NCBI GenBank assembly: GCA_030068145.1
Contig: JAPJBO010000007.1
Location: forward strand, 496,001 to 560,000
From: Diplonema papillatum
Lineage: Eukaryota; Euglenozoa; Diplonemea; Diplonemida; Diplonemidae
DNA length: 64,000 bases
Direction of reading: 5' to 3'
Both the position numbers and the translations under genes were made by a program. Every line of letters begins with the position of its first letter. Position 1 is the stretch's first letter. The notes beneath the pieces were generated by a model. The model saw nothing but the letters and a program-made list of their open reading frames with translations, was not told the origin of the DNA and ran no database searches. This document shows, one piece after another, positions 1 through 64,000 of the stretch.

Positions 1-1282
1 TTGCTCAGCATTGGCTTGTGTGGAAATAGCTGGTCTTTGTAGTCCGCCCTCGAATGGGTCCCTGGAGTGCCCGGAAGCGGCAACGCACCAGCACCTCCGT
101 CACAGGGCTTGGTGGAAAAGGATTTTCCAGCGCGCAAAGCCCTGACAGACCTTGTCAACATGGTGGCTTGCATGCGAAGCTGCGCCGTGCTCACTGACGC
201 TAACGGGCAAGTTCGCGCTTCCGGCGCTCCAGGGTGTCCCCTCTTAACAAGGGAAAGACGCAAAGTAGTGAGCACGCTCTCACATACGATCACACACACA
301 TTTCAAAGTACCACTGATTAGCATGTGCCACGAGCAAACCCCTGGGGGAACCTAGCAGTCTTTTCAGCACAATGGCGTCTAGCCTCAGAAAGCGGGTGTG
401 CTACATGCAGAACGCGTGCAAATGTCCATCCAGCCTGTGCCCTCGTAGCATAGGTGGGCCTTTGTGACGAGCTGTTAACAGCCGTTTGACCAGAATCACG
501 CCGCTGTTCTGTCTGGAGACAATCAGGTGCCGCGCTGGTGTCTGTGGGTAAAGGACCGAAACACGGCGCAGCGAGGACCAACGGTGTTGAGCACATAGCC
601 ATTCCAAGAAGCATTAGCCATACTTCAACCATCTTGCAACCCTACCCTTACCCCCCCCCCCCCCCAATTGACGCCTGTTGACACGCAGGAGCAGCAACAT
701 ACTTCCAGTTGTGTCTTCCGGCAGTTTTTATGTGGGTGAATAGTGTTCATTCCCCTCATCGTCCTTTCGTTGGCGGTAGGTACAGGGACACGCATCAGTA
801 CTTCCCGCACGCCGATTTCTCTCCCAGGTCTTCGCATCGTCATGTTTGGACATCAAGCAACGTATCAATGAAACCGAATCACAAACTGAAAACGAACGAA
901 CACCGAACCCAAAAGCAGCAACGAAAAGAAATTGTGGGTGATCAGTTGTGTGTTGCCGCCTTTTTGCGCGTCACGCGCAATACAAAAAAGAAGCCGAGGT
1001 CGGCGTGCTGCATCGTGCTGACCTTCCGCTGAAGATAGAGAGTGGACCAAGTCGCTATGTAAGGTTTGAAGGACTCGGGTTTCCTTATCATGCACTGCTT
1101 CGACATCCTGAGTTGGTGCCAGTCTTTGCTGCCTCAGCACTGTTCCTGTTAAGCATTTGTCCAGTGAACCCTGTACGGGCGTGGACACGTGTCGAAGAAA
1201 TCAGGACCAAGCTGGTGTTCGTAAAGACACGTCAATAAGGACCAAAGTTTGCTGCTGAGAGTCGAAACGTTTTTTTTTCCGA
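1..1282. other. Intergenic, no gene recognised
   Basis: No open frame here looks coding on either strand. The stretch holds a copy of repeat R4 at about 540-660 and a short C tract at about 652-665. Confidence 0.6.
540..660 (+). repeat. Dispersed repeat R4, copy 1
   Basis: The hallmark is AAAGGACCGAAACACGGC, then a variable stretch, GTGTTGAGCACATA and CCATTCCAAG. Related copies lie at about 22495-22625, 23040-23180 and 26969-27110 (the last in the expansin intron). No coding capacity and no terminal inverted repeats were seen. A SINE or MITE fragment is possible. Confidence 0.6.
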
Positions 1283-1391
1283 TAGTGCATCCATTTGTAC
1301 TGCAGGGAACATTTCCGGAACAACGGTGCACATAGGAAGTTGAACGAAAAGCTGTACAACAAACCGCCCCGCCAGAGAGGTTCATGTTGTG
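1283..1391 (+). repeat. Dispersed repeat R2, diverged copy
   Basis: It contains GGGAACATTTCCGGAACAAC followed by a CAGAGAGGTT box, as in the better copies at 19585-19800 and 53683-53870. It runs directly into an R1 copy. Confidence 0.65.
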
Positions 1392-1555
1392 TACCTGCTT
1401 TGTAGGAAATTCCTGAGGAGGCTGCTAGTTGCGAAATCTCAAAGGAGGTGACTCCCCACTATCGCAACAGTATTCCAATCTCAAAGGAGGTAAATGTGCT
1501 GTCGCCCACACGAAACACAAGTAAATCTGGGTTTAAAATTGGCGGGCGTAAGCGA
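1392..1555 (+). repeat. Dispersed repeat R1, copy with internal insertion
   Basis: R1 is the commonest dispersed repeat here. Its order is CCTGCTTTGTAGGAAAT, GAGGAGRCTGCCAGTTGCGA, TCAAAGGAGGTAAATGTGCT, CCCACACGAAACACAGGTAA and TGGCGGGCGTAAGCGTTCAAC. In this copy the TCAAAGGAGGT block occurs twice with extra sequence between. Other copies: 24497-24583 (minus), 26548-26598, 38762-38870, 41522-41620, 43083-43210 (minus), 43918-44015, 44228-44335, 49557-49605 and 53462-53594. Confidence 0.75.
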
Positions 1556-2289
1556 TCAGTTGACGCTGTTCGTTCCAGACTTCGTTTCTTCTTCAGTACA
1601 AATCCCCAACGCCGGAAGTGTTCATTTTTTAGCATGCGCCGTTTCACGTTGAGTTTTGAGTGCGCCGTTCGCCGTTCTCCGGTCGAAAGGCGAGTCGCAC
1701 TTCGGTGTCTGCCTATCCGAGTTCCTCGGTTATTCTTGGCGCCGTCTTTTGGTAATCCGCCTTCCGTACGTCATCTAGGACCTGCAGCCGTAGTGCCGGG
1801 GCCGGCTTGCCGTCAGCTTCTTGCTGTACGTGCCGGTAGTCCTCGGCTTCTTGTTCCTGTGTTCTGGGCAACACGACCGCCTCACTCTCCGTCATTCGAC
1901 AGAGACCTTTCTTTTCAATAGGAGTGCGCGGCATCCAGAACGAGATCTTGCCCGTAAAGAATGCCCCAGGCCAGCGTCGTGAAAAAAAAAGGACAGCGAC
2001 GTCGTCCCCTTTCCGTAATTATCTGGTCGAACTACGGTTCATTGGGCAACGAAAAGTTTCTGCCTATTGTTGGGCATCGGTGTGCGCCTCTCCCTCTCCC
2101 CCGTCCGCGTGAGCGAGGGAGGATGGAGACCCTCTGTACGTTCCTGTCCGTTCTTTTCAACCAGTCTCGGGCCGGCTTCTTTTCAGTGGATCTTTTTTTT
2201 CTTTTTTGCGTTCAAACACAATCTGGCGCCACCCCCCCTATCTACACATCATTTACCTTTTTTCTGCTTTGTTCTTTTAGCCACGTGTC
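1556..2289. other. Intergenic, no gene recognised
   Basis: The open frames are short and of low complexity. No domain or repeat boundary was recognised. Confidence 0.5.
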
Positions 2290-2720
2290 AATGTGCGAGG
2301 AAACTGAACCGCCCGAGTTGGATTCCCTCTGATCATGATCAACCGCAACCTGAAGCCACGTCCAGGGTATTGTGCTCAGGGTAGTGCGGTCAACGAGAAA
2401 CTCTTGTTTTCCACCTTTCTCTTCTCCCACGCTCGCGATGCCGAGTGTTTTTTTTTGCAGCGGGGGCAATACGTGAGGGAAACTGAATCGTCGAGTAGGA
2501 CCCTCCGGTCATGATCAATTGGCGCCCGAAAACGCACTGGAGGGACTTTTTTTGGTTCAGGATCGGTGCGGTCGGTACAAAAACTCTAGTTTTCGTTTTC
2601 TTCAACTTCCCCTACTCTTGCGATGCACAGGTTTTAGCCGGACGCAACATCGCGTAAGGAAATTTGAAACCGCCGAGTAGGAACCTCCGATCATGATCAA
2701 CCGACCACCCGAAACACTTT
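2290..2720 (+). repeat. Diverged tandem repeat, about 2.3 copies of a 185-bp unit
   Basis: The motif GAAACTGAAYCGYCGAGTWGG followed by CCTCYGRTCATGATCAA recurs at about 2300, 2480 and 2660. Copies differ by small indels. The last copy is cut off by repeat R3. Confidence 0.65.
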
Positions 2721-2935
2721 TACATAAGCGCCAGCTTGGAAGGAAATGCTCGACAAAAGCTGCTGGACAAAGAACCTAAGGGATTCCCAAGTGCTGTAAC
2801 TACCGAGCCACGTGTTGAATGTGAGGTCATGCGGGTTTACCCCTTTCACGACATATCACACAAACACAACAGGTCAAAGTCCTGAGTGAGAAAACAACAC
2901 ACGGTGGTGTAAGCGAAGAACAAATCTTTGTTTTA
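2721..2935 (+). repeat. Dispersed repeat R3, copy 1
   Basis: It begins TACATAAGCGCCAGCTTG, continues through AAGTGCTGTAACTACCGA and AAAGTCCTGAGTGAGAAA, and ends near GGTGTAAGCGAAGAAC. Close copies lie at 28532-28715 (inside an expansin intron) and 38956-39165. It has no coding capacity. The sharp ends point to transposition. Confidence 0.75.
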
Positions 2936-4149
2936 GGGTCGCTCTTTCCAGCGTTATTCGTGGAGTAGACGGTCGGTGTCCTCCATTCACTTTTTGTTTC
3001 TCCGTACTAGCGCGAATGTACGGTTTCGTCCCTGCCCGTCGAGGAATCTGAAGCTTTACCCTTCGCTCGCGCGGGGGTGTCCGCTCACCATCCTGCTAAA
3101 TAAGGAGAGTGTACGTGACATTTTCCCCGGCGCGAATTCCGAGAGGACGGGGATCTAGGCGCTTGGGTCCAGGAGGGTTTGCTTGTTCGTGCGGTGTGGA
3201 TTTGCCGTCTTTCAAGTTGAAAGCAAAGAGCACCCTCCCCCCTGGAACTGCATTGAAATGACTGCCGCTGCCTGTCGCGGTGCACCATGGTACACTACGG
3301 TACGGTACATCGGTGGCTTACTCTCCATGAGTGAAGTCGTAGGCGCAGCTTGCACGTGGTTACGAAAACTGAGAAAGTTGTACGTTTTCTTTCCACAGCA
3401 GCACTCGTCGGGAAAGGAAAGTGCCCTGAGATCAGATCGAAATCAGAGGGGCTCATCTTCCACTCGCCCCCCTTCCCTTTTTTTTTTTTTGTTGCCTTTT
3501 ATTTTATTCCATTTGTTTTGCTTTTTCTTCTTCTTTTTTCATTATTATCTGAGGCCGAGCAGTAGAAGGAGTCCAATCAATCGGGGTTCTGCCCATGCCT
3601 ACCGCAGTTGTTAAAATATTTCCTGCGGTAGGCAAGAGGGTGAGACGATCAATACAACTTGCTACCTGGAGCTAATTTTGTTGAAACGCATACAGCACAA
3701 GGGCGAGCAGTATTTCTGAAGCATTTCGCGCGCGCTGCCGTACGCACGGCTTGTGCTTCTATCACGTCGGAGGGTCCGTCGGGTAAAGTGTGCTGGTTTG
3801 ACGGGCTTTCTGCATATTGGTGTATGGAAGGCTGTCTTCCGAGGTCGGGACATGCCTCCTATCCTGTAGAGGAGGAGGTCCGCTTTTCCGAGAAGCACTG
3901 CAAGAACACGCCGCACTACATATCATGCGCTTTCACCGGAAGTTCGTTAGTTGCCCAGGTTGCTGGATTACTCGAAGCATCGCCAGTTTGGGGCATGCGG
4001 CCGCATCGCAGCTCTCTTGCAAACCAAAACCTTTTCCTTCTCAACCCCGCAACGTTGCTAGTCCCAACTCGCTCTCGGTTGCCTTGAAGGATGAGTTCTC
4101 TCGCGGGGCAAAAACCGAGTAGTTTGCTCCACGAACTCTTTCTCTTTCT
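2936..4149. other. Intergenic, no gene recognised
   Basis: Only short frames with no recognisable product were seen. A T-rich tract lies at about 3478-3545. Confidence 0.5.
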
Positions 4150-4685
4150 CTTTTTCAAAATTTAGCAAACTTGTTTGAGGCACCTTCGGTGCATCTGGGG
4201 GATCGACTGAAGACCTAAAGAGAGACACCGGTATTGGGCGACAAGCCCTGAGTGTTCGCAGTCCGCTTGCTTCAGAAGAGCAAAGATTGGAAGCGGGCGA
4301 TTCGGAAACTGAAGAATTCAGAGTTCGCAAATACCACAGGCAATTCTTCCTTCTTCCTTGTTCCCGATTCTCACCCACCCTGTCGTACCGAAGTAAAGGC
4401 CCGAGACCTCCTTTCTAGCAAACTTGTTTGAGCACCTTCGCGGGGTCGAGTGAGGACCTAAAGAGAGACAAGAGGTACTGGGCGACAAGCCCGCGAGTGT
4501 TTGAAGTCCACTTGCTTTAGAAGCAAGGTTGAAAGGGGACGATTCGGAAACTTAAGGATTCGGAATTGGAAAAATAGCACAGGCAATTCCTCCCTCTTCC
4601 TTGTTCCCGCTCGCTCCCCTCGATCGATTTTGCGGTAATCTCCCCAAGAGTAAAGGTCCGAACGAGACCTCCCTCTCTCTCTCTC
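4150..4685 (+). repeat. Tandem duplication, two units of about 260 bp
   Basis: TAGCAAACTTGTTTGAG begins both units (about 4163 and 4419). Both then share GACCTAAAGAGAGACA, GGGCGACAAGCCC, GATTCGGAAACT and CTTCCTTGTTCCCG. Divergence is moderate. No gene is included. Confidence 0.75.
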
Positions 4686-6814
4686 TCGCACTCGCTCTCT
4701 TTCTCTCCCTTTCCCGGAAAGACACTTCCTCCAACCGGTTTGCTGCACCGGCGGGAGCGCCCCCGACACTGGACCACTTTTTGTCCGGGGTTCTTCTCTC
4801 TTTCTCTCTCACACAGACCGGTTTTCCTTTCTCCGCTTCGTTGTTGTTGTCTGGTCACCTTCTGTTTGCCCTATTCGTTTCCAGCTCGTTACCTTCTATC
4901 TTCACTTCTCGCCCTTTCCCCGCTTCGTTTATTTGAAAAAAAAAAGAAAGCACAAGCTTCGCACGTGACTTGCGCTTAGTCTCAATAATTTTGTGTCCCG
5001 AACTGAGTCACCGAGTGACCTTCGAGGCTAAGGCGAGGCGGGAGAAGCTTAAGGGCCACGGTTCTATTTTTCAACACAGTTAAGGTGATGATACTTTCAC
5101 TCTGAATGATCCTGGGGGTCGAGGGGGTGAATTTAGCTATTCGCCAGACAAAGTAGTCTCGGGCCGACGACTGGAAAGCGTGCATGCTTCAGTCAATAGG
5201 ATCCATCGAGAGGGAACTGACAGCGCGATTTCGAAAGGTGTGGGGCTCACGCTGGTAGTCAGTGCGTCAGTGCGCGCTACATCGTGGGCAAGGAAGACAT
5301 ATCCTAGCGCCATGCGTGAATACTGAGCGCCGATTCAGGTGGGTCCTCAGCTGATCGTCAGACTGACGTGAAACGCGACCGAAACCAAACGGTACGCGGG
5401 CGAGAAGCAACCGAAGCATGACACAACGCGTGCAAAGAGGTAGTCGGTAGCAATTAGTGCAGTCGTCACAGATTGTTGCTGCATATAACAATGGATTCCC
5501 CCAGGCTGGTCATGTGGGCATTGCGTAGTCAAGTTGGGGTATTATGATTATGGAGTCGCCAGCTGTTATCCAGCTGAAGCACCTTCCAGCCTTGATCGCC
5601 GCCGATAAAATGAACCGCTTGCACCCTATGTTAATTCAGTTTCTTTGAGGCTTGCACGGTTTCCTCGTTGAAACAAGCACGCCGGATCATTGAGGACTCT
5701 CGTTGCTCAAACCTGGGTCCATTTGCTGTTGAGACTTTACGTGTGTGTGTGTACTTCGTCATTGCCAACATTCTGCGTGCGTGGGGTGTGCGCTGCGGGT
5801 TACAGCAGCAGCGTGGAACCTCGGCACGACTGACTCGCTGTCGCCTGTTCTGCACATCCCGGTCCATCCCCTCCTGGTAGACTGCAATGATGAGGTGAAA
5901 GTCTGAAGGTTAGAATGCAGAGAGGACTGCGTTGGTCTGACTCAGGTAACCACCTCTTCGTATGCACCACGGCTGGGTCGTGTAGTCGGCGCTTGCACCA
6001 TTCGCATCGTCTTTGCGCACGGTTAAGACAGGGCAATTCTAGAAATGGGTATACAGTGTACCGTGAACAGCGGAAGGCAATTCGGTGCAGTTTCAGGGGA
6101 CGGAGTGGACTAGCTTGGTACCGCTGAGCAAGCTCGCGGGGAGCGGCCCTCCGGCGTTGTGTAGCGGCTGCGCACCAGCGGATCCTGTTTTTTTTTTTTT
6201 TTTTTTTTTCACCTCTTCTTCTTTTTTCTTTTTGCTTTTTTCTTCTCTTTTCTTTCATCTTCGTATTCTTCTCTTTCTTGTGTTCTTTTCCTTCGCTCTT
6301 TCCACCCTTCCGGTGCTTCCTTCGTTTTCTTTTCGCTCACTCCTGTTTTCTGCGAAGCGTGTCTTCTTCTTCTCTTCACTCTTTTCTCTTCCTCGGAAAA
6401 CTCCTTTTTGCGCGCACGAATCGGTTGCGCATTTGTTGCGAAGAACGATACCGGTTGATCCCCTCCTTACCAGATAGACCGTAGTTTGCAGTGATGTATC
6501 GCGAAGTTTGAGGCTGGTATACAGAATGTCTGTTGCGATGGTCTGCGCTCGATGAGATTGTACCGTGTCGAACTTCAAGCGCTTGCACTCATTCGAATCA
6601 TCGTCTTCGCGCGGTCGCATGCGTCCTTTCAGTCCGCATTCCGGACTACTTTCACATGAGGCAATGCTCCCAAAATCCAAACCTGAAACGGTAACATACC
6701 CAGTTTCACTGGAGTGCCCGTTCCCGGCGAGCTACGAGGGAACGAACCTGTAAGAGTGCCAACGCTACTCTTTCAATAACGTACATATAAAAGGTGTAAC
6801 GGGTTAAGCCGGCA
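4686..6814. other. Intergenic; diverged direct repeat and pyrimidine-rich tract
   Basis: No gene was recognised. Two diverged stretches near 5885-6025 and 6488-6620 share GCGCTTGCAC..ATTCG and the order of flanking words, suggesting an old duplication of about 600 bp. Between them lies a T run (about 6188-6211) and a strongly T/C-biased strand to about 6400, which makes long but meaningless frames. Confidence 0.5.
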
Positions 6815-7419
6815 GCCGCGGCTTACCGACGCTAGCGGAACGGCGGCCGTCAGCCTGCTGCAAAAAGGGCCACCACGTGCCAGCGCCCCCGAAGCCAGCC
6901 CCCGCTAAGCCGAAGCCAACAACGCCGCGGAAGAAGGGCCGACAGAAGCCGACGACACCACCGCGCATGAAGAGGACGCGTCAAGCGTCCCCAAAGGCGG
7001 CCAAGATGGTGAAAAAGCACGCTCCGACCGAGCCGGCCCGAGCGACACCACCAAGGAAGGGGCAGAAAAGAGCCCGACTCCCGACACCACCGAATGACCC
7101 GGCGGGAAAACCCGGAAAAAAGCACGCGGCGCGAAAGCGCAACATTTCGAGAATGGAGCTGGATATCACCAGCCCTGCCACCTCGACTTCATCCTCATCC
7201 ATGTCAGGATCGCCCCCTCGAGCGACTGCTTCGGCAGGACAGCCGGCGCGAAAGCGCAACAAACGAAGAATGGAGCTGGATATCACCAGCCTATTAACAC
7301 CGTCCTCGTCCGCTTTGAGATCGTCCTCGGACGACGTATTCAAATAACCCTAGCCTATGACAAATGCAAGCTTACCCCTGTGGTACCTGCATTTCAAGTT
7401 CACACTGCTTAACGGTTTA
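6815..7419 (+). mobile_element. 5'-truncated LINE copy (ORF2 3' end plus 3' tail)
   Basis: The downstream half of a LINE related to the full-length copy next door. It enters ORF2 just before the last CCxxGHH zinc-type motif (CCKKGHH here, CCRRGHH at 14907-14930) and continues as a Lys/Pro-rich tail ending in DDVFK at 7347. The full-length ORF2 ends in DDVIR. A small indel near 6838 separates the upstream frame. The tail contains an internal duplication of a segment ending RMELDITS (about 7154 and 7271), absent from the full-length copy. The 3' UTR keeps the stem-loop (7362-7394) and ends ACTGCTTAACGG, directly against the SL exon of the next element. 5' truncation is usual for target-primed reverse transcription. 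Confidence 0.85.
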
Positions 7420-7456
7420 CCAACGATTTAAAAGCTACAGTTTCTGTACTTTATTG
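7420..7456 (+). other. Diplonemid spliced-leader exon at the LINE 5' boundary
   Basis: 37 nt match, from memory, the diplonemid SL exon. They start CCAACGATTTAAAAGC and end CAGTTTCTGTACTTTATTG, and this 3' half is shared with kinetoplastid SLs. The exon is placed exactly between the tail of the upstream LINE remnant and the 5' UTR of the full-length LINE. It is followed by GTGGCTTACC. Either the element is a reverse-transcribed copy of a trans-spliced mRNA that kept its SL cap exon, or it sits in an SL RNA gene. No complete SL RNA gene, with its Sm-type site and stems, was recognised downstream. Confidence 0.9.
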
Positions 7457-7622
7457 GTGGCTTACCGTGGTCGCCAGCAAGCCTCCCTCGGGTTTGTTAG
7501 GTATAAAACGGTACCGGACCCCTCCGGTGAAAGAAGCACACCAAGAGAGCGCGGAGAGAAAAATCAGTAAGAAGAAGAAAGGCAGAAAACAGACCCAGAA
7601 CGGAACGTCCCAGGGGAAAAAA

Positions 7623-9305
7623 ATGGAGGAGATCGAACAATACCTCCAGAAGGCACAGCGACTCGCTGAAGAGGCGGAAGACGAAGCGCAGATCAGCGCG
7701 GTGTTCGGAATCATCAAGGTCCTGCTCATCTTGACCGAGAAGGCCGGGCAGAAGCGAGCCCGAGAACGAGGGATGGCGACGCCCCAGACGAAATCGAAGC
7801 CGAAGACAACGACGAACCCGAAGGCCGGGCAGAAGCAGCCCGAGAAGGCCGAGCAGGAGCAGCCCGCGACGGCGGCGCCCATGAAACATACGACGGCGGC
7901 GCCCGCGGAACAACTGAAGCAAGCAGACCGCCAGGCGGACACCGCGACGAAAGAAGGAACCGCCCGGAAAGAGCCGCGAGCGAGCGGATGGAAAGAAGTG
8001 GTCGGAAGGAAGAAGCCGGCTGCCCCGAAGAACGCAGGGCTACGGACCGACGACTGGGGGATGAAGGCCATCGACGTGAAGAGCGTGCTGGAAGGGAATA
8101 CGCGGCGCGGAATCGTTGAGACGACGACGGAGGAAGGGAGAAAGGTCGTCGCCCACGCGAAGGAGCTGACCGACCTGGAAGCAGACGGCGTCGCCCTCGT
8201 GGTCATCACCCCGAAGCCGGCAGACGAGGAGCGCTCGACGTACGAGATCGTTTTCTCGACGGACGGGACGCCGTCCTACAGATACGTCACCCTGTGTGGA
8301 GACGCGCGGGCCGCCCAGGGGAGGATCGGGCTCAAGAAGACGGCCAACGAGACGCAGGTGCTGGTGTTCACTGCCCTGCACCGGGAGCTACCGAAGGAAA
8401 CCGTGACGCTGCTCACCGACAAGAAGAAGGGGGCCGGTGTGATCGACCGCATGTGTGCAACGGCGGCAAGGGACAACGGCGCCGAGATCGAGAAGCGCCA
8501 CCGATGGCGACACGCGGACCTGCCGGAGAGGAGCACCTGCATGGTGCGAGTGACGCTGGCGCAGGCCAACAAGCTCCTCGCCTGCAGCGGGAACGGAGGC
8601 CACTTCTGGTCAGCCCCCAGCTTCGCACGGGGTGGAGAAACGGACAGCGTCCTTTGGCTCGACAAGGCCGCCACCCTCGACGACGCACTCGCCCTGGCGG
8701 CCCTGCCTGGCACCAACGGGCTGGCTGCGGCGGTGACACGCCTGGGGGTCCGCTACACCGGCGACGAAGCACTGGAGGAGCTGCAGGAGGCGGCCGGCGA
8801 CCTCGTCGCCCCGCCACGATACGGCGGAGGGCTGGCGTACTTCGTCACCGGCGGGCGGAATGAGCACGCCGCGGACATCACAGCGGCGCTCAGAGATGTC
8901 GGCTGGAACGGGGCGCAGAGGAAGTCCTTCACGAAGGAAGGGAGGACGAGGCTGATCGTTGTGTCGCAGCAGCCGCCGCCAGCCACAGTAGTGTCGAGGA
9001 TGGGCCGCGACCCTATCTTCGTACGCCCGATCGCAAGGGGGGACGAACCGCGCGGCGGGGCGAAGGCGAACGTGTGGGAGGGGCGAATCCCCAGGGCCTC
9101 GCTGCCTAAGCAGGCAGTCAAAAGCGACGCGCCGATGGACCCGAAGGAAGGCCACATACACGTGTGGCAGGAGCCGGAGCGGAACAAGGGCACGCAGGAA
9201 TGCGAAGAGTGCGAAGCACCCCGGCAGAACGGGACGATGATGCGCACATGCTTCTGCGCTGCCCGCATCTGTGGTACGTGCTACACGGCCGCAAGCAAGA
9301 AGTGA
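7623..9305 (+). CDS. LINE ORF1 protein (putative RNA-binding, zinc motif)
   Basis: 560 codons from the first in-frame ATG, though the frame is open back to 7413. The N-terminal 150 residues are Lys/Ala/Glu-rich and include a short helical segment (EEIEQYLQKAQRLAEEAEDE). A globular middle follows (about 8000-9050). The C terminus has paired cysteines, CEECEAP then TCFCAARICGTC, a likely zinc-binding module. By position it should be the nucleic-acid chaperone or RNP protein of the element. No RRM or esterase signature was identified by eye. The frame ends in UGA followed by CUC, and the downstream frame continues without a stop, so readthrough or reinitiation into ORF2 is possible. Confidence 0.8.
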   Translation: MEEIEQYLQKAQRLAEEAEDEAQISAVFGIIKVLLILTEKAGQKRARERGMATPQTKSKPKTTTNPKAGQKQPEKAEQEQPATAAPMKHTTAAPAEQLKQADRQADTATKEGTARKEPRASGWKEVVGRKKPAAPKNAGLRTDDWGMKAIDVKSVLEGNTRRGIVETTTEEGRKVVAHAKELTDLEADGVALVVITPKPADEERSTYEIVFSTDGTPSYRYVTLCGDARAAQGRIGLKKTANETQVLVFTALHRELPKETVTLLTDKKKGAGVIDRMCATAARDNGAEIEKRHRWRHADLPERSTCMVRVTLAQANKLLACSGNGGHFWSAPSFARGGETDSVLWLDKAATLDDALALAALPGTNGLAAAVTRLGVRYTGDEALEELQEAAGDLVAPPRYGGGLAYFVTGGRNEHAADITAALRDVGWNGAQRKSFTKEGRTRLIVVSQQPPPATVVSRMGRDPIFVRPIARGDEPRGGAKANVWEGRIPRASLPKQAVKSDAPMDPKEGHIHVWQEPERNKGTQECEECEAPRQNGTMMRTCFCAARICGTCYTAASKK

Positions 9306-12300
9306 CTCGGGAACTCGACGCTGGTGTCACATGGGGCTGGTGAAGGCCAACTCCATGTTGACTGCGAGGCGGTCTGCTGGACCAGCCACGACCTCTCCGG
9401 TGCCCCTGCAACCGCGCCACCTGACGCGTCACCAAACCACCACGACCCGAAGACCTCGGAACCAGCCGTCGCCTGCCTGGCGCCACTGCGATCTGCCCTG
9501 CCCTCGTTCGGGCTGCCGAGTCCTAGCACCCCTGCCAGGCAGTTCGATCACGCAGAGACGGAAAAAGAGAACTCCTGCTCCTCTTCTTTTCCCCTCCCTC
9601 TCTCTCACGGCGCGCCTGGCCTCAATCGCCCGGGAGCGATACCCCGAGGGACCGGTTATGCGCACAAACAATCCCCCTACAATAGCCAGTGTGCCCGGCC
9701 AACTTGCAACGAGGGCCCCCCCGCCAGGGTGGAGGGACCCATCCCGGGGCTAAGTTTCCAGGCGATCCCTCGGGATCTTCTGGATAGACTGAGCCGAGCA
9801 CCCGAGCTCAACCCGGAAGCCCAATGGGGAAGGCTGGGGGGTGGACGCAGCAGGGAAACCCAGCAGTGGGGGCACGCCTATCGACTAGGTGAACCCCCGA
9901 TCAGACTGGAACGGGATATCCCCGAGGGGCCCCTGAAAGAAGCGGCGGATCTCATACGTGACCGCCTTGGGTGGGAACCGGACCAGTTGCTGGCCAACTG
10001 GTACCGGAGGGGAGTGGGGATCAACCCCCACAAAGACCAGAGAGAACTGGGTCCGAGGGTAGCGACCATATCGCTCTTGAGCGACACGGTCATGGAATGG
10101 GAGAGGGGGAGCCGGAAAGTGAGAACCCCTCTGCCGGTCGGCACACTGTGCCACATGGAAGGCGAGGCCAGGAACCTGTGGACACACGGGATTCGTCCCG
10201 ATGATGTCGCACGCGACCGGGTCTCGCTGACCTACAGGGCCGTGCGCGAGGCCGCCTCCCAAAGTTTGCAAGGCCGGGACACCCCGCAAGAAACTCCCAT
10301 ACCCCCCCCGCCCAGCCCTCAGGCATCCACTGCACCCCCCCAACATCAGTCCAGCCCCGCGCCACGGACACTTTTGCTTCATCACCAAAGAACTCTACAA
10401 TCAATCAAAGAATCAGCAAGACAGCGGCTGATAACCGCGGGGGACGTCGAACAAAACCCTGGTCCCGGCCGCGCGGAGATGAGGTTCGCGACGTTAAACG
10501 TAACCAACCTACTACAGTATCTCCCAGCGGCCGACGCGGTGGAAGCGGATCTTCTCTGCTGCCAGGAGGTGACACTCCTTCCGTGCAAACGGGTGCAGGC
10601 GGAGGAATACCTGCGGAAATGGTGCTGCCACTGGGGTCTGCCACCACCCGGAAGACTCTGTAGGAACTCCGGTAGTCGCTCGACGATGAACGCCGCGAAC
10701 GGAGGGCTCTCCACTCTAGTACTGAGACCGATACCGGCGTACGATACGATGACGGCGCTCTCGCACGCAGCAATACGGTCCCCGGACCGAGTGAGCCATA
10801 CGGTAGTAGCAACAGGGGCCGGCAACACGTTCGTGCACGTGTTCAATGTCTACTGCCCTTCCGGAAACGGGAGGGCGGAGAGCGAGGAGCGTGAGGACAT
10901 GCTGGAGAAGATCCTCTTCGCAGCGGCGGATAGCCTCGGTGACGTCCCCATAATGGTGATGGGTGACCTGAACACAGAAGAAGACCGGTCCCCTGTACTG
11001 CGGAAGGCACTAAGGAATGGGTGGTCCGACGCAGCGGAACTGCACCATGCGCGTACCGGTGACACACCACCACCACCGACCTTTACTAGCGCCCGGACAT
11101 CGGGCACGAGGATCGACCGCATACTCCTCAACCGAATAACGACGGGAGCTTTCCGCCAATGCGTCACCACCGCGGTGAACGTGCCGGGACACCGGCTCGT
11201 GACAATGACCCTGGACATTGCGGCGCTGCGCCAAATCGTGTGGCGATTTAAAGTACCGCGGGAAATCTCTACGGAGGGGGGACCCAAGTGGGGCCTCTCG
11301 GACACAGAAGCTTACAGGGAAGCCGTACAGAGACTGGCCAACTCCGATTTCGCAGAACGGCTGGCAGCACAGCGAGTGGAAGAGGCCTGGCTCGAGTGGT
11401 CACGAGTCAGTGAGCAGTACTTGCAGGATGCCTTCGGAATCCCTGCGGAAGAAAGGGGAAGAAGTACCGGCCGGGGGATAAAGACGTCACCTAAAAGAGT
11501 CTGCATCACGGCAAGCACTGCGAGCGACGGGTCGGGGGCGGCGAACAGCAGACAGCTACGGCTCCGGAAGGCCATCCACAGGATGGAACGCATCTGCAGC
11601 TACCTTGCGCAACGGCGCGGGCCGGAGGCAGTTCCGCATGAGGTATCCCGTTGCTGGCAGAACAGCAGGCGGCTGGCACAGGCGTGCATGAAAGATGGCC
11701 AAGGGACAGAAGGATTCCCGGATCATGAGGAGGCGAAGCAGCTTCTCACGGCATTGCGGGAAGAGACGAGCAGGCTCGGAAAGGAAGGATCGGCGGCCAG
11801 GTTTACGAAATACCGAGACAAGCTGAACGAGAGGGCCGATGCGAGCAGACGATGTCTGACAACCATCTGCGCCGGACGCGCTGAGCCGTCGGGGGTGTTG
11901 CGAAAGGGGGCGGGAGTGACTGCAAATGTTGACGAGATGGACGAGGTGCTGAACACTGCGTGGGACCCTATCCTGCGTAAGTACAAGGACGGGCCAGAGC
12001 CGGAGTACGAGCCGTTTCGGGATCGGTTCCGGGATCACATCGGCCCACATATGATGGAAGCCGGAACAATCACGGGGGAGGAGCTGCGAATTCTGCTGAG
12101 GAAGAAGCCGAAGAAAAGCGCGTCAGGGGTGGATGGCTGGCGTATGGCTGAACTGCGGGAGTTGCCGCTCCCCCTGCTGAATGCACTTGCGGACGTCATG
12201 AACCTGGTCGAAGCAACTGGAGACTGGCCGGCAAGCATGACAACTGCGCTGGTGTCGATGGTGCCGAAGGATGAGAGTCAAGACCCGCTGCACACAAGAC

Positions 12301-15300
12301 CGATAACCGTCACATCCGCCGTGTACCGCCTATGGGCCTGCCGCAGGCTGGCGGACATAGTACTGTGGCAAGAGGAATGGATCGAAGAAGGACAGAAAGG
12401 CTTTCGACCAGGTCACCGGATCGAGGACGTCTTGATGGAAATTGGGCTCGAGATGGAGGACGCCTTGTTAGAAGGGGAGCCGCTCTACGGTGTGGCGCTG
12501 GACTTCCGGAAATGCTTCGACATGGTCCCACGAGAGATAGTACTGCGCTTAGCCGAGGACTTAGGATTGCACAATCGGGTTCTCAAGCCGCTGAGGGCTA
12601 TCTACAGACTGCTCGCGAGACGCTTCAAGCTACCATTAGGGGTGGGCAGGGAGTTCAGTGTGACCAACGGTATCCTTCAAGGGTGCCCTGTATCCGTCAT
12701 ACTCATCAATGCCCTGCTGTCGGTAGTGATGAAAGCGGTCAAGAAAGAAGCGGAGGGTGTGAGTCCAAAGTCATACGCGGACGACGCCACACTGCTGTCC
12801 AGGCTGTCGGAGGCCGCCCTGCAAAAGGGAGTGGACGTAGTAGACGAGTTCTGCACACTCACCGGGATGGAGCTAAACCTCCAGAAGACGGTCGCGTTCT
12901 CGACGAGACGTAGGCATCAGTCGACTCTCAAACTCCGCAGCGTGGATGCGCTGCTGCGGTTTAGCAAATCCGTCAAGTGCCTCGGGGTCCTAGTCTCGAC
13001 GGCGAAGAATAGGACGGAAAGGTCCGACTCGGAGAGGGTGGAGAAGGCGGCTGCCCTGGCGGAAGGCCTCCGCCATGCGCCGTTCCGGTACGAAAAGCGG
13101 GTCCGGATTGTGCAGTCGAATGTGCTACCGGCGGCGCTGTCAGGCTGCTCTTTCGCGCCGGTATCGAAGGTGGCGATGAAACGGCTGACGACGTCGGTGA
13201 TGGGACTGATCTGGGGTGGATCCAACCCGAAGCGCGCGAGGGAGATGGTCCTAAACTTTCAGGAGAAGGGCCACCTGACGGATCCCGGTACATGCCTAGC
13301 ATATAGGGTGACGACAGCGTTTTACGCGGCGTGCGAGAGGTTGCCACGACTGCTGCCTCTGATGGAGAGCATCCGGGGAAGATACGCCGAGGGGGACCTA
13401 CCCCTGGGGCCAGTTGGACTGGCGATGAGGAGCATGGGGGAGTGTGGACACGTATGGGGACCCGGGCCCCTGTCTCGCACGCTGAGGAATGGTGCAACAT
13501 ATGACCCGTTAGCCTCGGCACCTTCGAAGAGGGGACATGAAGTTAGGGCGGACTTGAGGGCGAAGACGTGGTCCCGACTGGTGGCGAGGCGGCCGGGATT
13601 TGAGGGCATACAGAGAGCCGACCTGGAGCGGACGAACACCTTCTGGAGGATGCGTGAATGTCCCGCGCACACCGCGAGGCTTATACGTGTAGCGTTGGCG
13701 GGGGGGGTGAACACGGCTGAGTACACGTCGCGGATGAGGCAGGCCGGAGCTGAGCCGCAGGCGCCCAGCTGCAAGCACTGTGGAAGCGGCGACACCGAGG
13801 ACGAGAAACACGTATTCTGGGACTGCGGAGCGTACTCGCACATACGGCGACGAGAGGCACATGCCGAGCTGATGGCAGCCAACCGGGCCGACTGGCCCAG
13901 ATGCACGCTGGAACACGGAGTGGTAGTACCCGAGAATGCCCAATTCTCGAGGCGGCTCCAGGAGATGTTGGCTGAAATCCTTGCGGAACGGGCTGGGCTC
14001 GAAGCACGTGGCTGGGTGGCCAGGAACCCCACGACCCCCTGGTCGAGAGCGAATGCGATGCCTGCCGAGAAATTTGACCACCCCTTCGCGCGGATTGCCC
14101 CGGCATGGACGTGGGAGCGGAACAAGACCTGGGGACTACCGACGTTTTATGCGTTGGTAGCGTGGCTGTCGGACATGCAATGGACCGAGAACGGGCAGGC
14201 GTCAATGCTGGAGCTTGCGATCGACTTTGAACTCTTCTCGGGCCTCAGCATGCCGCTGCACGGGAATGCGCCGAAGGGGGTGAGAGAACGGGGAAACGTC
14301 CTGCGCTGCATGATGAGCGCGTTGGACAAGCTGGCGGCACAGCAAGGGCTGGGAAGCTGCATGAGAGGAGAGAGGGTGTGCCCGACGACGTCGCTGTCGT
14401 TCATGGGCATCACGGGGATATCGGGTATACGGCCCAGGCCACGCTTTCGCGAGGCACACACGGGGACGATACTTGAGGAACAAGTGAAAGGAAGCGATGT
14501 AGGGACGCAGTGCCCGGCGTACCCTGACTGGGCGATCGGGAGAGCGGCGAGGTGGGCCCTGCCTGCCCCACCACAACTGCACCCAGACCCCGTGCATATG
14601 CCGGGTGTCGATATAGAGAAGGCACTCGTCACGTGCGCGACCCATCACAAAGGGAAGTGTGAGGCGTGCAGAGCACTCGTCCGAAGGGACGTTCCCACGG
14701 TAGAGATGTGCTGCCGGCACCATCACCACGCGAACGATGGGCAGCCGATCGCGGTGTGCACAGAGCACAGCACGACGAAGTGCGGCGAGTGCAAGACGGC
14801 GGCGGCGTGTTGCCGCAGCGGGCATCATGCCTGCCGCACGCATGGCAGAGGAACCTGCCAAGAGTGCAAGAGGCTCCCTACGCTGACGCAGAGGCGACCG
14901 GCGGCATGTTGCCGCCGCGGCCACCACCAGTCCAACGAACCGAACGTCCCGTCAACCCCCGGACGCAACAAGAAGAAGAGGCCCTCCTCACCCACCCAGG
15001 TGGGCGTACAACGGGGAACGCCAGTTGGAAAGCGAGCGGCGCAAGCGCCGCCCGCGGCAACGAAAAAGGAGACGGCGACGACCGGACGGGCGACCAAAAG
15101 GCCGCCACCAACGCCAGGAACCAGCGAACGACCAGCGCTGAAGAAAAGGGTGCTAGGCACCCCGAAGGAAGGCCCGATCGCCGGCCGCAAGCGGAAGAAG
15201 ACGAAGGCGACCACCCCCGACTCAGGGGTGCATCGAAGGAAGAAGAAGGTTCCGAGGGCAAGCAGCTCTCAGAAACGACCGGGGACCACGGGCACGCCAA

Positions 15301-15446
15301 TGCCCTCGAAAGTGAAAAACGGGCACACGAGCCCGCCCTCGTATTCGCCGACTCAGTCTCTGGAATCACAAGAAAGCCAAACCCCGCTAGCTCCACAAAT
15401 GCTCGATCTTGACGACGCAATGGCAGGTGACGACGTCATCCGATAA
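9306..15446 (+). CDS. LINE ORF2 polyprotein: AlkB, 2A, AP endonuclease, reverse transcriptase
   Basis: The frame runs 2,046 codons from just after the ORF1 UGA to TAA; the first possible non-AUG start is GTG at 9324. Domains in order: AlkB-like 2OG-Fe(II) dioxygenase (about 9840-10245) with HxD at 10029-10037, distal His at 10185 and Arg pair at 10218 and 10236; 2A skipping site DVEQNPGP (10443-10466); AP endonuclease (about 10483-11230) with LNVTN, CQE, FNVYCP, GDLN, RIDRILLNR and GHR; reverse transcriptase (about 12090-13010) with DFRKCFD, GILQGCPVS and SYADD; CCHC motif CKHCGSGDTEDEKHVFWDC at about 13770-13826; a Cys/His-rich block (14630-14935); a Lys/Arg/Pro-rich tail to the stop. No RNase H motif was seen. 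The first in-frame AUG lies inside the AlkB domain (VMEWER), so translation must enter by readthrough, reinitiation or a non-AUG start. 2A-bearing LINEs are known in trypanosomes and animals. Confidence 0.93.
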   Translation, partial: LGNSTLVSHGAGEGQLHVDCEAVCWTSHDLSGAPATAPPDASPNHHDPKTSEPAVACLAPLRSALPSFGLPSPSTPARQFDHAETEKENSCSSSFPLPLSHGAPGLNRPGAIPRGTGYAHKQSPYNSQCARPTCNEGPPARVEGPIPGLSFQAIPRDLLDRLSRAPELNPEAQWGRLGGGRSRETQQWGHAYRLGEPPIRLERDIPEGPLKEAADLIRDRLGWEPDQLLANWYRRGVGINPHKDQRELGPRVATISLLSDTVMEWERGSRKVRTPLPVGTLCHMEGEARNLWTHGIRPDDVARDRVSLTYRAVREAASQSLQGRDTPQETPIPPPPSPQASTAPPQHQSSPAPRTLLLHHQRTLQSIKESARQRLITAGDVEQNPGPGRAEMRFATLNVTNLLQYLPAADAVEADLLCCQEVTLLPCKRVQAEEYLRKWCCHWGLPPPGRLCRNSGSRSTMNAANGGLSTLVLRPIPAYDTMTALSHAAIRSPDRVSHTVVATGAGNTFVHVFNVYCPSGNGRAESEEREDMLEKILFAAADSLGDVPIMVMGDLNTEEDRSPVLRKALRNGWSDAAELHHARTGDTPPPPTFTSARTSGTRIDRILLNRITTGAFRQCVTTAVNVPGHRLVTMTLDIAALRQIVWRFKVPREISTEGGPKWGLSDTEAYREAVQRLANSDFAERLAAQRVEEAWLEWSRVSEQYLQDAFGIPAEERGRSTGRGIKTSPKRVCITASTASDGSGAANSRQLRLRKAIHRMERICSYLAQRRGPEAVPHEVSRCWQNSRRLAQACMKDGQGTEGFPDHEEAKQLLTALREETSRLGKEGSAARFTKYRDKLNERADASRRCLTTICAGRAEPSGVLRKGAGVTANVDEMDEVLNTAWDPILRKYKDGPEPEYEPFRDRFRDHIGPHMMEAGTITGEELRILLRKKPKKSASGVDGWRMAELRELPLPLLNALADVMNLVEATGDWPASMTTALVSMVPKDESQDPLHTRPITVTSAVYRLWACRRLADIVLWQEEWIEEGQKGFRPGHRIEDVLMEIGLEMEDALLEGEPLYGVALDFRKCFDMVPREIVLRLAEDLGLHNRVLKPLRAIYRLLARRFKLPLGVGREFSVTNGILQGCPVSVILINALLSVVMKAVKKEAEGVSPKSYADDATLLSRLSEAALQKGVDVVDEFCTLTGMELNLQKTVAFSTRRRHQSTLKLRSVDALLRFSKSVKCLGVLVSTAKNRTERSDSERVEKAAALAEGLRHAPFRYEKRVRIVQSNVLPAALSGCSFAPVSKVAMKRLTTSVMGLIWGGSNPKRAREMVLNFQEKGHLTDPGTCLAYRVTTAFYAACERLPRLLPLMESIRGRYAEGDLPLGPVGLAMRSMGECGHVWGPGPLSRTLRNGATYDPLASAPSKRGHEVRADLRAKTWSRLVARRPGFEGIQRADLERTNTFWRMRECPAHTARLIRVALAGGVNTAEYTSRMRQAGAEPQAPSCKHCGSGDTEDEKHVFWDCGAYSHIRRREAHAELMAANRADWPRCTLEHGVVVPENAQFSRRLQEMLAEILAERAGLEARGWVARNPTTPWSRANAMPAEKFDHPFARIAPAWTWERNKTWGLPTFYALVAWLSDMQWTENGQASMLELAIDFELFSGLSMPLHGNAPKGVRERGNVLRCMMSALDKLAAQQGLGSCMRGERVCPTTSLSFMGITGISGIRPRPRFREAHTGTILEEQVKGSDVGTQCPAYPDWAIGRAARWALPAPPQLHPDPVHMPGVDIEKALVTCATHHKGKCEACRALVRRDVPTVEMCCRHHHHANDGQPIAVCTEHSTTKCGECKTAAACCRSGHHACRTHGRGTCQECKRLPTLTQRRPAACCRRGHHQSNEPNVPSTPGRNKKKRPSSPTQVGVQRGTPVGKRAAQAPPAATKKETATTGRATKRPPPTPGTSERPALKKRVLGTPKEGPIAGRKRKKTKATTPDSGVHRRKKKVPRASSSQKRPGTTGTPMPSKVKNGHTSPPSYSPTQSLESQESQTPLAPQMLDLDDAMAGDDVIR
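10443..10466 (+). other. 2A ribosome-skipping site in LINE ORF2
   Basis: DVEQNPGP matches the 2A consensus D(V/I)ExNPGP exactly and is preceded by LITAG, a usual upstream context. Skipping between the last Gly and Pro would release the AlkB part, with anything upstream, from the endonuclease-RT part. The endonuclease domain begins only about six residues later (MRFATLNV), which fits a functional separator. Confidence 0.9.
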
Positions 15447-15461
15447 CCTGACTTTCAAGGC

Positions 15462-15492
15462 AGTGCATGCTAATCCATGTGGTTCATGTACT
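15462..15492 (+). promoter_or_regulatory. LINE 3' UTR stem-loop
   Basis: AGTGCATG (15462-15469) pairs with CATGTACT (15485-15492) around a loop containing AATCCATGTGGTT. Homologous hairpins occur at 7362-7394, 57051-57081, 57379-57407 and 60584-60614. Their stem sequences differ but pairing is kept, so this is the likely RNA structure recognised by the element's reverse transcriptase. Confidence 0.75.
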
Positions 15493-15531
15493 TAAAAGAA
15501 CTCAATGCTTAACGGCTTATCACGTGGGCGG

Positions 15532-16053
15532 CCCTGAGATTACCCCCTCAAGGGACACCACTTTATCTTTAGCCATACTTCAACCTGCTTTGCATACTTG
15601 TTACAGCCGAAAAGGAACGTTGGCAGCGGTCTAACCTGAACGCCAGGTAAAATCGCACTAACTGTATTGTACTCCACCCGGGGGTTTCTTCCGCGCACCT
15701 TCGTGTCCACTACTCAGGTTCCCAGACAGCGGGGTACTGCGACAACAGCGTGATTGCGAAACAACAAACACATAAAACAAGAACAACCCGCCGTCTCACG
15801 TAGCCCTTACTTGCTCGAAGAGAACCCGTTTAGCAAAGGTCACACGGAGACGCTAAACCCCCGGAATCTCAAGCGAACTCTAACTCTAAACTCTAAAACC
15901 AGGAGGCGGAGCAGGAGAAAACGCGTGGGAACGGGGAAGGAGCCGTCCCCCCCTCCCCCCCCCTCCTCTCCACACCCCCCCTCCTTTTCGGCTTCCCCCG
16001 ACCTTGTCTTCGTCTCCGACGCTCCCGGGCAGGCGGAGCGGGCGATCTGAGCA
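15532..16053 (+). promoter_or_regulatory. 5' region of the PH-like gene, with conserved upstream block
   Basis: Positions 15786-15890 are about three-quarters identical, by eye, to 55641-55743 upstream of the Lys-rich gene. Shared words include TAGCCCTT, AGAGAACCC, GGTCACACGG and TCAAGCGAACT. Shorter copies lie at about 38033-38093 and 58010-58050. From 15945 a strong C/T tract leads to AG at 16031-16032, 21 nt before the ATG, a good candidate trans-splice acceptor. Confidence 0.5.
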
Positions 16054-18836
16054 ATGGCGAAGCCGGTCTTCCGCGCGGTTGACACCGGGCTAGCGGTCCT
16101 GATGCAGCCCCCGGAGCCGCGATTTCAAGACAAATTCGGCTCCATGTTCAGCCAGCCGTCGGGGCAGTCGATCATCCACTACATGCACCCCGTGTACAAG
16201 ATCAGCAGCAAGGGGAAGCGGCAAAGCCGGATGCTGTTGGTGTCCAACAAGGCGATCTACCTCACGCAGATGGATGCCTTCGTGAAGCGGTGCGTTCCGA
16301 TCAGGGACGTCGAGCAGATTCTGCTCGTCCCCGGGAGCTGCTGCATCGGGTTGCGCGTGCCGACGCAGTATGACGTGCTTTTCGAGATAGCGGCAGATTC
16401 GAAGAGTATGAACGCGCCCGCGGAGATCCACTACCTGTTGAACATCTTGAAGGTGATCTACCAGAAGGAAAACGGGTTCTCGCCCGCCGCCGTCGAAAAG
16501 TGGGTCGTCGAAGTGATGGGGGTGAAGAAGAAGGCGAAGGACTTCGACCCGCCGCTGAGCATGGCGCGGCCGAAGGGCTTCAAGCTGACGTCTCTGAGCA
16601 TCCCGACCATCCCTGCCTCCGACGTCGCGCGGCTCGTGCAGCTGCAGCAGCCGCAGAGCCGGCCGCCGCTGCCAGACATCGCGCCGCTGCTGCCCAGCCC
16701 GCGGCTCGACCGGCGCGAAAACTCACCGCCGCCGCCGCCGACGCTCCCGCCGACGCCGTCCCGCGAGCAGCCGGACCCCCGGCGGGTCGAAGAGGAGCAC
16801 CCGCTGCTGGTCAAGAACTCGTCCATCGAGCCTTCCTCCGCGCGCCGGTCGAGAACCCACGCTTCCCCGACGCTCTCTTCCCGTCAGCCTTCGCCGACCA
16901 TCCTCCACACGCCCCGCCTCAGCCGGCCCGACACGGTTGAACTCGCGACCCAGTACGAGACCCCCGCAGGGTCCCCCCAACTCCCTCCGAGCAGCAGCTA
17001 CCAGCGCCGGCTGTCGAGCCTTCCGAACCGGGAGCCGACCCCTCAGCTCCAGCGCGCCCAGTCCCCTGTGCAAGCTGCGGCGGCGTCGCCGATCGTCTCG
17101 CCGGCGCAGAGCAGGCCGGGGGCAGGGACCCGGCCCCCGCACAAACAGCACCACCACGCGCCCCTCCCGCCCGCCGTCGGAGAGCCGCTCCCCGAAGACG
17201 ACGATTTCATAGGCGTGTCGGTGTCGCCCGACGGCCACTCCGCCGCCGGCGGCGAAACGCCGTCGTACGCCCGGAACCCGCAAGCCGCGTCGAAGCACTT
17301 CTACAACGACGCAGCGGCGTCGCAGGCCGCCCAGCCCCGCCCCGCGTACAGCCACCAGCTGCTGCCTGCCGGCAGCGCGCTTTCTCCGACCGGCGGCCTC
17401 AACATCCCCCCGGGTCTGACGTCATCCGACGTTGCCCTCCTGACCCCTTCCGAGGAGTACTACACCCGCCAGCGCACCGCGCAAACGACCAGCAAGCAGG
17501 GCCTCGGCGCCGCGGCCATCAGCCACATGAACGCGATCGCCGCCGCCACCGTGGCCAACGCGCCCCTCCCCCCCGGGTACGCCCACGCCCCGATGCAAAG
17601 CACCGCCGTCGCCCTGGGGCTCCCGCCGCCGCCTGGCGTGTCAGCGTCGGAGGTCCCCCTTCGGCCGCCGGTGCCTCCCCCGGGCGTGGGGTACGACTCC
17701 ATATTAAGCGGGGGGTCCTCCTTTTTGCACCACCCGCCCGTCTCGGTGCAAGACCCCGACGCCGGCGGCTTCCCCGCAGGGGGAAGTTCGGCGGTCACGA
17801 AGCTGGAGCAGGACGTGCTCTCGCTGCAGCTCGAGATTCAAAAGATGTCGATGGAGAAGGACGCCGAAATCGCGGCGCTCCGCCGGCAGGTCTCCCACCA
17901 CGAGGGCGGGGGGGGGGCCGCGCACGGGAGGATGGGAGCGCAGCTGCAGGAGCTTCGGCGGAACCACACGCAGGGCCAGTCGGAGCTCCACCGTATCCTC
18001 TCGCAGATCCCCGGAGGCGATTTGCTGGCGCCCAGCCCGGGCGTGCCGCTGCGCTCGGGGCTTGGCGCGGCGTCGCCGGGGGGGGCTGGCGGGCATCGGC
18101 GCCGGCAGCATTCGCCGCAGGGCGGCCCCGGGACACCCCGCGTCACGTCGCCCGCCGCCCACGACGTGAGCGAGCCGAGCCCAGCGGGGGGACATCCCTC
18201 GCAAGCCCTCGAAGCCAGCGACGGGCTCGCAGCCCTCGGCGACGACGAGATGTACCGGCGGCTCACCCAGGCGCAGGTCGCCAGCATCGAGCACCGGCGC
18301 AAGCAGATCGAGGAGGCGCAGCAGGAGGTCAAAAACATGGTCGCCTGCGGGAGATACGCCGAAAACTCGCTCGAAATCGTCGAGCTCCAGCGGCAGCTCG
18401 ACGCGCTGATCAAAGACCTCGCGTACGAGGCGAAAGGCTACGAGCTGGGGCTCCTGCTGGACGCTGAATCCGGCAAAGAAGCCGAAGACCCCGCCGAGGA
18501 CCCCTTCCGGTATCCCTCGGAGCCCCGGGACGACCCCGAGAACTTCAACTCCAGGTTCTACTCGCAGCCGCCGCAGCACGCCGCGGGCTACGCGCAGGCG
18601 TACAATTTGTACCCGCGGTACCCCTCGCAGCCGCCGTCCGGGCAGGGGCACGCGCTGCGCCCGTTGAACGCGAACACGCACCCACGGGGAAGAGCGACCC
18701 GCCGGAGCACCAGCGGGGGCTCGATGAAGTCCGGCCACGCTTCGTCGCGCGGCGTGGCGGGAGGGTACCCTCCCAACCTCGAAGCGATGTACAAGCAGTA
18801 CTACGACCAGTACTACTCGTACTACTACGGCCCGTA

Positions 18837-18872
<36 letters not shown>

Positions 18873-19224
18873 GCCGTATCCAGGGGAGGGGCCTTACCCG
18901 TATACGATGGTGGGGCACCCGCCGAGCAAGTCGCCGGGCGGGGGGAAGAGTGCGGGGGGCCCGCGGAGGAGGACGCCGTCGCCTCGCGGCTCGGCCGTGC
19001 CGCGGCGGCAGGTCTCGGGCGGGAGCCCCGGGGAAAGCGCCATCCGGAGCTGGGTCGACGCGACCGTGAGCCCGTACGACGGCCCACCGCACGCCGGGGG
19101 CCACCCCGCCGGGAGGCCCCAGCGGGGGTCAACTCCCACGCACATGCGCCGCAGCACGTCCCGCCACACGACGCCGACCCTGACCCGCACCGTCAGCCCC
19201 CACCTCACCCGCGGTCCTTGGTAG
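16054..19224 (+). CDS. PH-like/TH1-like domain protein with disordered coiled-coil tail
   Basis: Single-exon gene, 1,056 residues. Residues about 30-165 form a compact domain with alternating strands (YKISSKGKRQSRMLLVSNKA, VPIRDVEQILL, YDVLFEI) and a closing helix (IHYLLNILKVIY), resembling the unusual PH-like or myosin-TH1-like lipid/protein-binding domains common in Euglenozoa. The rest is Pro/Ser/Ala-rich and probably disordered. Two short coiled coils lie near residues 590-625 (KLEQDVLSLQLEIQKMSMEK) and 735-790 (IEHRRKQIEEAQQEVKNM, VELQRQLDALIKDL). Near the C terminus come YYDQYYSYYYGPYW, a ten-Gln run (18841-18870) and RRRTPSPRGS-type basic/Ser repeats. There is no signal peptide or TM helix. 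A cytoskeletal or flagellar scaffold is the likely role but is inference. The ATG is the first after a strong pyrimidine tract and AG. Confidence 0.85.
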
Positions 19225-19227
19225 CAA

Positions 19228-19402
19228 CACGGTGAAGGTCCAGCCTCTTAAAAGAAGCTAGGGTTAAAAAGCGGGTGTCACACCCGCTTTTCGGGTGTGA
19301 GGATTCACACGCGTTTTGGTTGTGGCACACCCGCTTTTCGGGTGTGACTCGGGGCACCACCCTCTTTTTTAACTCCAGCTTCTGGGGCTGGACCTCACCG
19401 TG
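19228..19402. repeat. Long imperfect inverted repeat just after the stop codon
   Basis: CACGGTGAAGGTCCAGCC (19228-19245) pairs with GGCTGGACCTCACCGTG (19386-19402). Pairing continues inward through GTTAAAAA/TTTTTTAAC into repeated GCGGGTGTGA/TCACACCCGC palindromes. This could be a MITE or a 3' processing structure. It starts four bases after the PH-like gene's stop. Confidence 0.7.
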
Positions 19403-19584
19403 TATCTGAACCTCTCCCGCACACAGTGTCAGGAGACAGCAACGAGCACCTTTTGACCGATGTCCAGCTGCTGGTTCTTCTCTTTCGCCTTCTGCTGAAG
19501 CAAGTCAGCCCCTGCTTCTGCCGCCACGTACTAGATTCGGTTGTCAAGCGCTTTTTTTCATCTCTGCTTTTTTTTTTTTTTTAA

Positions 19585-19800
19585 TAGTACATCTGTACTG
19601 ACGGGAACATTTCCGGAACAACGGTTGCACAATAAAGAGAAAACGAAGCCAACGAAAAAGTGCTAATGCAGGAAACCCCCCCAGAGAGGTTTATACCCTG
19701 TACACGCGAAGAACAAGAAACTTTTGCCTTATCATTTTCATCACCTTTGGTCAGTTGATGCTGATCGTCCGTTGCTTCGTTTATCAGTGCAACTCTGGAA
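19585..19800 (+). repeat. Dispersed repeat R2, long copy
   Basis: Order: GTACATCTGTACTGACGGGA, ACATTTCCGGAACAACGGTT, GAAGCCAACGAAAAAG, CAGAGAGGTTTATAC, CACGCGAAGAACAAGAAAC, then TCAGTTGATGCTGATCGTCC. It is almost the same as 53683-53870. Partial copies lie at 1283-1391, 23232-23275 and 39245-39330. Confidence 0.8.
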
Positions 19801-21050
19801 ATGTTCTGCCCCGGACATCCCGCGTGGGTTCTGCCGTTCTTACAAACAGTTTGCAGTTCATCAGAGTTTCCCTTTCTTCTTTCGTGGATCGGCAACTGAA
19901 ACCCAACTGCGTTCACAATGGAAGCCCTGCACGAAGAACGAGGTGCACATCGTACCGCGGTGGAGAAAAGAACAGACATCTACGGTTCTTAGATCTCGAA
20001 ATAGTCTAGAATTCTACGCTCACACGTGGGCGGCCCTGAGAATCCCTCAGGTGCCATCACTGTGGATCCGCGTCTTGCCGTTCAGTGAAGAGAAGGTTCC
20101 ATCAGGTCGCCTGCGGCCGGGAACCACCGCCGGACGGCATCATAGAAAGAGAGACATCGTCGAACAGCTAGCCACCTGTGGTGGCCGACTGCGCGCGCGT
20201 GTTGGTTGCGTCGTACTTCAGCGACTGTAAAGGTTGTCATCGCGTCACGGGAGACAGTGCTTCGCAACTTCTCGAAGTGCCGGCACCGTTCATTACCTCT
20301 TCAGATAGGGGAACACCGAGTGTGTTGACACCTAGCTGTGCATTCGCATCGCTCAAGTTTCAGAGAAAGTTCATCAAAACAAGTCAACGGGTGTGGTTGC
20401 GTAGCAGTCCGGGGCCATCTTCTTTTGTGTTTCTTTTTGCATGGTTCACCTTCTTGTGGTCCAGGCTGTATCCTCCTCACTAGATACTTGCTCCTACACT
20501 AGACTCTCGAAGAGAATCCACCGCCCCCTCTCCCCCGGAGCAAAACAGTGATAACGAAAAAAAACAGTGGTAGGTGCGTCGGGTTCTCCTCCGGATATCT
20601 AGCTGGCTGCTGTCGGTAGCAGGGGGGAAGGGTTTGTATAAGACGATGCTCGTCTTCAACGAAAGTTCAAGGGCAGATCAATGATCGCATTCTGGACATC
20701 CGTGACTGAGGGGAACGCCATCGGCCGAACATCAAAGACCGAAGGGGTGACAATTTCAAACGTAGGGGTGACAATTACGCACGTCCCCTAGGTACTGCCT
20801 TTTGCCGTGGCTACCGTCCAACATACAGCTGTCAAGATGAGCTGACACCCTTGCGGACACGCGATTTCCCCAATGCCTCCAATCTTTCGCGTGGTCGACT
20901 CTTCGTGTGGGTTCTGGCCATCCTGAGCGAGGACCTGGTGGTTACCGCCACAAAGCCGTAGGGAGGGGGCCCCGATGACGCACCGGGGTAGAAAGTCGAC
21001 GGGAATCGGAAGAAAACCAAGGCGAGTCCTTCAAACAAGCAATGCCACCT

Positions 21051-21051
<1 letters not shown>

Positions 21052-21089
<38 letters not shown>
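21052..21089. repeat. 38-base C homopolymer
   Basis: An uninterrupted C run, followed by further C-rich stretches at 21147 and 21206. The exact length is likely polymorphic or prone to sequencing error. Confidence 0.9.
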
Positions 21090-21091
<2 letters not shown>

Positions 21092-23649
21092 GTGCGCGTG
21101 GCAAAGGGTCTCGCAATCGGCAGCCGAGAGTGGGGTTGGCGCTCACCCCCCCCTCATCAAACATGCATGCGAGGCAGTGTTCTGCCTAAACATTAAACTA
21201 AGTTCCCCCCCCCCCAAATTAAAGATGTCCCCCCCCTGCTGAATCCAGCATCAAGCAACAAGCCATTCATGTCCCTAATCCACGCCCAGGGATATCCCCC
21301 TTAGCTTCCACTCGAGAAACGTGGGTCAGAACTACTAGGCTTCGCAGTGCGCGCGGTGTTTCTCTAGGACTCATCTCGGGCCACGATTAGTGGATGTATA
21401 AGTTTCCCACAGGTCCATGGTGTGAGTAGGTGAAGGCACGTGCTTCGCACTTTGGTGTCGTATTTTTTCACGCAGGAGGAAACTGGCTGTAGGTCGCATA
21501 CACCAGCCAAAAGGTGTTGGGGAGACCCCTGGTGGATGCGTGGACTGAATGATTGCGACAATCAGTGTGGAGGGTATGATATGCAATACTGTGCTGGCTC
21601 GATGACGCCCTGTTAGTTTGCATGAAAGCAAGCACGTGCTCCACAGACGATGCGGCATTCAATTGCTGGTCGTTACAAAGGCTCAACCAACTGAGCTGGG
21701 TGCGTGTGCCCCCCCAAAAACTAAGGCTTAAGACAGACCGGACGAGATACACGCCGGGAAAAATGCGTTCTCAAACCACCGCTCCGAAATTATGGGCAAA
21801 CGGAAACAGAGGAAAAATGGCGTCTTTCGTGTGCGGCCAATGCGCGACTTGTTTCCCGTCTAGAGCAAGGAGTCGATCACGTGAGCGGAATTTCCGAAGA
21901 CATCCCCCCCTCGCAAGCCGAGCTGAAAAGGAGCCGACCTTAATCTCTCTGCGAAAGGAACGCAGTGTCCCCGTTTTCATCTCCGCCGAAGCACCCGCTA
22001 GGTTGTTCCTCTCGCCCACATTGCCGACCCTTCTGCCACTTCGCACTCCGCCTGGTCTCAGTACCTTTCGGGAGCGTTTCTTCTCGCCATTCAATTGCAC
22101 CCTACTACAGGGCTGCCCCGTGCCGTCTGGTGTCAGACTTAGCTGCACTTGCACTGAAGGAAACAGCTTTTCTATGCAGACAGCTCGGTGATCTGTATCT
22201 CCCCAAGCGTACCGGAGCCCAAATTATGAAGTACGCATGCCAACAAGATAAACCCAAGAACACAACGCGTCTCCTCTCTGACATAGAAGCTGAAAGAACC
22301 GTTCTCAGCGATAAAAAAAAATAAAGAAATAGTCTAAAGAAATAGAACGGGGGGTTTCTGCCGCCCCCCTCCCCGCCCAAGCTGTCAGTCCATTTATTGG
22401 GGTCCTTTCCCAAGACGGTTTTTGCTTGTGCTCTTGTAGGGTGGTCCTGGCTGTGACGAGCTGCGATCAGCCGCCTGATGCACATCGCTGTCCTGTCTGC
22501 AGGCACTCAAGTTCTGCACTGATGGGGGTCCGCTTCATGTGTCCGTGGCTTAAAAGGACCGAACCACGGCGGATAAAGCACAGTGGTGGGTGCATACGAT
22601 TCCAAGCAGGTTCTTACATCCCCCCCCCGCCTCCCCCACCCAAGCTGTCAATCCATTCCATCGCCTCTCGACCCGTGTCCCCTTTTTTACTTGATCCGTT
22701 TCCTTTTTGTTTCTGTTTCCACTAGATGTCCCCTTCCCCCTTCCCTTTTTTTTTTTTCTCTCCCTTTTTTCTTATGATGAAAATAATCGCGTTTCCTTTA
22801 TTCCTCGGTGTTTCTGTTAAAAAAGTGCTTTTCCTCCCTCCCGTCCGACTCCTTAACCGCAGGCAAACGTTTTACCTGAACACTTCCGAAAGCATGTCTC
22901 CCGCTTCCACTGCATCGTGCTGATGCGATGATTTAGCGGAAGAAGAACACGCGCCGGCAGCCGATGAAGCTTTCGGACGTTGCTTGGATGTCCCGTCCTC
23001 CTTTCCCAAGCTCCTGTGCGCTCTCGTGCACGGGGTAGTCCACGTGGCTGCCTTGTCTGCAGGCACTCACATTCACCTTCCAAAGCTACCGGTTCTGAGG
23101 ATGAAAAGACCGAAGTATGGGGCATATAGCGCATGGTATTGCGCACATGCCATTCCAAATACACGTTCTTACGTCAGCTGTTCTGACCTGCGGAGAATGC
23201 CTTGGCAAGGCTTCGTCGATTCCCTTTTATAGTTAACAGTCGCGGGAACATTTTCGGAACACGGTTGCACACCCCCAAGACTTGATGCCTAAACTGCTAC
23301 CTAGTGAAGATCAAGAATCGTCAACCCCATCACGTTGATTTTGATTGCTCGTTGCCCTGTGCAAGCTCCCGGAGATGTTCCCTTTACTTTGGGTTATTCT
23401 CTTCGTTTCCTCTTCTTGATTTTTTTCCTTGTTATCCTGTGTCGGTGTAACCTTTTCTCTTCTTTCCGTGTTATCGAGATTGGTGAAGTATCCTACCTTT
23501 TTGGCTCCGGACTTTTTTATTTGCAGCTCTGCATTCTTCCCCGATACGACGTTGAAGCACCAGGTGCAGCCCTGAAGAGCACACGTTGGGTGATGATCCA
23601 AAGCCCCACCAAAAAGCGTGGGCAACCGGGGAGTTTTAGTACTAGCATT

Positions 23650-24200
23650 CTTACGGGTCTTGCCCTTCAATGTATTAGGCAGGCTAAAAAGATGTGGGCA
23701 GCGTGTTTTGGTGGTTGATCAGAATTCCTTACCTGAAAAATGACACAGGGTAACGATCAACCGGCCGAACCAGCCCAAGAAAAATGTCGATGGCATTCCG
23801 CCGCATGTACCCCCGCGAAATTCAACGGGGGGGTGACATACTTACAGGGGTCGCCGAGAAGAAGAGATTCAGGTCGGGGCACTCTTCGGTAGCCAAGCGA
23901 TCATTGCGACGTTGCTTTTTGCGGGTCTTGCCCTTCAATGTATTAGGCAGGCTGAAAAGATGTTGGCAGCGTGATCGGGGTTCCTTACCTGAAAAATGAC
24001 ACAGGGTATATTCAAGTGGGGAAACGATCAACCGGCCGAACCAGCCCAAGAACTATGTCGACCCCCCGCGAAATTCAACGGGGGGGTGACATACTTACAG
24101 GGGTCGCCGAGAAGAAGAGATTCAGGTCGGGGCACTCTTCGGTGTGTGATAACTGGCTTGTGGCAGCCAAGCGATCATTGCGACGTTGCTTTTTTGATCC
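23650..24200 (+). repeat. Tandem duplication R5, two units of about 270 bp
   Basis: Both units carry CTTGCCCTTCAATGTATTAG, TTCCTTACCTGAAAAATGAC, CGATCAACCGGCCGAACC, GCGAAATTCAACGGGGGGGT and TTCAGGTCGGGGCACTCTTC in that order, starting at about 23655 and 23925. A degenerate copy is at 49650-49775, inside the first intron of the 48563 gene. Confidence 0.85.
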
Positions 24201-24750
24201 TTCGATGTCGGCTCTTCCCAACCTAGACAATCCGAATTGTTTAAGGGTTGGATTGTTCACCCACTAACAGGGAACGTGAGCTGGGTTTGGACCGTCGCGA
24301 GACAGGTTCATTCCGACAGCAAACGGGGTAGTAGAGACGAACTCCCGTTTCTAGTCCCTGGTATCTTCGAGCCTTGCACTCCAAAAAGGATGCACTCGGT
24401 GAGGTTATACACTCCAAATTGTGCAGCATGTAGCAAAACAAAGCACGACAAAGCAAAGCAGAACACCGCAGGATAGGAGGCCCAGGAAAAAGGTTTCTTG
24501 TGGGCTACAGCACATTTACCTCCTTTGATCTATCGCAACTGGCAGTCTCCTCAAGCATTTCCTACAAAGCAGGTGCTTATACAAAAAAAGAACCACCCGC
24601 TTCCTCCCGCTGTTCCGTGCGCCCTTCCGTCTCCCGAAAGAATAACGAAGGAGAGGCGTCCCGGCACTCAAGCAGGGAAACAAGAAATCTTCACCGGCAC
24701 GGCAGTCGGCCAGCCCCCCCACCCCGCTCGGGGGGTGGAGGCTGCAGAGC
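24201..24750. other. Intergenic, with minus-strand R1 copy at 24497-24583
   Basis: No gene was recognised. The R1 copy is intact through AGCACATTTACCTCCTTTGA and AAGCATTTCCTACAAAGCAG, in reverse orientation. Confidence 0.6.
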
Positions 24751-24751
24751 A

Positions 24752-25600
24752 GCTGATCACTGGGCCGTGATCAGGGGGCGTTTGTCAGCAGACCGGCCTG
24801 TCTACATCCCAGTCCACCAGCAGTCTATCAGCAGGGGGGTGGATCGGCCTCAGAAATTGCCTAACACCGGGGTCCGGGGTTTGTTCAGCCCGTTTCGGCC
24901 AACCTCTGTTCCTCGCTCCGCATCCTGCTTCCCCTGGGGACACCCCGCTTGTTTTTCGGCGGGAATTCCTGGTCGAGTTCACGAGGAAAAGGTCCATCAG
25001 CATTCCGAAGCTCGTGCTCCGTTGCCTGTTCTTTTTTGCCTCGAGGCCTCGGTTCCCTGACGTGCAAAAAGCTCGCCGGGTGCGGGAACCGAAGAGGCAG
25101 GGCAGAACAAGCGGCTTTTGCCTTCGGTAACGGTTGGAGCGAGGGCGTTGAGCACACGGGGCAGAAAGTAGCACCCGACTGCTTGGACCAGGCTGCGGAA
25201 CGCCCCCTGATCATTCGGCCGTGATCAGGGGGCGTTTATCAACAGCACGACCGGCCTGTCTACATCCCAGTCCACCAGCAGTCTATCAGCAGGAAGCGGA
25301 CCGGGTCAGAAATTGCCTAACACCGGGGTCCGGGGTTTGTTCAGCCCGTTTCGGCCAACCTCTGTGCAGAACAAGCGGCTTTTGCCTTCGGTCACGGCGT
25401 TGAGCACACGGGGCAGAAAGTAGCACCCGACTGCTTGGGCCAGGCTGCGGAGCAGCTGATCATTCGGCCGTGATCAGGGGGCGTTTATCAACAGCACGAC
25501 CGGCCTGTCTACATCCCAGTCCACCAGCAGTCTATCAGCAGGGGGTTGGATCGGCCTCAAAAATTGCCTAGCACCGGCCGTCCGGGGTTGGTTTAGCGGG
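24752..25600 (+). repeat. Three direct repeats upstream of the expansin gene
   Basis: A core of about 150 bp recurs at 24752, 25206 and 25456. Each copy starts with a GTGATCAGGGGGCG palindrome half and runs through CCGGCCTGTCTACATCCCAG, TCCACCAGCAGTCTATCAGC and AGAAATTGCCTA to CCGGGGTT. The spacer between copies 1 and 2 (about 300 bp) returns between copies 2 and 3 with an internal deletion of about 200 bp. The third copy ends some 50 bp before the expansin ATG, so the array duplicates the gene's 5' flank. Confidence 0.85.
25201..25234. promoter_or_regulatory. Perfect 13-bp inverted repeat, 8-nt loop
   Basis: CGCCCCCTGATCA and its exact complement flank TTCGGCCG. Partial versions head the other two copies of the upstream array (about 24752 and 25456). 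It could be a protein-binding palindrome or an RNA hairpin. Confidence 0.6.
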
Positions 25601-25648
25601 AGACGCTTTACAGGGCCTCGCCGCGATACAGATCACGGCGGCAGCAAT

Positions 25649-28600
25649 ATGCCGGTTCTTTTGGGTGAGTTGGTGGCCCTTTGCGTGCTGGGGAACACAG
25701 AGCTGCCGGAGTGGTGGACTTTGGAGGCGGCGTATCCCATCGACGGGACGACGTGCTCGGCGGCCCCTGTGGAGCCGAAGTCCGCGTTTCCTTGGACCGG
25801 CGACAACGAGGATTACAACATCGCGCAGTCCGTCGGGGGGGGTAGCGAAGGGCTCACGTGCTCCTTCAACCCGGGCTTCGTGCCGTTGCCCGAACTTCCG
25901 GCGATCTACCACCAGGGATACGTCATGGCAGCGTCGCAGTCGTTCTACAACGGCCGGTGGACGGAGACCTGCGACACGTGCGCCGACAAGAACGAGCACT
26001 GGCAGAGCGCCTGCGCTCCCGGCAGCCTGACCGAGGCGCGGGCCGCGGCGGGCGACATGTGCGGCCGGGGCTGCGGACAGTGCGTTCTCATCGCCGGCCC
26101 CGCGGGGTCTTCCGTGTTCATGGTGAACGAGATCGAGGACGTCAACTGTTGCGGAGACAATGGGCAAGGTATCGTTCGTTTTTTTTTTTTTGTCGTATAA
26201 GACTGTCTATTAAGACACACCTAAGCAGGGCTGCATCCTCGTGTTGTAGCCGTGTTGTGTATAAGGCTTCGTGGGTGCCTGGTCAACCACCTCATCACAA
26301 TAGGCGCAACCTTCTCGACAGTGATTGGACAGTCGGGATACCGGGGGCGGGTCTCCATGTAAGATTACGGTGCTTTTCTCGGGTGTGACGGGGTAATAAC
26401 CTTTGTACAAGTGTTGGAATAGTATTAATCTTCTTTTTAGGATCCTCAATCTTATACGACAGTAGGAGCAGTAGTAGTATGTGTCGTCTGCCGAAGCAGC
26501 CGGAGACAGCAGGCGCAGGGGGCAGGTCTTGCTTTACTTTTCTCTTACACAAGCACCTGCTTTGTAGGGAATACTTGAGGAGACTGCCAGTTGCGGTGTC
26601 GACTGGCCATTGGGAAGTCGTTGTCCGAGAAACGGTGGCTTCGGTACGGCGTTAGAGAGGAAGCTAGATTTGGCTGTTCCAGTTGCATTCATGTGCGTGC
26701 GCAGAACGCGAAAGAACGAAAGGAGGACGTTGAATGTGTCATCGACTTCCGCGAGCGGCAATGTGTCGTCAGACACAGCGGCGCGATAGAGGGCGGTGCC
26801 GTGATGACAGCGTGCTCGGAAGTGGTAGTTGAACTCATCGGCGTGCCGATATCTCCTTCTTGTCGTTGCTCTTTTGAAGGAGCACCTTTTTTGCAGAAAA
26901 TACTCGGAGAGGCCGCCGGTTGAAACAAATCATAGACCCGTGCCGTCATATTTCCGCCCTCCCCCTTCCGGCATCCTTCTCAGGTTCCACGCTGATGATG
27001 GTCCGCCTTATGTGTGTGGCTTAAAGGACCGAAACACGGCAGACGGGACCAGTGCGGTGTTGAGCACATACCCATTCCAAGCACGTTCTTGCAATCCCCC
27101 TTCCGGCATCCTTCTCAGGCCGATGCGGGCTACATGGCAACCCCTGCTCAACATATGCACGCGGGGGGGCTCAGGACCACATTCATTGCGAATGTGTTCG
27201 TGGTGTAGGCCGCAGGAGTCTTTTTTGGCTAGCCAAAGAGAGTAAAGAGTGAAAGAGTACGTACAGTAGTGAGCAGAGAAGAGAACGAGTGTAAAAGAAC
27301 GGAGGTAGCACAGACTACCAGACCGGCGGAGGCCACGCTGGTGGGATGCTGAGACCCCCGTAGCATGAGATGTATTCCCACGACCCACAGGTATCCAGCT
27401 GCACCCCAACGGCCGCGACCCAGCGGGCGCAGCGGATGAACGCATTTACGAAGTCCGGAGCACGAAGGCAGCGCGGAAAGACATCCAGATCAAGAGGGTC
27501 CCGTGCCCCGTCGAAGGCGGCGTCTACGTGCGTGTGCACGCGAACTACGGAACGAATGCGTTGTACTTCCACCTGTACAACTACCGGATCCCCTTAGCCT
27601 CGGTGCACATCCGCGGGGCCGGCGCCGGCGGGAATGCGACGTGGGTTCCCCTGGCGCGGAGGTGGACGAACCTGTGGATATACGAAGGGTACGACTGCAA
27701 GACGTGTGCTGTGTGGCAGAGGGGGTTGGGTGCCGTCAACCGTGGGGGCACCGGGTTCGAGTTCAAGCTGGTGAGCGAGGTCGGCGAGGAGCTGCTGTGC
27801 GGGGGCTGGGAGCTGGCCGACGTCGACGAGAAGAGCAAGCTGCCGTCCAAAATGTGCGTCCACCCGGAGACCAGTGAAGCGCAGCAGTTCCTCTGCCCGA
27901 GCGACGAGGCGGAGCTGACTGCGTGCGATGGCTCGAAACCAAGTAACATCGTACGTACTTTCCCTCCCCTGATCCTGCGCTCCCTGCCGCGGCATTTTCC
28001 CCGCTGCTTCGGGGCTTACAGAATTGTTGCGTGCCCACGGACTTACGGTGTTGTCCTGCCCTTCGGGACTTACGGAAGTTTGCTAGCTTGCCCAACGAAC
28101 TTATAGCGTTATCTTGCCCATTCGGGATTTGCCTGCCCGACGGGCTTAACCTTCTTTTCTGCAGAGTGGAGCTTGGATTCTGGGGTTCGAGCCGAATTCG
28201 GGCCAGATCGGTGATCCGCCCACAATGTTCAGTACCGATACTCTGGTGTGAAAGTATCCTCATACTCCTTTAGGGGGGAGGGCTTTCCGAATATCTGGTC
28301 GGATAAAAACTTTGACCGACCCCCCCCCATAAATTGAGGCCGGGTCTCCAAAAAATGGGGTCTGAAAATCGACTTTTTTTTCTCTCGGCAGTCAGATTTG
28401 ACTCGCCACAGAGTTCTACGGGGGTGCCGATACGGTCCCGTGACAGAACTACGCGAAAAAATGACTCGTGTAAAACTAGCAGTGCTTTTCCCAAATTGAT
28501 AGTTGTATTGGTGCCTGACCACGATTTTTTTTACATGAGCGCCAGCTTGTAAGGAAATGCTCGACGATGCTGCCAAAAAAACCGAAGGGATCCCAAGTGC

Positions 28601-30620
28601 TGTAACTACCGAACCACGCGTTGAACGGACGTGAGGTCATGCCTACACGACAAATCACACGAACACAACTGGTCAAAGTCCTGAGAAAACAACACACGGT
28701 GTAAGCGAAGAACCAAGGGGATGAAGTGGAGCCTTAACAAAATCGGGTCAAGCTGACCCGATTTTTTAACCTCTCCACCCCTGACGAAAAGCCTTCAGGC
28801 AACCCCCGTTTTTACATATCTTCGGTTTCATCTCTGCTCTTGCTGCGCAGTTGCACAGCAGGAGGCAGTCCGCCCCTGAATACTCTATAAAGCCACTTCC
28901 ACGACAGGACCTCTACAAGACGATTTGGAAGTGTCCCACCGATACACCTGTGCCTCCTCCGGCCACGCCCGGGCCTGAAAACAGCACAGCGGCACCATGG
29001 CAGGGAAATGTTACGACAGCACCTTCGATGAGCACGGAATCCCCAGGTTTGATTTTGTTGTCCTACCGACGGGGGAGGGGGCGTTGCAAGAACGTGTTTG
29101 GAATGAATATTCACACCGCACCCGGTCGTATGTGCTCTGTGTTTGTGTCCTGTAAGCCGCAGACCCATCAGGCGGGCCATCATCAGCGCGGAGGGGTCAA
29201 ATACAAGTCGGCCACTTATCGGCCGGGTACTCTTGATGTTCTTTGTTGAGAAATGCTGGCCGCGGCCAAGCCAGGCGCAACCGCGACAGCGCGCACCCTG
29301 CCAGGCGGTCTCGTCCGCCAGCCAGAACGGTTCCCCCGGCTGCGCCGTCATCGACGCAGTCATCCTCTACGGCAGGGCCGCGGCTCGCACCGCGCCTTCG
29401 GCGAAACGGCTTGCACGTAGTACGGGGCAACAGTGCGGCAACCGGATACTCCCCGGAGAGATGGTTCCTGCACTCCAACATTGTCTCTCTCCCTTGCAAT
29501 TTTACTTTCACATTCTCATGATTCTGGCGATTCGCTAGCTGCGACCCGCTCGTGCATTCAATCCCGAAACCGTTGTCGCGGCTGCGGCGGAACAACCCGT
29601 GGACAATTTGTTCTGGTCACCTCTTTCGCATGTTTTGGACTTGCGTCGACGGCACGGCACCCGCTTTCGCGCATGGCAGTTCCAGGCTCGGACAAGTGAA
29701 TTGAGCCTGTTGTACTGCGGTTGTTCTCCCCCGTCGGGTCCTCGCGCGTGTGCCAACAAAACCGAAACAACAGAGGCTGATGACGAGTGCGATCCCTCGT
29801 GGTGCGCTAGCGGGCAGGGATGTGTAAACATAGACCCGTTGACTCCGGGCAAGTTCGTGTGCTTCTGTGCCGGCGCCTTGTACGGGCAAAACATGAGCGG
29901 TCCGGCGCAGTGCAGCAGCAGCCCGGTATGCTTGACACAACACCTCCTTGCAGAAGCCTCAGTTTTACACTTGCTGTCGGGGGGGGAGCAAAATGTGTTG
30001 CGGTGCTTACTTCGACATCTCCGAGAAGCAGCTGTCAAGTTCGTAGCCAGAACCAGAAGCAAGATCAGAGTCAGTTTGTCATACCCTACAAAGGCAGGTG
30101 ATTGTTCAAAAAGCAGAAAAAACTAGACCAGCACAACGGCAGAGCCGCCAGACATCCGAATGACGTAAATCGTCGACCGCACAGGACAAAAGATAGAAAC
30201 TCCATGCACACACACACGCAGAAAGACGAGCCTTTCGGAGAGTGCGACTACGAGTGCAAGAACCAGAGCTGCACGGACGAGACGAAATTCCGGGAAATGG
30301 ATGACTTCGTGTGCGAATGCGAAGGAAACGTGCGCACAGGCGAGCCGGTGCCGAACTGCACTGTTTCTGCGGCTGATCCTGATGCGGACGGAGACGACAG
30401 CAGCAGCTTGCTGCTCTGGATTGGCGTCTTCGTCGCCGCGTTCTTCGCGGCCGTCGGGATCGTCGGCTTGTTCGCGCGCCACCGAATGATGGCGAAGAGC
30501 CAGGTCCCGTTCAGAACGTTCTTCGAAGACAACCACATCGAGACCGCCGTCATGAACAGCGACTGGGCCGCGCCCCCTGCCATGAATGGGGGACTGGCCA
30601 GCAACAAGGTCATCTTGTAG
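25649..30620 (+). CDS. Membrane-anchored expansin-like protein (multi-exon)
   Basis: Proposed exons: 25649-26168, 27391-27950, 28851-29046, 29774-29925 and 30222-30620. All junctions are GT-AG and in phase, giving 608 residues. If exon 3 is skipped, exon 2 ends at 27942 and the product is 540 residues. A hydrophobic N terminus precedes a Cys-rich expansin domain 1 (six-stranded double-psi barrel type: CGRGCGQCVLIAGP, VNEIEDVNCCGDNGQG-IQLHP) and the C-terminal expansin domain (VPCPVEGGVYVRV, YRIPLASVHIRG, WVPLARRWTNLW, GTGFEFKLVSEVG). Then come a Pro/Thr linker (CPTDTPVPPPATPGPENST), two EGF-like modules (ECDPSWC..C..FVCFC; ECDYECKNQSC..DDFVCEC), an acidic spacer, a TM helix (LLLWIGVFVAAFFAAVGIVG) and tail motif VPFRTFFED. 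Expansins loosen cell-wall polysaccharides without hydrolysis; here the protein would be displayed at the cell surface or in a food vacuole. The introns carry R1, R3 and R4 repeats. Confidence 0.82.
26548..27110 (+). repeat. R1 fragment and R4 repeats inside expansin intron 1
   Basis: 26548-26598 is the first half of R1 (CACCTGCTTTGTAGGGAATA). About 26969-27110 holds R4 words: AAGGACCGAAACACGGCAGA, GTGTTGAGCACATACCCATT and a doubled CCCCCTTCCGGCATCCTTCT. The intron (26169-27390) is largely repeats. Confidence 0.65.
28532..28782 (+). repeat. R3 copy followed by a strong hairpin, in an expansin intron
   Basis: 28532-28715 is an R3 copy. Immediately after it, 28716-28782 folds on itself: GTGGAG and AATCGGGTCA pair with TGACCCGATT and CTCCAC around a 3-nt loop, with TTAAC/GTTAA-type flanks. 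The stem ends resemble those of the 19228-19402 inverted repeat. Confidence 0.7.
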
Positions 30621-30656
30621 GTCGTCCCGCAAAAAACGAAGGATGCAACCACGACC

Positions 30657-30785
30657 TTCTTGATCGAGACCGCCGTCATGAACAGCGACTGGGCCGCGGC
30701 TCCTGCCATGAATGGGAGACTGGCCAGCAACAAGGTCATCTTGTAGGTCCGACCCGCAAAACGAAGGATGCGAACACGACCTTTT
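30657..30785 (+). pseudogene. Tandem copy of the expansin gene's last coding segment
   Basis: ATCGAGACCGCCGTCATGAA through CAACAAGGTCATCTTGTAGG repeats positions 30537-30656 at a period of 126 bp, including the stop codon and the following CGAAGGATGC. It lies after the functional stop and is not needed for the protein. Confidence 0.85.
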
Positions 30786-31201
30786 GCATTGTTCCTCTGT
30801 TGCCGCTGAGGCGAGCGCTGTGCCGGAGGGCAACCCGCGCCACGATTTCGGCTGAGGGTGACGAGGCGAGTGCCCGTATCCTACCCGGGAAGGGAGAGGG
30901 CAGCACAAGAAACAGCACCTCACCGTGTACGACGAAGTAGGAGTTGAAAGCATTTCAAGACTTCAAGCACTTCAAAATGCAAGTACGCCCTCCTCCTCAT
31001 TCATTCATGCATGAGAGACAGTATTATTCCGTCTGAACATTGACTACACGGTGCACTAGTCATTGGGAAAACAGTGTTCTTACCAGTAATATTACTAGTA
31101 AACCTCACCAGTAATGAAAACACCGGGGGTAGGCTGGGATCCGCCGCCACTAATAATAAGTTCTAGCGCAGCCAAGACTAGTCATTCTTACGAGTGGTCA
31201 C

Positions 31202-31375
31202 TCACTCGTAAGATTCTTACTAGTAAAATGGGTAGTAAATGACAAGTGACTGGTGCATTTTGTGAAGGAATCCCTTCCCAAGGGCTCTTTTCATTTTCCA
31301 AAAAGTGGACTCGTTGACTGGTAAAAATGACTAGTGACACTAGTCATGTTGCGCGTAGGATTTCTTAGTAGTGAA
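31202..31375 (+). mobile_element. MITE-like element, copy 1
   Basis: Starts TCACTCGTAAGATTCTTAC and ends GGATTTCTTAGTAGTGAA, so the ends are imperfect inverted repeats. The interior matches the copy at 32142-32312, including GGTGCATTTTGTGAAG and AAAAATGACTAGTG. No coding capacity. Confidence 0.75.
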
Positions 31376-32141
31376 TGGCTTTCCTGGTGTACCGTGTAAG
31401 ATCCCCACCCCCCACCCCCCGCTCCTTTTCCTAGGTGCGGTAAGTGTGAACAACGATGCACTCAATTGGAACGAACGAAGGGACCGCGCTCCGTTCTGTT
31501 TGCGCGTGCGCCTCGTCGACGTCCCACTTGATTTTTAGCCTTGTGGCAGCTAACAGCAAACGAACGCCGGCGTCTTGTGTGCCTGCTCAAGCAGAACTCG
31601 GGCTCCGTTTCTTTGAGAGTGTAAGTTCGCCTGAAACTCCTGATTTTTAGAGCCTCCGGCTTATTTTCGACCGCATGGATATTCTGTTCGCAGCGTAGTC
31701 AGTGTGTACCTTTGAGGTTGATCGGTGGTGGTGTCAGCCATTACCACATACCTGACATGTGAGGTCCCGAAAACGTCATAAAAATTTTCCCCCGCTCGAA
31801 CAAAAACTTGTCACACGAAAAACACATGTTGTTGTCTCTCTTTTCTTGTTTCCCCACCGGTCAGTTCCATTCCGTCCAGGATGTTGAAATAATAGGGTAC
31901 CGACCCAACGCTTGCTACTTTCGATTTCCTGCTTCCCTCAACCTGGCGTCCAAGCCACTCCGAACACTTCTTTTCGTTGAACAAACAAATACAAAGTCGA
32001 ACGACGACGGACTGACGACACAAAATAAAAGCGAACCTCTAAACCACAATAAACGCTAAAAAAAGCGCAATAGAGACTCCGGCACACCTCACGGAGGAGA
32101 AAGAAACAAGAAATCGGGCGAACTGACGAGTTGTGGTCAAA

Positions 32142-32312
32142 TTCACTAGTAAGATTCTTACTTGTAAAATGAGTAGTAAACGACTAGTAACTGGTGCATT
32201 TTGTGAAGAAATCCTTTTATAAGGGCTCTTTTCATCTTCCAAAAAATGGGCGCATTCACTAGTAAAAATGACTAGTGGCACTAGTCATATTGTAGGATTT
32301 CTTACTAGTGAA
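32142..32312 (+). mobile_element. MITE-like element, copy 2
   Basis: The terminal inverted repeats are TTCACTAGTAAGA at the left and TTCTTACTAGTGAA at the right. The 171-bp length and lack of an ORF fit a non-autonomous DNA transposon. A target-site duplication is not clear. Confidence 0.75.
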
Positions 32313-32578
32313 CGAAAAGGCAGTACCGGGCATCTCTGAGAAATGAGCATGTCTGGCATGCCTTTGAACCAGCCAGTCGGTCAGTCAGCCAAACCCCCTT
32401 CGGTTCCCTTGGGAGACGGGGCCATTTTACGAAAGGCACGGCCCTGCCGTGAGGCTTGCCTGAAGCAGACTTACTGGAAGGTCACCACGGTCTATCATGT
32501 CCATCCCAATCTCCCGCACCTCGACTCGGCCGCGTACGAAGAGGTAGTCACCTGAGTAACTGATGCAGACCGGTGTAA

Positions 32579-32611
32579 TGCCCTTATATCCCAAACTGGG
32601 ATATAAGGGCA
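32579..32611. repeat. 15-bp perfect hairpin, 3-nt loop
   Basis: TGCCCTTATATCCCA and its complement flank AAC. No gene is adjacent, so a terminator role is unsupported. It may be an end-to-end remnant of a palindromic element. Confidence 0.75.
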
Positions 32612-32654
32612 CAAACTTGTTTTGACAAATTTTTATCGAGGAAAATGCTGGAAA

Positions 32655-32733
32655 ACTTGCCGAGGACGGGATTGAACCCCCGACCACTCACCTTGAAACC
32701 CAAGGGTGGTTGGCTCGACCATCCGGATACCTG
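32655..32733 (-). tRNA. Degenerate tRNA-like segment (pseudogene or SINE head)
   Basis: On the minus strand, TGGTCGAGCCAACCA resembles an A box and GGGGGTTCAATCCC a B box, about 40 nt apart with a CCTT..AAGG stem between. The acceptor and T stems pair poorly and the anticodon loop lacks a clear U33, so this is not a convincing functional tRNA. Confidence 0.3.
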
Positions 32734-32735
32734 CA

Positions 32736-33310
32736 GATGCACCACTTCAGAAATCAAAAAGAAAGTCCCCTCTTTCCTCTGAGCGCCAGGAGCTGCGACT
32801 CAACCATTCCTCGAGCGCAACGACTCCATAGCTCGGATCGGCTCTGAAGAGGGCGGGAAAGTAATGTTTTCTTGCCGGTGCTCGTCCGTTTCGAGCGAAA
32901 CTATTCACTACTTTCGCAACGCCACCTTTCAAAGCAACCAGCATTTGTTTAAGAACGCCTACTCACGTTCGTTCTCCACATGGCCACTTGCCACTTTTAG
33001 GTGCTTAACTTGTGGAAAGTTAGAAGTCACCTGAGGAACTGATGCAGACCACAGATGCACCACTTTCAGAAATCAAAAAGAAAGTCCCCTCTTTGCTCTC
33101 GGCGCCAGGTAACCATTCCTCGAGCGCAACGACCCCATGGTGCTAATCGGCTCTGAAGAGGGCGGGAAAGTAATGTTTTCTTGCCGCTGCTCGTCCGTTT
33201 CGAGCGAAACTATTCACTACTTTCGCGACGCCACCTTTCAAAGCAACCAGCATTTATTAAAGAACGCCTACCCACGTTCGTTCTCCATTTGGCCATTTGC
33301 CACTTTTAGG
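32736..33310 (+). repeat. Direct duplication, two units of about 260 bp
   Basis: Units at 32736-32999 and 33053-33309 share long near-identical runs: AAATCAAAAAGAAAGTCCCC, AGGGCGGGAAAGTAATGTTT and AACTATTCACTACTTTCGC. A CACCTGAGGAACTGATGCAG word lies between them and also about 180 bp before the first unit. Confidence 0.85.
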
Positions 33311-33756
33311 CAGGGCTTACGCTCGTTTTCGGTCTCAGAGAAAATACGTGTGGTCCACATGGGGACGCTCAAGATTAGAGGGGAAAAAAACCGGCGGGCA
33401 AAGAATACTAGTGTCACACTACTAACTTGGCGACACGTGGCTGTGCGGCCTTGGCGACTACACAGACAGAAAACTAGACAAACGCACGCACACGATGCAA
33501 ACCCATACCCAAACGATCTAGTGTTGCAGTAGCCACTGCCCACCCAAAAGTTGTGTGCCAACGAAGAATATGCAGACGGTTAGGTAGTCTACAGGCTTTA
33601 GTATCAACAAGCAGAGAAGGGGAATCGACGGAGCCCGCTACCTAGATGGACCGCGAAATCGTGTGTCGGCGGTGGTAGAAGAAGTCTAAAGACGAGGAAC
33701 ACCGACTCGGGCATACCGGCCGAGAACAGCCAATCATGGAACCCAGGGCACAAGTC

Positions 33757-34760
33757 TTCTTTTTTCGGTGTCATTTTTGAAGGAGTATTTCTTGTACTTT
33801 AGTTAGTTTCCAAATTCAGTTGGGGGGCGCATAGGGTTAGCGTCGGTTTCAATTGTGAGGCAAATCCTCACATTTTGAAAAAAAAATTGCCGCTGCGCGG
33901 GGCCTGAGCCAACAATAATAAGCCAAACCCGTTCTGAAACAAGACGGGGAGGACGCGATCTGAAACACGGGGGTCCTCGGTGGTGCTGTCGGTCGGGGGG
34001 GCAACCCACTGCACGGTGCAACAGCGAACAGAGGCTTTTACTCCGCGCAAACTGCGCTTTTTCTGAAGAGCTTCTAGCCGAACCCCGGTTTTTATATTTC
34101 TTTGAGACAAAAAGTGCCCGACATAGCTTCCCCACCAGAAAATGGCTATCCCTCACATTATTTTCAGGTTGTACACGATTTTGAGGGTCACGCTAATACC
34201 CTGGGGGGGCGGCACACAGAAAAAAAAGAGCTAAAAAAGAGACAGCTTTTTGTGACGCTGTGGCGGAAACCCACCGGAGCCAGGCGGGTGGGCCCGCCCC
34301 CGCCACGTAGGCAGGCCATAGCAGCGTGCGCATGACCTGGATAATGAAACAGGGGCATGAGAACACAACGTCTTCTTTTTTCGGTGTCATTATTGAAGGA
34401 GTATTTCTTGTACTTTTTAGTTAGTTTCCAAATTCAGGTGGAGTGTGGCACCACAGAAAAACAACGCAAACAAAGAGACAGTTCTTTTGTGGCTCTGTGG
34501 CGGAAACCCACCGGAGCGGCCCGCCCCCGCCGCGTTGGCAGGCCATGGCGGCGTGCGCGTTTGTGGCCGCCGTGGCGGCGGCGGCGGCAGGGGGGGCCAC
34601 CGCAGCTCGGCGTCTGCGACAGAGCGTGTGCCGGGCGCCGTGCACGGACACGTAGGCTTCGTGCTTTGGAGGTTCAGATTTTATGACCTGGAAAAGGAAA
34701 CAGGGGCATGAAAACACAACGTCTTCTTTGTTCGGTGTCATTTTTGAAGGAGTATCTCTT
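33757..34760 (+). pseudogene. Two decayed copies of the SCP1 gene's 5' end
   Basis: CTTCTTTTTTCGGTGTCAT, GAAGGAGTATTTCTTGTACT, AGTTTCCAAATTCAG, GTGGCGGAAACCCACCGGAG and the start-codon region recur before the real gene (34715-35030). Copy 1 is split (33757-33836 and 34200-34335) and lacks a start codon (ATAGCAGCG). Copy 2 (34369-34690) keeps an ATG at 34543 but stops after about 37 residues, within the Cys-rich N-terminal module. They look like partial tandem duplications of promoter plus signal-peptide region. Confidence 0.85.
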
Positions 34761-34900
34761 GTACTTTAGTTAGTTTCCAAATTCAGGTGGGGTGCGGCAC
34801 CACAGAAAAACAACGCTAACAAAGAGACAGTTCTTTTGTGGCGCTGTGGCGGAAACCCACCGGAGCCTAGCGGGCGGGCCTGCCCCCGCGTAGGCAGGCC

Positions 34901-36748
34901 ATGGCGGCGTGCGCGTTTGTGGCCGCCGTGGCGGCGGCGGCGGCAGCGGGGGCCCACCGCAGCGCTGAGGCGCTCGGCGTCTGCGACAGCGAGCAGAGTG
35001 TGTGCCCAGCGCCGTGCGCGGACACGGCGACGGCCTTCGGCGGGCTCTCCTGCGAGTCTCTCAAGGGCTCCATGGGGTGTACGCAGATTCTGGCCCTCGC
35101 CCCGTCCGACTGCCCGTGCACCTGCGCCGGCTCGCAGGCGCACACGGCCGGCGAGTGCCCGGACGCCGCCACCAGCACTCCGTGCTACTCGTCCCTCGCC
35201 CAATGGCAGATCGATGCCGTTTTGAAGACGCACAACGAGCTCAGGGCGTTCCACGGGGCGTGCCCGCTGACGTGGGACGACGACATCGCAGAGTACGGGC
35301 TCAACAGCACAGGGTTCCAGGAGACGTGCACGTCCGGGGATTTGACGCACAACCCGTTCGGGGTTTACGGCGAGAATTTGGGCAAGATCAAGACGCAAGC
35401 CTTGCTGCACGACTGGGACCCCTCGGGGATTGTGTCGAACTGGTACTGCAACGAGGAAGGCTGCTGGGACGGGGCGACGGCGTCGAACACGGGCGGCGGC
35501 GACACGGGGCATATGACGCAGCTGTTGTGGAAGGCTACCAAAAGGGTGGGCTGCGGGCTGTGCAACGTGAAGATCGGCAGCTTCGCCGACGCGATCCTGA
35601 TCTGCAACTACCTGGAGCCGGGCAACGTCGGGAAGCTGACCGGTGGGCTCGGCACCAAATACGAGACGAACGTCGGGAAAAACGACACCGCCGCTTCCGG
35701 CTGCTTCGACACCGCGGCCCCTGGCACTTCGCCGCCCAGTACGGGATCCCCGGACACCACGCCTCCCGACACGGGGTCCCCGGATACGTCAGCTCCGAGC
35801 ACGGGCCCTCCCAATACGTCGCCGCCAAGTACGAGCCCGCCAGACACCGAGTCGCCTGCAACGGGATCCCCTGCTACGTCGGCTCCGAGCACTGGTGTTC
35901 CGGGTGCCGTGTCGAAATCCCCTGATACTTCATCGCCGGACACGGACTCCCCCGGCACCGATGCCCCTGTGACCGGGTCACCGGTCACGAGCGCCCCTAC
36001 TACTACCACGTCATCCCCCGCACCCCAAACAGAGTCGCCATTGACGGAGGCGCCAAGCAGTGCATCCCCGGCCACCGCTAGTCCCGTGCAGACATCTGCT
36101 GCGCCACCCAGTGGCGCACCTGCTACGACATCTCCCCAGACAGTAGCGCCGGGTGTCTCCACCGCACCTGATACGACGTCCCCGACGTTCTCTCCGCCAA
36201 CATCGACACCGACACGGGCTCCTTCTACGAACACGCCTACAGAAACCATCGCACCCGGAGCTTCCTTCCCGTCGACCTTCGTGCCAGCTTCACTGAACAG
36301 CACCACAAATGCCCCCTCCATGAGTCCAACCAGTGATCCCGATCCTTCGAGTCAGCCAGCCTCTCTTCCCTCACCTGGTGGAAACTCCAGCGGTATCCCA
36401 ACCGAGTGCGATGCTGACCCATGCGGAGAGCAGAACTGTACGGATCCCACTGGGTACGACATAGAGGATGACTATTTATGCTTCTGCAATCACACGCACC
36501 GCACCGAGAGAGGCCGTCCGGTGGCCGGCTGCTTGGCCGCAAACGATGACGACTCCTGGGATCCGACATTTGTTATTCTCGTGATCGTGGGCGTACTGGC
36601 TGTGGGTGCTCTGGGGGCGGCAGGTTTGTTCATCAGTCTTCGGAACCGGCAGCAGGAGCAAGTTGCATTGAAGAACTTCTTCGACCTCATGGAGAGCTGC
36701 GAAGAGCAAGCGACCGAAGAGCTCATGCAAATGCAAATGCACATCTGA
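34901..36748 (+). CDS. SCP/CAP-domain surface protein 1, membrane-anchored
   Basis: 615 residues, single exon. An Ala-rich signal peptide (MAACAFVAAVAAAAAAGA) leads to a Cys-rich N-terminal module (VCPAPCADT..CPCTCAGS). A CAP domain follows (about residues 100-260) with THNELRAFHG, GVYGENLG, GHMTQLLWKATKRVGCGLC and ILICNYLEPGNVGK, giving the His/Glu/Glu/His-type cavity residues. Next are about 200 residues of Thr/Ser/Pro repeats (TGSPDT, SAPSTG type), surely a glycosylated stalk, then an EGF-like module (ECDADPCGEQNC..DDYLCFC..AGC), an acidic spacer, a TM helix (VILVIVGVLAVGALGAAGLF) and tail motif VALKNFFD. CAP proteins bind lipids or act in recognition; the substrate is unknown. The ATG lies just after a CCGCGTAGGCAG acceptor-like site. 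Confidence 0.88.
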   Translation: MAACAFVAAVAAAAAAGAHRSAEALGVCDSEQSVCPAPCADTATAFGGLSCESLKGSMGCTQILALAPSDCPCTCAGSQAHTAGECPDAATSTPCYSSLAQWQIDAVLKTHNELRAFHGACPLTWDDDIAEYGLNSTGFQETCTSGDLTHNPFGVYGENLGKIKTQALLHDWDPSGIVSNWYCNEEGCWDGATASNTGGGDTGHMTQLLWKATKRVGCGLCNVKIGSFADAILICNYLEPGNVGKLTGGLGTKYETNVGKNDTAASGCFDTAAPGTSPPSTGSPDTTPPDTGSPDTSAPSTGPPNTSPPSTSPPDTESPATGSPATSAPSTGVPGAVSKSPDTSSPDTDSPGTDAPVTGSPVTSAPTTTTSSPAPQTESPLTEAPSSASPATASPVQTSAAPPSGAPATTSPQTVAPGVSTAPDTTSPTFSPPTSTPTRAPSTNTPTETIAPGASFPSTFVPASLNSTTNAPSMSPTSDPDPSSQPASLPSPGGNSSGIPTECDADPCGEQNCTDPTGYDIEDDYLCFCNHTHRTERGRPVAGCLAANDDDSWDPTFVILVIVGVLAVGALGAAGLFISLRNRQQEQVALKNFFDLMESCEEQATEELMQMQMHI

Positions 36749-38760
36749 GATAGAGCTGCGCGTCGTGCGTTCAACAACCACGTCCGTTTCGAGAACGCGG
36801 TCTAAAAGCGTCTACACCGCCCTGAACGGGATATGAGCCAATTCACCCTCTGCGTAGTTTGGGTTCGAATGCAAAGAAGTGGCGATCATCTGCATCGCTG
36901 GCGTCGCGGTTTTCTCTTCGCGCGTGATGTGTCATGCTTTCGCCTCTTCAGCTCGTCTTGTAGAACGCAAACAAGTTTAGTAGAGCAGAAACGTGCGAAA
37001 AATAAATCGCAACCGAGCGCACCGCCGCGATTCGAGCTCAGAGGTCGATTTCAGCACCTCCTCAACGCTAACCAGAACACAATACGCTGCCCATCCACTT
37101 TTGAATGCATACAGCCAGAATGAGACCTACAGTACCCGGAAGACTGACCGGTGGAGCCCGTGCATAGATAGGTAGAGCCTGTGAATTAATGGCCGAAACC
37201 GCTAAAGAACGAGGAACTCGGTGGTTCTACCCCGCTGATAAAGCAGGAATAGTTGAATTGCAGCTCCTGACTCTTTGACCCACAGACAGATGGAAAAAAG
37301 AAGGTGTTTTTATTCATCGCCTTTTCTCACGAACGGGGGGGGGGGTCGGTCCTGCTTGTGGCTTTGTAGGTTCTCCCGACTCCCCAAATCGTGGTTAGCA
37401 CAAACTCAATAGGTCTAGTGTCAACTATTCCCTGCAGTATTAGCATACTTTCAACAAGAAATACGTCAGATGTGTGCTTGCACCCGGCAGTAGAGACCCA
37501 GCGTTCACTGGCGGCCTCCTCGAGTATTTCCCCACAACAGCAAGGTGCTTCGTCGAAAAACGTCATCCGGAGACTTTTAAGACCCCGGGGGGGTTTCAAG
37601 ACTTGCACTTGGCTCACAAAAGAAAATGTCTAGTCGCGAAGGCGTGGGGATGGCTGCGAAAAGCAAACAACCGAATCCGTTCCAGTTTCTGTTTTTTTTT
37701 TTTTTTTTTTTTTTTTTCAGTTTCTAAGAAACTTTCTTTTTTTATTAAAACATGCAAAGTAATTATGTTGGAGGAAATGAGAACGCGTCACGGGCCATCA
37801 CGGCGTCTCCTTGCGCTCTGCATCATGGAACAAACGTCCAGGGCAAAGCGTTCAACAAAAACTCCTGCAAACCTACTCCGGCACTTTACCAACTGAGGAG
37901 GGCCTACCGTAAGTAAGGTCAATGGCCGAAACCACCAATGACCAACAACTAAGGTACCCACCGATCCTCTTACCTCGTGTAACCACCACCCGTACGACAC
38001 TCAGAGCATAAGGATATCTTCCCATACCGACGAAGGTCACCCGGAGACTTTAAGACCCCGGAGTTTCAAGCGAACTTTCACTCTAAAAACGAATCCCTCC
38101 CCATCATTTTACAGCTTCAAGGTTGGCCAGTGACGCGTCTTATTTTATTTTGAAAGTCGTGCCGAGACGCAAGCAAACAACCGGACCCGTTTCCATTTCA
38201 TTCTTTTTTGTTTGAACTTCTTTCAAAGTTCTTTGAAAGTAGGTAGTCGCCCGCCGGCCGTCGATGTTCACAGCAGCCCCATCCTGCCGTGCAAGTGCGG
38301 CCGACGCGTTACTGCTGCTGCTCACGCTCAGAGATTGGCGCCACGCTGCTGCCTTCAGTCGCTCGTTGGCGGGTCAAGATTGCACCTCAAGAACAAGAAC
38401 GACACATACCACCATCAAAAAATGTGCAAACACCGCAGGGAGTCGTTGGTCAGACCCCCACGATTGTGAGTGTTCGAAAGCCGAACGTACCCAACGTACC
38501 CAAACCTGCCAAAAAAAAGACAGGTCAGCTTCCGCTAGAGTGCAGGCGGGGAGGACCATCGCCAAAATGCGACTCTGCGGAACTCAGCGCATGCCAAAAT
38601 GCGACCCGCTTTTCAAGCGGACGTGCTCATTCGAAACTACGGCGTAAACGCAAGTGCGCACAAACAAACGAAACAAGCAAAAGCCCCGGGGGAGAAGGTG
38701 GAAGCCCGGCAGTGACGCGCCCGCTCGGCATCCATGGGGGGGGGGCCTATTTTTTTGTAT
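36749..38760. other. Intergenic, no gene recognised
   Basis: Contains one TIR element (37246-37431), a T run (about 37692-37717), a copy of the conserved upstream block (about 38033-38093) and a CTTTCAAAG/CTTTGAAAG palindrome near 38220. Frames are short. Confidence 0.5.
37246..37431 (+). mobile_element. MITE-like element with GGAATAGTTGA ends, copy 1
   Basis: GGAATAGTTGA at the left is the complement of TCAACTATTCC at the right. The whole 186-bp element recurs in the opposite orientation at about 42134-42311 (GGGTCGGTCCTGCTT, GGTTCTCCCGACTCCCC and the complements there). Confidence 0.8.
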
Positions 38761-38761
38761 G

Positions 38762-39165
38762 TGCACCTGCTTTGTAGGAAATGCTTGAGGAGACTGCCAG
38801 TTGCGATAGATCAAAGGAGGTAAATGTGCTGTGGCCCACACGAAACACAGGTAAATCTGGGTTTAGTGGCCAAGAAGACCCACTTTGTGTAGTTGTATTG
38901 TTTTCTCCCCCTCTAGCCTCCTTCGAAATGAGCACAAGGCAGTCCCTCGAGTATTTTACATAAGCGCTAGCTTGAAAGGAAATGCTCGACGATGCTGCCC
39001 GACAAAGAACAGAAGGGATCCCAAGTGCTGTAACTACCGAACCACGTGTTGAACGGACGTGAGATCATGCGGGTCTACCCCTACACGACAAATCACACAA
39101 AACACAACTCAAAGTCCTGAGTGAGAAAGCAACATACGGTGGTGTAAGCGAAGAACAAATCAGAT
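38762..39165 (+). repeat. Composite repeat: R1, linker block, R3
   Basis: R1 (38762-38870) is followed by a 90-bp block (GTAGTTGTATTGTTTTCTCC, CTTCGAAATGAGCACAAGGC) and then R3 (38956-39165). The same R1-plus-block pair occurs at 53462-53687 but is followed by R2, so the pieces combine in a modular way. Confidence 0.8.
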
Positions 39166-39975
39166 TGTGCTTGTATAGAATTTGCCCCTTACCTCTATAT
39201 TTCCTCCCTTCCATTCGAGTCGAAGCAGCTACGTCGAGTATTTTGAAAGAGTCCACTACTGAAGGGAACATTTTCCGAAGCGCCGGTTGCACACGGAAAG
39301 AGAAAACGAAGCCAACGAAAAAATTGCGGAAACACCTCTTTGTACTCGAACAAAGTACTCGAGGGGCTGCTTTGTGCTTATTTCGAAAAATGTTCCTCTA
39401 GAACACCGCATCGATTTCACTGCTCCATTCCCTCCCTTACATGGCCGCTCCCACACCTCAATGCGCTAGTTCGGGAAATCAGTTCAGTTGATTCTGGCCC
39501 TGAAGCACTGCCGAACACTGAAGCTTGGCTCCCGTGTCTAGCAGCACCGGTATTACCCGGTACACGCCTGTAGCGCAAAAAAGGAGGTTGTGTCACTGCG
39601 CGCCTGGCAGATCTGGCAAGTGACTCTTACTACAACTGATCGTTCAACAACTCAACTACCGGTCACGTCTCAGCAAGCGACTGCGGTCTGTGTGGCGTTG
39701 TACACTTTGTACGTGGCGGGGTCAGAGCTCGGGGCCCCCCCGAGTGGCAACCCCCCTGCGAAAATGGACAACCTTTTCTCCACTGGCCGAGAGGCAACGT
39801 GGCACTGTTTGTTTGCTTCGCCGCAAGATCCTTCGGTACGCCGCCGAGCGCGTGGCCGACAACCTTCGTTTTTGACATTAGTCGAATCTTTCGCGTCCCC
39901 TCCCGGATGCGTTTAGAGGGCCCGTGCCAGCGCCGTGGCCTGCCTCCAAAACGACAGCATGACGGGGGTAGTCTC
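39166..39975. other. Intergenic, with R2 fragment at 39245-39330
   Basis: No gene was recognised. The R2 fragment keeps GGGAACATTTTCCGAAGC and GAAAACGAAGCCAACGAAAA. Confidence 0.5.
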
Positions 39976-39976
39976 G

Positions 39977-40227
<251 letters not shown>

Positions 40228-40412
40228 ATGTCAGCGCGGTAGCGATGACAGCGAGAACACATATAGGTGGGAGGGGAGAGGCCCTGGGACTGCTAAGGCG
40301 TGACAACCCCGCCCCTGTCCCTCCCAGGGAGCCACCCCGAAACTAGCCTGCCCACCTGACGGTGGGGGCCCACCTGACGGTGGAGGCCCACACCCTTTGA
40401 CTTGTTTTATGT

Positions 40413-40413
<1 letters not shown>

Positions 40414-40460
<47 letters not shown>
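40414..40460. repeat. (CT)n microsatellite, 47 bp
   Basis: A pure run of alternating T and C, followed by ACGCACTCACACAGG. Confidence 0.9.
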
Positions 40461-40462
<2 letters not shown>

Positions 40463-40917
40463 GCACTCACACAGGGGTAGCTGTCGTCAGCATTGCAGAA
40501 TGCTTGGCGACAAGTGATTCGCGCCACTTCCCCGCGCGAGCGAGTCTCAGAACAGGACTCAAAACTGTGACCCAGGTGGCGACTGCCGACCAGAACGAGT
40601 GGAGTTTGGAACAGCTAGTCAGGCCAAGCTCATGAGCTTGCCACATCCTCGGGTGAGATGTGCCGCCCGTGTAAAGACACTCAGCTGTTGCACGGGGCCG
40701 AAAACCCAACACCGCAAGATGGAAACAGAAGTCTTGCCAGCCGAGTGCCGGATGGAGAAGCTGATACTTCCCTCCCACCTTCTATCCGTCCCCCGAAGCC
40801 CTTCGGAGAGGAGTCATAGGACCCAAAAGCAGCGTGTCGGAGACTCAAACTGACTGGTGAAAGTGACAAGTGGGCTATACTTCGATTCAAACATTACCCA
40901 CTCAAAGCCCTGAACTT

Positions 40918-41180
<263 letters not shown>

Positions 41181-42133
41181 CACCCATTTTTGCTGGCGTG
41201 TACCCCGCCGGTCCCCAGCAGTCGCCGGCTTTTCCGGACGAGCACTTTCACGCAAACCTACCCAAATACCATCCCCGTCGTCGCGCACCTAATCAACCAC
41301 ATGACGCTCTGTTGTTACTAGTAACTGTCCGATGCTACTCCTAACAACGTCGGCTATTATGTGCGTTAGGGCCGGCGTACCACCAATCAAAGCGAAAATG
41401 CTACCCCGGCAAGCCGAACGCAGCGCTACACAACTTCGCATAAGTATGAGATTTGCGCTTGCTTGTTCTTCAGTCATCTTCCATTCGTCTGTCTCTCTCT
41501 CTTTTTTTCATGTTTGTTTGAAACCTGCTCCGTAGGAGAAATACTAGAAGAGGCCCGTTGCAAGCAACAAAGTGAAGGAATCGCGCTGGAACCCACACGA
41601 AACAACATGGTAAACCTCTAATCTAGGTGTAGCGGGCGCGGTGTAGGCGTTCAACAAAAAGAAATGCGCAACCGGCTACCCAGGAGCCTGATGGGGTCGT
41701 GTTGAGGAAACTGGGGGTGGCGGGTTAGAGGGGTGAGCCAAGTCTCGGATGATGCCGCTGGGACTCACGGGGGAGATGACCGGTTGCAGATTGGAACTCC
41801 CCGGTGGTGCTGACAGACCTCAGCTCTCGGAGGTAGATGCGTCAACCTTCGGTAAAAAAAGACAGGCGCTTCGTTTCGTTTGGCGGCTCCTTGTTGCTCC
41901 GCTTGTTTTGACCCTGTTACATTTTCCAGGTCATAGGATTTCCGATCAACCACCGAAACACGCTGCTCTACATCTTTTTAGCCTTCACAGGCACCGCGCA
42001 AGATGAAGCCTTTTGTTTGTTTTTGAAAGAAGCCAATCGGAAAAGTGCTAGCAAATGACTCCCTTTTTTAGCTCTCTTACGATGGGTGCGGGGTGTGGGT
42101 GTCTTCTGTTGTTTTCTTGAAAGTATGCCAATA

Positions 42134-42311
42134 CTGCAGGGAATAGTTGACTAGACCTCTTGAGTTTGTGCTGACCACGAATAGGGGAGTCGGGAGAACC
42201 TACAAAAGCAGCCAAAAGCAGGACCGACCCCCCCGTTCGTGAGAAAAAGCGAAGAATAAAAACACCTTCTTTTTTCCATCTATCTTTGTCAAGAGCTGCA
42301 ACTCAACTATT
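42134..42311 (-). mobile_element. MITE-like element with GGAATAGTTGA ends, copy 2 (inverted)
   Basis: Reverse-complement relative of 37246-37431, starting CTGCAGGGAATAGTTGA and ending TCAACTATT. It shares CACCTTCTTTTTTCCATCT and TTTGTGCTGACCACGA with the complement of copy 1. Confidence 0.8.
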
Positions 42312-43082
42312 CTTTATGGTAACAAGCTTGCTTGTCTATAACAAAAAGCGTCTGATGGCAGCGTGCTGCAGCGTGTGTGTTAAATCACTTAAATCTGGGT
42401 TTACACACGTACGCACAAACAAAAGGGTCACCGGTTAGTTTGAGGTGCTGTTCGCTCGTGTGGTTCGTTTGTCAGTGCAAGACCATTCACTCCAGAATGG
42501 TTCGTCATCGTGTGTGAGGGAACGTGTCCGTTAGACTTTGGCGGACAATGTCCGGCATGGAGAGGTCTCGGGCCTTATTTGCCATGCCGTCATATGTCCA
42601 CCACAGGGCTAAAAAGGGCGGGAGGGGACGCGGGGCGTCGGCCACAGTAGCCTAGGACAAAGCCATGGTTTGCCATGCCGTCATTTGTCCGTCAAAAGAT
42701 ATAAAGGTGGGGGATTCTCCGCTATGCCGGCAAGTGTCCGCCAACGTCTAACTGACACGTTCCCTGACCAAGATATTCGAACGCCGAGAATGCATGCTTG
42801 CAAGATTGCAAGATGGATCGAAGGAAGGTCCGTGGGGCCCCGCCCACACCCCGGGTGGCCCGCTCCGAAGCGAACACTGAGAGCACACTCGGTGTCGGGC
42901 ATCCTTGCCCGTCTTCGCTTCTTTCCCCGTCCCTTTTGTATTTCGCGCGGCTCTTCTTTCCATTCCAGCCATGCGAAGTTCAACACTTGTTGTACGCAAG
43001 CTACGTTCACCGGGGCAGCTTCTCCGACATCTCACTGAGTGAGAGCGCTCGAACAAAACACGACGAGCCTGCGACTGTTTGT

Positions 43083-43210
43083 TGAACGCTTACGCCCGCC
43101 ACTGAACCCAGATTCACCTGCGTTTCGTGTGGGCTACAGCACATTTACCTCCTTTGATCTTTTGCAGCTGGCAGCCTCAAGTATTTCCCACAAAGCAGGC
43201 GCTTATACAA
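43083..43210 (-). repeat. Dispersed repeat R1, full copy
   Basis: A complete R1 in reverse, from GAACGCTTACGCCCGCCACT to AAAGCAGGCGCTTATAC. Confidence 0.8.
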
Positions 43211-43789
43211 AAAATTAGTATGGCACTTTCTTTTGTTTGTGCGCACTAGCGGAACTCACCTGCTTTGGTAAATTTCATGTAGTGGTGCCATCTTAGTACC
43301 AACAATGCATTGTTAACACAAAAAACTTAGGAGAAGGATGCCTTGAACCCAGTGCCTTGGGCGCCTCTCGACCTGAGCGAGTACTGAAGCAAATAAGAGT
43401 TTCGTGTCAACTGCTTTGTGGACATGGGTCAGTCGGTACTCCGGTGGAACCGCTCGCCTCAAAGCTGCCGCTGACAAGCGTGCTCGGACGTGCAAGATTG
43501 CCTGGAGGAAGTGCGTGAACATGAAGCAACCCGGATGCAGAGATCTGATCCTGTTGACCATGTCCACAGGCCCCAGATGATGCGGTAGCCTCTACAATAC
43601 GTTATCCAAGTTCACGCGTAACAAGATGTCGACGACTTCAGTCACTATCAAAACTACCAGCCATACAATCGACACATCGTCGGTCGGTTGGTGACACTGA
43701 CCGTCGCCATCACAGTGCGTTCAAGCGAGCGCTTGTTCGACACGATAGCCGAACAGCAACAACAAGACAGTCCGGGAGTTCCAAAATAG

Positions 43790-44473
43790 CCGAAGCGGTG
43801 CAGAAAGTACCTGAAACCCACAACTCTCCGTCGTCGCTTTACCCGTCCAAAAATAGGTGGGCGTGTGGGGTGGGAGAAAGGAAGGGTGGCGCGATGACGG
43901 CGCTGGGCAGCCGCAAATACTTGAGGAGGCTGCCAGTTGTTAAGTCTCAAGGGAGGAAAATGTGCTGTGGCATGAAACACAGGTAAACCCGGGTGGCGGG
44001 CGTAAGTGTGCAACAAGGCGTTTGGGCTGAACACGAAGCTAGCCCGGTGGCTGCAAACATTGCCAAAGCGCTGCAGAAAGATACCCGCCCACAACTCTCT
44101 GTCGTCGCTTTACCCGTCCAACAACAATAGGCGGCGTGTGGGGTGGGAGAAAGGGAAGGCCAGGCCGATGCGGACACCCCGCTGCCTCGGCGGGCTCGTG
44201 CTGGCGATGACGGCGCTGGGCACGGCCGCAGGAAATGCTTGAGGAGGCTGCCAGTTGTGAAGTCTCAAAGGAGGAAAATGTGCTGTAGCTCACGTGAAAC
44301 ATGTAAACCTGGGTGGCGGGCGTAAGCGTTCAACAAAGGCGCTTGGGCGATAAAGGGCTGCAAAAGTTGCCAAAGCGCTGCAGAAAATACCCGCCCACAG
44401 CCGTCGTCGCTTTACCCGTCCAACAACAGGTGGGCTTGTCGGGTGGGGAAAAGGAAGGGTGGTTGCCAGGCCG
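43790..44473 (+). pseudogene. Duplicated SCP2 5' ends interrupted by R1 repeats
   Basis: Two upstream units repeat CGCTTTACCCGTCCAA, GGTGGGAGAAAGG and the signal-peptide coding start. In the second unit, ATGCGGACACCCCGC to GGGCACGGCCGCAG (44167-44232) is the same as codons 1 to about 22 of SCP2 (44474 on). It then changes abruptly into R1 (44228-44335). The first unit keeps only GCGATGACGGCGCTGGGCAG before R1 (43918-44015). Each unit is about 300 bp, so the array alternates gene start and repeat. Confidence 0.85.
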
Positions 44474-45700
44474 ATGCGGACACCCCGCTGCCTCGGCGGG
44501 CTCGTGCTGGCGATGACGGCGCTGGGCACGGCCGCGGGCCCGTGCACGAGCGAGCGCAGCTGGTGCGCCGCCCCCTGCACAGACGAGGTGGCCGGCGTCG
44601 GCTGCGCGGAAGAGCTGGCGGCGGGCGGCAGCTGCGCGGCCCTGCTGCGGGCGTCGCCCGGGAACTGCCCGTGCTCGTGCGCCGGCTTCGACGCCTCGGC
44701 CCCGCCCCCTCCGCCGCACACAGGCCGCTGCACGGGGGCCGCAGGTCCCACGCCGTGTTTCTCGCCCCTCCTGCCCTGGCAGATCGACAGCGTCGTTGCG
44801 AGGCACAACGAGTACCGAGGGCACCACGGCGCGTGTCCGCTGGCCTACGACCACGAAATCGCCGCCCACATACTCGGAAGCGACGGGTTCGCCGCCACGT
44901 GCGAATCCGGCGATCCGCAGCCCAACGCCGACGGCAGCGGCGAATACGGCGAAAACCACGCGTCCACGAGCACCCAGAAGGAGCTCCACGACTGGGACCC
45001 GGCGGAGGGGGTCCGGAGCTGGTACTGCGGCGAGGAGGCCTGCTGGGACTATGCCGGCTCCACAGGGGCGGACGCGGGGCGCTTCACGCAGGTGGCGTGG
45101 AGGGCGACGACCCGGTTGGGGTGCGGGCTCTGCCGAAGGAAGGAGGCGGCCGACGGCTTCGCGCGGGTGCACCTCATCTGCGGCTACAAAACGCCGGGAA
45201 ACGTCGGGGCGCAGGGCGCCGGCGGGCAGTACGAGGCGAACGTCGGGAGCCCCGGCACGGCGGCGGCGGCCTGCGCCAACGCCCCTTGGACGTCCACACC
45301 CCCGAATGCAACGGCCGGCGAAGCCACCGCGGACCCGTTGGATCCCGCAGGGAACGGAAGCGAGTGTGCGGGGGACCCTTGCCCTGGGCAGGACTGCCGC
45401 GACGACACGGGCGCAGACGCGCTGGACGACTTCGTGTGCACGTGCGGCGGCAACTCGTCGGTCGGGGAGGCCGTCGACAACTGCACGGTGGCGACGGCCG
45501 GGGCGACCGACGACGACGACAGCACGAACGACACCGCGGTCATCGTCGCAGTCGTCGCGGTGCTGGTGGCTGTTTGCATCGCTGCCACGACTGTCATCAT
45601 CCTCCGGCTGCGAGGGGGCGCGAAGGTGCAGTTCAAGGAGTTCAACGATGTTGATGACAAGAGCATGGAGTCCTTGACGGTCAGCCCCCGCACGGTCTGA
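44474..45700 (+). CDS. SCP/CAP-domain surface protein 2, membrane-anchored
   Basis: 408 residues from the ATG at 44474; the frame is open slightly upstream. Signal peptide (LGGLVLAMTALGTAAG), Cys-rich N-terminal module (CTSERSWCAAPCTD..CPCSCAGF), CAP domain with RHNEYRGHHG, GEYGENHA, GRFTQVAWRATTRLGCGLC and LICGYKTPGNVG, a short spacer instead of SCP1's long stalk, EGF-like module (ECAGDPCPGQDC..DDFVCTC..DNC), acidic DDDDS spacer, TM helix (VIVAVVAVLVAVCIAATTVI) and tail motif VQFKEFND. It is a paralogue of SCP1 (34901), probably by local duplication. Its 5' end and 3' end are both present in extra tandem copies around it. Confidence 0.88.
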   Translation: MRTPRCLGGLVLAMTALGTAAGPCTSERSWCAAPCTDEVAGVGCAEELAAGGSCAALLRASPGNCPCSCAGFDASAPPPPPHTGRCTGAAGPTPCFSPLLPWQIDSVVARHNEYRGHHGACPLAYDHEIAAHILGSDGFAATCESGDPQPNADGSGEYGENHASTSTQKELHDWDPAEGVRSWYCGEEACWDYAGSTGADAGRFTQVAWRATTRLGCGLCRRKEAADGFARVHLICGYKTPGNVGAQGAGGQYEANVGSPGTAAAACANAPWTSTPPNATAGEATADPLDPAGNGSECAGDPCPGQDCRDDTGADALDDFVCTCGGNSSVGEAVDNCTVATAGATDDDDSTNDTAVIVAVVAVLVAVCIAATTVIILRLRGGAKVQFKEFNDVDDKSMESLTVSPRTV

Positions 45701-45751
45701 CAAGTCGACCTGCCAAAGTTGAGCTGAAAGTCCTGGACTTCGTATCGAAGA

Positions 45752-46823
45752 AGTGCTCGTCAAACCTGACCTTTGCCCTGGGCAGGACTGCCGCGACGAC
45801 ACGGGCGCAGACGCGCTGGACGACTTCGTGTGCACGTGCGGCGGTAACTCGTCGGTCGGGGGGGCCGTCGACAACTGCACGGGGCGACCGACGACGACGA
45901 CAGCGCGAACGACACCGCGGTCATCGTCGCAGTCATCGCGGTGCTGGTGGCTGTTTGCATCGCGGCACGACTGTCATCATCCTCCGGCTGCGAGGGGGCG
46001 CGAAGGTGCAGTTCAAGGAGTTCAACGACGTTGATGACAAGAGCATGGAGTCCTTGACAGTCAGCCCCCGCACGGTCTGACAAGTCGACCTGCCAAAGTT
46101 GAGCTGAAAGTCCTGGACTTTGTATCGAAGAAGTGCTCGTCAAACCCGACCCTTGCCCTGGGCAGGACTGCCGCGACGACACGGGCGCAGACGCGCTGGA
46201 CGACTTCGTGTGCACGTGCGGCGGCAACTCGTCGGTCGGGGAGTCCGTCGACAACTGCACGGGGCGATCGACGACGACAGCACGAACGACACCGCGGTTA
46301 CCGTCGCGTCGTCGCGGTGCTGGTGGCTGTTTGCATCGCTGCCACGACTGTCATCATCCTCCGGCTGCGAGGGGGCGCGAAGCTGCAGTTCAAGGAGTTC
46401 AACGATGTTGATGACAAGAGCATGGAGTCCTTGACAGTCAGCCCCCGCACTGACGGCGACCTGCCTAAGTTGAACTGAAAGTCCGGCTGGACTTCATATT
46501 AAAGAAGTGCTCGTCAAACCCGACCCTTGCCCAAGACAAGACTGCCGGGCGCTAACGCTCTGGACGACTTCGTGTACATGTGCGGCGACAACACGTCGGT
46601 CGGGGAGCCCGTCGACAGCACCGGGGCGACCGACGACGACGACAGCGCGAACGACACCGCGGTTATCGTCGCAGTCGTCGCGGTGCTGGTCGCTGTTTGC
46701 ATCGCTGCCACGACGGTCATCATCCTCCGGCTGCGAGGGGTCTCGAAGGCGCAGTTCAAGGAGTTCAACGACGTTGATGAAAAGAGCATGGAGTCCTTGA
46801 CAGTCAGCCCTTGCACAGTCTAA
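45752..46823 (+). pseudogene. Three extra tandem copies of the SCP2 3' end
   Basis: Units start at about 45752, 46133 and 46505 and repeat the EGF-like module, TM helix and tail. The first two have lost 13 nt after AACTGCACGG, which shifts the frame before the TM helix. The third keeps frame from DDFVYMCGDN through the TM helix to SLTVSPCTV but has lost several EGF cysteines. Conserved intergenic words (AAGAAGTGCTCGTCAAACC) are repeated too, so the unit is about 375 bp of 3' exon plus flank. Confidence 0.88.
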
Positions 46824-48112
46824 CAAGGCGACCTGCCACTGAAAGTCAGGCTGAAATTCAGACCGCAAGTCGGGCAAACCGTCTGGCTGTGTATGAAGAA
46901 GTGCCGAAGAAGGCAGAAACCGTTGGCTGTGTATGAAGAAGTGCCGAAAAAGGCAGAAACCGTTGGCTGTTTTCCCCAAGGACATGCCCCGCAATATTAG
47001 TCCCTGGCGAGAGTGAAGGTGGCCACGCCGGGGGGGCGTGCCCCTACTGTTATCGTGTTTGCTTGTTCCGATATTTCCATCCAAGCGAGACCGCATCCTC
47101 TACGCGATGCCCCCCCAAAATACCTTCACCTCGCCGACTGCGGCTGCTGTACTCGTGGAATGGCCTTTGCATTTCACCGGTTCCCTGCTAGGGAATTCGT
47201 CTACGACGGCGCTGGGTCCGTGATGCTCGTCACAACATCCGTTGCTCGTTGTAACCCATTTGCCCCGTTTTCGCTGGTTATTCCTTGGAGAACTTATAGT
47301 TGCCAGAGCCAGCTTGAGCTCTGACTCGAGTAAACCCGCAAGTTGCCAGAACTTACCACAAGGAACAGCAATACTGGCAACAGGCAAAAGTGGTAACAAA
47401 GTCGCTTCGAATCGTGATAAATACCAATTCTCGAAAGCACTAACGCGAGGCAACAGGCAACCTGCTGACAGATCGTCAACAGACGATTAAGACGTGGCCG
47501 CGAAGGAAAAGTTCGATGATCCCGAGCATCGGAGAAAGAACAAAAGCAGCATGTCCACCACGAAAAGCAGGCGTAGGGACTCGGTTCCGAGAACTTCGAG
47601 CAACCTTCTGTCACCGCTCTTTTTGAGCGCACCAGCAGCAGAGCGCAAGCTCTTGGGTGCTGCTCCTGACAGGTATAAATCGCCTCCCGTCTCATTTCCT
47701 CGGAGCCTTCTGCCACAACGCGTAGAGATTCATCTCCTCCGAGGGAGAAGTATAAGAACTCTACTTCGTGCGTGTGCTGGAAGTGCAAAGCAAGCAAGAG
47801 AAAGCCTTCCCTCTCCCAACCGATGCGTTGCGCCAGCTGGCCTACAGCCTGCTGCTCTTAGTTAGCAAACAATTTGGCGTCCGCCAGTCGATTGGCTTTC
47901 TCAGTCGAACAAGCGATCACCGTCCTTCTTTGCCTTTTGATCGGCGCTCAGAAAATCAACCTTGCGCCGACCACCTCACGGCGGCCGCACCATCTATTGA
48001 CGTGTGCAAGTACTGCCGACGCGTCTCATTGCTCTGCAATCGAATTAGCCTGTGATAGTCATCTGGATCGGGTAGACGAAGTCATGTCAAACGCGGAATA
48101 ACAGCGGACCAG
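46824..48112. other. Intergenic, no gene recognised
   Basis: A short tandem word (CCGTTGGCTGTGTATGAAGAA) occurs near 46880-46960. A basic frame at 47494-47865 lacks homology by eye and an early ATG. Confidence 0.45.
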
Positions 48113-48245
48113 CCGAACTGCCACGCCGCCATGGGCACGAGCCAGCAGAGCAGCATCACCGACGGCTTCGGCATGTACGACCCCGTCGTGCGGGGCACTC
48201 TCCACGTCGACGGCGTCAACTACAGCAGGTACGAAGCCTGCATGC
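48113..48245 (+). pseudogene. Fragment duplicating the 48563 gene's first exon
   Basis: CCAGCCGAACTGCCACGCCG through AGCAGGTACGAAGCCTGCA repeats 48748-48880 with three substitutions, then diverges. It has no start codon context of its own. A short dispersed repeat (48268-48372, shared with 42310) follows. Confidence 0.85.
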
Positions 48246-48562
48246 GGTTCAAATAGTGGGAGTGTTTTTTTTATGGTAACAAGCTTGTTTGTCTATATCA
48301 AAAAGTGTCGGATGGCAGCGTGCTGTGTTAAATCACTCAAAACAGGGATTACACACGTACGCACAAACAGAGCCACGACACTTTTTGACAGCCAGACGCG
48401 TGCCAAATAACGATGTTGTAATTCGACCCCCCCTTCTATGAGCAACTGGCAGTCTGAGCGTGTCCATCGTCCCCGCGTCGGGGCATTTCCTTCAAAACTT
48501 TCGGCCCAACCCTGAAAGAAAAGCAGGGCCGGGGGGGTGGAAGGCCGGGCAGCGAGGCAAAG

Positions 48563-50672
48563 ATGTCGAGCTATTACCAAAAGGGGCCGCCGAGCCGGCG
48601 GCGGCGGTCGAGCTCGCAGTCCGAACGGGGCGGCAGCAGGCGCGAGATGTACGAGCGGGAGCGCCTCCACGAGTCGCGGCGCACGATTTACGACCCGCAG
48701 CCGGCGCCCTGCTTCGACATCAACGACCGCGCCCCGGAGGACCGGTACCAGCCGAACTGCCACGCCGCCATGGGCAAGGGCCAGCAGAGCAGCATCACCG
48801 ACGGCTTCGGCATGTACGACCCCGTCGTGCGGGGCACTCTCCACGTCGACGGCGTCAACTATAGCAGGTACGAAGCCTGCAAGGACAAACCCGAGAGGGT
48901 TGGTGGGTTTCTGGACGCGTTGAAGGACGACCTCATCAGCGAAGTCGGAAACGGGGTGCGCAGGGAGGACATCCGGCTCCGGGTGTATCCGGGCGCCATC
49001 AAAACGGTGGTACTGCACTACGACGACGAGTCTCCGGTTCGGGAGAGCAGTAGGACCCTGCGGCAGGCCGTCGGAGACCCGCGGCTGGTTGACGCGGAGT
49101 GGTCGCTGAAGGTGGACTACGGCATCCGCGCGAAGGACCCGCAGAGGCAGCACAACGTCGCGGTCGCACTGTTCTCCGCGCTGACGTCGCCGCACGGGTT
49201 CGCGGACGGGAAGACGCAGGGCGCGTACCGGCGGTTCATCGACCCGACGACGGCGGACGTCGGCAAAATCGTGATCACCCGGCCCCTCGACGACAACACC
49301 ACGGCGGCGCCCGCCGTGCAGCCGGCTGACACGTACTGCCAGCCGCCGCCCGCGTGGCAAAACTCGACGCCGAACACCACCTACCCCCAGTCGCACCAGC
49401 CGCCGCCCGGGCCCAGCCCGATTGCCCCGGCCCCTCTCGACTACTCGCAGCGGTTCCAATCCTACCAAGGCAACCACCAGTCGGCGCAGTACTCCGTGTC
49501 GACCGCTGCACCTCAATACGTATGCTTTCGCGACCCCTGGCTACCTTCGGCGTACAGGCACCTGCTTTGTAGGAAATACGTGGGGAGACTTCCAGTTCTA
49601 GCCTCGTCGACGTGAGCGCAAAACAGCCCCTCCTATTTTAGAACGAACAACCTTGCGGGTTGCCCTTCATTTTATTGTGCAGGCTAACAAAACGTAGGTA
49701 GCGTGTTATGGTGGTTCACCAGTGTTTTTTTTTGAAAATGAAACAGGGTGATGGGCGGGGGAAAACGATCAATCGGCACGCACAAACTAAATGAAGCGTC
49801 TGTCTTTTTCCCGGAACAACGGTTGCATGAGCACGTTGAGCATGTGTATGCTGTTTTGCCTTTGGCCGTACTTTAACCATACTGCAACCCTCCTTTCACT
49901 AGCTTCCTAGTTTCTGTTCTCACTGCAGAGCTATTTTCGTTCTGAAAAAGTATAAACCCCCCTGGCCACAGTCGTCTCGGACCGCCCCTGGCTACGCCAA
50001 CGGCCAATGCGTGCCGGTACACTGCTACCCCAACCCCGGCCCCGGTTCGCCGTCAGTCTACAACGCGGGCACACCTTACGATGTGCAAAGAGACCTCGAG
50101 CTAGCCCGACTCTCGGACGAGATCCACAGGTATGTGCCAAGCTGGGAAACAGCCAAAGCCCCCCCCCCCCCGACTAAGATTTTCCCCCCGAGCGCCCGCT
50201 GCAAACATAAAGGAGGAAATATGTCTTCTCTCACTCTCGATCTCCCTTTACGAGGAAGGTCAGCGGGGTAGCGACGACACAAAAACTGACTGGGGGTGAC
50301 CTTGAGTGTTGATTGAATGTTGTCTCTCTCCACAAACGTTTCCAAATGACTCGTGCGTTGTGTTCTCGTGATCTGTGTCGTTCAGGTTGTTTCCATCAAG
50401 GAGTCAATTCCGCCCAATACAGAGAGCGCATGAAGCTCCGATACGAGCAGCCGCGCCTGCCTCCGACGACCACGACCACCGCGAAGCCACCAATGGTGAG
50501 CAGTCCGCACCCGCCTGACCGACCGTCGCACTTTGCAGAAAGTGCGTATTCGGCTCGCCGGACGACGGGCACGCCGACGCCCCTCCCCACGCGCAAGCCG
50601 ATCCCCAGCATCACCTCCGTGGCCTCGAGGCGATCCAACTACGACCCCCACTACGTCACCACCGAGTTCTGA
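48563..50672 (+). CDS. Three-exon protein of unknown function, possibly cytoskeletal
   Basis: Exons 48563-49519, 49972-50129 and 50423-50672 join in phase at GT-AG sites to give 454 residues. The N terminus is basic and Arg/Ser-rich (PPSRRRRSSSQSERGG). Residues about 45-240 look globular, with a module FLDALKDDLISEVGNGVRRE, DIRLRVYPGAIKTVVLHY, AEWSLKVDYGI and VGKIVITRP that resembles small alpha/beta (SEA-like) modules seen in euglenozoan cytoskeletal proteins. The C-terminal half is Pro/Gln/Ser/Thr-rich with one short charged helix (DVQRDLELARLSDEIHR-ERMKLRYEQ) that spans the second junction, and ends YDPHYVTTEF. There is no signal peptide or TM helix. Intron 1 carries R1 and R5 fragments. 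The function is not recognised. A partial copy of exon 1 lies upstream. Confidence 0.75.
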
Positions 50673-53460
50673 ACCCGAGCTGCCGGGCAATCTGGGCTCA
50701 TCTGGGCGGCGGACGCGGAAGCACATCGGCGTGCGGTCGTGCGGGCCGAAAGCATCTTCTCTTTTGCGCCAAAAATAAGAGCTCGTCGCTCGCGCAACCG
50801 CGGCTGATACGAAACCAAGGATGATGGTGTGATGATGATGACGATGAGAAGAGAGGACGCAAGCGAAACCGCCACGATGTGCGGCGACGATCTTCTCATT
50901 TCCTCCAACATTTCATGGTTTCGTTGGCCGCACTACCCTGTGCCCAAATCCTGAACGTGGTTTCAGGTGGCAAATTTGGCAAATGATCACGATCAGAAGG
51001 TCCTACTTGGGCGGTTCAGTTTCCTCACACATTGCATGTGGCTAAAAAAAGAGAAGCGGGCGGAAATCCTTTGTTCGCCGAAAGGACTCTTATGCGCGGC
51101 CACCTCTGCAGGTACGTCACAACAGAAGAGTCAGCCTCTCGTGAGTGAGAAGGGGGGCACCCGTGAACTTCGGTTTTCAGCACCCTCTCTCGAAACTCGC
51201 ACGGAAAAAGAGTGGGCGCGAGCATTCGGCCAGGTTTCGCCAGCAAACCCGCTGCGCGTACACGAAAGAAAAGGGGACGCTGCGTTGCAGCGCCACCTTG
51301 GAAGCTGCCGTTCACCGCAAGTCCCTCGTGCAGTGCGCCGATGGTGACGAACAAAAGCGTGAAAACGCACACATGCACTTAAAGGGGGGGGGGGTCGAAT
51401 AATAGCAGTTATTTGACACACGTCTGGTTGCCTAAAAATACTACCACGACTTCATCCTGCTACACTGTCGGCTACCCGGAACTTTTTTAGTTTTCGACAA
51501 ATCGAATAATAACACAGGTGTTATTATTCGACCCCCCCCCACTTTAATAAAAGCGCGGAAACGCACCCATGCACTTAAAGGGGGGGGGGTCGAATAATAG
51601 CAGTTATTTGACACACGTCTGGTTGCCTAAAAATACTACCGCGACTTCATCCTGCCACACTGTCGGCTACCCGGAACTTTTTTAGTTTTCGACAAATCGA
51701 ATAATAACACAGGTGTTATTATTCGACCCCCCCCCACTTTAATAAAAGCGCGGAAACGCACCCATGCACTTACCACAAATCACGCGCCGTGCACTTGCCA
51801 GCCTGACAAAGTATAATAATGGCAAGTCACGTGCCAAGAGGACGACAAAACACGTGCCATGCTGCCAAGGAAAAGGGCGGCCCTCGTCACCCGACAAGAG
51901 GGAGAGGCGACACCTTGCTCGTCATGCACTTGCACAGCAGTGTCGTTTGGACAACAACTCCATCACTTCGCCTCTGTCACCTCTTACCAAACGCCGATGA
52001 AACCCCGCCCTTCCCCTTTCATTCCAGCGCCCTAGATAGGCGCGTCGAGAATGAAATGCTGCCACGTATCGACCAATCGCAAGAAAAGAAGAAATGGAAA
52101 GCCCAAGCGTTGAGCGGCCCGGCGCTGAACAATTCTCGGGTAACATTAATATAGAAAGCGCACTCAACTCGAAGACACGGGAACGAAAAAGAGAAATGTG
52201 CCGGAGCCTGGCCCCTATGGAGAACGGCCCTACCTCACCAGGGACTAGCTCCCCTGGTGCGCACAAAGTATTGCAGGAGACGGTCCCGAAGAATCTTGCA
52301 AAAAGAAAAATATAGAAAGGTTTCCCAAAGCCGTTGGCAAATAGTTTCTCTATTCGTTTCGGAGTAGCTCCCCAACCAATATGTGAACTTTGCACTCTGA
52401 AAATTGTTGGCTGACCGTTGTGTCGAGTGAGAGCAGTCAGGATACTGGACAGCAAGGGCATGCCCAACCTGGCGCAACCACTATTCCCTCCACGACGCTT
52501 TTTTTTCATGAAAATACTCGAATAAGCCCAGCGATGCTCTGAGTCGTCTGTTGCACATTCTTTCCGCACCCCGTACCACACCCCCTTTGTCAACTATAAC
52601 CGCTTCTGCTGGTCGCCGTTCGTTTCGAAGGCAGGGTGGGAAGGAGAAGACCCGCTTGTTAACTCGTGAGTCTGATGCAGTGCAGAACAAGTGTCGTCAC
52701 ATGTTGTGTCACATGTTGCCAACATAGCAGTGAAATCGCTTGTGTCTTCCATAACAACTGCATCGGACACAGGGGGCCCGAGCACCGTGTGCCGTGACTG
52801 CGCCCAACACTGTCCTGCACCTGCGGCTATCAGACCGGTCCACTTCCTCCAGCGAGATCGTGGGGCACAATGTTGCACCGTGATAGCCAGTTGCAGGGTT
52901 TGTGGACCGGCGTAGGACTGTCTCCGAGAAACGCGAAAGGTGCCCAGCTGCTCCACGGGACCTTGGATCCACGTAGCACTATCAGCGAAACTGCTGGAAA
53001 CCCTCGTGTTCATTGAAAGACTTCCGCTATATACAAGGCCCAACTTCCAAGCTCTGATTCTTGTGTCGCTTGTCATCGCGCGCTTCAATCAAAGCGAACA
53101 ATGCAGCGACAGACGACTTTCCAACGTATTCCCTGCTTTTTCTCACGTCGGCACCAGCAGAACGGTACATCTACAGGTTCCCAACTCCCCTGTTTTGGCG
53201 TTTGTTTGTTTATTTCATACCGAAGGAGGCACTTCCCACACAAGGCACCAAGAGAAGTCGCAGCGTGAAGACGAGCCCGCGAAGACAATGGTGCTCGCTC
53301 GTAGGGATCAAGGGGTTCAGTCCCAATCCCCCCCAGCGCCAACAGCTTTCACGCGCTTTTCATGCTTCTGCTAAAAAGAAGAAGCGGCACATGGTGGATA
53401 ACATGCAGGGTCAAAGCCTTGGCGGCGTTGGATCCAATAAAGAGCCGCCGCTTTTTTTTT
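50673..53460. other. Intergenic, no gene recognised
   Basis: Besides the tandem MITE at 51384-51735 nothing was identified. Several frames of 80-220 codons are present but biased and repeat-derived. Confidence 0.5.
51384..51735 (+). mobile_element. Poly-G-ended MITE, present as a tandem pair
   Basis: Copies 51384-51540 and 51580-51735. Each begins with a G run plus TCGAATAATA and ends TATTATTCGA plus a C run. Near the right end is a perfect palindrome, TCGAATAATAACAC/GTGTTATTATTCGA (51502-51531). The 196-bp period includes host flank AAGCGCGGAAACGCACCCAT, so the element was duplicated with its surroundings rather than inserted twice. Confidence 0.8.
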
Positions 53461-53461
53461 T

Positions 53462-53870
53462 GTATAAGCACCTGCTTTGTAGGAAATGCTTGAGGAGACT
53501 GCCAGTTGCGATAGATCAAAGGAGGTAAATGTGCTGTAGCCCACACGAAACACAGGTAACCCTGGGTTTAGTGGCGGGCGTAAGCGTTCAACAAAAAAGA
53601 CCCACTTTGTAGTTGTATTGTTTTCTCCCCCTCTAGCCTCCTTCGAAATGAGCACAAGGCAGTCCCTCGAGTATTTTAATAGTACATCTGTACTGACGGG
53701 AACATTTCCGGAACAACGGTTGCACATGAAAGAGAAAACGAAGCCAACGAAAAAGTCCCCAGAGAGGTTTATACACGCGAAGAACAAGAAACTTTTGCCT
53801 TATCATTTTCATCACCTTTGGTCAGTTGATGCTGATCGTCCGTTGCTTCGTTTATCAGTGCAAGCCCCAA
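53462..53870 (+). repeat. Composite repeat: R1, linker block, R2
   Basis: R1 at 53462-53594, the linker block (GTAGTTGTATTGTTTTCTCC to CAGTCCCTCGAGTATTTTA) at 53598-53687, then R2 at 53683-53870. Compare 38762-39165, where R3 follows the same block. Confidence 0.82.
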
Positions 53871-55165
53871 CTCCGGAAATGTTCCTTGCTCGGTTCCAAC
53901 CCGCGGAAAAGCCATCGTTCGTCTTCGTTCACTTGTCCGCTCTTCCCATTCCCCGTTGTTGTTCTTAGAGACCTCCCCCGTGCAGTCGCCACTAGATGAA
54001 CCAAAAACTGAAGAAAAATCCATCAATCGCAAGCAAGCCAAAAAGAAAAGAAGACGCGCCAACGCCTTGGTGTCACGGAGAGACGGAGGGGGAAACACGC
54101 GGATCTTCCCTGCTAGGATGCAGCCCTGCTTTGGTGTGCACAAGCGCATCGGGCAAGAGCAGGGCTATTTCGCGGTGCATCGACCTGGCTGCTGCTGTTT
54201 AGCACAGTGCACCTAGTGACTAATGCAGGCCATCGCTACAGATATCTTGCCTTCTAACCTCAACCGCTGCAGTTTATCGCAGTCTATCAGCATTTGACAA
54301 TAGTCAATCATGATCGAAAAGATAGTCACCTAGTGACTACCTCTTCGATCGTGATCGACAAACTAATGCAGGCCGCCACATATATTCTGCTTTCCAACGT
54401 CAACAACAATTATAGGCTAGCACAGTCTATCCGCCAAGGGTGGGCCGGCACATATGCACAGCTACCAAGAGTTTTCTTTCGAATTTACAGCCAAATCTTA
54501 TTAGGAAGAAAAAGCTGAGTCCTGCATTTAAACCTGCCGGTGCTTCTTCCGCTGACTGCAGCGCCAGCCCATCACAAACGTGCGTCTTCTGACCTTGTTA
54601 ACTTCCGCTCATCTACGATGTTGATTCCCTTCTTTGAAGAAAAAAAAGAGCTTTCAACCTGTATTCTACGAAAGACCTTTTTTTTCTTATTCTTTTCTGC
54701 CTTCGACCTTTCCCTCTCCCCAGGCTCTTTCTCTCGGCGTCTCTTCTGACAGTCTCGCTCGTTAAGGGGTTCCAGGTCAGAACAAAGTAAACAAAATAGA
54801 CGGCGGCTCGGGGAACCGTGGCGGAAATGGAGAAAAAAACACGAAAAACAGAAGAAAAACGAGAAAAGCGGCCGTCCTGCTCTTTTCTTTCTGTGACGTA
54901 GGACGACGCGCTTGATTTTGGGGCATTTACGCGGTCGAAGCTCCCGGGGAGAACGTTCGCCGAGAAGGGGCTGCATATTGGGTACCTTATGCGAGCCATC
55001 AACGACCTATGTTGCGCCGACTCAGGAGTCGCCTCCTTCCCTGGGTAATGGCGGCAGGGGGTCTGTTCCCTCCGCTGTTTTGGCGCGCCGGCTACGCTGG
55101 GTTGTGCACACCACCCACGCTTTGCGGGTGGACGGAAGAAGGTGGCCGGGGTTTTCGGTGCGCCC
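53871..55165. other. Intergenic, with diverged direct repeat at about 54205-54430
   Basis: GTGACTAATGCAGGCC/ACTAATGCAGGCCGCC and CAGTCTATC words recur about 150 bp apart. A T/C-rich tract is at 54670-54760. No gene was recognised. Confidence 0.5.
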
Positions 55166-55169
55166 TATG

Positions 55170-55365
55170 CATAGTGGTCAAACGATTCGCACTATCGCAT
55201 ATTATCGCATTTGGGGCCAATTATCGCATTTTTCATTCGCATCATCGCACGCTTAAAACCTGGGCAAATACAGTAGTATGGACTATCGCATATTATTGCA
55301 CGCTGATGATATGCGATAATTTTGTGCGATAAAATTTATCGCATGCGAATCGTTTGACCACTATG
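55170..55365 (+). mobile_element. Non-autonomous DNA transposon with 21-bp perfect TIRs and TSD
   Basis: The 21-bp ends (CATAGTGGTCAAACGATTCG + C at the left, its exact complement at 55345-55365) enclose 154 bp rich in TATCGCAT words on both strands. The 6-bp sequence CCTATG lies on both flanks (55164-55169 and 55366-55371), a likely target-site duplication. There is no ORF. Confidence 0.9.
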
Positions 55366-55574
55366 CCTATGGCGCCGGCCAGCTTCTTGACGGAGAAGCT
55401 CAACTCCCACTGAACTAAAGATACGTCGTGCGGATACCCAGGCGCGGCATCGTTCCAGCTGTTGCGGGCGCAAATTGTTTCCAGCTTGCCCAACAGAAAA
55501 CATAAAAACGCGGACAACAGACCGGTACGGGCTACAAGGCCCAAGACCACACTCCACGAAGGAATGTACTTGGT

Positions 55575-55952
55575 GTCGGTCACAAACAGTTCCGGACATG
55601 GCTAGCCATAATCCATAACGAAAGCGTGCACCAAATATACAACCCGTAACCATATAGCCCTTTCTTGCTCTCAGAGAACCCATTCATAAACGGTCACACG
55701 GCGAACCTAAAACCCCGGAATTTCAAGCGAACTTTAACTCTAGAAAAGACCGATCACCGAACACGCAGAAAGCCGAACATCACAAAAAGCAAAACCACCA
55801 CTTCAGAACACGCTGCGCGGACATCCGTTTCCTGCCAAATAAAAGTATCGATCCAACAATTCCACTGAACCTTTTCACTCCCCAGGTCGAAAAGGCAGCC
55901 CACACACGGGACCGTCGAAAAAAAGAAACACTCTCTAAGTACTGGCCGCCCG
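55575..55952 (+). promoter_or_regulatory. 5' region of the Lys-rich gene, with conserved upstream block
   Basis: 55641-55743 is the partner of the block at 15786-15890. GGTCACAAACAGTTCCGGACATGG at 55579 recurs at 57975, just before the coiled-coil exon. A CCTTTTCACTCCCCAG acceptor-like site lies at 55869-55884 and a weaker AG at 55938. Confidence 0.5.
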
Positions 55953-58900
55953 ATGTCTGCGGACGGTGAAGCCCCCGAGGCGGGCACCGGCGGCGATGCC
56001 GAAAAGAAGCCGAGCGCGAAGAAGGCGAAGAAAAAACCGCCCGCCGACAAGGCGGGCGACGGCGGAGCAGACGCCCCGAAGGACCCCCCGGCTAAGAAGG
56101 CGGCCCCCGGCGACGAGCCCGCAGCGAAACAGCCGCCCGGCAAGCGGCCGAAGCCGAAGAAGCCGGCCGACGACAGCAACGCGGAGGGCGCCGCCGACGA
56201 GGGAAAAGACGCCGCCGACGACAAGCCGCAGAAGCCGGCGGGCAAACGGCCGAAGCCGAAACCCCCGACCGCAGACGCAGATGGCGACACCTCCGCACCG
56301 GCCCCCGGCGACGACAGCCCGCCGAAGAAACCCAGCAAGAAGAAGCCGAGCGACAAGAAGGTAGACGAGCAACAAGACGGCGAGGCTCCCGAAGGCTCTG
56401 CGCCGGCGGGCGGGAAAAAGAAGAAAAAACCGTCCGAAAAGAAGCCGGCTGAAGCGGAAGCCGACCCGCAGAAGGCGGAAGATGATGGGGAGGACGGCGA
56501 TGCCGCGCTGGCGGACGGGAAGAAGAAGAAGAAGAAGCCGAGCGCGAAGAAGGAGGAGGCTCCGGGCGACGACGGAGACCCGGCAGCCGGCGACGCGCCG
56601 GCGGACGGGAAAAAGAAGAAAAAACCGTCCGAAAAGAAGCCGGCCGAAGCGGAAGCCGACCCGCAGAAGGCGGAAGATGATGGGGAGGACGGCGATGCCG
56701 CGCCGGCGGACGGGAAGAAGAAGAAGAAGAAGAAGCCGAGCGCGAAGAAGGAGGAGGCTCCGAGCGAAGACGGAGACCCGGCCGCCGGCGACGCGCCGAA
56801 GCGGAGCCCGAAGAAAAAAGCGTCGATCGCGAAAACGGCGAAGGTGGAGGACGGCCCCCCGAAAGCCCTGAGCGCCAAAGGGTCGGACGGCGTCAAAGGC
56901 AAGAACGACGCGAAGGCGAAGGCCGAGCAGCGGAACCGGAAGCGCGCCGGTACTGCCTTTTCACCATGCCCCCTTTCTCTTTTGGAAACCTTTTCTCCTT
57001 TACTTCGATCATAGGTGTCACGGCAAGTTTTGGCAGCCACTGCTTAACATAGTGCATGTTAATCCGTGTGGTTCATGTACTTGCAAAAGAACTCAATGCT
57101 TAACAAAGTTTGACGTGGGCGGGTTTGGATTTACATCTGAATGACACCTCAATACAAAAAAAGTTGTCGACAACTAACAACTAAAAGAATAAAGCAAAAC
57201 TACGCACTCCTTTACTTTGATCATAGGTGTCGCGGCAAGTTTTGGCAGACGCTGCTAATCAATAAAGCAACACTAGCCCGTGAACAGTGCTCGCTTGCAT
57301 TCATGGCCCTTGCACTTTACAAAACTCAATGCTTAATAATGTTATAAAGTAAGCTGAGTCACGGTGACCTACGAGAAAGTGCATGCTAATCCATGTGGTT
57401 CATGCACGGCTTTAGATTTACATCTGAATGACACCTCAACACAAAACAAGTTGTCGACAACGATCAAGTAAGAATATCGTATTTACGGGTGCTCGCTGGA
57501 AGAGAAGAAAACGGAGAAGAAGTAAAACTTGAACACTAGGCGAGTGTGCTTTTTATTTTCCGCAGGTGGGGGTGAATGGGGAGGACGCCTGGAGGCTGTT
57601 GTCACAGTGTTTTCCCCATCAGTTCACCTGCACAAGTCTTCCAGCGAGGAGCCACACTTCGTGTCAATATTCCCAAAAGTACTTTAGTACTGACAAAACA
57701 ATAAAACAAAACTACGCATTTCTTTTGTTTAAGCCCCTGCTTAATGTCAAAGCCTGCGCAGAACACTGCTTCGATTGGCATTTTCCGCTGACGGGCCCAT
57801 CACCCGCTGTACCCCACACTGAAATGCCACCTTTGCGACCTCATCCGAATGCTGTCACGGCTTGACAAATTTCTGCTGCCACCGCGCTTGAATCGTTTGA
57901 ATGCAAACACTGCTCCGTTTTACTCCGTATCTGCGGGGATGAGACGATAACTACTTCTACCAAGCACCTGCTTTGTCGGTCACAAACAGTCCCGGACATG
58001 GCTACGAGAACCCATGCAACAAAACCCAGAATCTCAAGCGAATGTTGGCTCCAAAAACACAGCGACCATCAAGGACATCAACGTTCACGGCACGTTTCAG
58101 GGCAAGGACTTCAACTACGCCGCGCCGCCGCCGATAGACCGGAATATTCCGAGGATGGATTACAAGCAGCTGGTCGAGGCCATCTTGGAGGAGCGAGAGC
58201 GGCGGCTGTTCTGGGAGAAGGAAGCCGCGAAGAAGAAGAGGGAGCTGAGCATCGCGTCGACGCGGCTGGACCGCGTCCGGCAGTACACCAGCGGCATCAG
58301 CGCGAAGCTGAGGGAGCTGGATATCGAAACCGAGCTGCTGGAGGTGGAAAAGAAGGTCGTCAACAACGAGTTCAAGTCGCAGCTCGAAAAGCAGCAAGAC
58401 GACTTCTGCAACAAGATCCTCGAGCTCGAGCGGCACATGGACAACAACGAGTTGGCGTGGCACGTGACGTCTTGCGACCTGCGGGACGGTGACATAGCGG
58501 CGATGAACGAGCACCTCCAGAAAGAAGACGAGGTGCACCTGGAGCTGGACGAGCTGAAGCAGGCGGTCTCCGCGAACATGGAGCATTTGAAGGCCATCAA
58601 GCAAGCGTACGTCCGGCGGAGCAAAGTCATGCAGCTGCAGAAGCAGCGCATCGCCGTCCTCCGCGCGCAATGGCAAGAACAGCGCGCCCTCGGGCTGGGG
58701 GGCGCTTCGATCGCGTCGACTTCTGTCCTGTCGGACGTATCGCCCAGCCCCGGGCGGAGTATGCGTCGTGGCTTCCTCGGGGCGTCTGCGCGTGCCTACC
58801 AACCGGCGTTGAGTCGGCGTTCGAGTCTCGAGTCGTCGACGGACTCCGACGACACCGTCGACCAGCAGAAGCGGGAGCTCCAGATCATCAAAGAACTACG

Positions 58901-59195
58901 GGACCAGATCTTGTCGGAGAAAAAGCGGCTTGCCTCCGAGCCGCCGGTGCCGCCGTCCCTCGCGTCTCCGCTGTCTCCCGGAAGCACAGCGGACCCCGGC
59001 AGCTTCTCTGCCGTGCCTCCGCTGCCTTTTGGCAGCTTCTCCGCCGCGTCTCTGCCGCCTTTTGGCAGCTTCTCTGCCGCGCCTCCGCCGCCTCCTGCCT
59101 ACGTTGATCCCGCGAGGTTGCCGTCTGCGGGTTCACCGACGAAGTCCTTCGCACGGAGACTTTCGGACCCAATGAGCTTTCTGTGGAAGCGATAG
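55953..59195 (+). CDS. Lys-rich and coiled-coil protein (two exons, or two genes)
   Basis: Model: exon 1 55953-56949 and exon 2 58063-59195, phase-compatible GT-AG, 709 residues. Exon 1 is almost wholly Lys/Ala/Pro/Asp/Glu repeats, including an approximately 150-nt unit repeated (GKKKKKPSEKKPAEAEADPQ at about 56410 and 56602); it resembles histone-H1-like or microtubule-binding basic tails. Exon 2 is a long coiled coil (LVEAILEERERRLFWEKE through KQRIAVLRAQWQEQ), then a Ser/Pro-rich tail ending SFARRLSDPMSFLWKR. No catalytic domain was seen. A flagellar or cytoskeletal role is plausible. Caution: exon 2 is preceded by a copy of the same upstream block as exon 1, so it may be a separate gene trans-spliced at 58061-58062, with a start at about 58155. 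The intron holds two LINE tails. Confidence 0.6.
56995..57440 (+). repeat. Tandem unit carrying two LINE 3' tails
   Basis: CATAGGTGTCRCGGCAAGTTTTGGCAG recurs at 57010 and 57221. LINE stem-loops follow at 57051-57081 (AGTGCATG/CATGTACT) and 57379-57407 (GTGCATG/CATGCAC). TTTACATCTGAATGACACCT follows each tail (57131 and 57418). No ORF2 coding part remains. These are solo tails, or a SINE that borrows the LINE tail. Confidence 0.75.
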
Positions 59196-60305
59196 GTAGA
59201 GATAGGGCGCCTTCGCGTGAGCCTCACACGGCGTCCTACTTCTACCAAGCTGTCGCTCGCGTCTCAGCAATCTCCGGCAGCACGTTGGATCCTGGCAACT
59301 TCTCCGCCGCGTCTCTGCCGCCTTTTGGCAGCTTCTCTGCCGCGCCTCCGCCGCCTCCTGCCTACGTTGATCCCGCGAGGTTGCCGTCTGCGGGTTCACC
59401 GACGAAGTCCTTCGCACGGAGACTTTCGGACCCAATGAGCTTTCTGTGGAAGCGATAGGTAGAGATAGGGCGCCTTCGCGTGAGCCTCACACGGCGTCCT
59501 ACTTCTACCAAGCTGTCGCTCGCGTCTCAGCAATCTCCGGCAGCACGTTGGATCCTGGCAACTTCTCCGCGACGCCTGATCTACGGCCATACCGCGACGT
59601 TACCATCTTTTGGGTTCAGCGACGAAATCCTTCAGCTGCGGTGACTTTCGGACCAATGGGCTTTCTACTGACGTCATCGCGTATGCCCTGCACGGCTACT
59701 TTACCCAAGCGCTGTCGCTCGCGTCTCAGCCATCTCCGGCAGCACGTTGGATCCTGGCAACTTCTCCGCCGCATTTCCGACGCCTGCTGTCTGTCTACGT
59801 CCACACCGCGACCTTGCCATTTCTGGTTTCACTGACGAAGTCCTTCACGCGGAAATCTTCGGACCCAATGAGCTTTCTATGGATCGCGATAGAACGCCAT
59901 GGCGCGAGCCCCGCGACGTCCTACTTTCACCAAGCCGCTGTCGCTCGCGTCTCAACTATCCCTGGCACCACGTTGGATGCTGGCAGCTTCTCCGCCGCAT
60001 TTCCGACGCCTGCTGACTCCCACACCGCAAACTTTCCAAATCCGGGTTCGCTGACGAAGTCTTTCGCGCGGAAATCTTCGGACCCAGTGGGCTTTCCATG
60101 AAAGCGGAAAGACGACACCGTGCGAGCCCCACACGGCATTTGTGTTCCACCAAGCCGCCATCTCTCGCGCTTCCGCGTTTTTCTCCCGGCGGCACGTTGG
60201 ATCCTGGCAGCTTCTCCGCAGCATCTCACGTGCCGAGCTTACATCTGCTGGCTCACCGAAGAAATCCTTCATCCGAAAGCTTTCGGACCCGATGACTTTC
60301 TATGA
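59196..60305 (+). pseudogene. About five extra decaying copies of the coiled-coil gene's 3' end
   Basis: A 261-bp unit covering the Pro/Ser-rich C terminus, stop codon and 3' flank is repeated. Copy 2 (59196-59456) is nearly the same as the true 3' end, down to SFARRLSDPMSFLWKR and the stop. Later copies diverge progressively: KSFTRKSSDPMSFLW near 59840, KSFARKSSDPVGFP near 60060 and KSFIRKLSDPMTFY near 60270. Each ends in a stop. Confidence 0.9.
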
Positions 60306-60529
60306 TAGCAACCCTACCAGTTCCGTAATCCGTGCACGGTTGAGAAAGGAAGAGTCATTACTATCTCCGGAGATCAGGTTTTGTCCGAGACGCAGAGCTT
60401 TGCCTCATGGTGGTGGGCCCAGGAGGCGTTGCGGTCTTGGACGTCGGCGTGAAGGCTTGGTTGGTGCACCTTCGCATGCAAACCGACATGTCTTGAACCT
60501 GCGTCGTTCTGATTCCGCACCCACGGCTT

Positions 60530-60630
60530 TCCGACAGTACTGTCAACCTTCGGACGACGTTATCAAGTATCCCTAGCCTTGGCAATGCAAGCCTCCCCTT
60601 GTGGTACCTGCATTTCAAGTTCACACTGCT
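60530..60630 (+). mobile_element. LINE 3' remnant
   Basis: It keeps the ORF2 end (SDDVIKYP, compare SDDVFK at 7347) and the tail stem-loop (AATGCAAG 60584-60591 with CCTGCATT 60607-60614), and ends CACACTGCT. It matches the 7340-7410 copy more closely than the full-length one. The upstream frame (60142-60576) may include more of the basic ORF2 tail, but this is unclear. Confidence 0.75.
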
Positions 60631-61183
60631 GTCAACCAGCGGGTGCTCATGGAGTCGTGATCCTGGACCCAAACCTAGCACATGATGAGCGAAGTTTCGA
60701 GACCAGATTTCAGATTTCTTCTGAGGAAGCGTCTCGCCTCAGCTGCCGTCTCGTCTGCGAGATACGCCGGCTGCTTGCTTGCCCCCTCCGGCAACAACGC
60801 CACCACAAGCGGCCCACCACAGCCGTAGACTATTTAGTACGAGCAGTAATCCTGTATCCGAAGTCCCTGGATCTGCATATAAATACGAAAGGGCGTTCAC
60901 CTCTGTTTTGTTACTTTTCTGTCCGTTCCCGACTGGCTCACGAGCGGGTGGTTTCGAGGCGCTTGGTCGCTGTGTACCTTTGTTTCTTATATTGTACAGG
61001 TCCGCCGACGCATCTTGGCTCGCAGGCACGTTTGCAACCAAACGAGGAAGTCGGTGACTATGGGGTTTGTCCAGTCCACTTCATTGATCCAAACGAATGC
61101 TCTCTTTTCAGTCATCCGTTTTCTGCAGTTGCCAATGCGCACGCGAACAACCGAAGGAGTTTGTGCTCGTTGCCGAGTCGACT
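60631..61183. other. Intergenic, no gene recognised
   Basis: No repeat or domain was identified. Confidence 0.4.
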
Positions 61184-61960
61184 ATGATGCTGTGAACAAG
61201 AAAAAAGAGCTTTGCCACCTGATCCCGCGGTTTTAAATCTTCGGACGTGTGTATTAGCAATGGAGTTTCCGTTGTTATACAACTCGTAGATTGCCACCGA
61301 TTTAATTGCAACTTACAAGTTGCGGAAGGGATTGGCAAGCCTCGCCACATCCACAGCCTCCCACCTTCCAAACCAAATGTACTGCGGACACATGAAAGGA
61401 ACGCCCGGGTGAAGAGGGGAAAGCTTCGCTGGCGTGCGGCTCGGGAACGTGGTGACGAGTAGACTACCGATGATACTGTGAACAAACCGAGCTTTGCAAC
61501 TTCCAGCCTCGCCGCACCCACGGTCAACCGGAGACCTTACAACACCCACCTTCCAAACCAAATACGATGCCAACAAACCAAATACGATGCCAACAAACCA
61601 AATACGATGCCAACAAACCAAATACGATGCCAACAAACCAAATACGATGCCAACAAACCAAATACGATGCCAACACATAAAAGGGCATTGTTATCCAACT
61701 GGACCCAAAAGGCACCTTCCCCGCGTAGATTGCCACCGATTTGAAGAGCCGTCTGCAGATCCACGCAAGGTGCAGGGGGGAAGCTTCGCTGGGCATGCGG
61801 CTCGGGAACGTGGTGACGAGTAGACAACCGATGATACTGTGAACAAACCGAGCTTTTGCAATTTCTAGCCTCGCCGCACCCACGGTCAACTGGAGACCTT
61901 ACACAACCATCTTCCAAGCCAAATATGATGCCTACACATAAAAGGGCAATGGAGTTATCC
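61184..61960 (+). repeat. Tandem repeat, about 2.5 copies, containing a 20-bp satellite
   Basis: TAGATTGCCACCGATTT, GGGGAAAGCTTCGCTGG-type and GTGCGGCTCGGGAACGTGGT words recur at about 61290-61460 and 61727-61830, and AACAAACCGAGCTTTGCAA-type words at 61480 and 61840. Inside lies a 20-bp unit (AAACCAAATACGATGCCAAC) repeated six times at 61555-61674. Confidence 0.85.
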
Positions 61961-62020
61961 AACTGGGCCCAAAATCTATTGAGCCGCTCCACCCCATCCT
62001 GATGGCCTGTAATAGTCCGT

Positions 62021-62200
62021 GATAGACTGTGATAGACTGTGATAGACTGTGATAGACTGTGATAGACTGTGATAGACTGTGATAGACTGTGATAGACTGT
62101 GATAGACTGTGATAGACTGTGATAGACTGTGATAGACTGTGATAGACTGTGATAGACTGTGATAGACTGTGATAGACTGTGATAGACTGTGATAGACTGT
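62021..62200. repeat. 10-bp satellite, 18 units
   Basis: GATAGACTGT is repeated without error 18 times, with two degenerate units before it. Because 10 is not a multiple of 3, all frames read through it as a 10-residue repeat; the minus-strand frame is an artefact. Confidence 0.95.
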
Positions 62201-63233
62201 GATAGACCACTGGGTGATATTTGATGACATAATGTACTATACTAGTGGGTATTGTAGTTTGTTTTGTGCGCAGCCATAAGACTGGTGCAGGAAGAGGTCT
62301 CTCCCGAAGCGACGCGAGAGTTTGTGTTGGGCAGGGCTTCACGTTGACTGCAAGTTCCGGCCAGCGACAACGAGTCCGAACCCAGAGCCAAAGCATGTCC
62401 GGCACACCATAAGTTTTTTGGCAGTAGATGACTCACGGTACTCTTCGGTGTTCTTCCCCTTCATTTGCGAGTATCCTGTCTGTTGTTCACCGGTTGTTTC
62501 TTGTGAAGAGGCTGGTGCGAAATGGGGCAAGGCAACCCGTGGGAGAGACCTACGGCGACCCGAGATCAAGAAGAGCTCAGCCAAGCTCAGACGACCCAGG
62601 CCATGAACGAGTGCAATGATGCCAGAGGAAGCTAGCTGCCCAATTCCGGAAGATCGCGGCCCTGATAATTGTATATACCGCAGACGTTTGCTGTCCTGTG
62701 CTTGACCCACATATTCTCGGAGAATGCAGGGAATCTCGGCTGCATGATGTCTCTTCGGACGCGCCGACCGAGTGACATGTTTTCGTCAGTGGTTTTAGGC
62801 CAATTTTCATATGACCAGCCATACAAACGCATCATGCGTCATCGTGACCAGGTTAAGAGGAGAAGCCAGAGAACAGAAGTCAACGCAGCGGACAGGGTGC
62901 AGAGACGGCTGGAAGTAGCACGTGAAGATCTCTGTTCGCAAGCCGGAAAGAACTGCGTACATCACGTGGCAGATGCGAGAGCATACTTTGCAGCAATGTG
63001 CCGTGCGTGGCAACGCAGAACTGGGAGAAGTCGCTGATACGACAACTCCTGAACGAAAGAAAAGATCCGGGCCGGTAGATATCCTACCCGACAGTGAATC
63101 GGAACTCCCCTATCGTGTGGTCGTGGAAACAAACTCTGAGCATGGAATCAGGAGAGGAAGAATGGAGTATCGATTTGGTATCGGAAAAAGTTACGGTGGC
63201 AGGCAAACCGAGAGAGACGGATCAAGAACTTCA
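62201..63233. other. No confident gene
   Basis: A plus-strand frame at 62740-63030 (RRSQRTEVNAADRVQRRLEV) has a helical, charged look but no start, family or conserved partner was identified. Confidence 0.35.
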
Positions 63234-64000
63234 TCACACCAAAGTGTACCTCATTTTCTTCGCGGGCGGAAGTGCCGTCGAGGGCTCAGGGGTCGCAGGA
63301 ACAGGGGCGGGGACAGTACTTGCGGAATCAGAGGCCGCATCGGCTCCCACAGCATCGGGAGTTGCAAACTGAACTGTGGAAGCAATAGCCCGCATCGGCT
63401 CCCACAGATCAGCGATCGTTCTCTGTCTCTGCGTACTCACTTCCTCGGAGCGCTTTTCCTGCATGTTTTTTGAGCCTTGCGCAGGTGCCTGACTCGTTAC
63501 TCCCGCATGCCGTTGAGCACGTCTTCCTTTGCGTGTTGTTGGGCATCCGTGCACTCGACGACGTGCTTTTCGTACGGCGCCAGACGAAAACGCTGGCGGT
63601 CCGTCGGCAGCAGCGTAAAAACTGTACTGGAGCACCCAGCACACTTTACCACCGCTTTCTCGGCGACCCGCGACGTCGTAAACGCCTCTTCGCAGCCAAT
63701 CGTGGCCAGCCTCGCCTTCAGGGTGGCCACCATGTCACCGGTCTTGACCTTCGGTGGCTCCGGTGCATCCACCGTGCAAACAATCAGTTTGCACCCCAGC
63801 CCACGCATGGCCTCAATGTCTTGAGGCGTGGTGATGCTTCGTAGGCGAATCGTCGTTGTCGTCGACTTCCACCCCCTTCGCCAACTTGTACTGGAGCTTT
63901 ACAAGCTTCGACAGCGGCAACTTTCGCGGAGTACCCAGGCGCTCGCGCTTCTCCGCTTCTGCCTTCTCTAGCGCCGCTGCCTTAATGGCACCCAGCCCGT
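63234..64000 (-). pseudogene. CCHC zinc-binding ORF, frame-broken and running off the window
   Basis: Read on the minus strand from the window edge: a helical, Lys-rich segment (RERLGTPRKLPLSKLVKLQY) in one frame, then after a frame change near 63850 the segment IEAMRGLGCKLIVCTVDAPE, then KCAGCSS..HVVEC, a Cys-Cys-His-Cys zinc-type motif. This frame stops at 63497. A third frame (to 63234) carries QRTIADLWEP and an Ala/Pro/Ser-rich end, PPAKKMRYTLV. The breaks could be frameshifts in a dead transposon-derived gene or unrecognised short introns (for example a GT at the REstop junction). The family is not identified; BED-like or transposon-associated zinc fingers are possible. Confidence 0.4.

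Follow-up and report, generated by a model that had tools for sequence, protein, structure and literature searches.

What is a dioxygenase of the AlkB type doing in the polyprotein of a retrotransposon, and how is it made? The question arises at a locus of Diplonema papillatum (GCA_030068145.1, contig JAPJBO010000007.1), from which we analyzed a window of 64,000 nt (positions 496,001-560,000 of the forward strand). All features below lie on the plus strand and are numbered within the window. An earlier note on this DNA had described a LINE polyprotein joining an AlkB-like domain, a 2A site, an AP endonuclease (APE), and a reverse transcriptase (RT) at 9306..15446, and both the arrangement and the coordinates proved correct. 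The frame runs from stop to stop over 2046 codons, in which Pfam identified 2OG-FeII_Oxy_2 (PF13532, E=4.8e-12), Exo_endo_phos (PF03372, 1.6e-8), and RVT_1 (PF00078, 1.4e-20), in this order from the N to the C terminus.

The element and its AlkB domain

Judged by its sequence, the element is a LINE of the APE type, and its ORF2 frame appears to have acquired an AlkB dioxygenase that looks catalytically competent. Specifically, the endonuclease lies N-terminal to the RT in one ORF, and the RT is closest to LINE RTs; among solved chains, its best match was human L1 ORF2p (3.1e-21), with R2 second. No LTRs were present among the 20 direct-repeat families listed, of at least 60, in 4500-18000. By similarity to other LINE loci, the full-length copy covers approximately 7443..15531 (7443-15531 against L012 and 7453-15531 against L013), with the 3' limit falling at 15532 in L014 and L016, at 15590 in L017, and at 15513 in L024. 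It begins with ORF1 (7467..9305; 612 amino acids from the first GTG), which is Cys-rich at its end, immediately before the stop, and for which a Pfam scan found no matching family. The ORF2 frame then comprises a loosely constrained linker without an in-frame Met (9306..9743), the AlkB domain (9744..10256; amino acids 147-317 of the frame), the 2A (StopGo) motif ITAGDVEQNPG/P (10431..10466; NPGP at 10455), the APE-type endonuclease (10479..11225), the RT (12288..12989; YADD at 12774), and a C-terminal region.

The PF13532 match scored 46.9 bits against a cut-off of 31.2, and the domain on its own scored 51.8 bits. Alignments placed the predicted 2OG-side residues N231 (9996) and Y233 (10002) and the first two predicted Fe ligands, H242 (10029) and D244 (10035), in an N-W-Y ... 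H-K-D stretch (9996..10037), the distal ligand H294 in WTHGI (10185..10187), and the arginine pair R305 (10218) and R311 (10236) in R-V-S-L-T-Y-R (10218..10238). These roles were assigned after the description of ALKBH5 in an excerpt of PMC9289625. The HxD, distal His, and arginine pair, which the earlier note had already recognized, are invariant along with N.Y in all eight AlkBs that we chose from LINE, OTU-RT, and Helitron elements (alignment A1). Moreover, the Fe- and 2OG-binding residues are invariant in 11/11 aligned LINE copies, the window included, which bears out the expectation that other copies of the family would conserve them. In a PDB search, a profile of the eight AlkBs matched human ALKBH8 (E=1.5e-15) and numerous further chains of the family; the matches of the element AlkBs also included AlkB of E. 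coli and ALKBH2/3. ALKBH8 (3thp) ranked first with the profile and with one AlkB from each of the LINE, Helitron, and OTU-RT elements, but at low identity. Full-length ALKBH8 carries RRM and methyltransferase parts. Pfam found neither domain in the scanned LINE, Helitron, and OTU-RT element proteins, and the RRM-AlkB-methyltransferase architecture is thus not matched, even though ALKBH8 is the closest solved relative by sequence. A chance AlkB motif was rejected on the basis of the profile match, residue conservation, selection, and copy number.

Copies across the genome and selection

The order AlkB-2A-APE-RT recurs in all 11 further LINE loci that were read at length, and we therefore rejected the idea that AlkB is confined to the window copy. 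Across 12/12 LINE copies, including the window, the 2A reads D[VI]EQNPGP in frame, and the APE stretches TLN, QE, and GDLN are identical in 11 aligned copies. Every one of the 117 genome matches scored, out of 735 candidates and with the window included, spans the AlkB core, the 2A, and the start of the APE; four contain an internal TAG. The LINE AlkB is therefore found at more than 100 places, and the copy number of at least 117 is a lower bound. A search of the genome with the RT scored 150 of 4330 candidates.

Between diverged subfamilies, AlkB is almost as constrained as the APE, and the linker is loose. The earlier note had called for a test of purifying selection on the AlkB part, and such selection was evident: omega was 0.20 (0.11-0.33) between the window and L009 (APE, 0.15; N-terminal linker, 0.88) and 0.16 (0.10-0.26) between L009 and L015 (APE, 0.16; N-terminal linker, 0.57). 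Omega was ~0.15-0.20 when the comparison was with the most divergent of the LINE subfamilies read, and the linker (amino acids 1-130) ranged from 0.57 to 0.88 in three subfamily pairs. The signal was weaker between the window and L015 (AlkB omega, 0.32; 0.14-0.63), and it was weak or absent for window-L014 (0 synonymous and 5 nonsynonymous changes), window-L025 (0.67), and L009-L024 (0.51).

Translation of the AlkB domain

In the window, ORF1 ends at TGA CTC (9303..9308), a candidate programmed readthrough site beyond which ORF2 continues in the same frame. A single TGA followed by CT[C/A/G] separates the two in-frame ORFs at 12 of the 12 places that keep the junction; in L012 and L013, a 15-nt length change before the stop leaves the frame and the TGA-CTC unaltered. 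Eleven of these copies have no Met upstream of the AlkB active site, the exception being L015, with a Met at ORF2 codon 17. In the window copy, the first ORF2 Met is at amino acid 263, and another, at amino acid 392, lies just past the 2A. Because the in-frame TGA-CT is so consistent and an upstream Met is so rarely present, AlkB is probably a readthrough extension of ORF1p that is ended by the 2A. An excerpt of PMC4207609 describes UGA CUA (G) as a weak termination context, compared with which the window has CTC instead of CTA after the TGA. The ORF1 frame ahead of the TGA is open for just 111 (L015), 225 (L043), and 41 (L044) codons. Downstream of the TGA, we found no conserved RNA fold: the folds of the window copy and of four others differ from one another (z, -0.47 to -2.26, compared with -2.63 for a control stretch before the stop).

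Alternatively, ORF2 could be made from its own spliced-leader mRNA, or by non-AUG initiation or reinitiation, instead of readthrough. The D. papillatum genome contains spliced-leader RNA genes, according to PMC10161547, and the early Met of L015 would suit such a mechanism. Yet the remaining 11 copies offer no Met ahead of the active site, and the frame and TGA-CT are retained at all 12 places, which makes independent initiation rather unlikely.

We favor, with moderate confidence, a model in which AlkB is made as an ORF1p readthrough fusion, is released by the 2A, and most likely acts on the element's own RNA. Ribosomes would make ORF1p, and a fraction would pass the UGA-CU stop, adding the linker and AlkB. 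The ORF1p-AlkB fusion would be freed at the 2A glycine, and APE-RT would then be translated as a separate protein starting at the 2A proline. As part of the ORF1p fusion, AlkB would be tethered to the element's RNP and would most likely act on base methylation in the RNA of the element itself, removing (or hydroxylating) it. Marks that flag this RNA or halt its reverse transcription might thereby be prevented from ending the cycle, to the benefit of the element.

Relatives of the domain and its possible role

Helitrons and an OTU-RT-UCH retroelement of the same genome have polyproteins that open with related AlkBs. The element AlkBs have LGG..R.T.Q.G and other residues in common (alignment A1), and between two Helitron lineages AlkB omega was 0.22, a rough value given a dS of 1.14. 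In a tree with flagged long branches, from which L007 was left out and in which "host" means that no mobile-element domain was seen, the element AlkBs are separate from seven host AlkBs (support, 85/94; 88% of bootstrap trees). The host set leaves out PF13532 places that were not read (e.g., C541, C129, C32, C1931, C948, C341, C864, and C1283), and host genes split by introns may escape it. A close host paralogue was considered as the source of the element AlkB, and the seven host AlkBs in the tree appear distant. Scans with two short peptide patterns each found no relatives of the A1 sequences in viral, bacterial, and archaeal contigs, which does not imply absence. In this genome, the LINE AlkB belongs to a lineage common to the Helitrons and the OTU-RT-UCH retroelement. 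We give an even chance to the broader proposal of one element-specific AlkB lineage, exchanged as a domain among APE-LINE, OTU-RT-UCH, and Helitron elements as an anti-modification module, which in the LINE would be a sub-stoichiometric eraser placed on the RNP via ORF1p readthrough and the 2A. Because a closely related module sits in two unrelated kinds of elements besides the LINE, our findings suggest that mobile DNA uses AlkB to handle chemical marks carried by its own nucleic acids, whether RNA or DNA.

The earlier note had proposed that the enzyme may demethylate or repair the LINE RNA or cDNA, or counter host modification. A role restricted to RNA fails to cover every host element, because Helitrons carry AlkB too. 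Helitrons move via single-stranded DNA. If, in the course of target-primed reverse transcription, AlkB repaired single-stranded cDNA or displaced DNA by direct reversal (of m1A, m3C, and similar lesions) rather than acting on RNA, it would draw on a substrate common to all three element types, and the E. coli AlkB and ALKBH2/3 matches favor such a role. Against repair, ALKBH8, an RNA enzyme, is the solved protein nearest to the AlkBs of all three element classes, and the NCBIfam alkb equivalog TIGR00568 scored 15-22 bits versus a cut-off of 231; we consider repair somewhat unlikely. ALKBH8 is a tRNA wobble-uridine hydroxylase and is not known as an m6A eraser. Its rank as top match for the LINE, OTU-RT, and Helitron AlkBs would agree with an enzyme that modifies host tRNA or mRNA by ALKBH8-like hydroxylation, or silencing-linked marks, and so shifts host translation or silencing to the element's benefit; the 2A, moreover, would separate AlkB from the RT. 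Low identity and the missing RRM and methyltransferase speak against this role, which strikes us as quite improbable. AlkB might also be a noncatalytic relic or a nucleic-acid-binding passenger of the LINE. The Met at amino acid 392 follows the 2A, and therefore APE-RT could be produced without AlkB. Nevertheless, the metal and 2OG residues are invariant in the eight chosen AlkBs, and omega is ~0.2 between LINE subfamilies and similarly low, if rough, between the Helitron lineages, leaving a relic highly improbable.

2A sequences are known in APE-type non-LTR retrotransposons, namely trypanosomatid L1Tc/ingi and sea urchin elements, and Odon et al. reportedly described 2A in non-LTR retrotransposons in 2013. 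These elements resemble ours in placing a 2A before the APE-RT of an APE-type LINE; we know of no AlkB domain in them, and unlike them the D. papillatum LINE has AlkB and a TGA-separated ORF1 before the 2A. Literature searches found no AlkB-bearing LINE or Helitron and, as far as they show, an AlkB enzyme is seen here for the first time in a LINE and in a Helitron family. The closest precedent, as excerpted in PMC9289625, is a Ty3/Gypsy element of the orchid Phalaenopsis, whose ALKBH5-like AlkB ORF is an m6A RNA demethylase in vitro. Like the LINE, it is a retrotransposon with a fixed AlkB domain in which HxD..H, R..R, and N.Y are conserved. The same excerpt presents it as an LTR element with AlkB in a separate ORF2, nested among ALKBH5 homologues, whereas the D. 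papillatum element is a non-LTR LINE with AlkB upstream of 2A-APE-RT and ALKBH8 as its closest solved match. According to PMC544882, Flexiviridae and other plant RNA viruses also have AlkB domains in their replicase polyproteins, again as part of a polyprotein in an element that copies RNA; OTU domains are found in that region as well, as in the OTU-RT element here. As portrayed there, these viruses differ in being positive-strand, with an RdRp and without 2A-APE-RT.

An excerpt of PMC10161547 takes a dozen AlkB homologues as a sign of host regulation by methylation. Our analysis bears on that remark, as mobile elements hold far more of the AlkB domains in this genome than the host does. It also allows one to test whether transposons erase base modifications of their own nucleic acids to escape host control or reverse-transcription stalling. 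Diplonema is transformable, and gene replacement is mentioned in the same excerpt. The in-frame TGA-CT junction and the related AlkBs in Helitrons and the OTU-bearing retroelement are additions to the earlier note.

An AlkB-bearing LINE and its copies

The AlkB-2A-APE-RT LINE polyprotein that an earlier note had claimed for 9306..15446 is real and conserved. In the window, the plus-strand frame at 9306-15446 contains 2046 open codons, and the motifs listed in that note were found at the positions given. From N to C terminus, the frame matches the Pfam families 2OG-FeII_Oxy_2 (4.8e-12), Exo_endo_phos (1.6e-8), and RVT_1 (1.4e-20), all three above the curated cut-offs, with the 2A motif ITAGDVEQNPGP lying between the first two. 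Among solved chains, the reverse transcriptase (RT) was best matched by human L1 ORF2p (3.1e-21) and then by R2. Based on where similarity to two further copies (L012 and L013) starts and ends, the LINE extends from approximately 7443 to 15531, including an ORF1 (7467-9305) in which a Pfam scan identified no family.

Similar elements recur in the genome, a 271-Mb assembly of 2910 contigs in which the window belongs to contig C7. A search with the AlkB family PF13532 scored at least 150 matches (of 250 candidates, host genes included), all above cut-off and two with an internal TAA. Twenty loci picked from these matches for spread comprised 11 LINEs, two OTU-RT retroelements, five loci of Helitron type (three of which were run against Pfam), and two that were neither. 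In all 11 LINE loci, AlkB, 2A, AP endonuclease (APE), and RT occupy one frame in the same order, the AlkB of L024 being partial. Furthermore, at least 117 genome matches (735 candidates), the window included, were scored with a 346-aa query that covers the linker preceding AlkB, AlkB itself, and 2A and extends into APE. Each of these 117 spans the AlkB core, 2A, and the start of APE, and four have internal TAG codons.

The LINE copies show several further features. The last APE motif usually takes the form SDH; here (window position 11187, aa 628 of the ORF2 frame) it reads PGHRLV in 11 of 11 aligned copies, which may affect target choice or activity. Near the ORF2 C terminus (window 14700-15000), the Cys/His clusters CCRHHHH, CCRSGHH, and CCRRGHH recur in a stretch with no Pfam family above cut-off. 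The window copy directly follows the tail of another LINE copy, and locus L026 (G000:C769:20000-29999, minus strand) holds two copies arranged head to tail that share one frame, open over at least 2787 codons. Stretches like AACTCAATGCTTAACGG, from the 3' ends of other copies, adjoin LINE copies and truncated tails (window 6815-7415 and 15496-15531; L012, L017, and L024), as if the LINE preferentially inserted into its own 3' region.

Constraint on the AlkB domain

No variation was found at N.Y, HxD, distal H, or RxxxxxR in 11 of 11 LINE copies or in any of the eight AlkBs chosen from the three element classes. We estimated omega by the Nei-Gojobori method, with intervals obtained by codon bootstrap. 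Between the window and the LINE locus L009, omega was 0.20 (0.11-0.33) for AlkB and 0.15 (0.07-0.29) for its core, compared to 0.15 for APE and 0.06 for RT. In the N-terminal linker omega rose to 0.88 (0.53-1.61), and in the segment joining AlkB to 2A to 0.50 (0.20-0.98). Similarly, the pair L009-L015 gave 0.16 (0.10-0.26) for AlkB and 0.57 (0.29-0.99) for the N-terminal linker. The window-L015 estimate for AlkB was weaker (0.32, 0.14-0.63), with a core value of 0.16 and an interval reaching 0.93. Some pairs carried little or loose signal, specifically window-L014 (0 synonymous and 5 nonsynonymous differences), window-L025 (0.67), and L009-L024 (0.51). From the values between subfamilies, therefore, AlkB has over the longer time scale been held about as strictly as the endonuclease and less strictly than RT.

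The ORF1/ORF2 junction

The stop codon of ORF1 is TGA, and ORF2 follows it in frame. This junction is kept at 12 of the 18 distinct LINE places examined; the others are 5'-truncated (L024, L029, L030, and L031), located at a locus edge (L025), or joined to a preceding copy (L026). In every kept junction TGA is followed by CT, as CTC in seven, CTA in three, and CTG in two. Even in L012 and L013, where the sequence immediately ahead of the stop departs from that of the window by 15 nt, the frame and TGA-CTC are retained. A weak termination context, UGA CUA (G), is described in the portion of PMC4207609 consulted. Eleven of the 12 junction copies have no Met ahead of the AlkB active site, the exception being L015 with a Met at codon 17. 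Ahead of TGA, the ORF1 frame is open for 531-698 codons in seven copies and reaches the locus edge in two. It is shorter in L015 (111 codons), L043 (225), and L044 (41), and ORF1 is thus broken in these three. We infer that the LINE would yield ORF1p, a minor ORF1p-AlkB readthrough product terminated at 2A, and an APE-RT protein translated after 2A. Folding of the 120 nt from TGA in five copies gave z scores of -0.47 to -2.26 with dissimilar folds, and a control stretch ahead of TGA gave -2.63; we therefore make no claim of a conserved stimulating RNA structure.

ORF1 itself (window 7467-9305; L009, L016, and L027) is strongly divergent between subfamilies, with the best L016 stretch matching the window at 1.3e-18. 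A Cys-rich end ahead of TGA recurs across the divergent ORF1s, which together with the divergence hints at ORF1 exchange.

Related AlkBs in other elements

AlkB domains also open the polyproteins of three Helitrons (L018, L020, and L022, on G000 contigs C930, C1735, and C65), where Pfam places Helitron_like_N next and, in L020, additionally PIF1; these frames are cut by the locus ends. In a second retroelement (L010, G000:C641:600-10599, minus strand, and L011), Pfam finds an N-terminal AlkB, an OTU-like domain (20.5 bits, slightly below the 23.3 cut-off), and RVT_1. Its single frames reach 4088 aa, and its RT motif reads YLDD by eye. A further member is represented by its 3' portion, L040 (G000:C364:100-6300, minus strand), which contains a UCH domain (4.1e-8). 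The position of L040 is consistent with its being the end of a 4088-aa single frame on C364 that has an AlkB match near its start. A possible restriction-like endonuclease stretch was also seen by eye in L040.

A Helitron AlkB query returned at least 150 matches (of 282 candidates), which by identity and match length were assigned to Helitron (8), OTU-RT (22), and LINE (120) types; none of the 150 listed has an internal stop. Helitron AlkBs are 41-43% identical to that of the window, and omega was 0.22 between two Helitron AlkB lineages (rough, as dS is 1.14) and 0.17 between the AlkBs of L022 and locus L039. The OTU-RT AlkB shares 75% protein identity with the window AlkB and 80.5% DNA identity over 9740-10251. 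Other similarity to the window in the stretches read amounts to approximately 100 nt at the 5' end of L010. This near confinement to AlkB points to exchange of the domain between the OTU-RT element and the LINE.

In a tree of eight element and seven host AlkBs, the latter including flagged long branches, a single branch separates the two sets (support 85/94, present in 88% of bootstrap trees). Among solved chains, ALKBH8 is the best match by sequence for each query used: a profile of the eight element AlkBs (1.5e-15), the window AlkB (3.3e-7), a Helitron AlkB (3.1e-9), and the OTU-RT domain (2.7e-10). ALKBH8 carries extra domains besides AlkB, none of which were detected by Pfam in the element proteins scanned. 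Another ALKBH8-like gene of the genome, L028 (6.7e-23), sits on a long branch apart from the element AlkBs.

AlkB in a retroelement is already known. The nearest precedent that we found for the LINE comes from orchids, where a Ty3/Gypsy family encodes an ALKBH5-like protein that demethylated m6A RNA in vitro (PMC9289625). In addition, AlkB domains have long been known from the replicases of plant RNA viruses, where the part containing them may also hold OTU (PMC544882), a notable parallel to the AlkB and OTU-like domain of the second retroelement. The portions of open-licence PMC literature covered contained no AlkB-bearing LINE or Helitron, and work published elsewhere may have been missed. 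As far as searched, both the AlkB-2A-APE-RT LINE and the occurrence of related AlkBs across LINE, OTU-RT element, and Helitrons appear to be new. For D. papillatum, the sections of PMC10161547 consulted report a dozen AlkB homologues, interpreted as indicating regulation by methylation, and approximately 2500 mobile-element gene models, and draw no link between them. The same sections describe U2, 5S, and SL RNA genes that alternate in tandem, as many as 27 times, an arrangement called exceptional. A similar array in the genome searched makes D. papillatum its very probable source: of the 47 5S genes scored, 27 lie on contig C1335, mostly spaced at approximately 1.24 kb with two longer gaps, and the one unit read there consists of 5S, U2, and 5S on the same strand.
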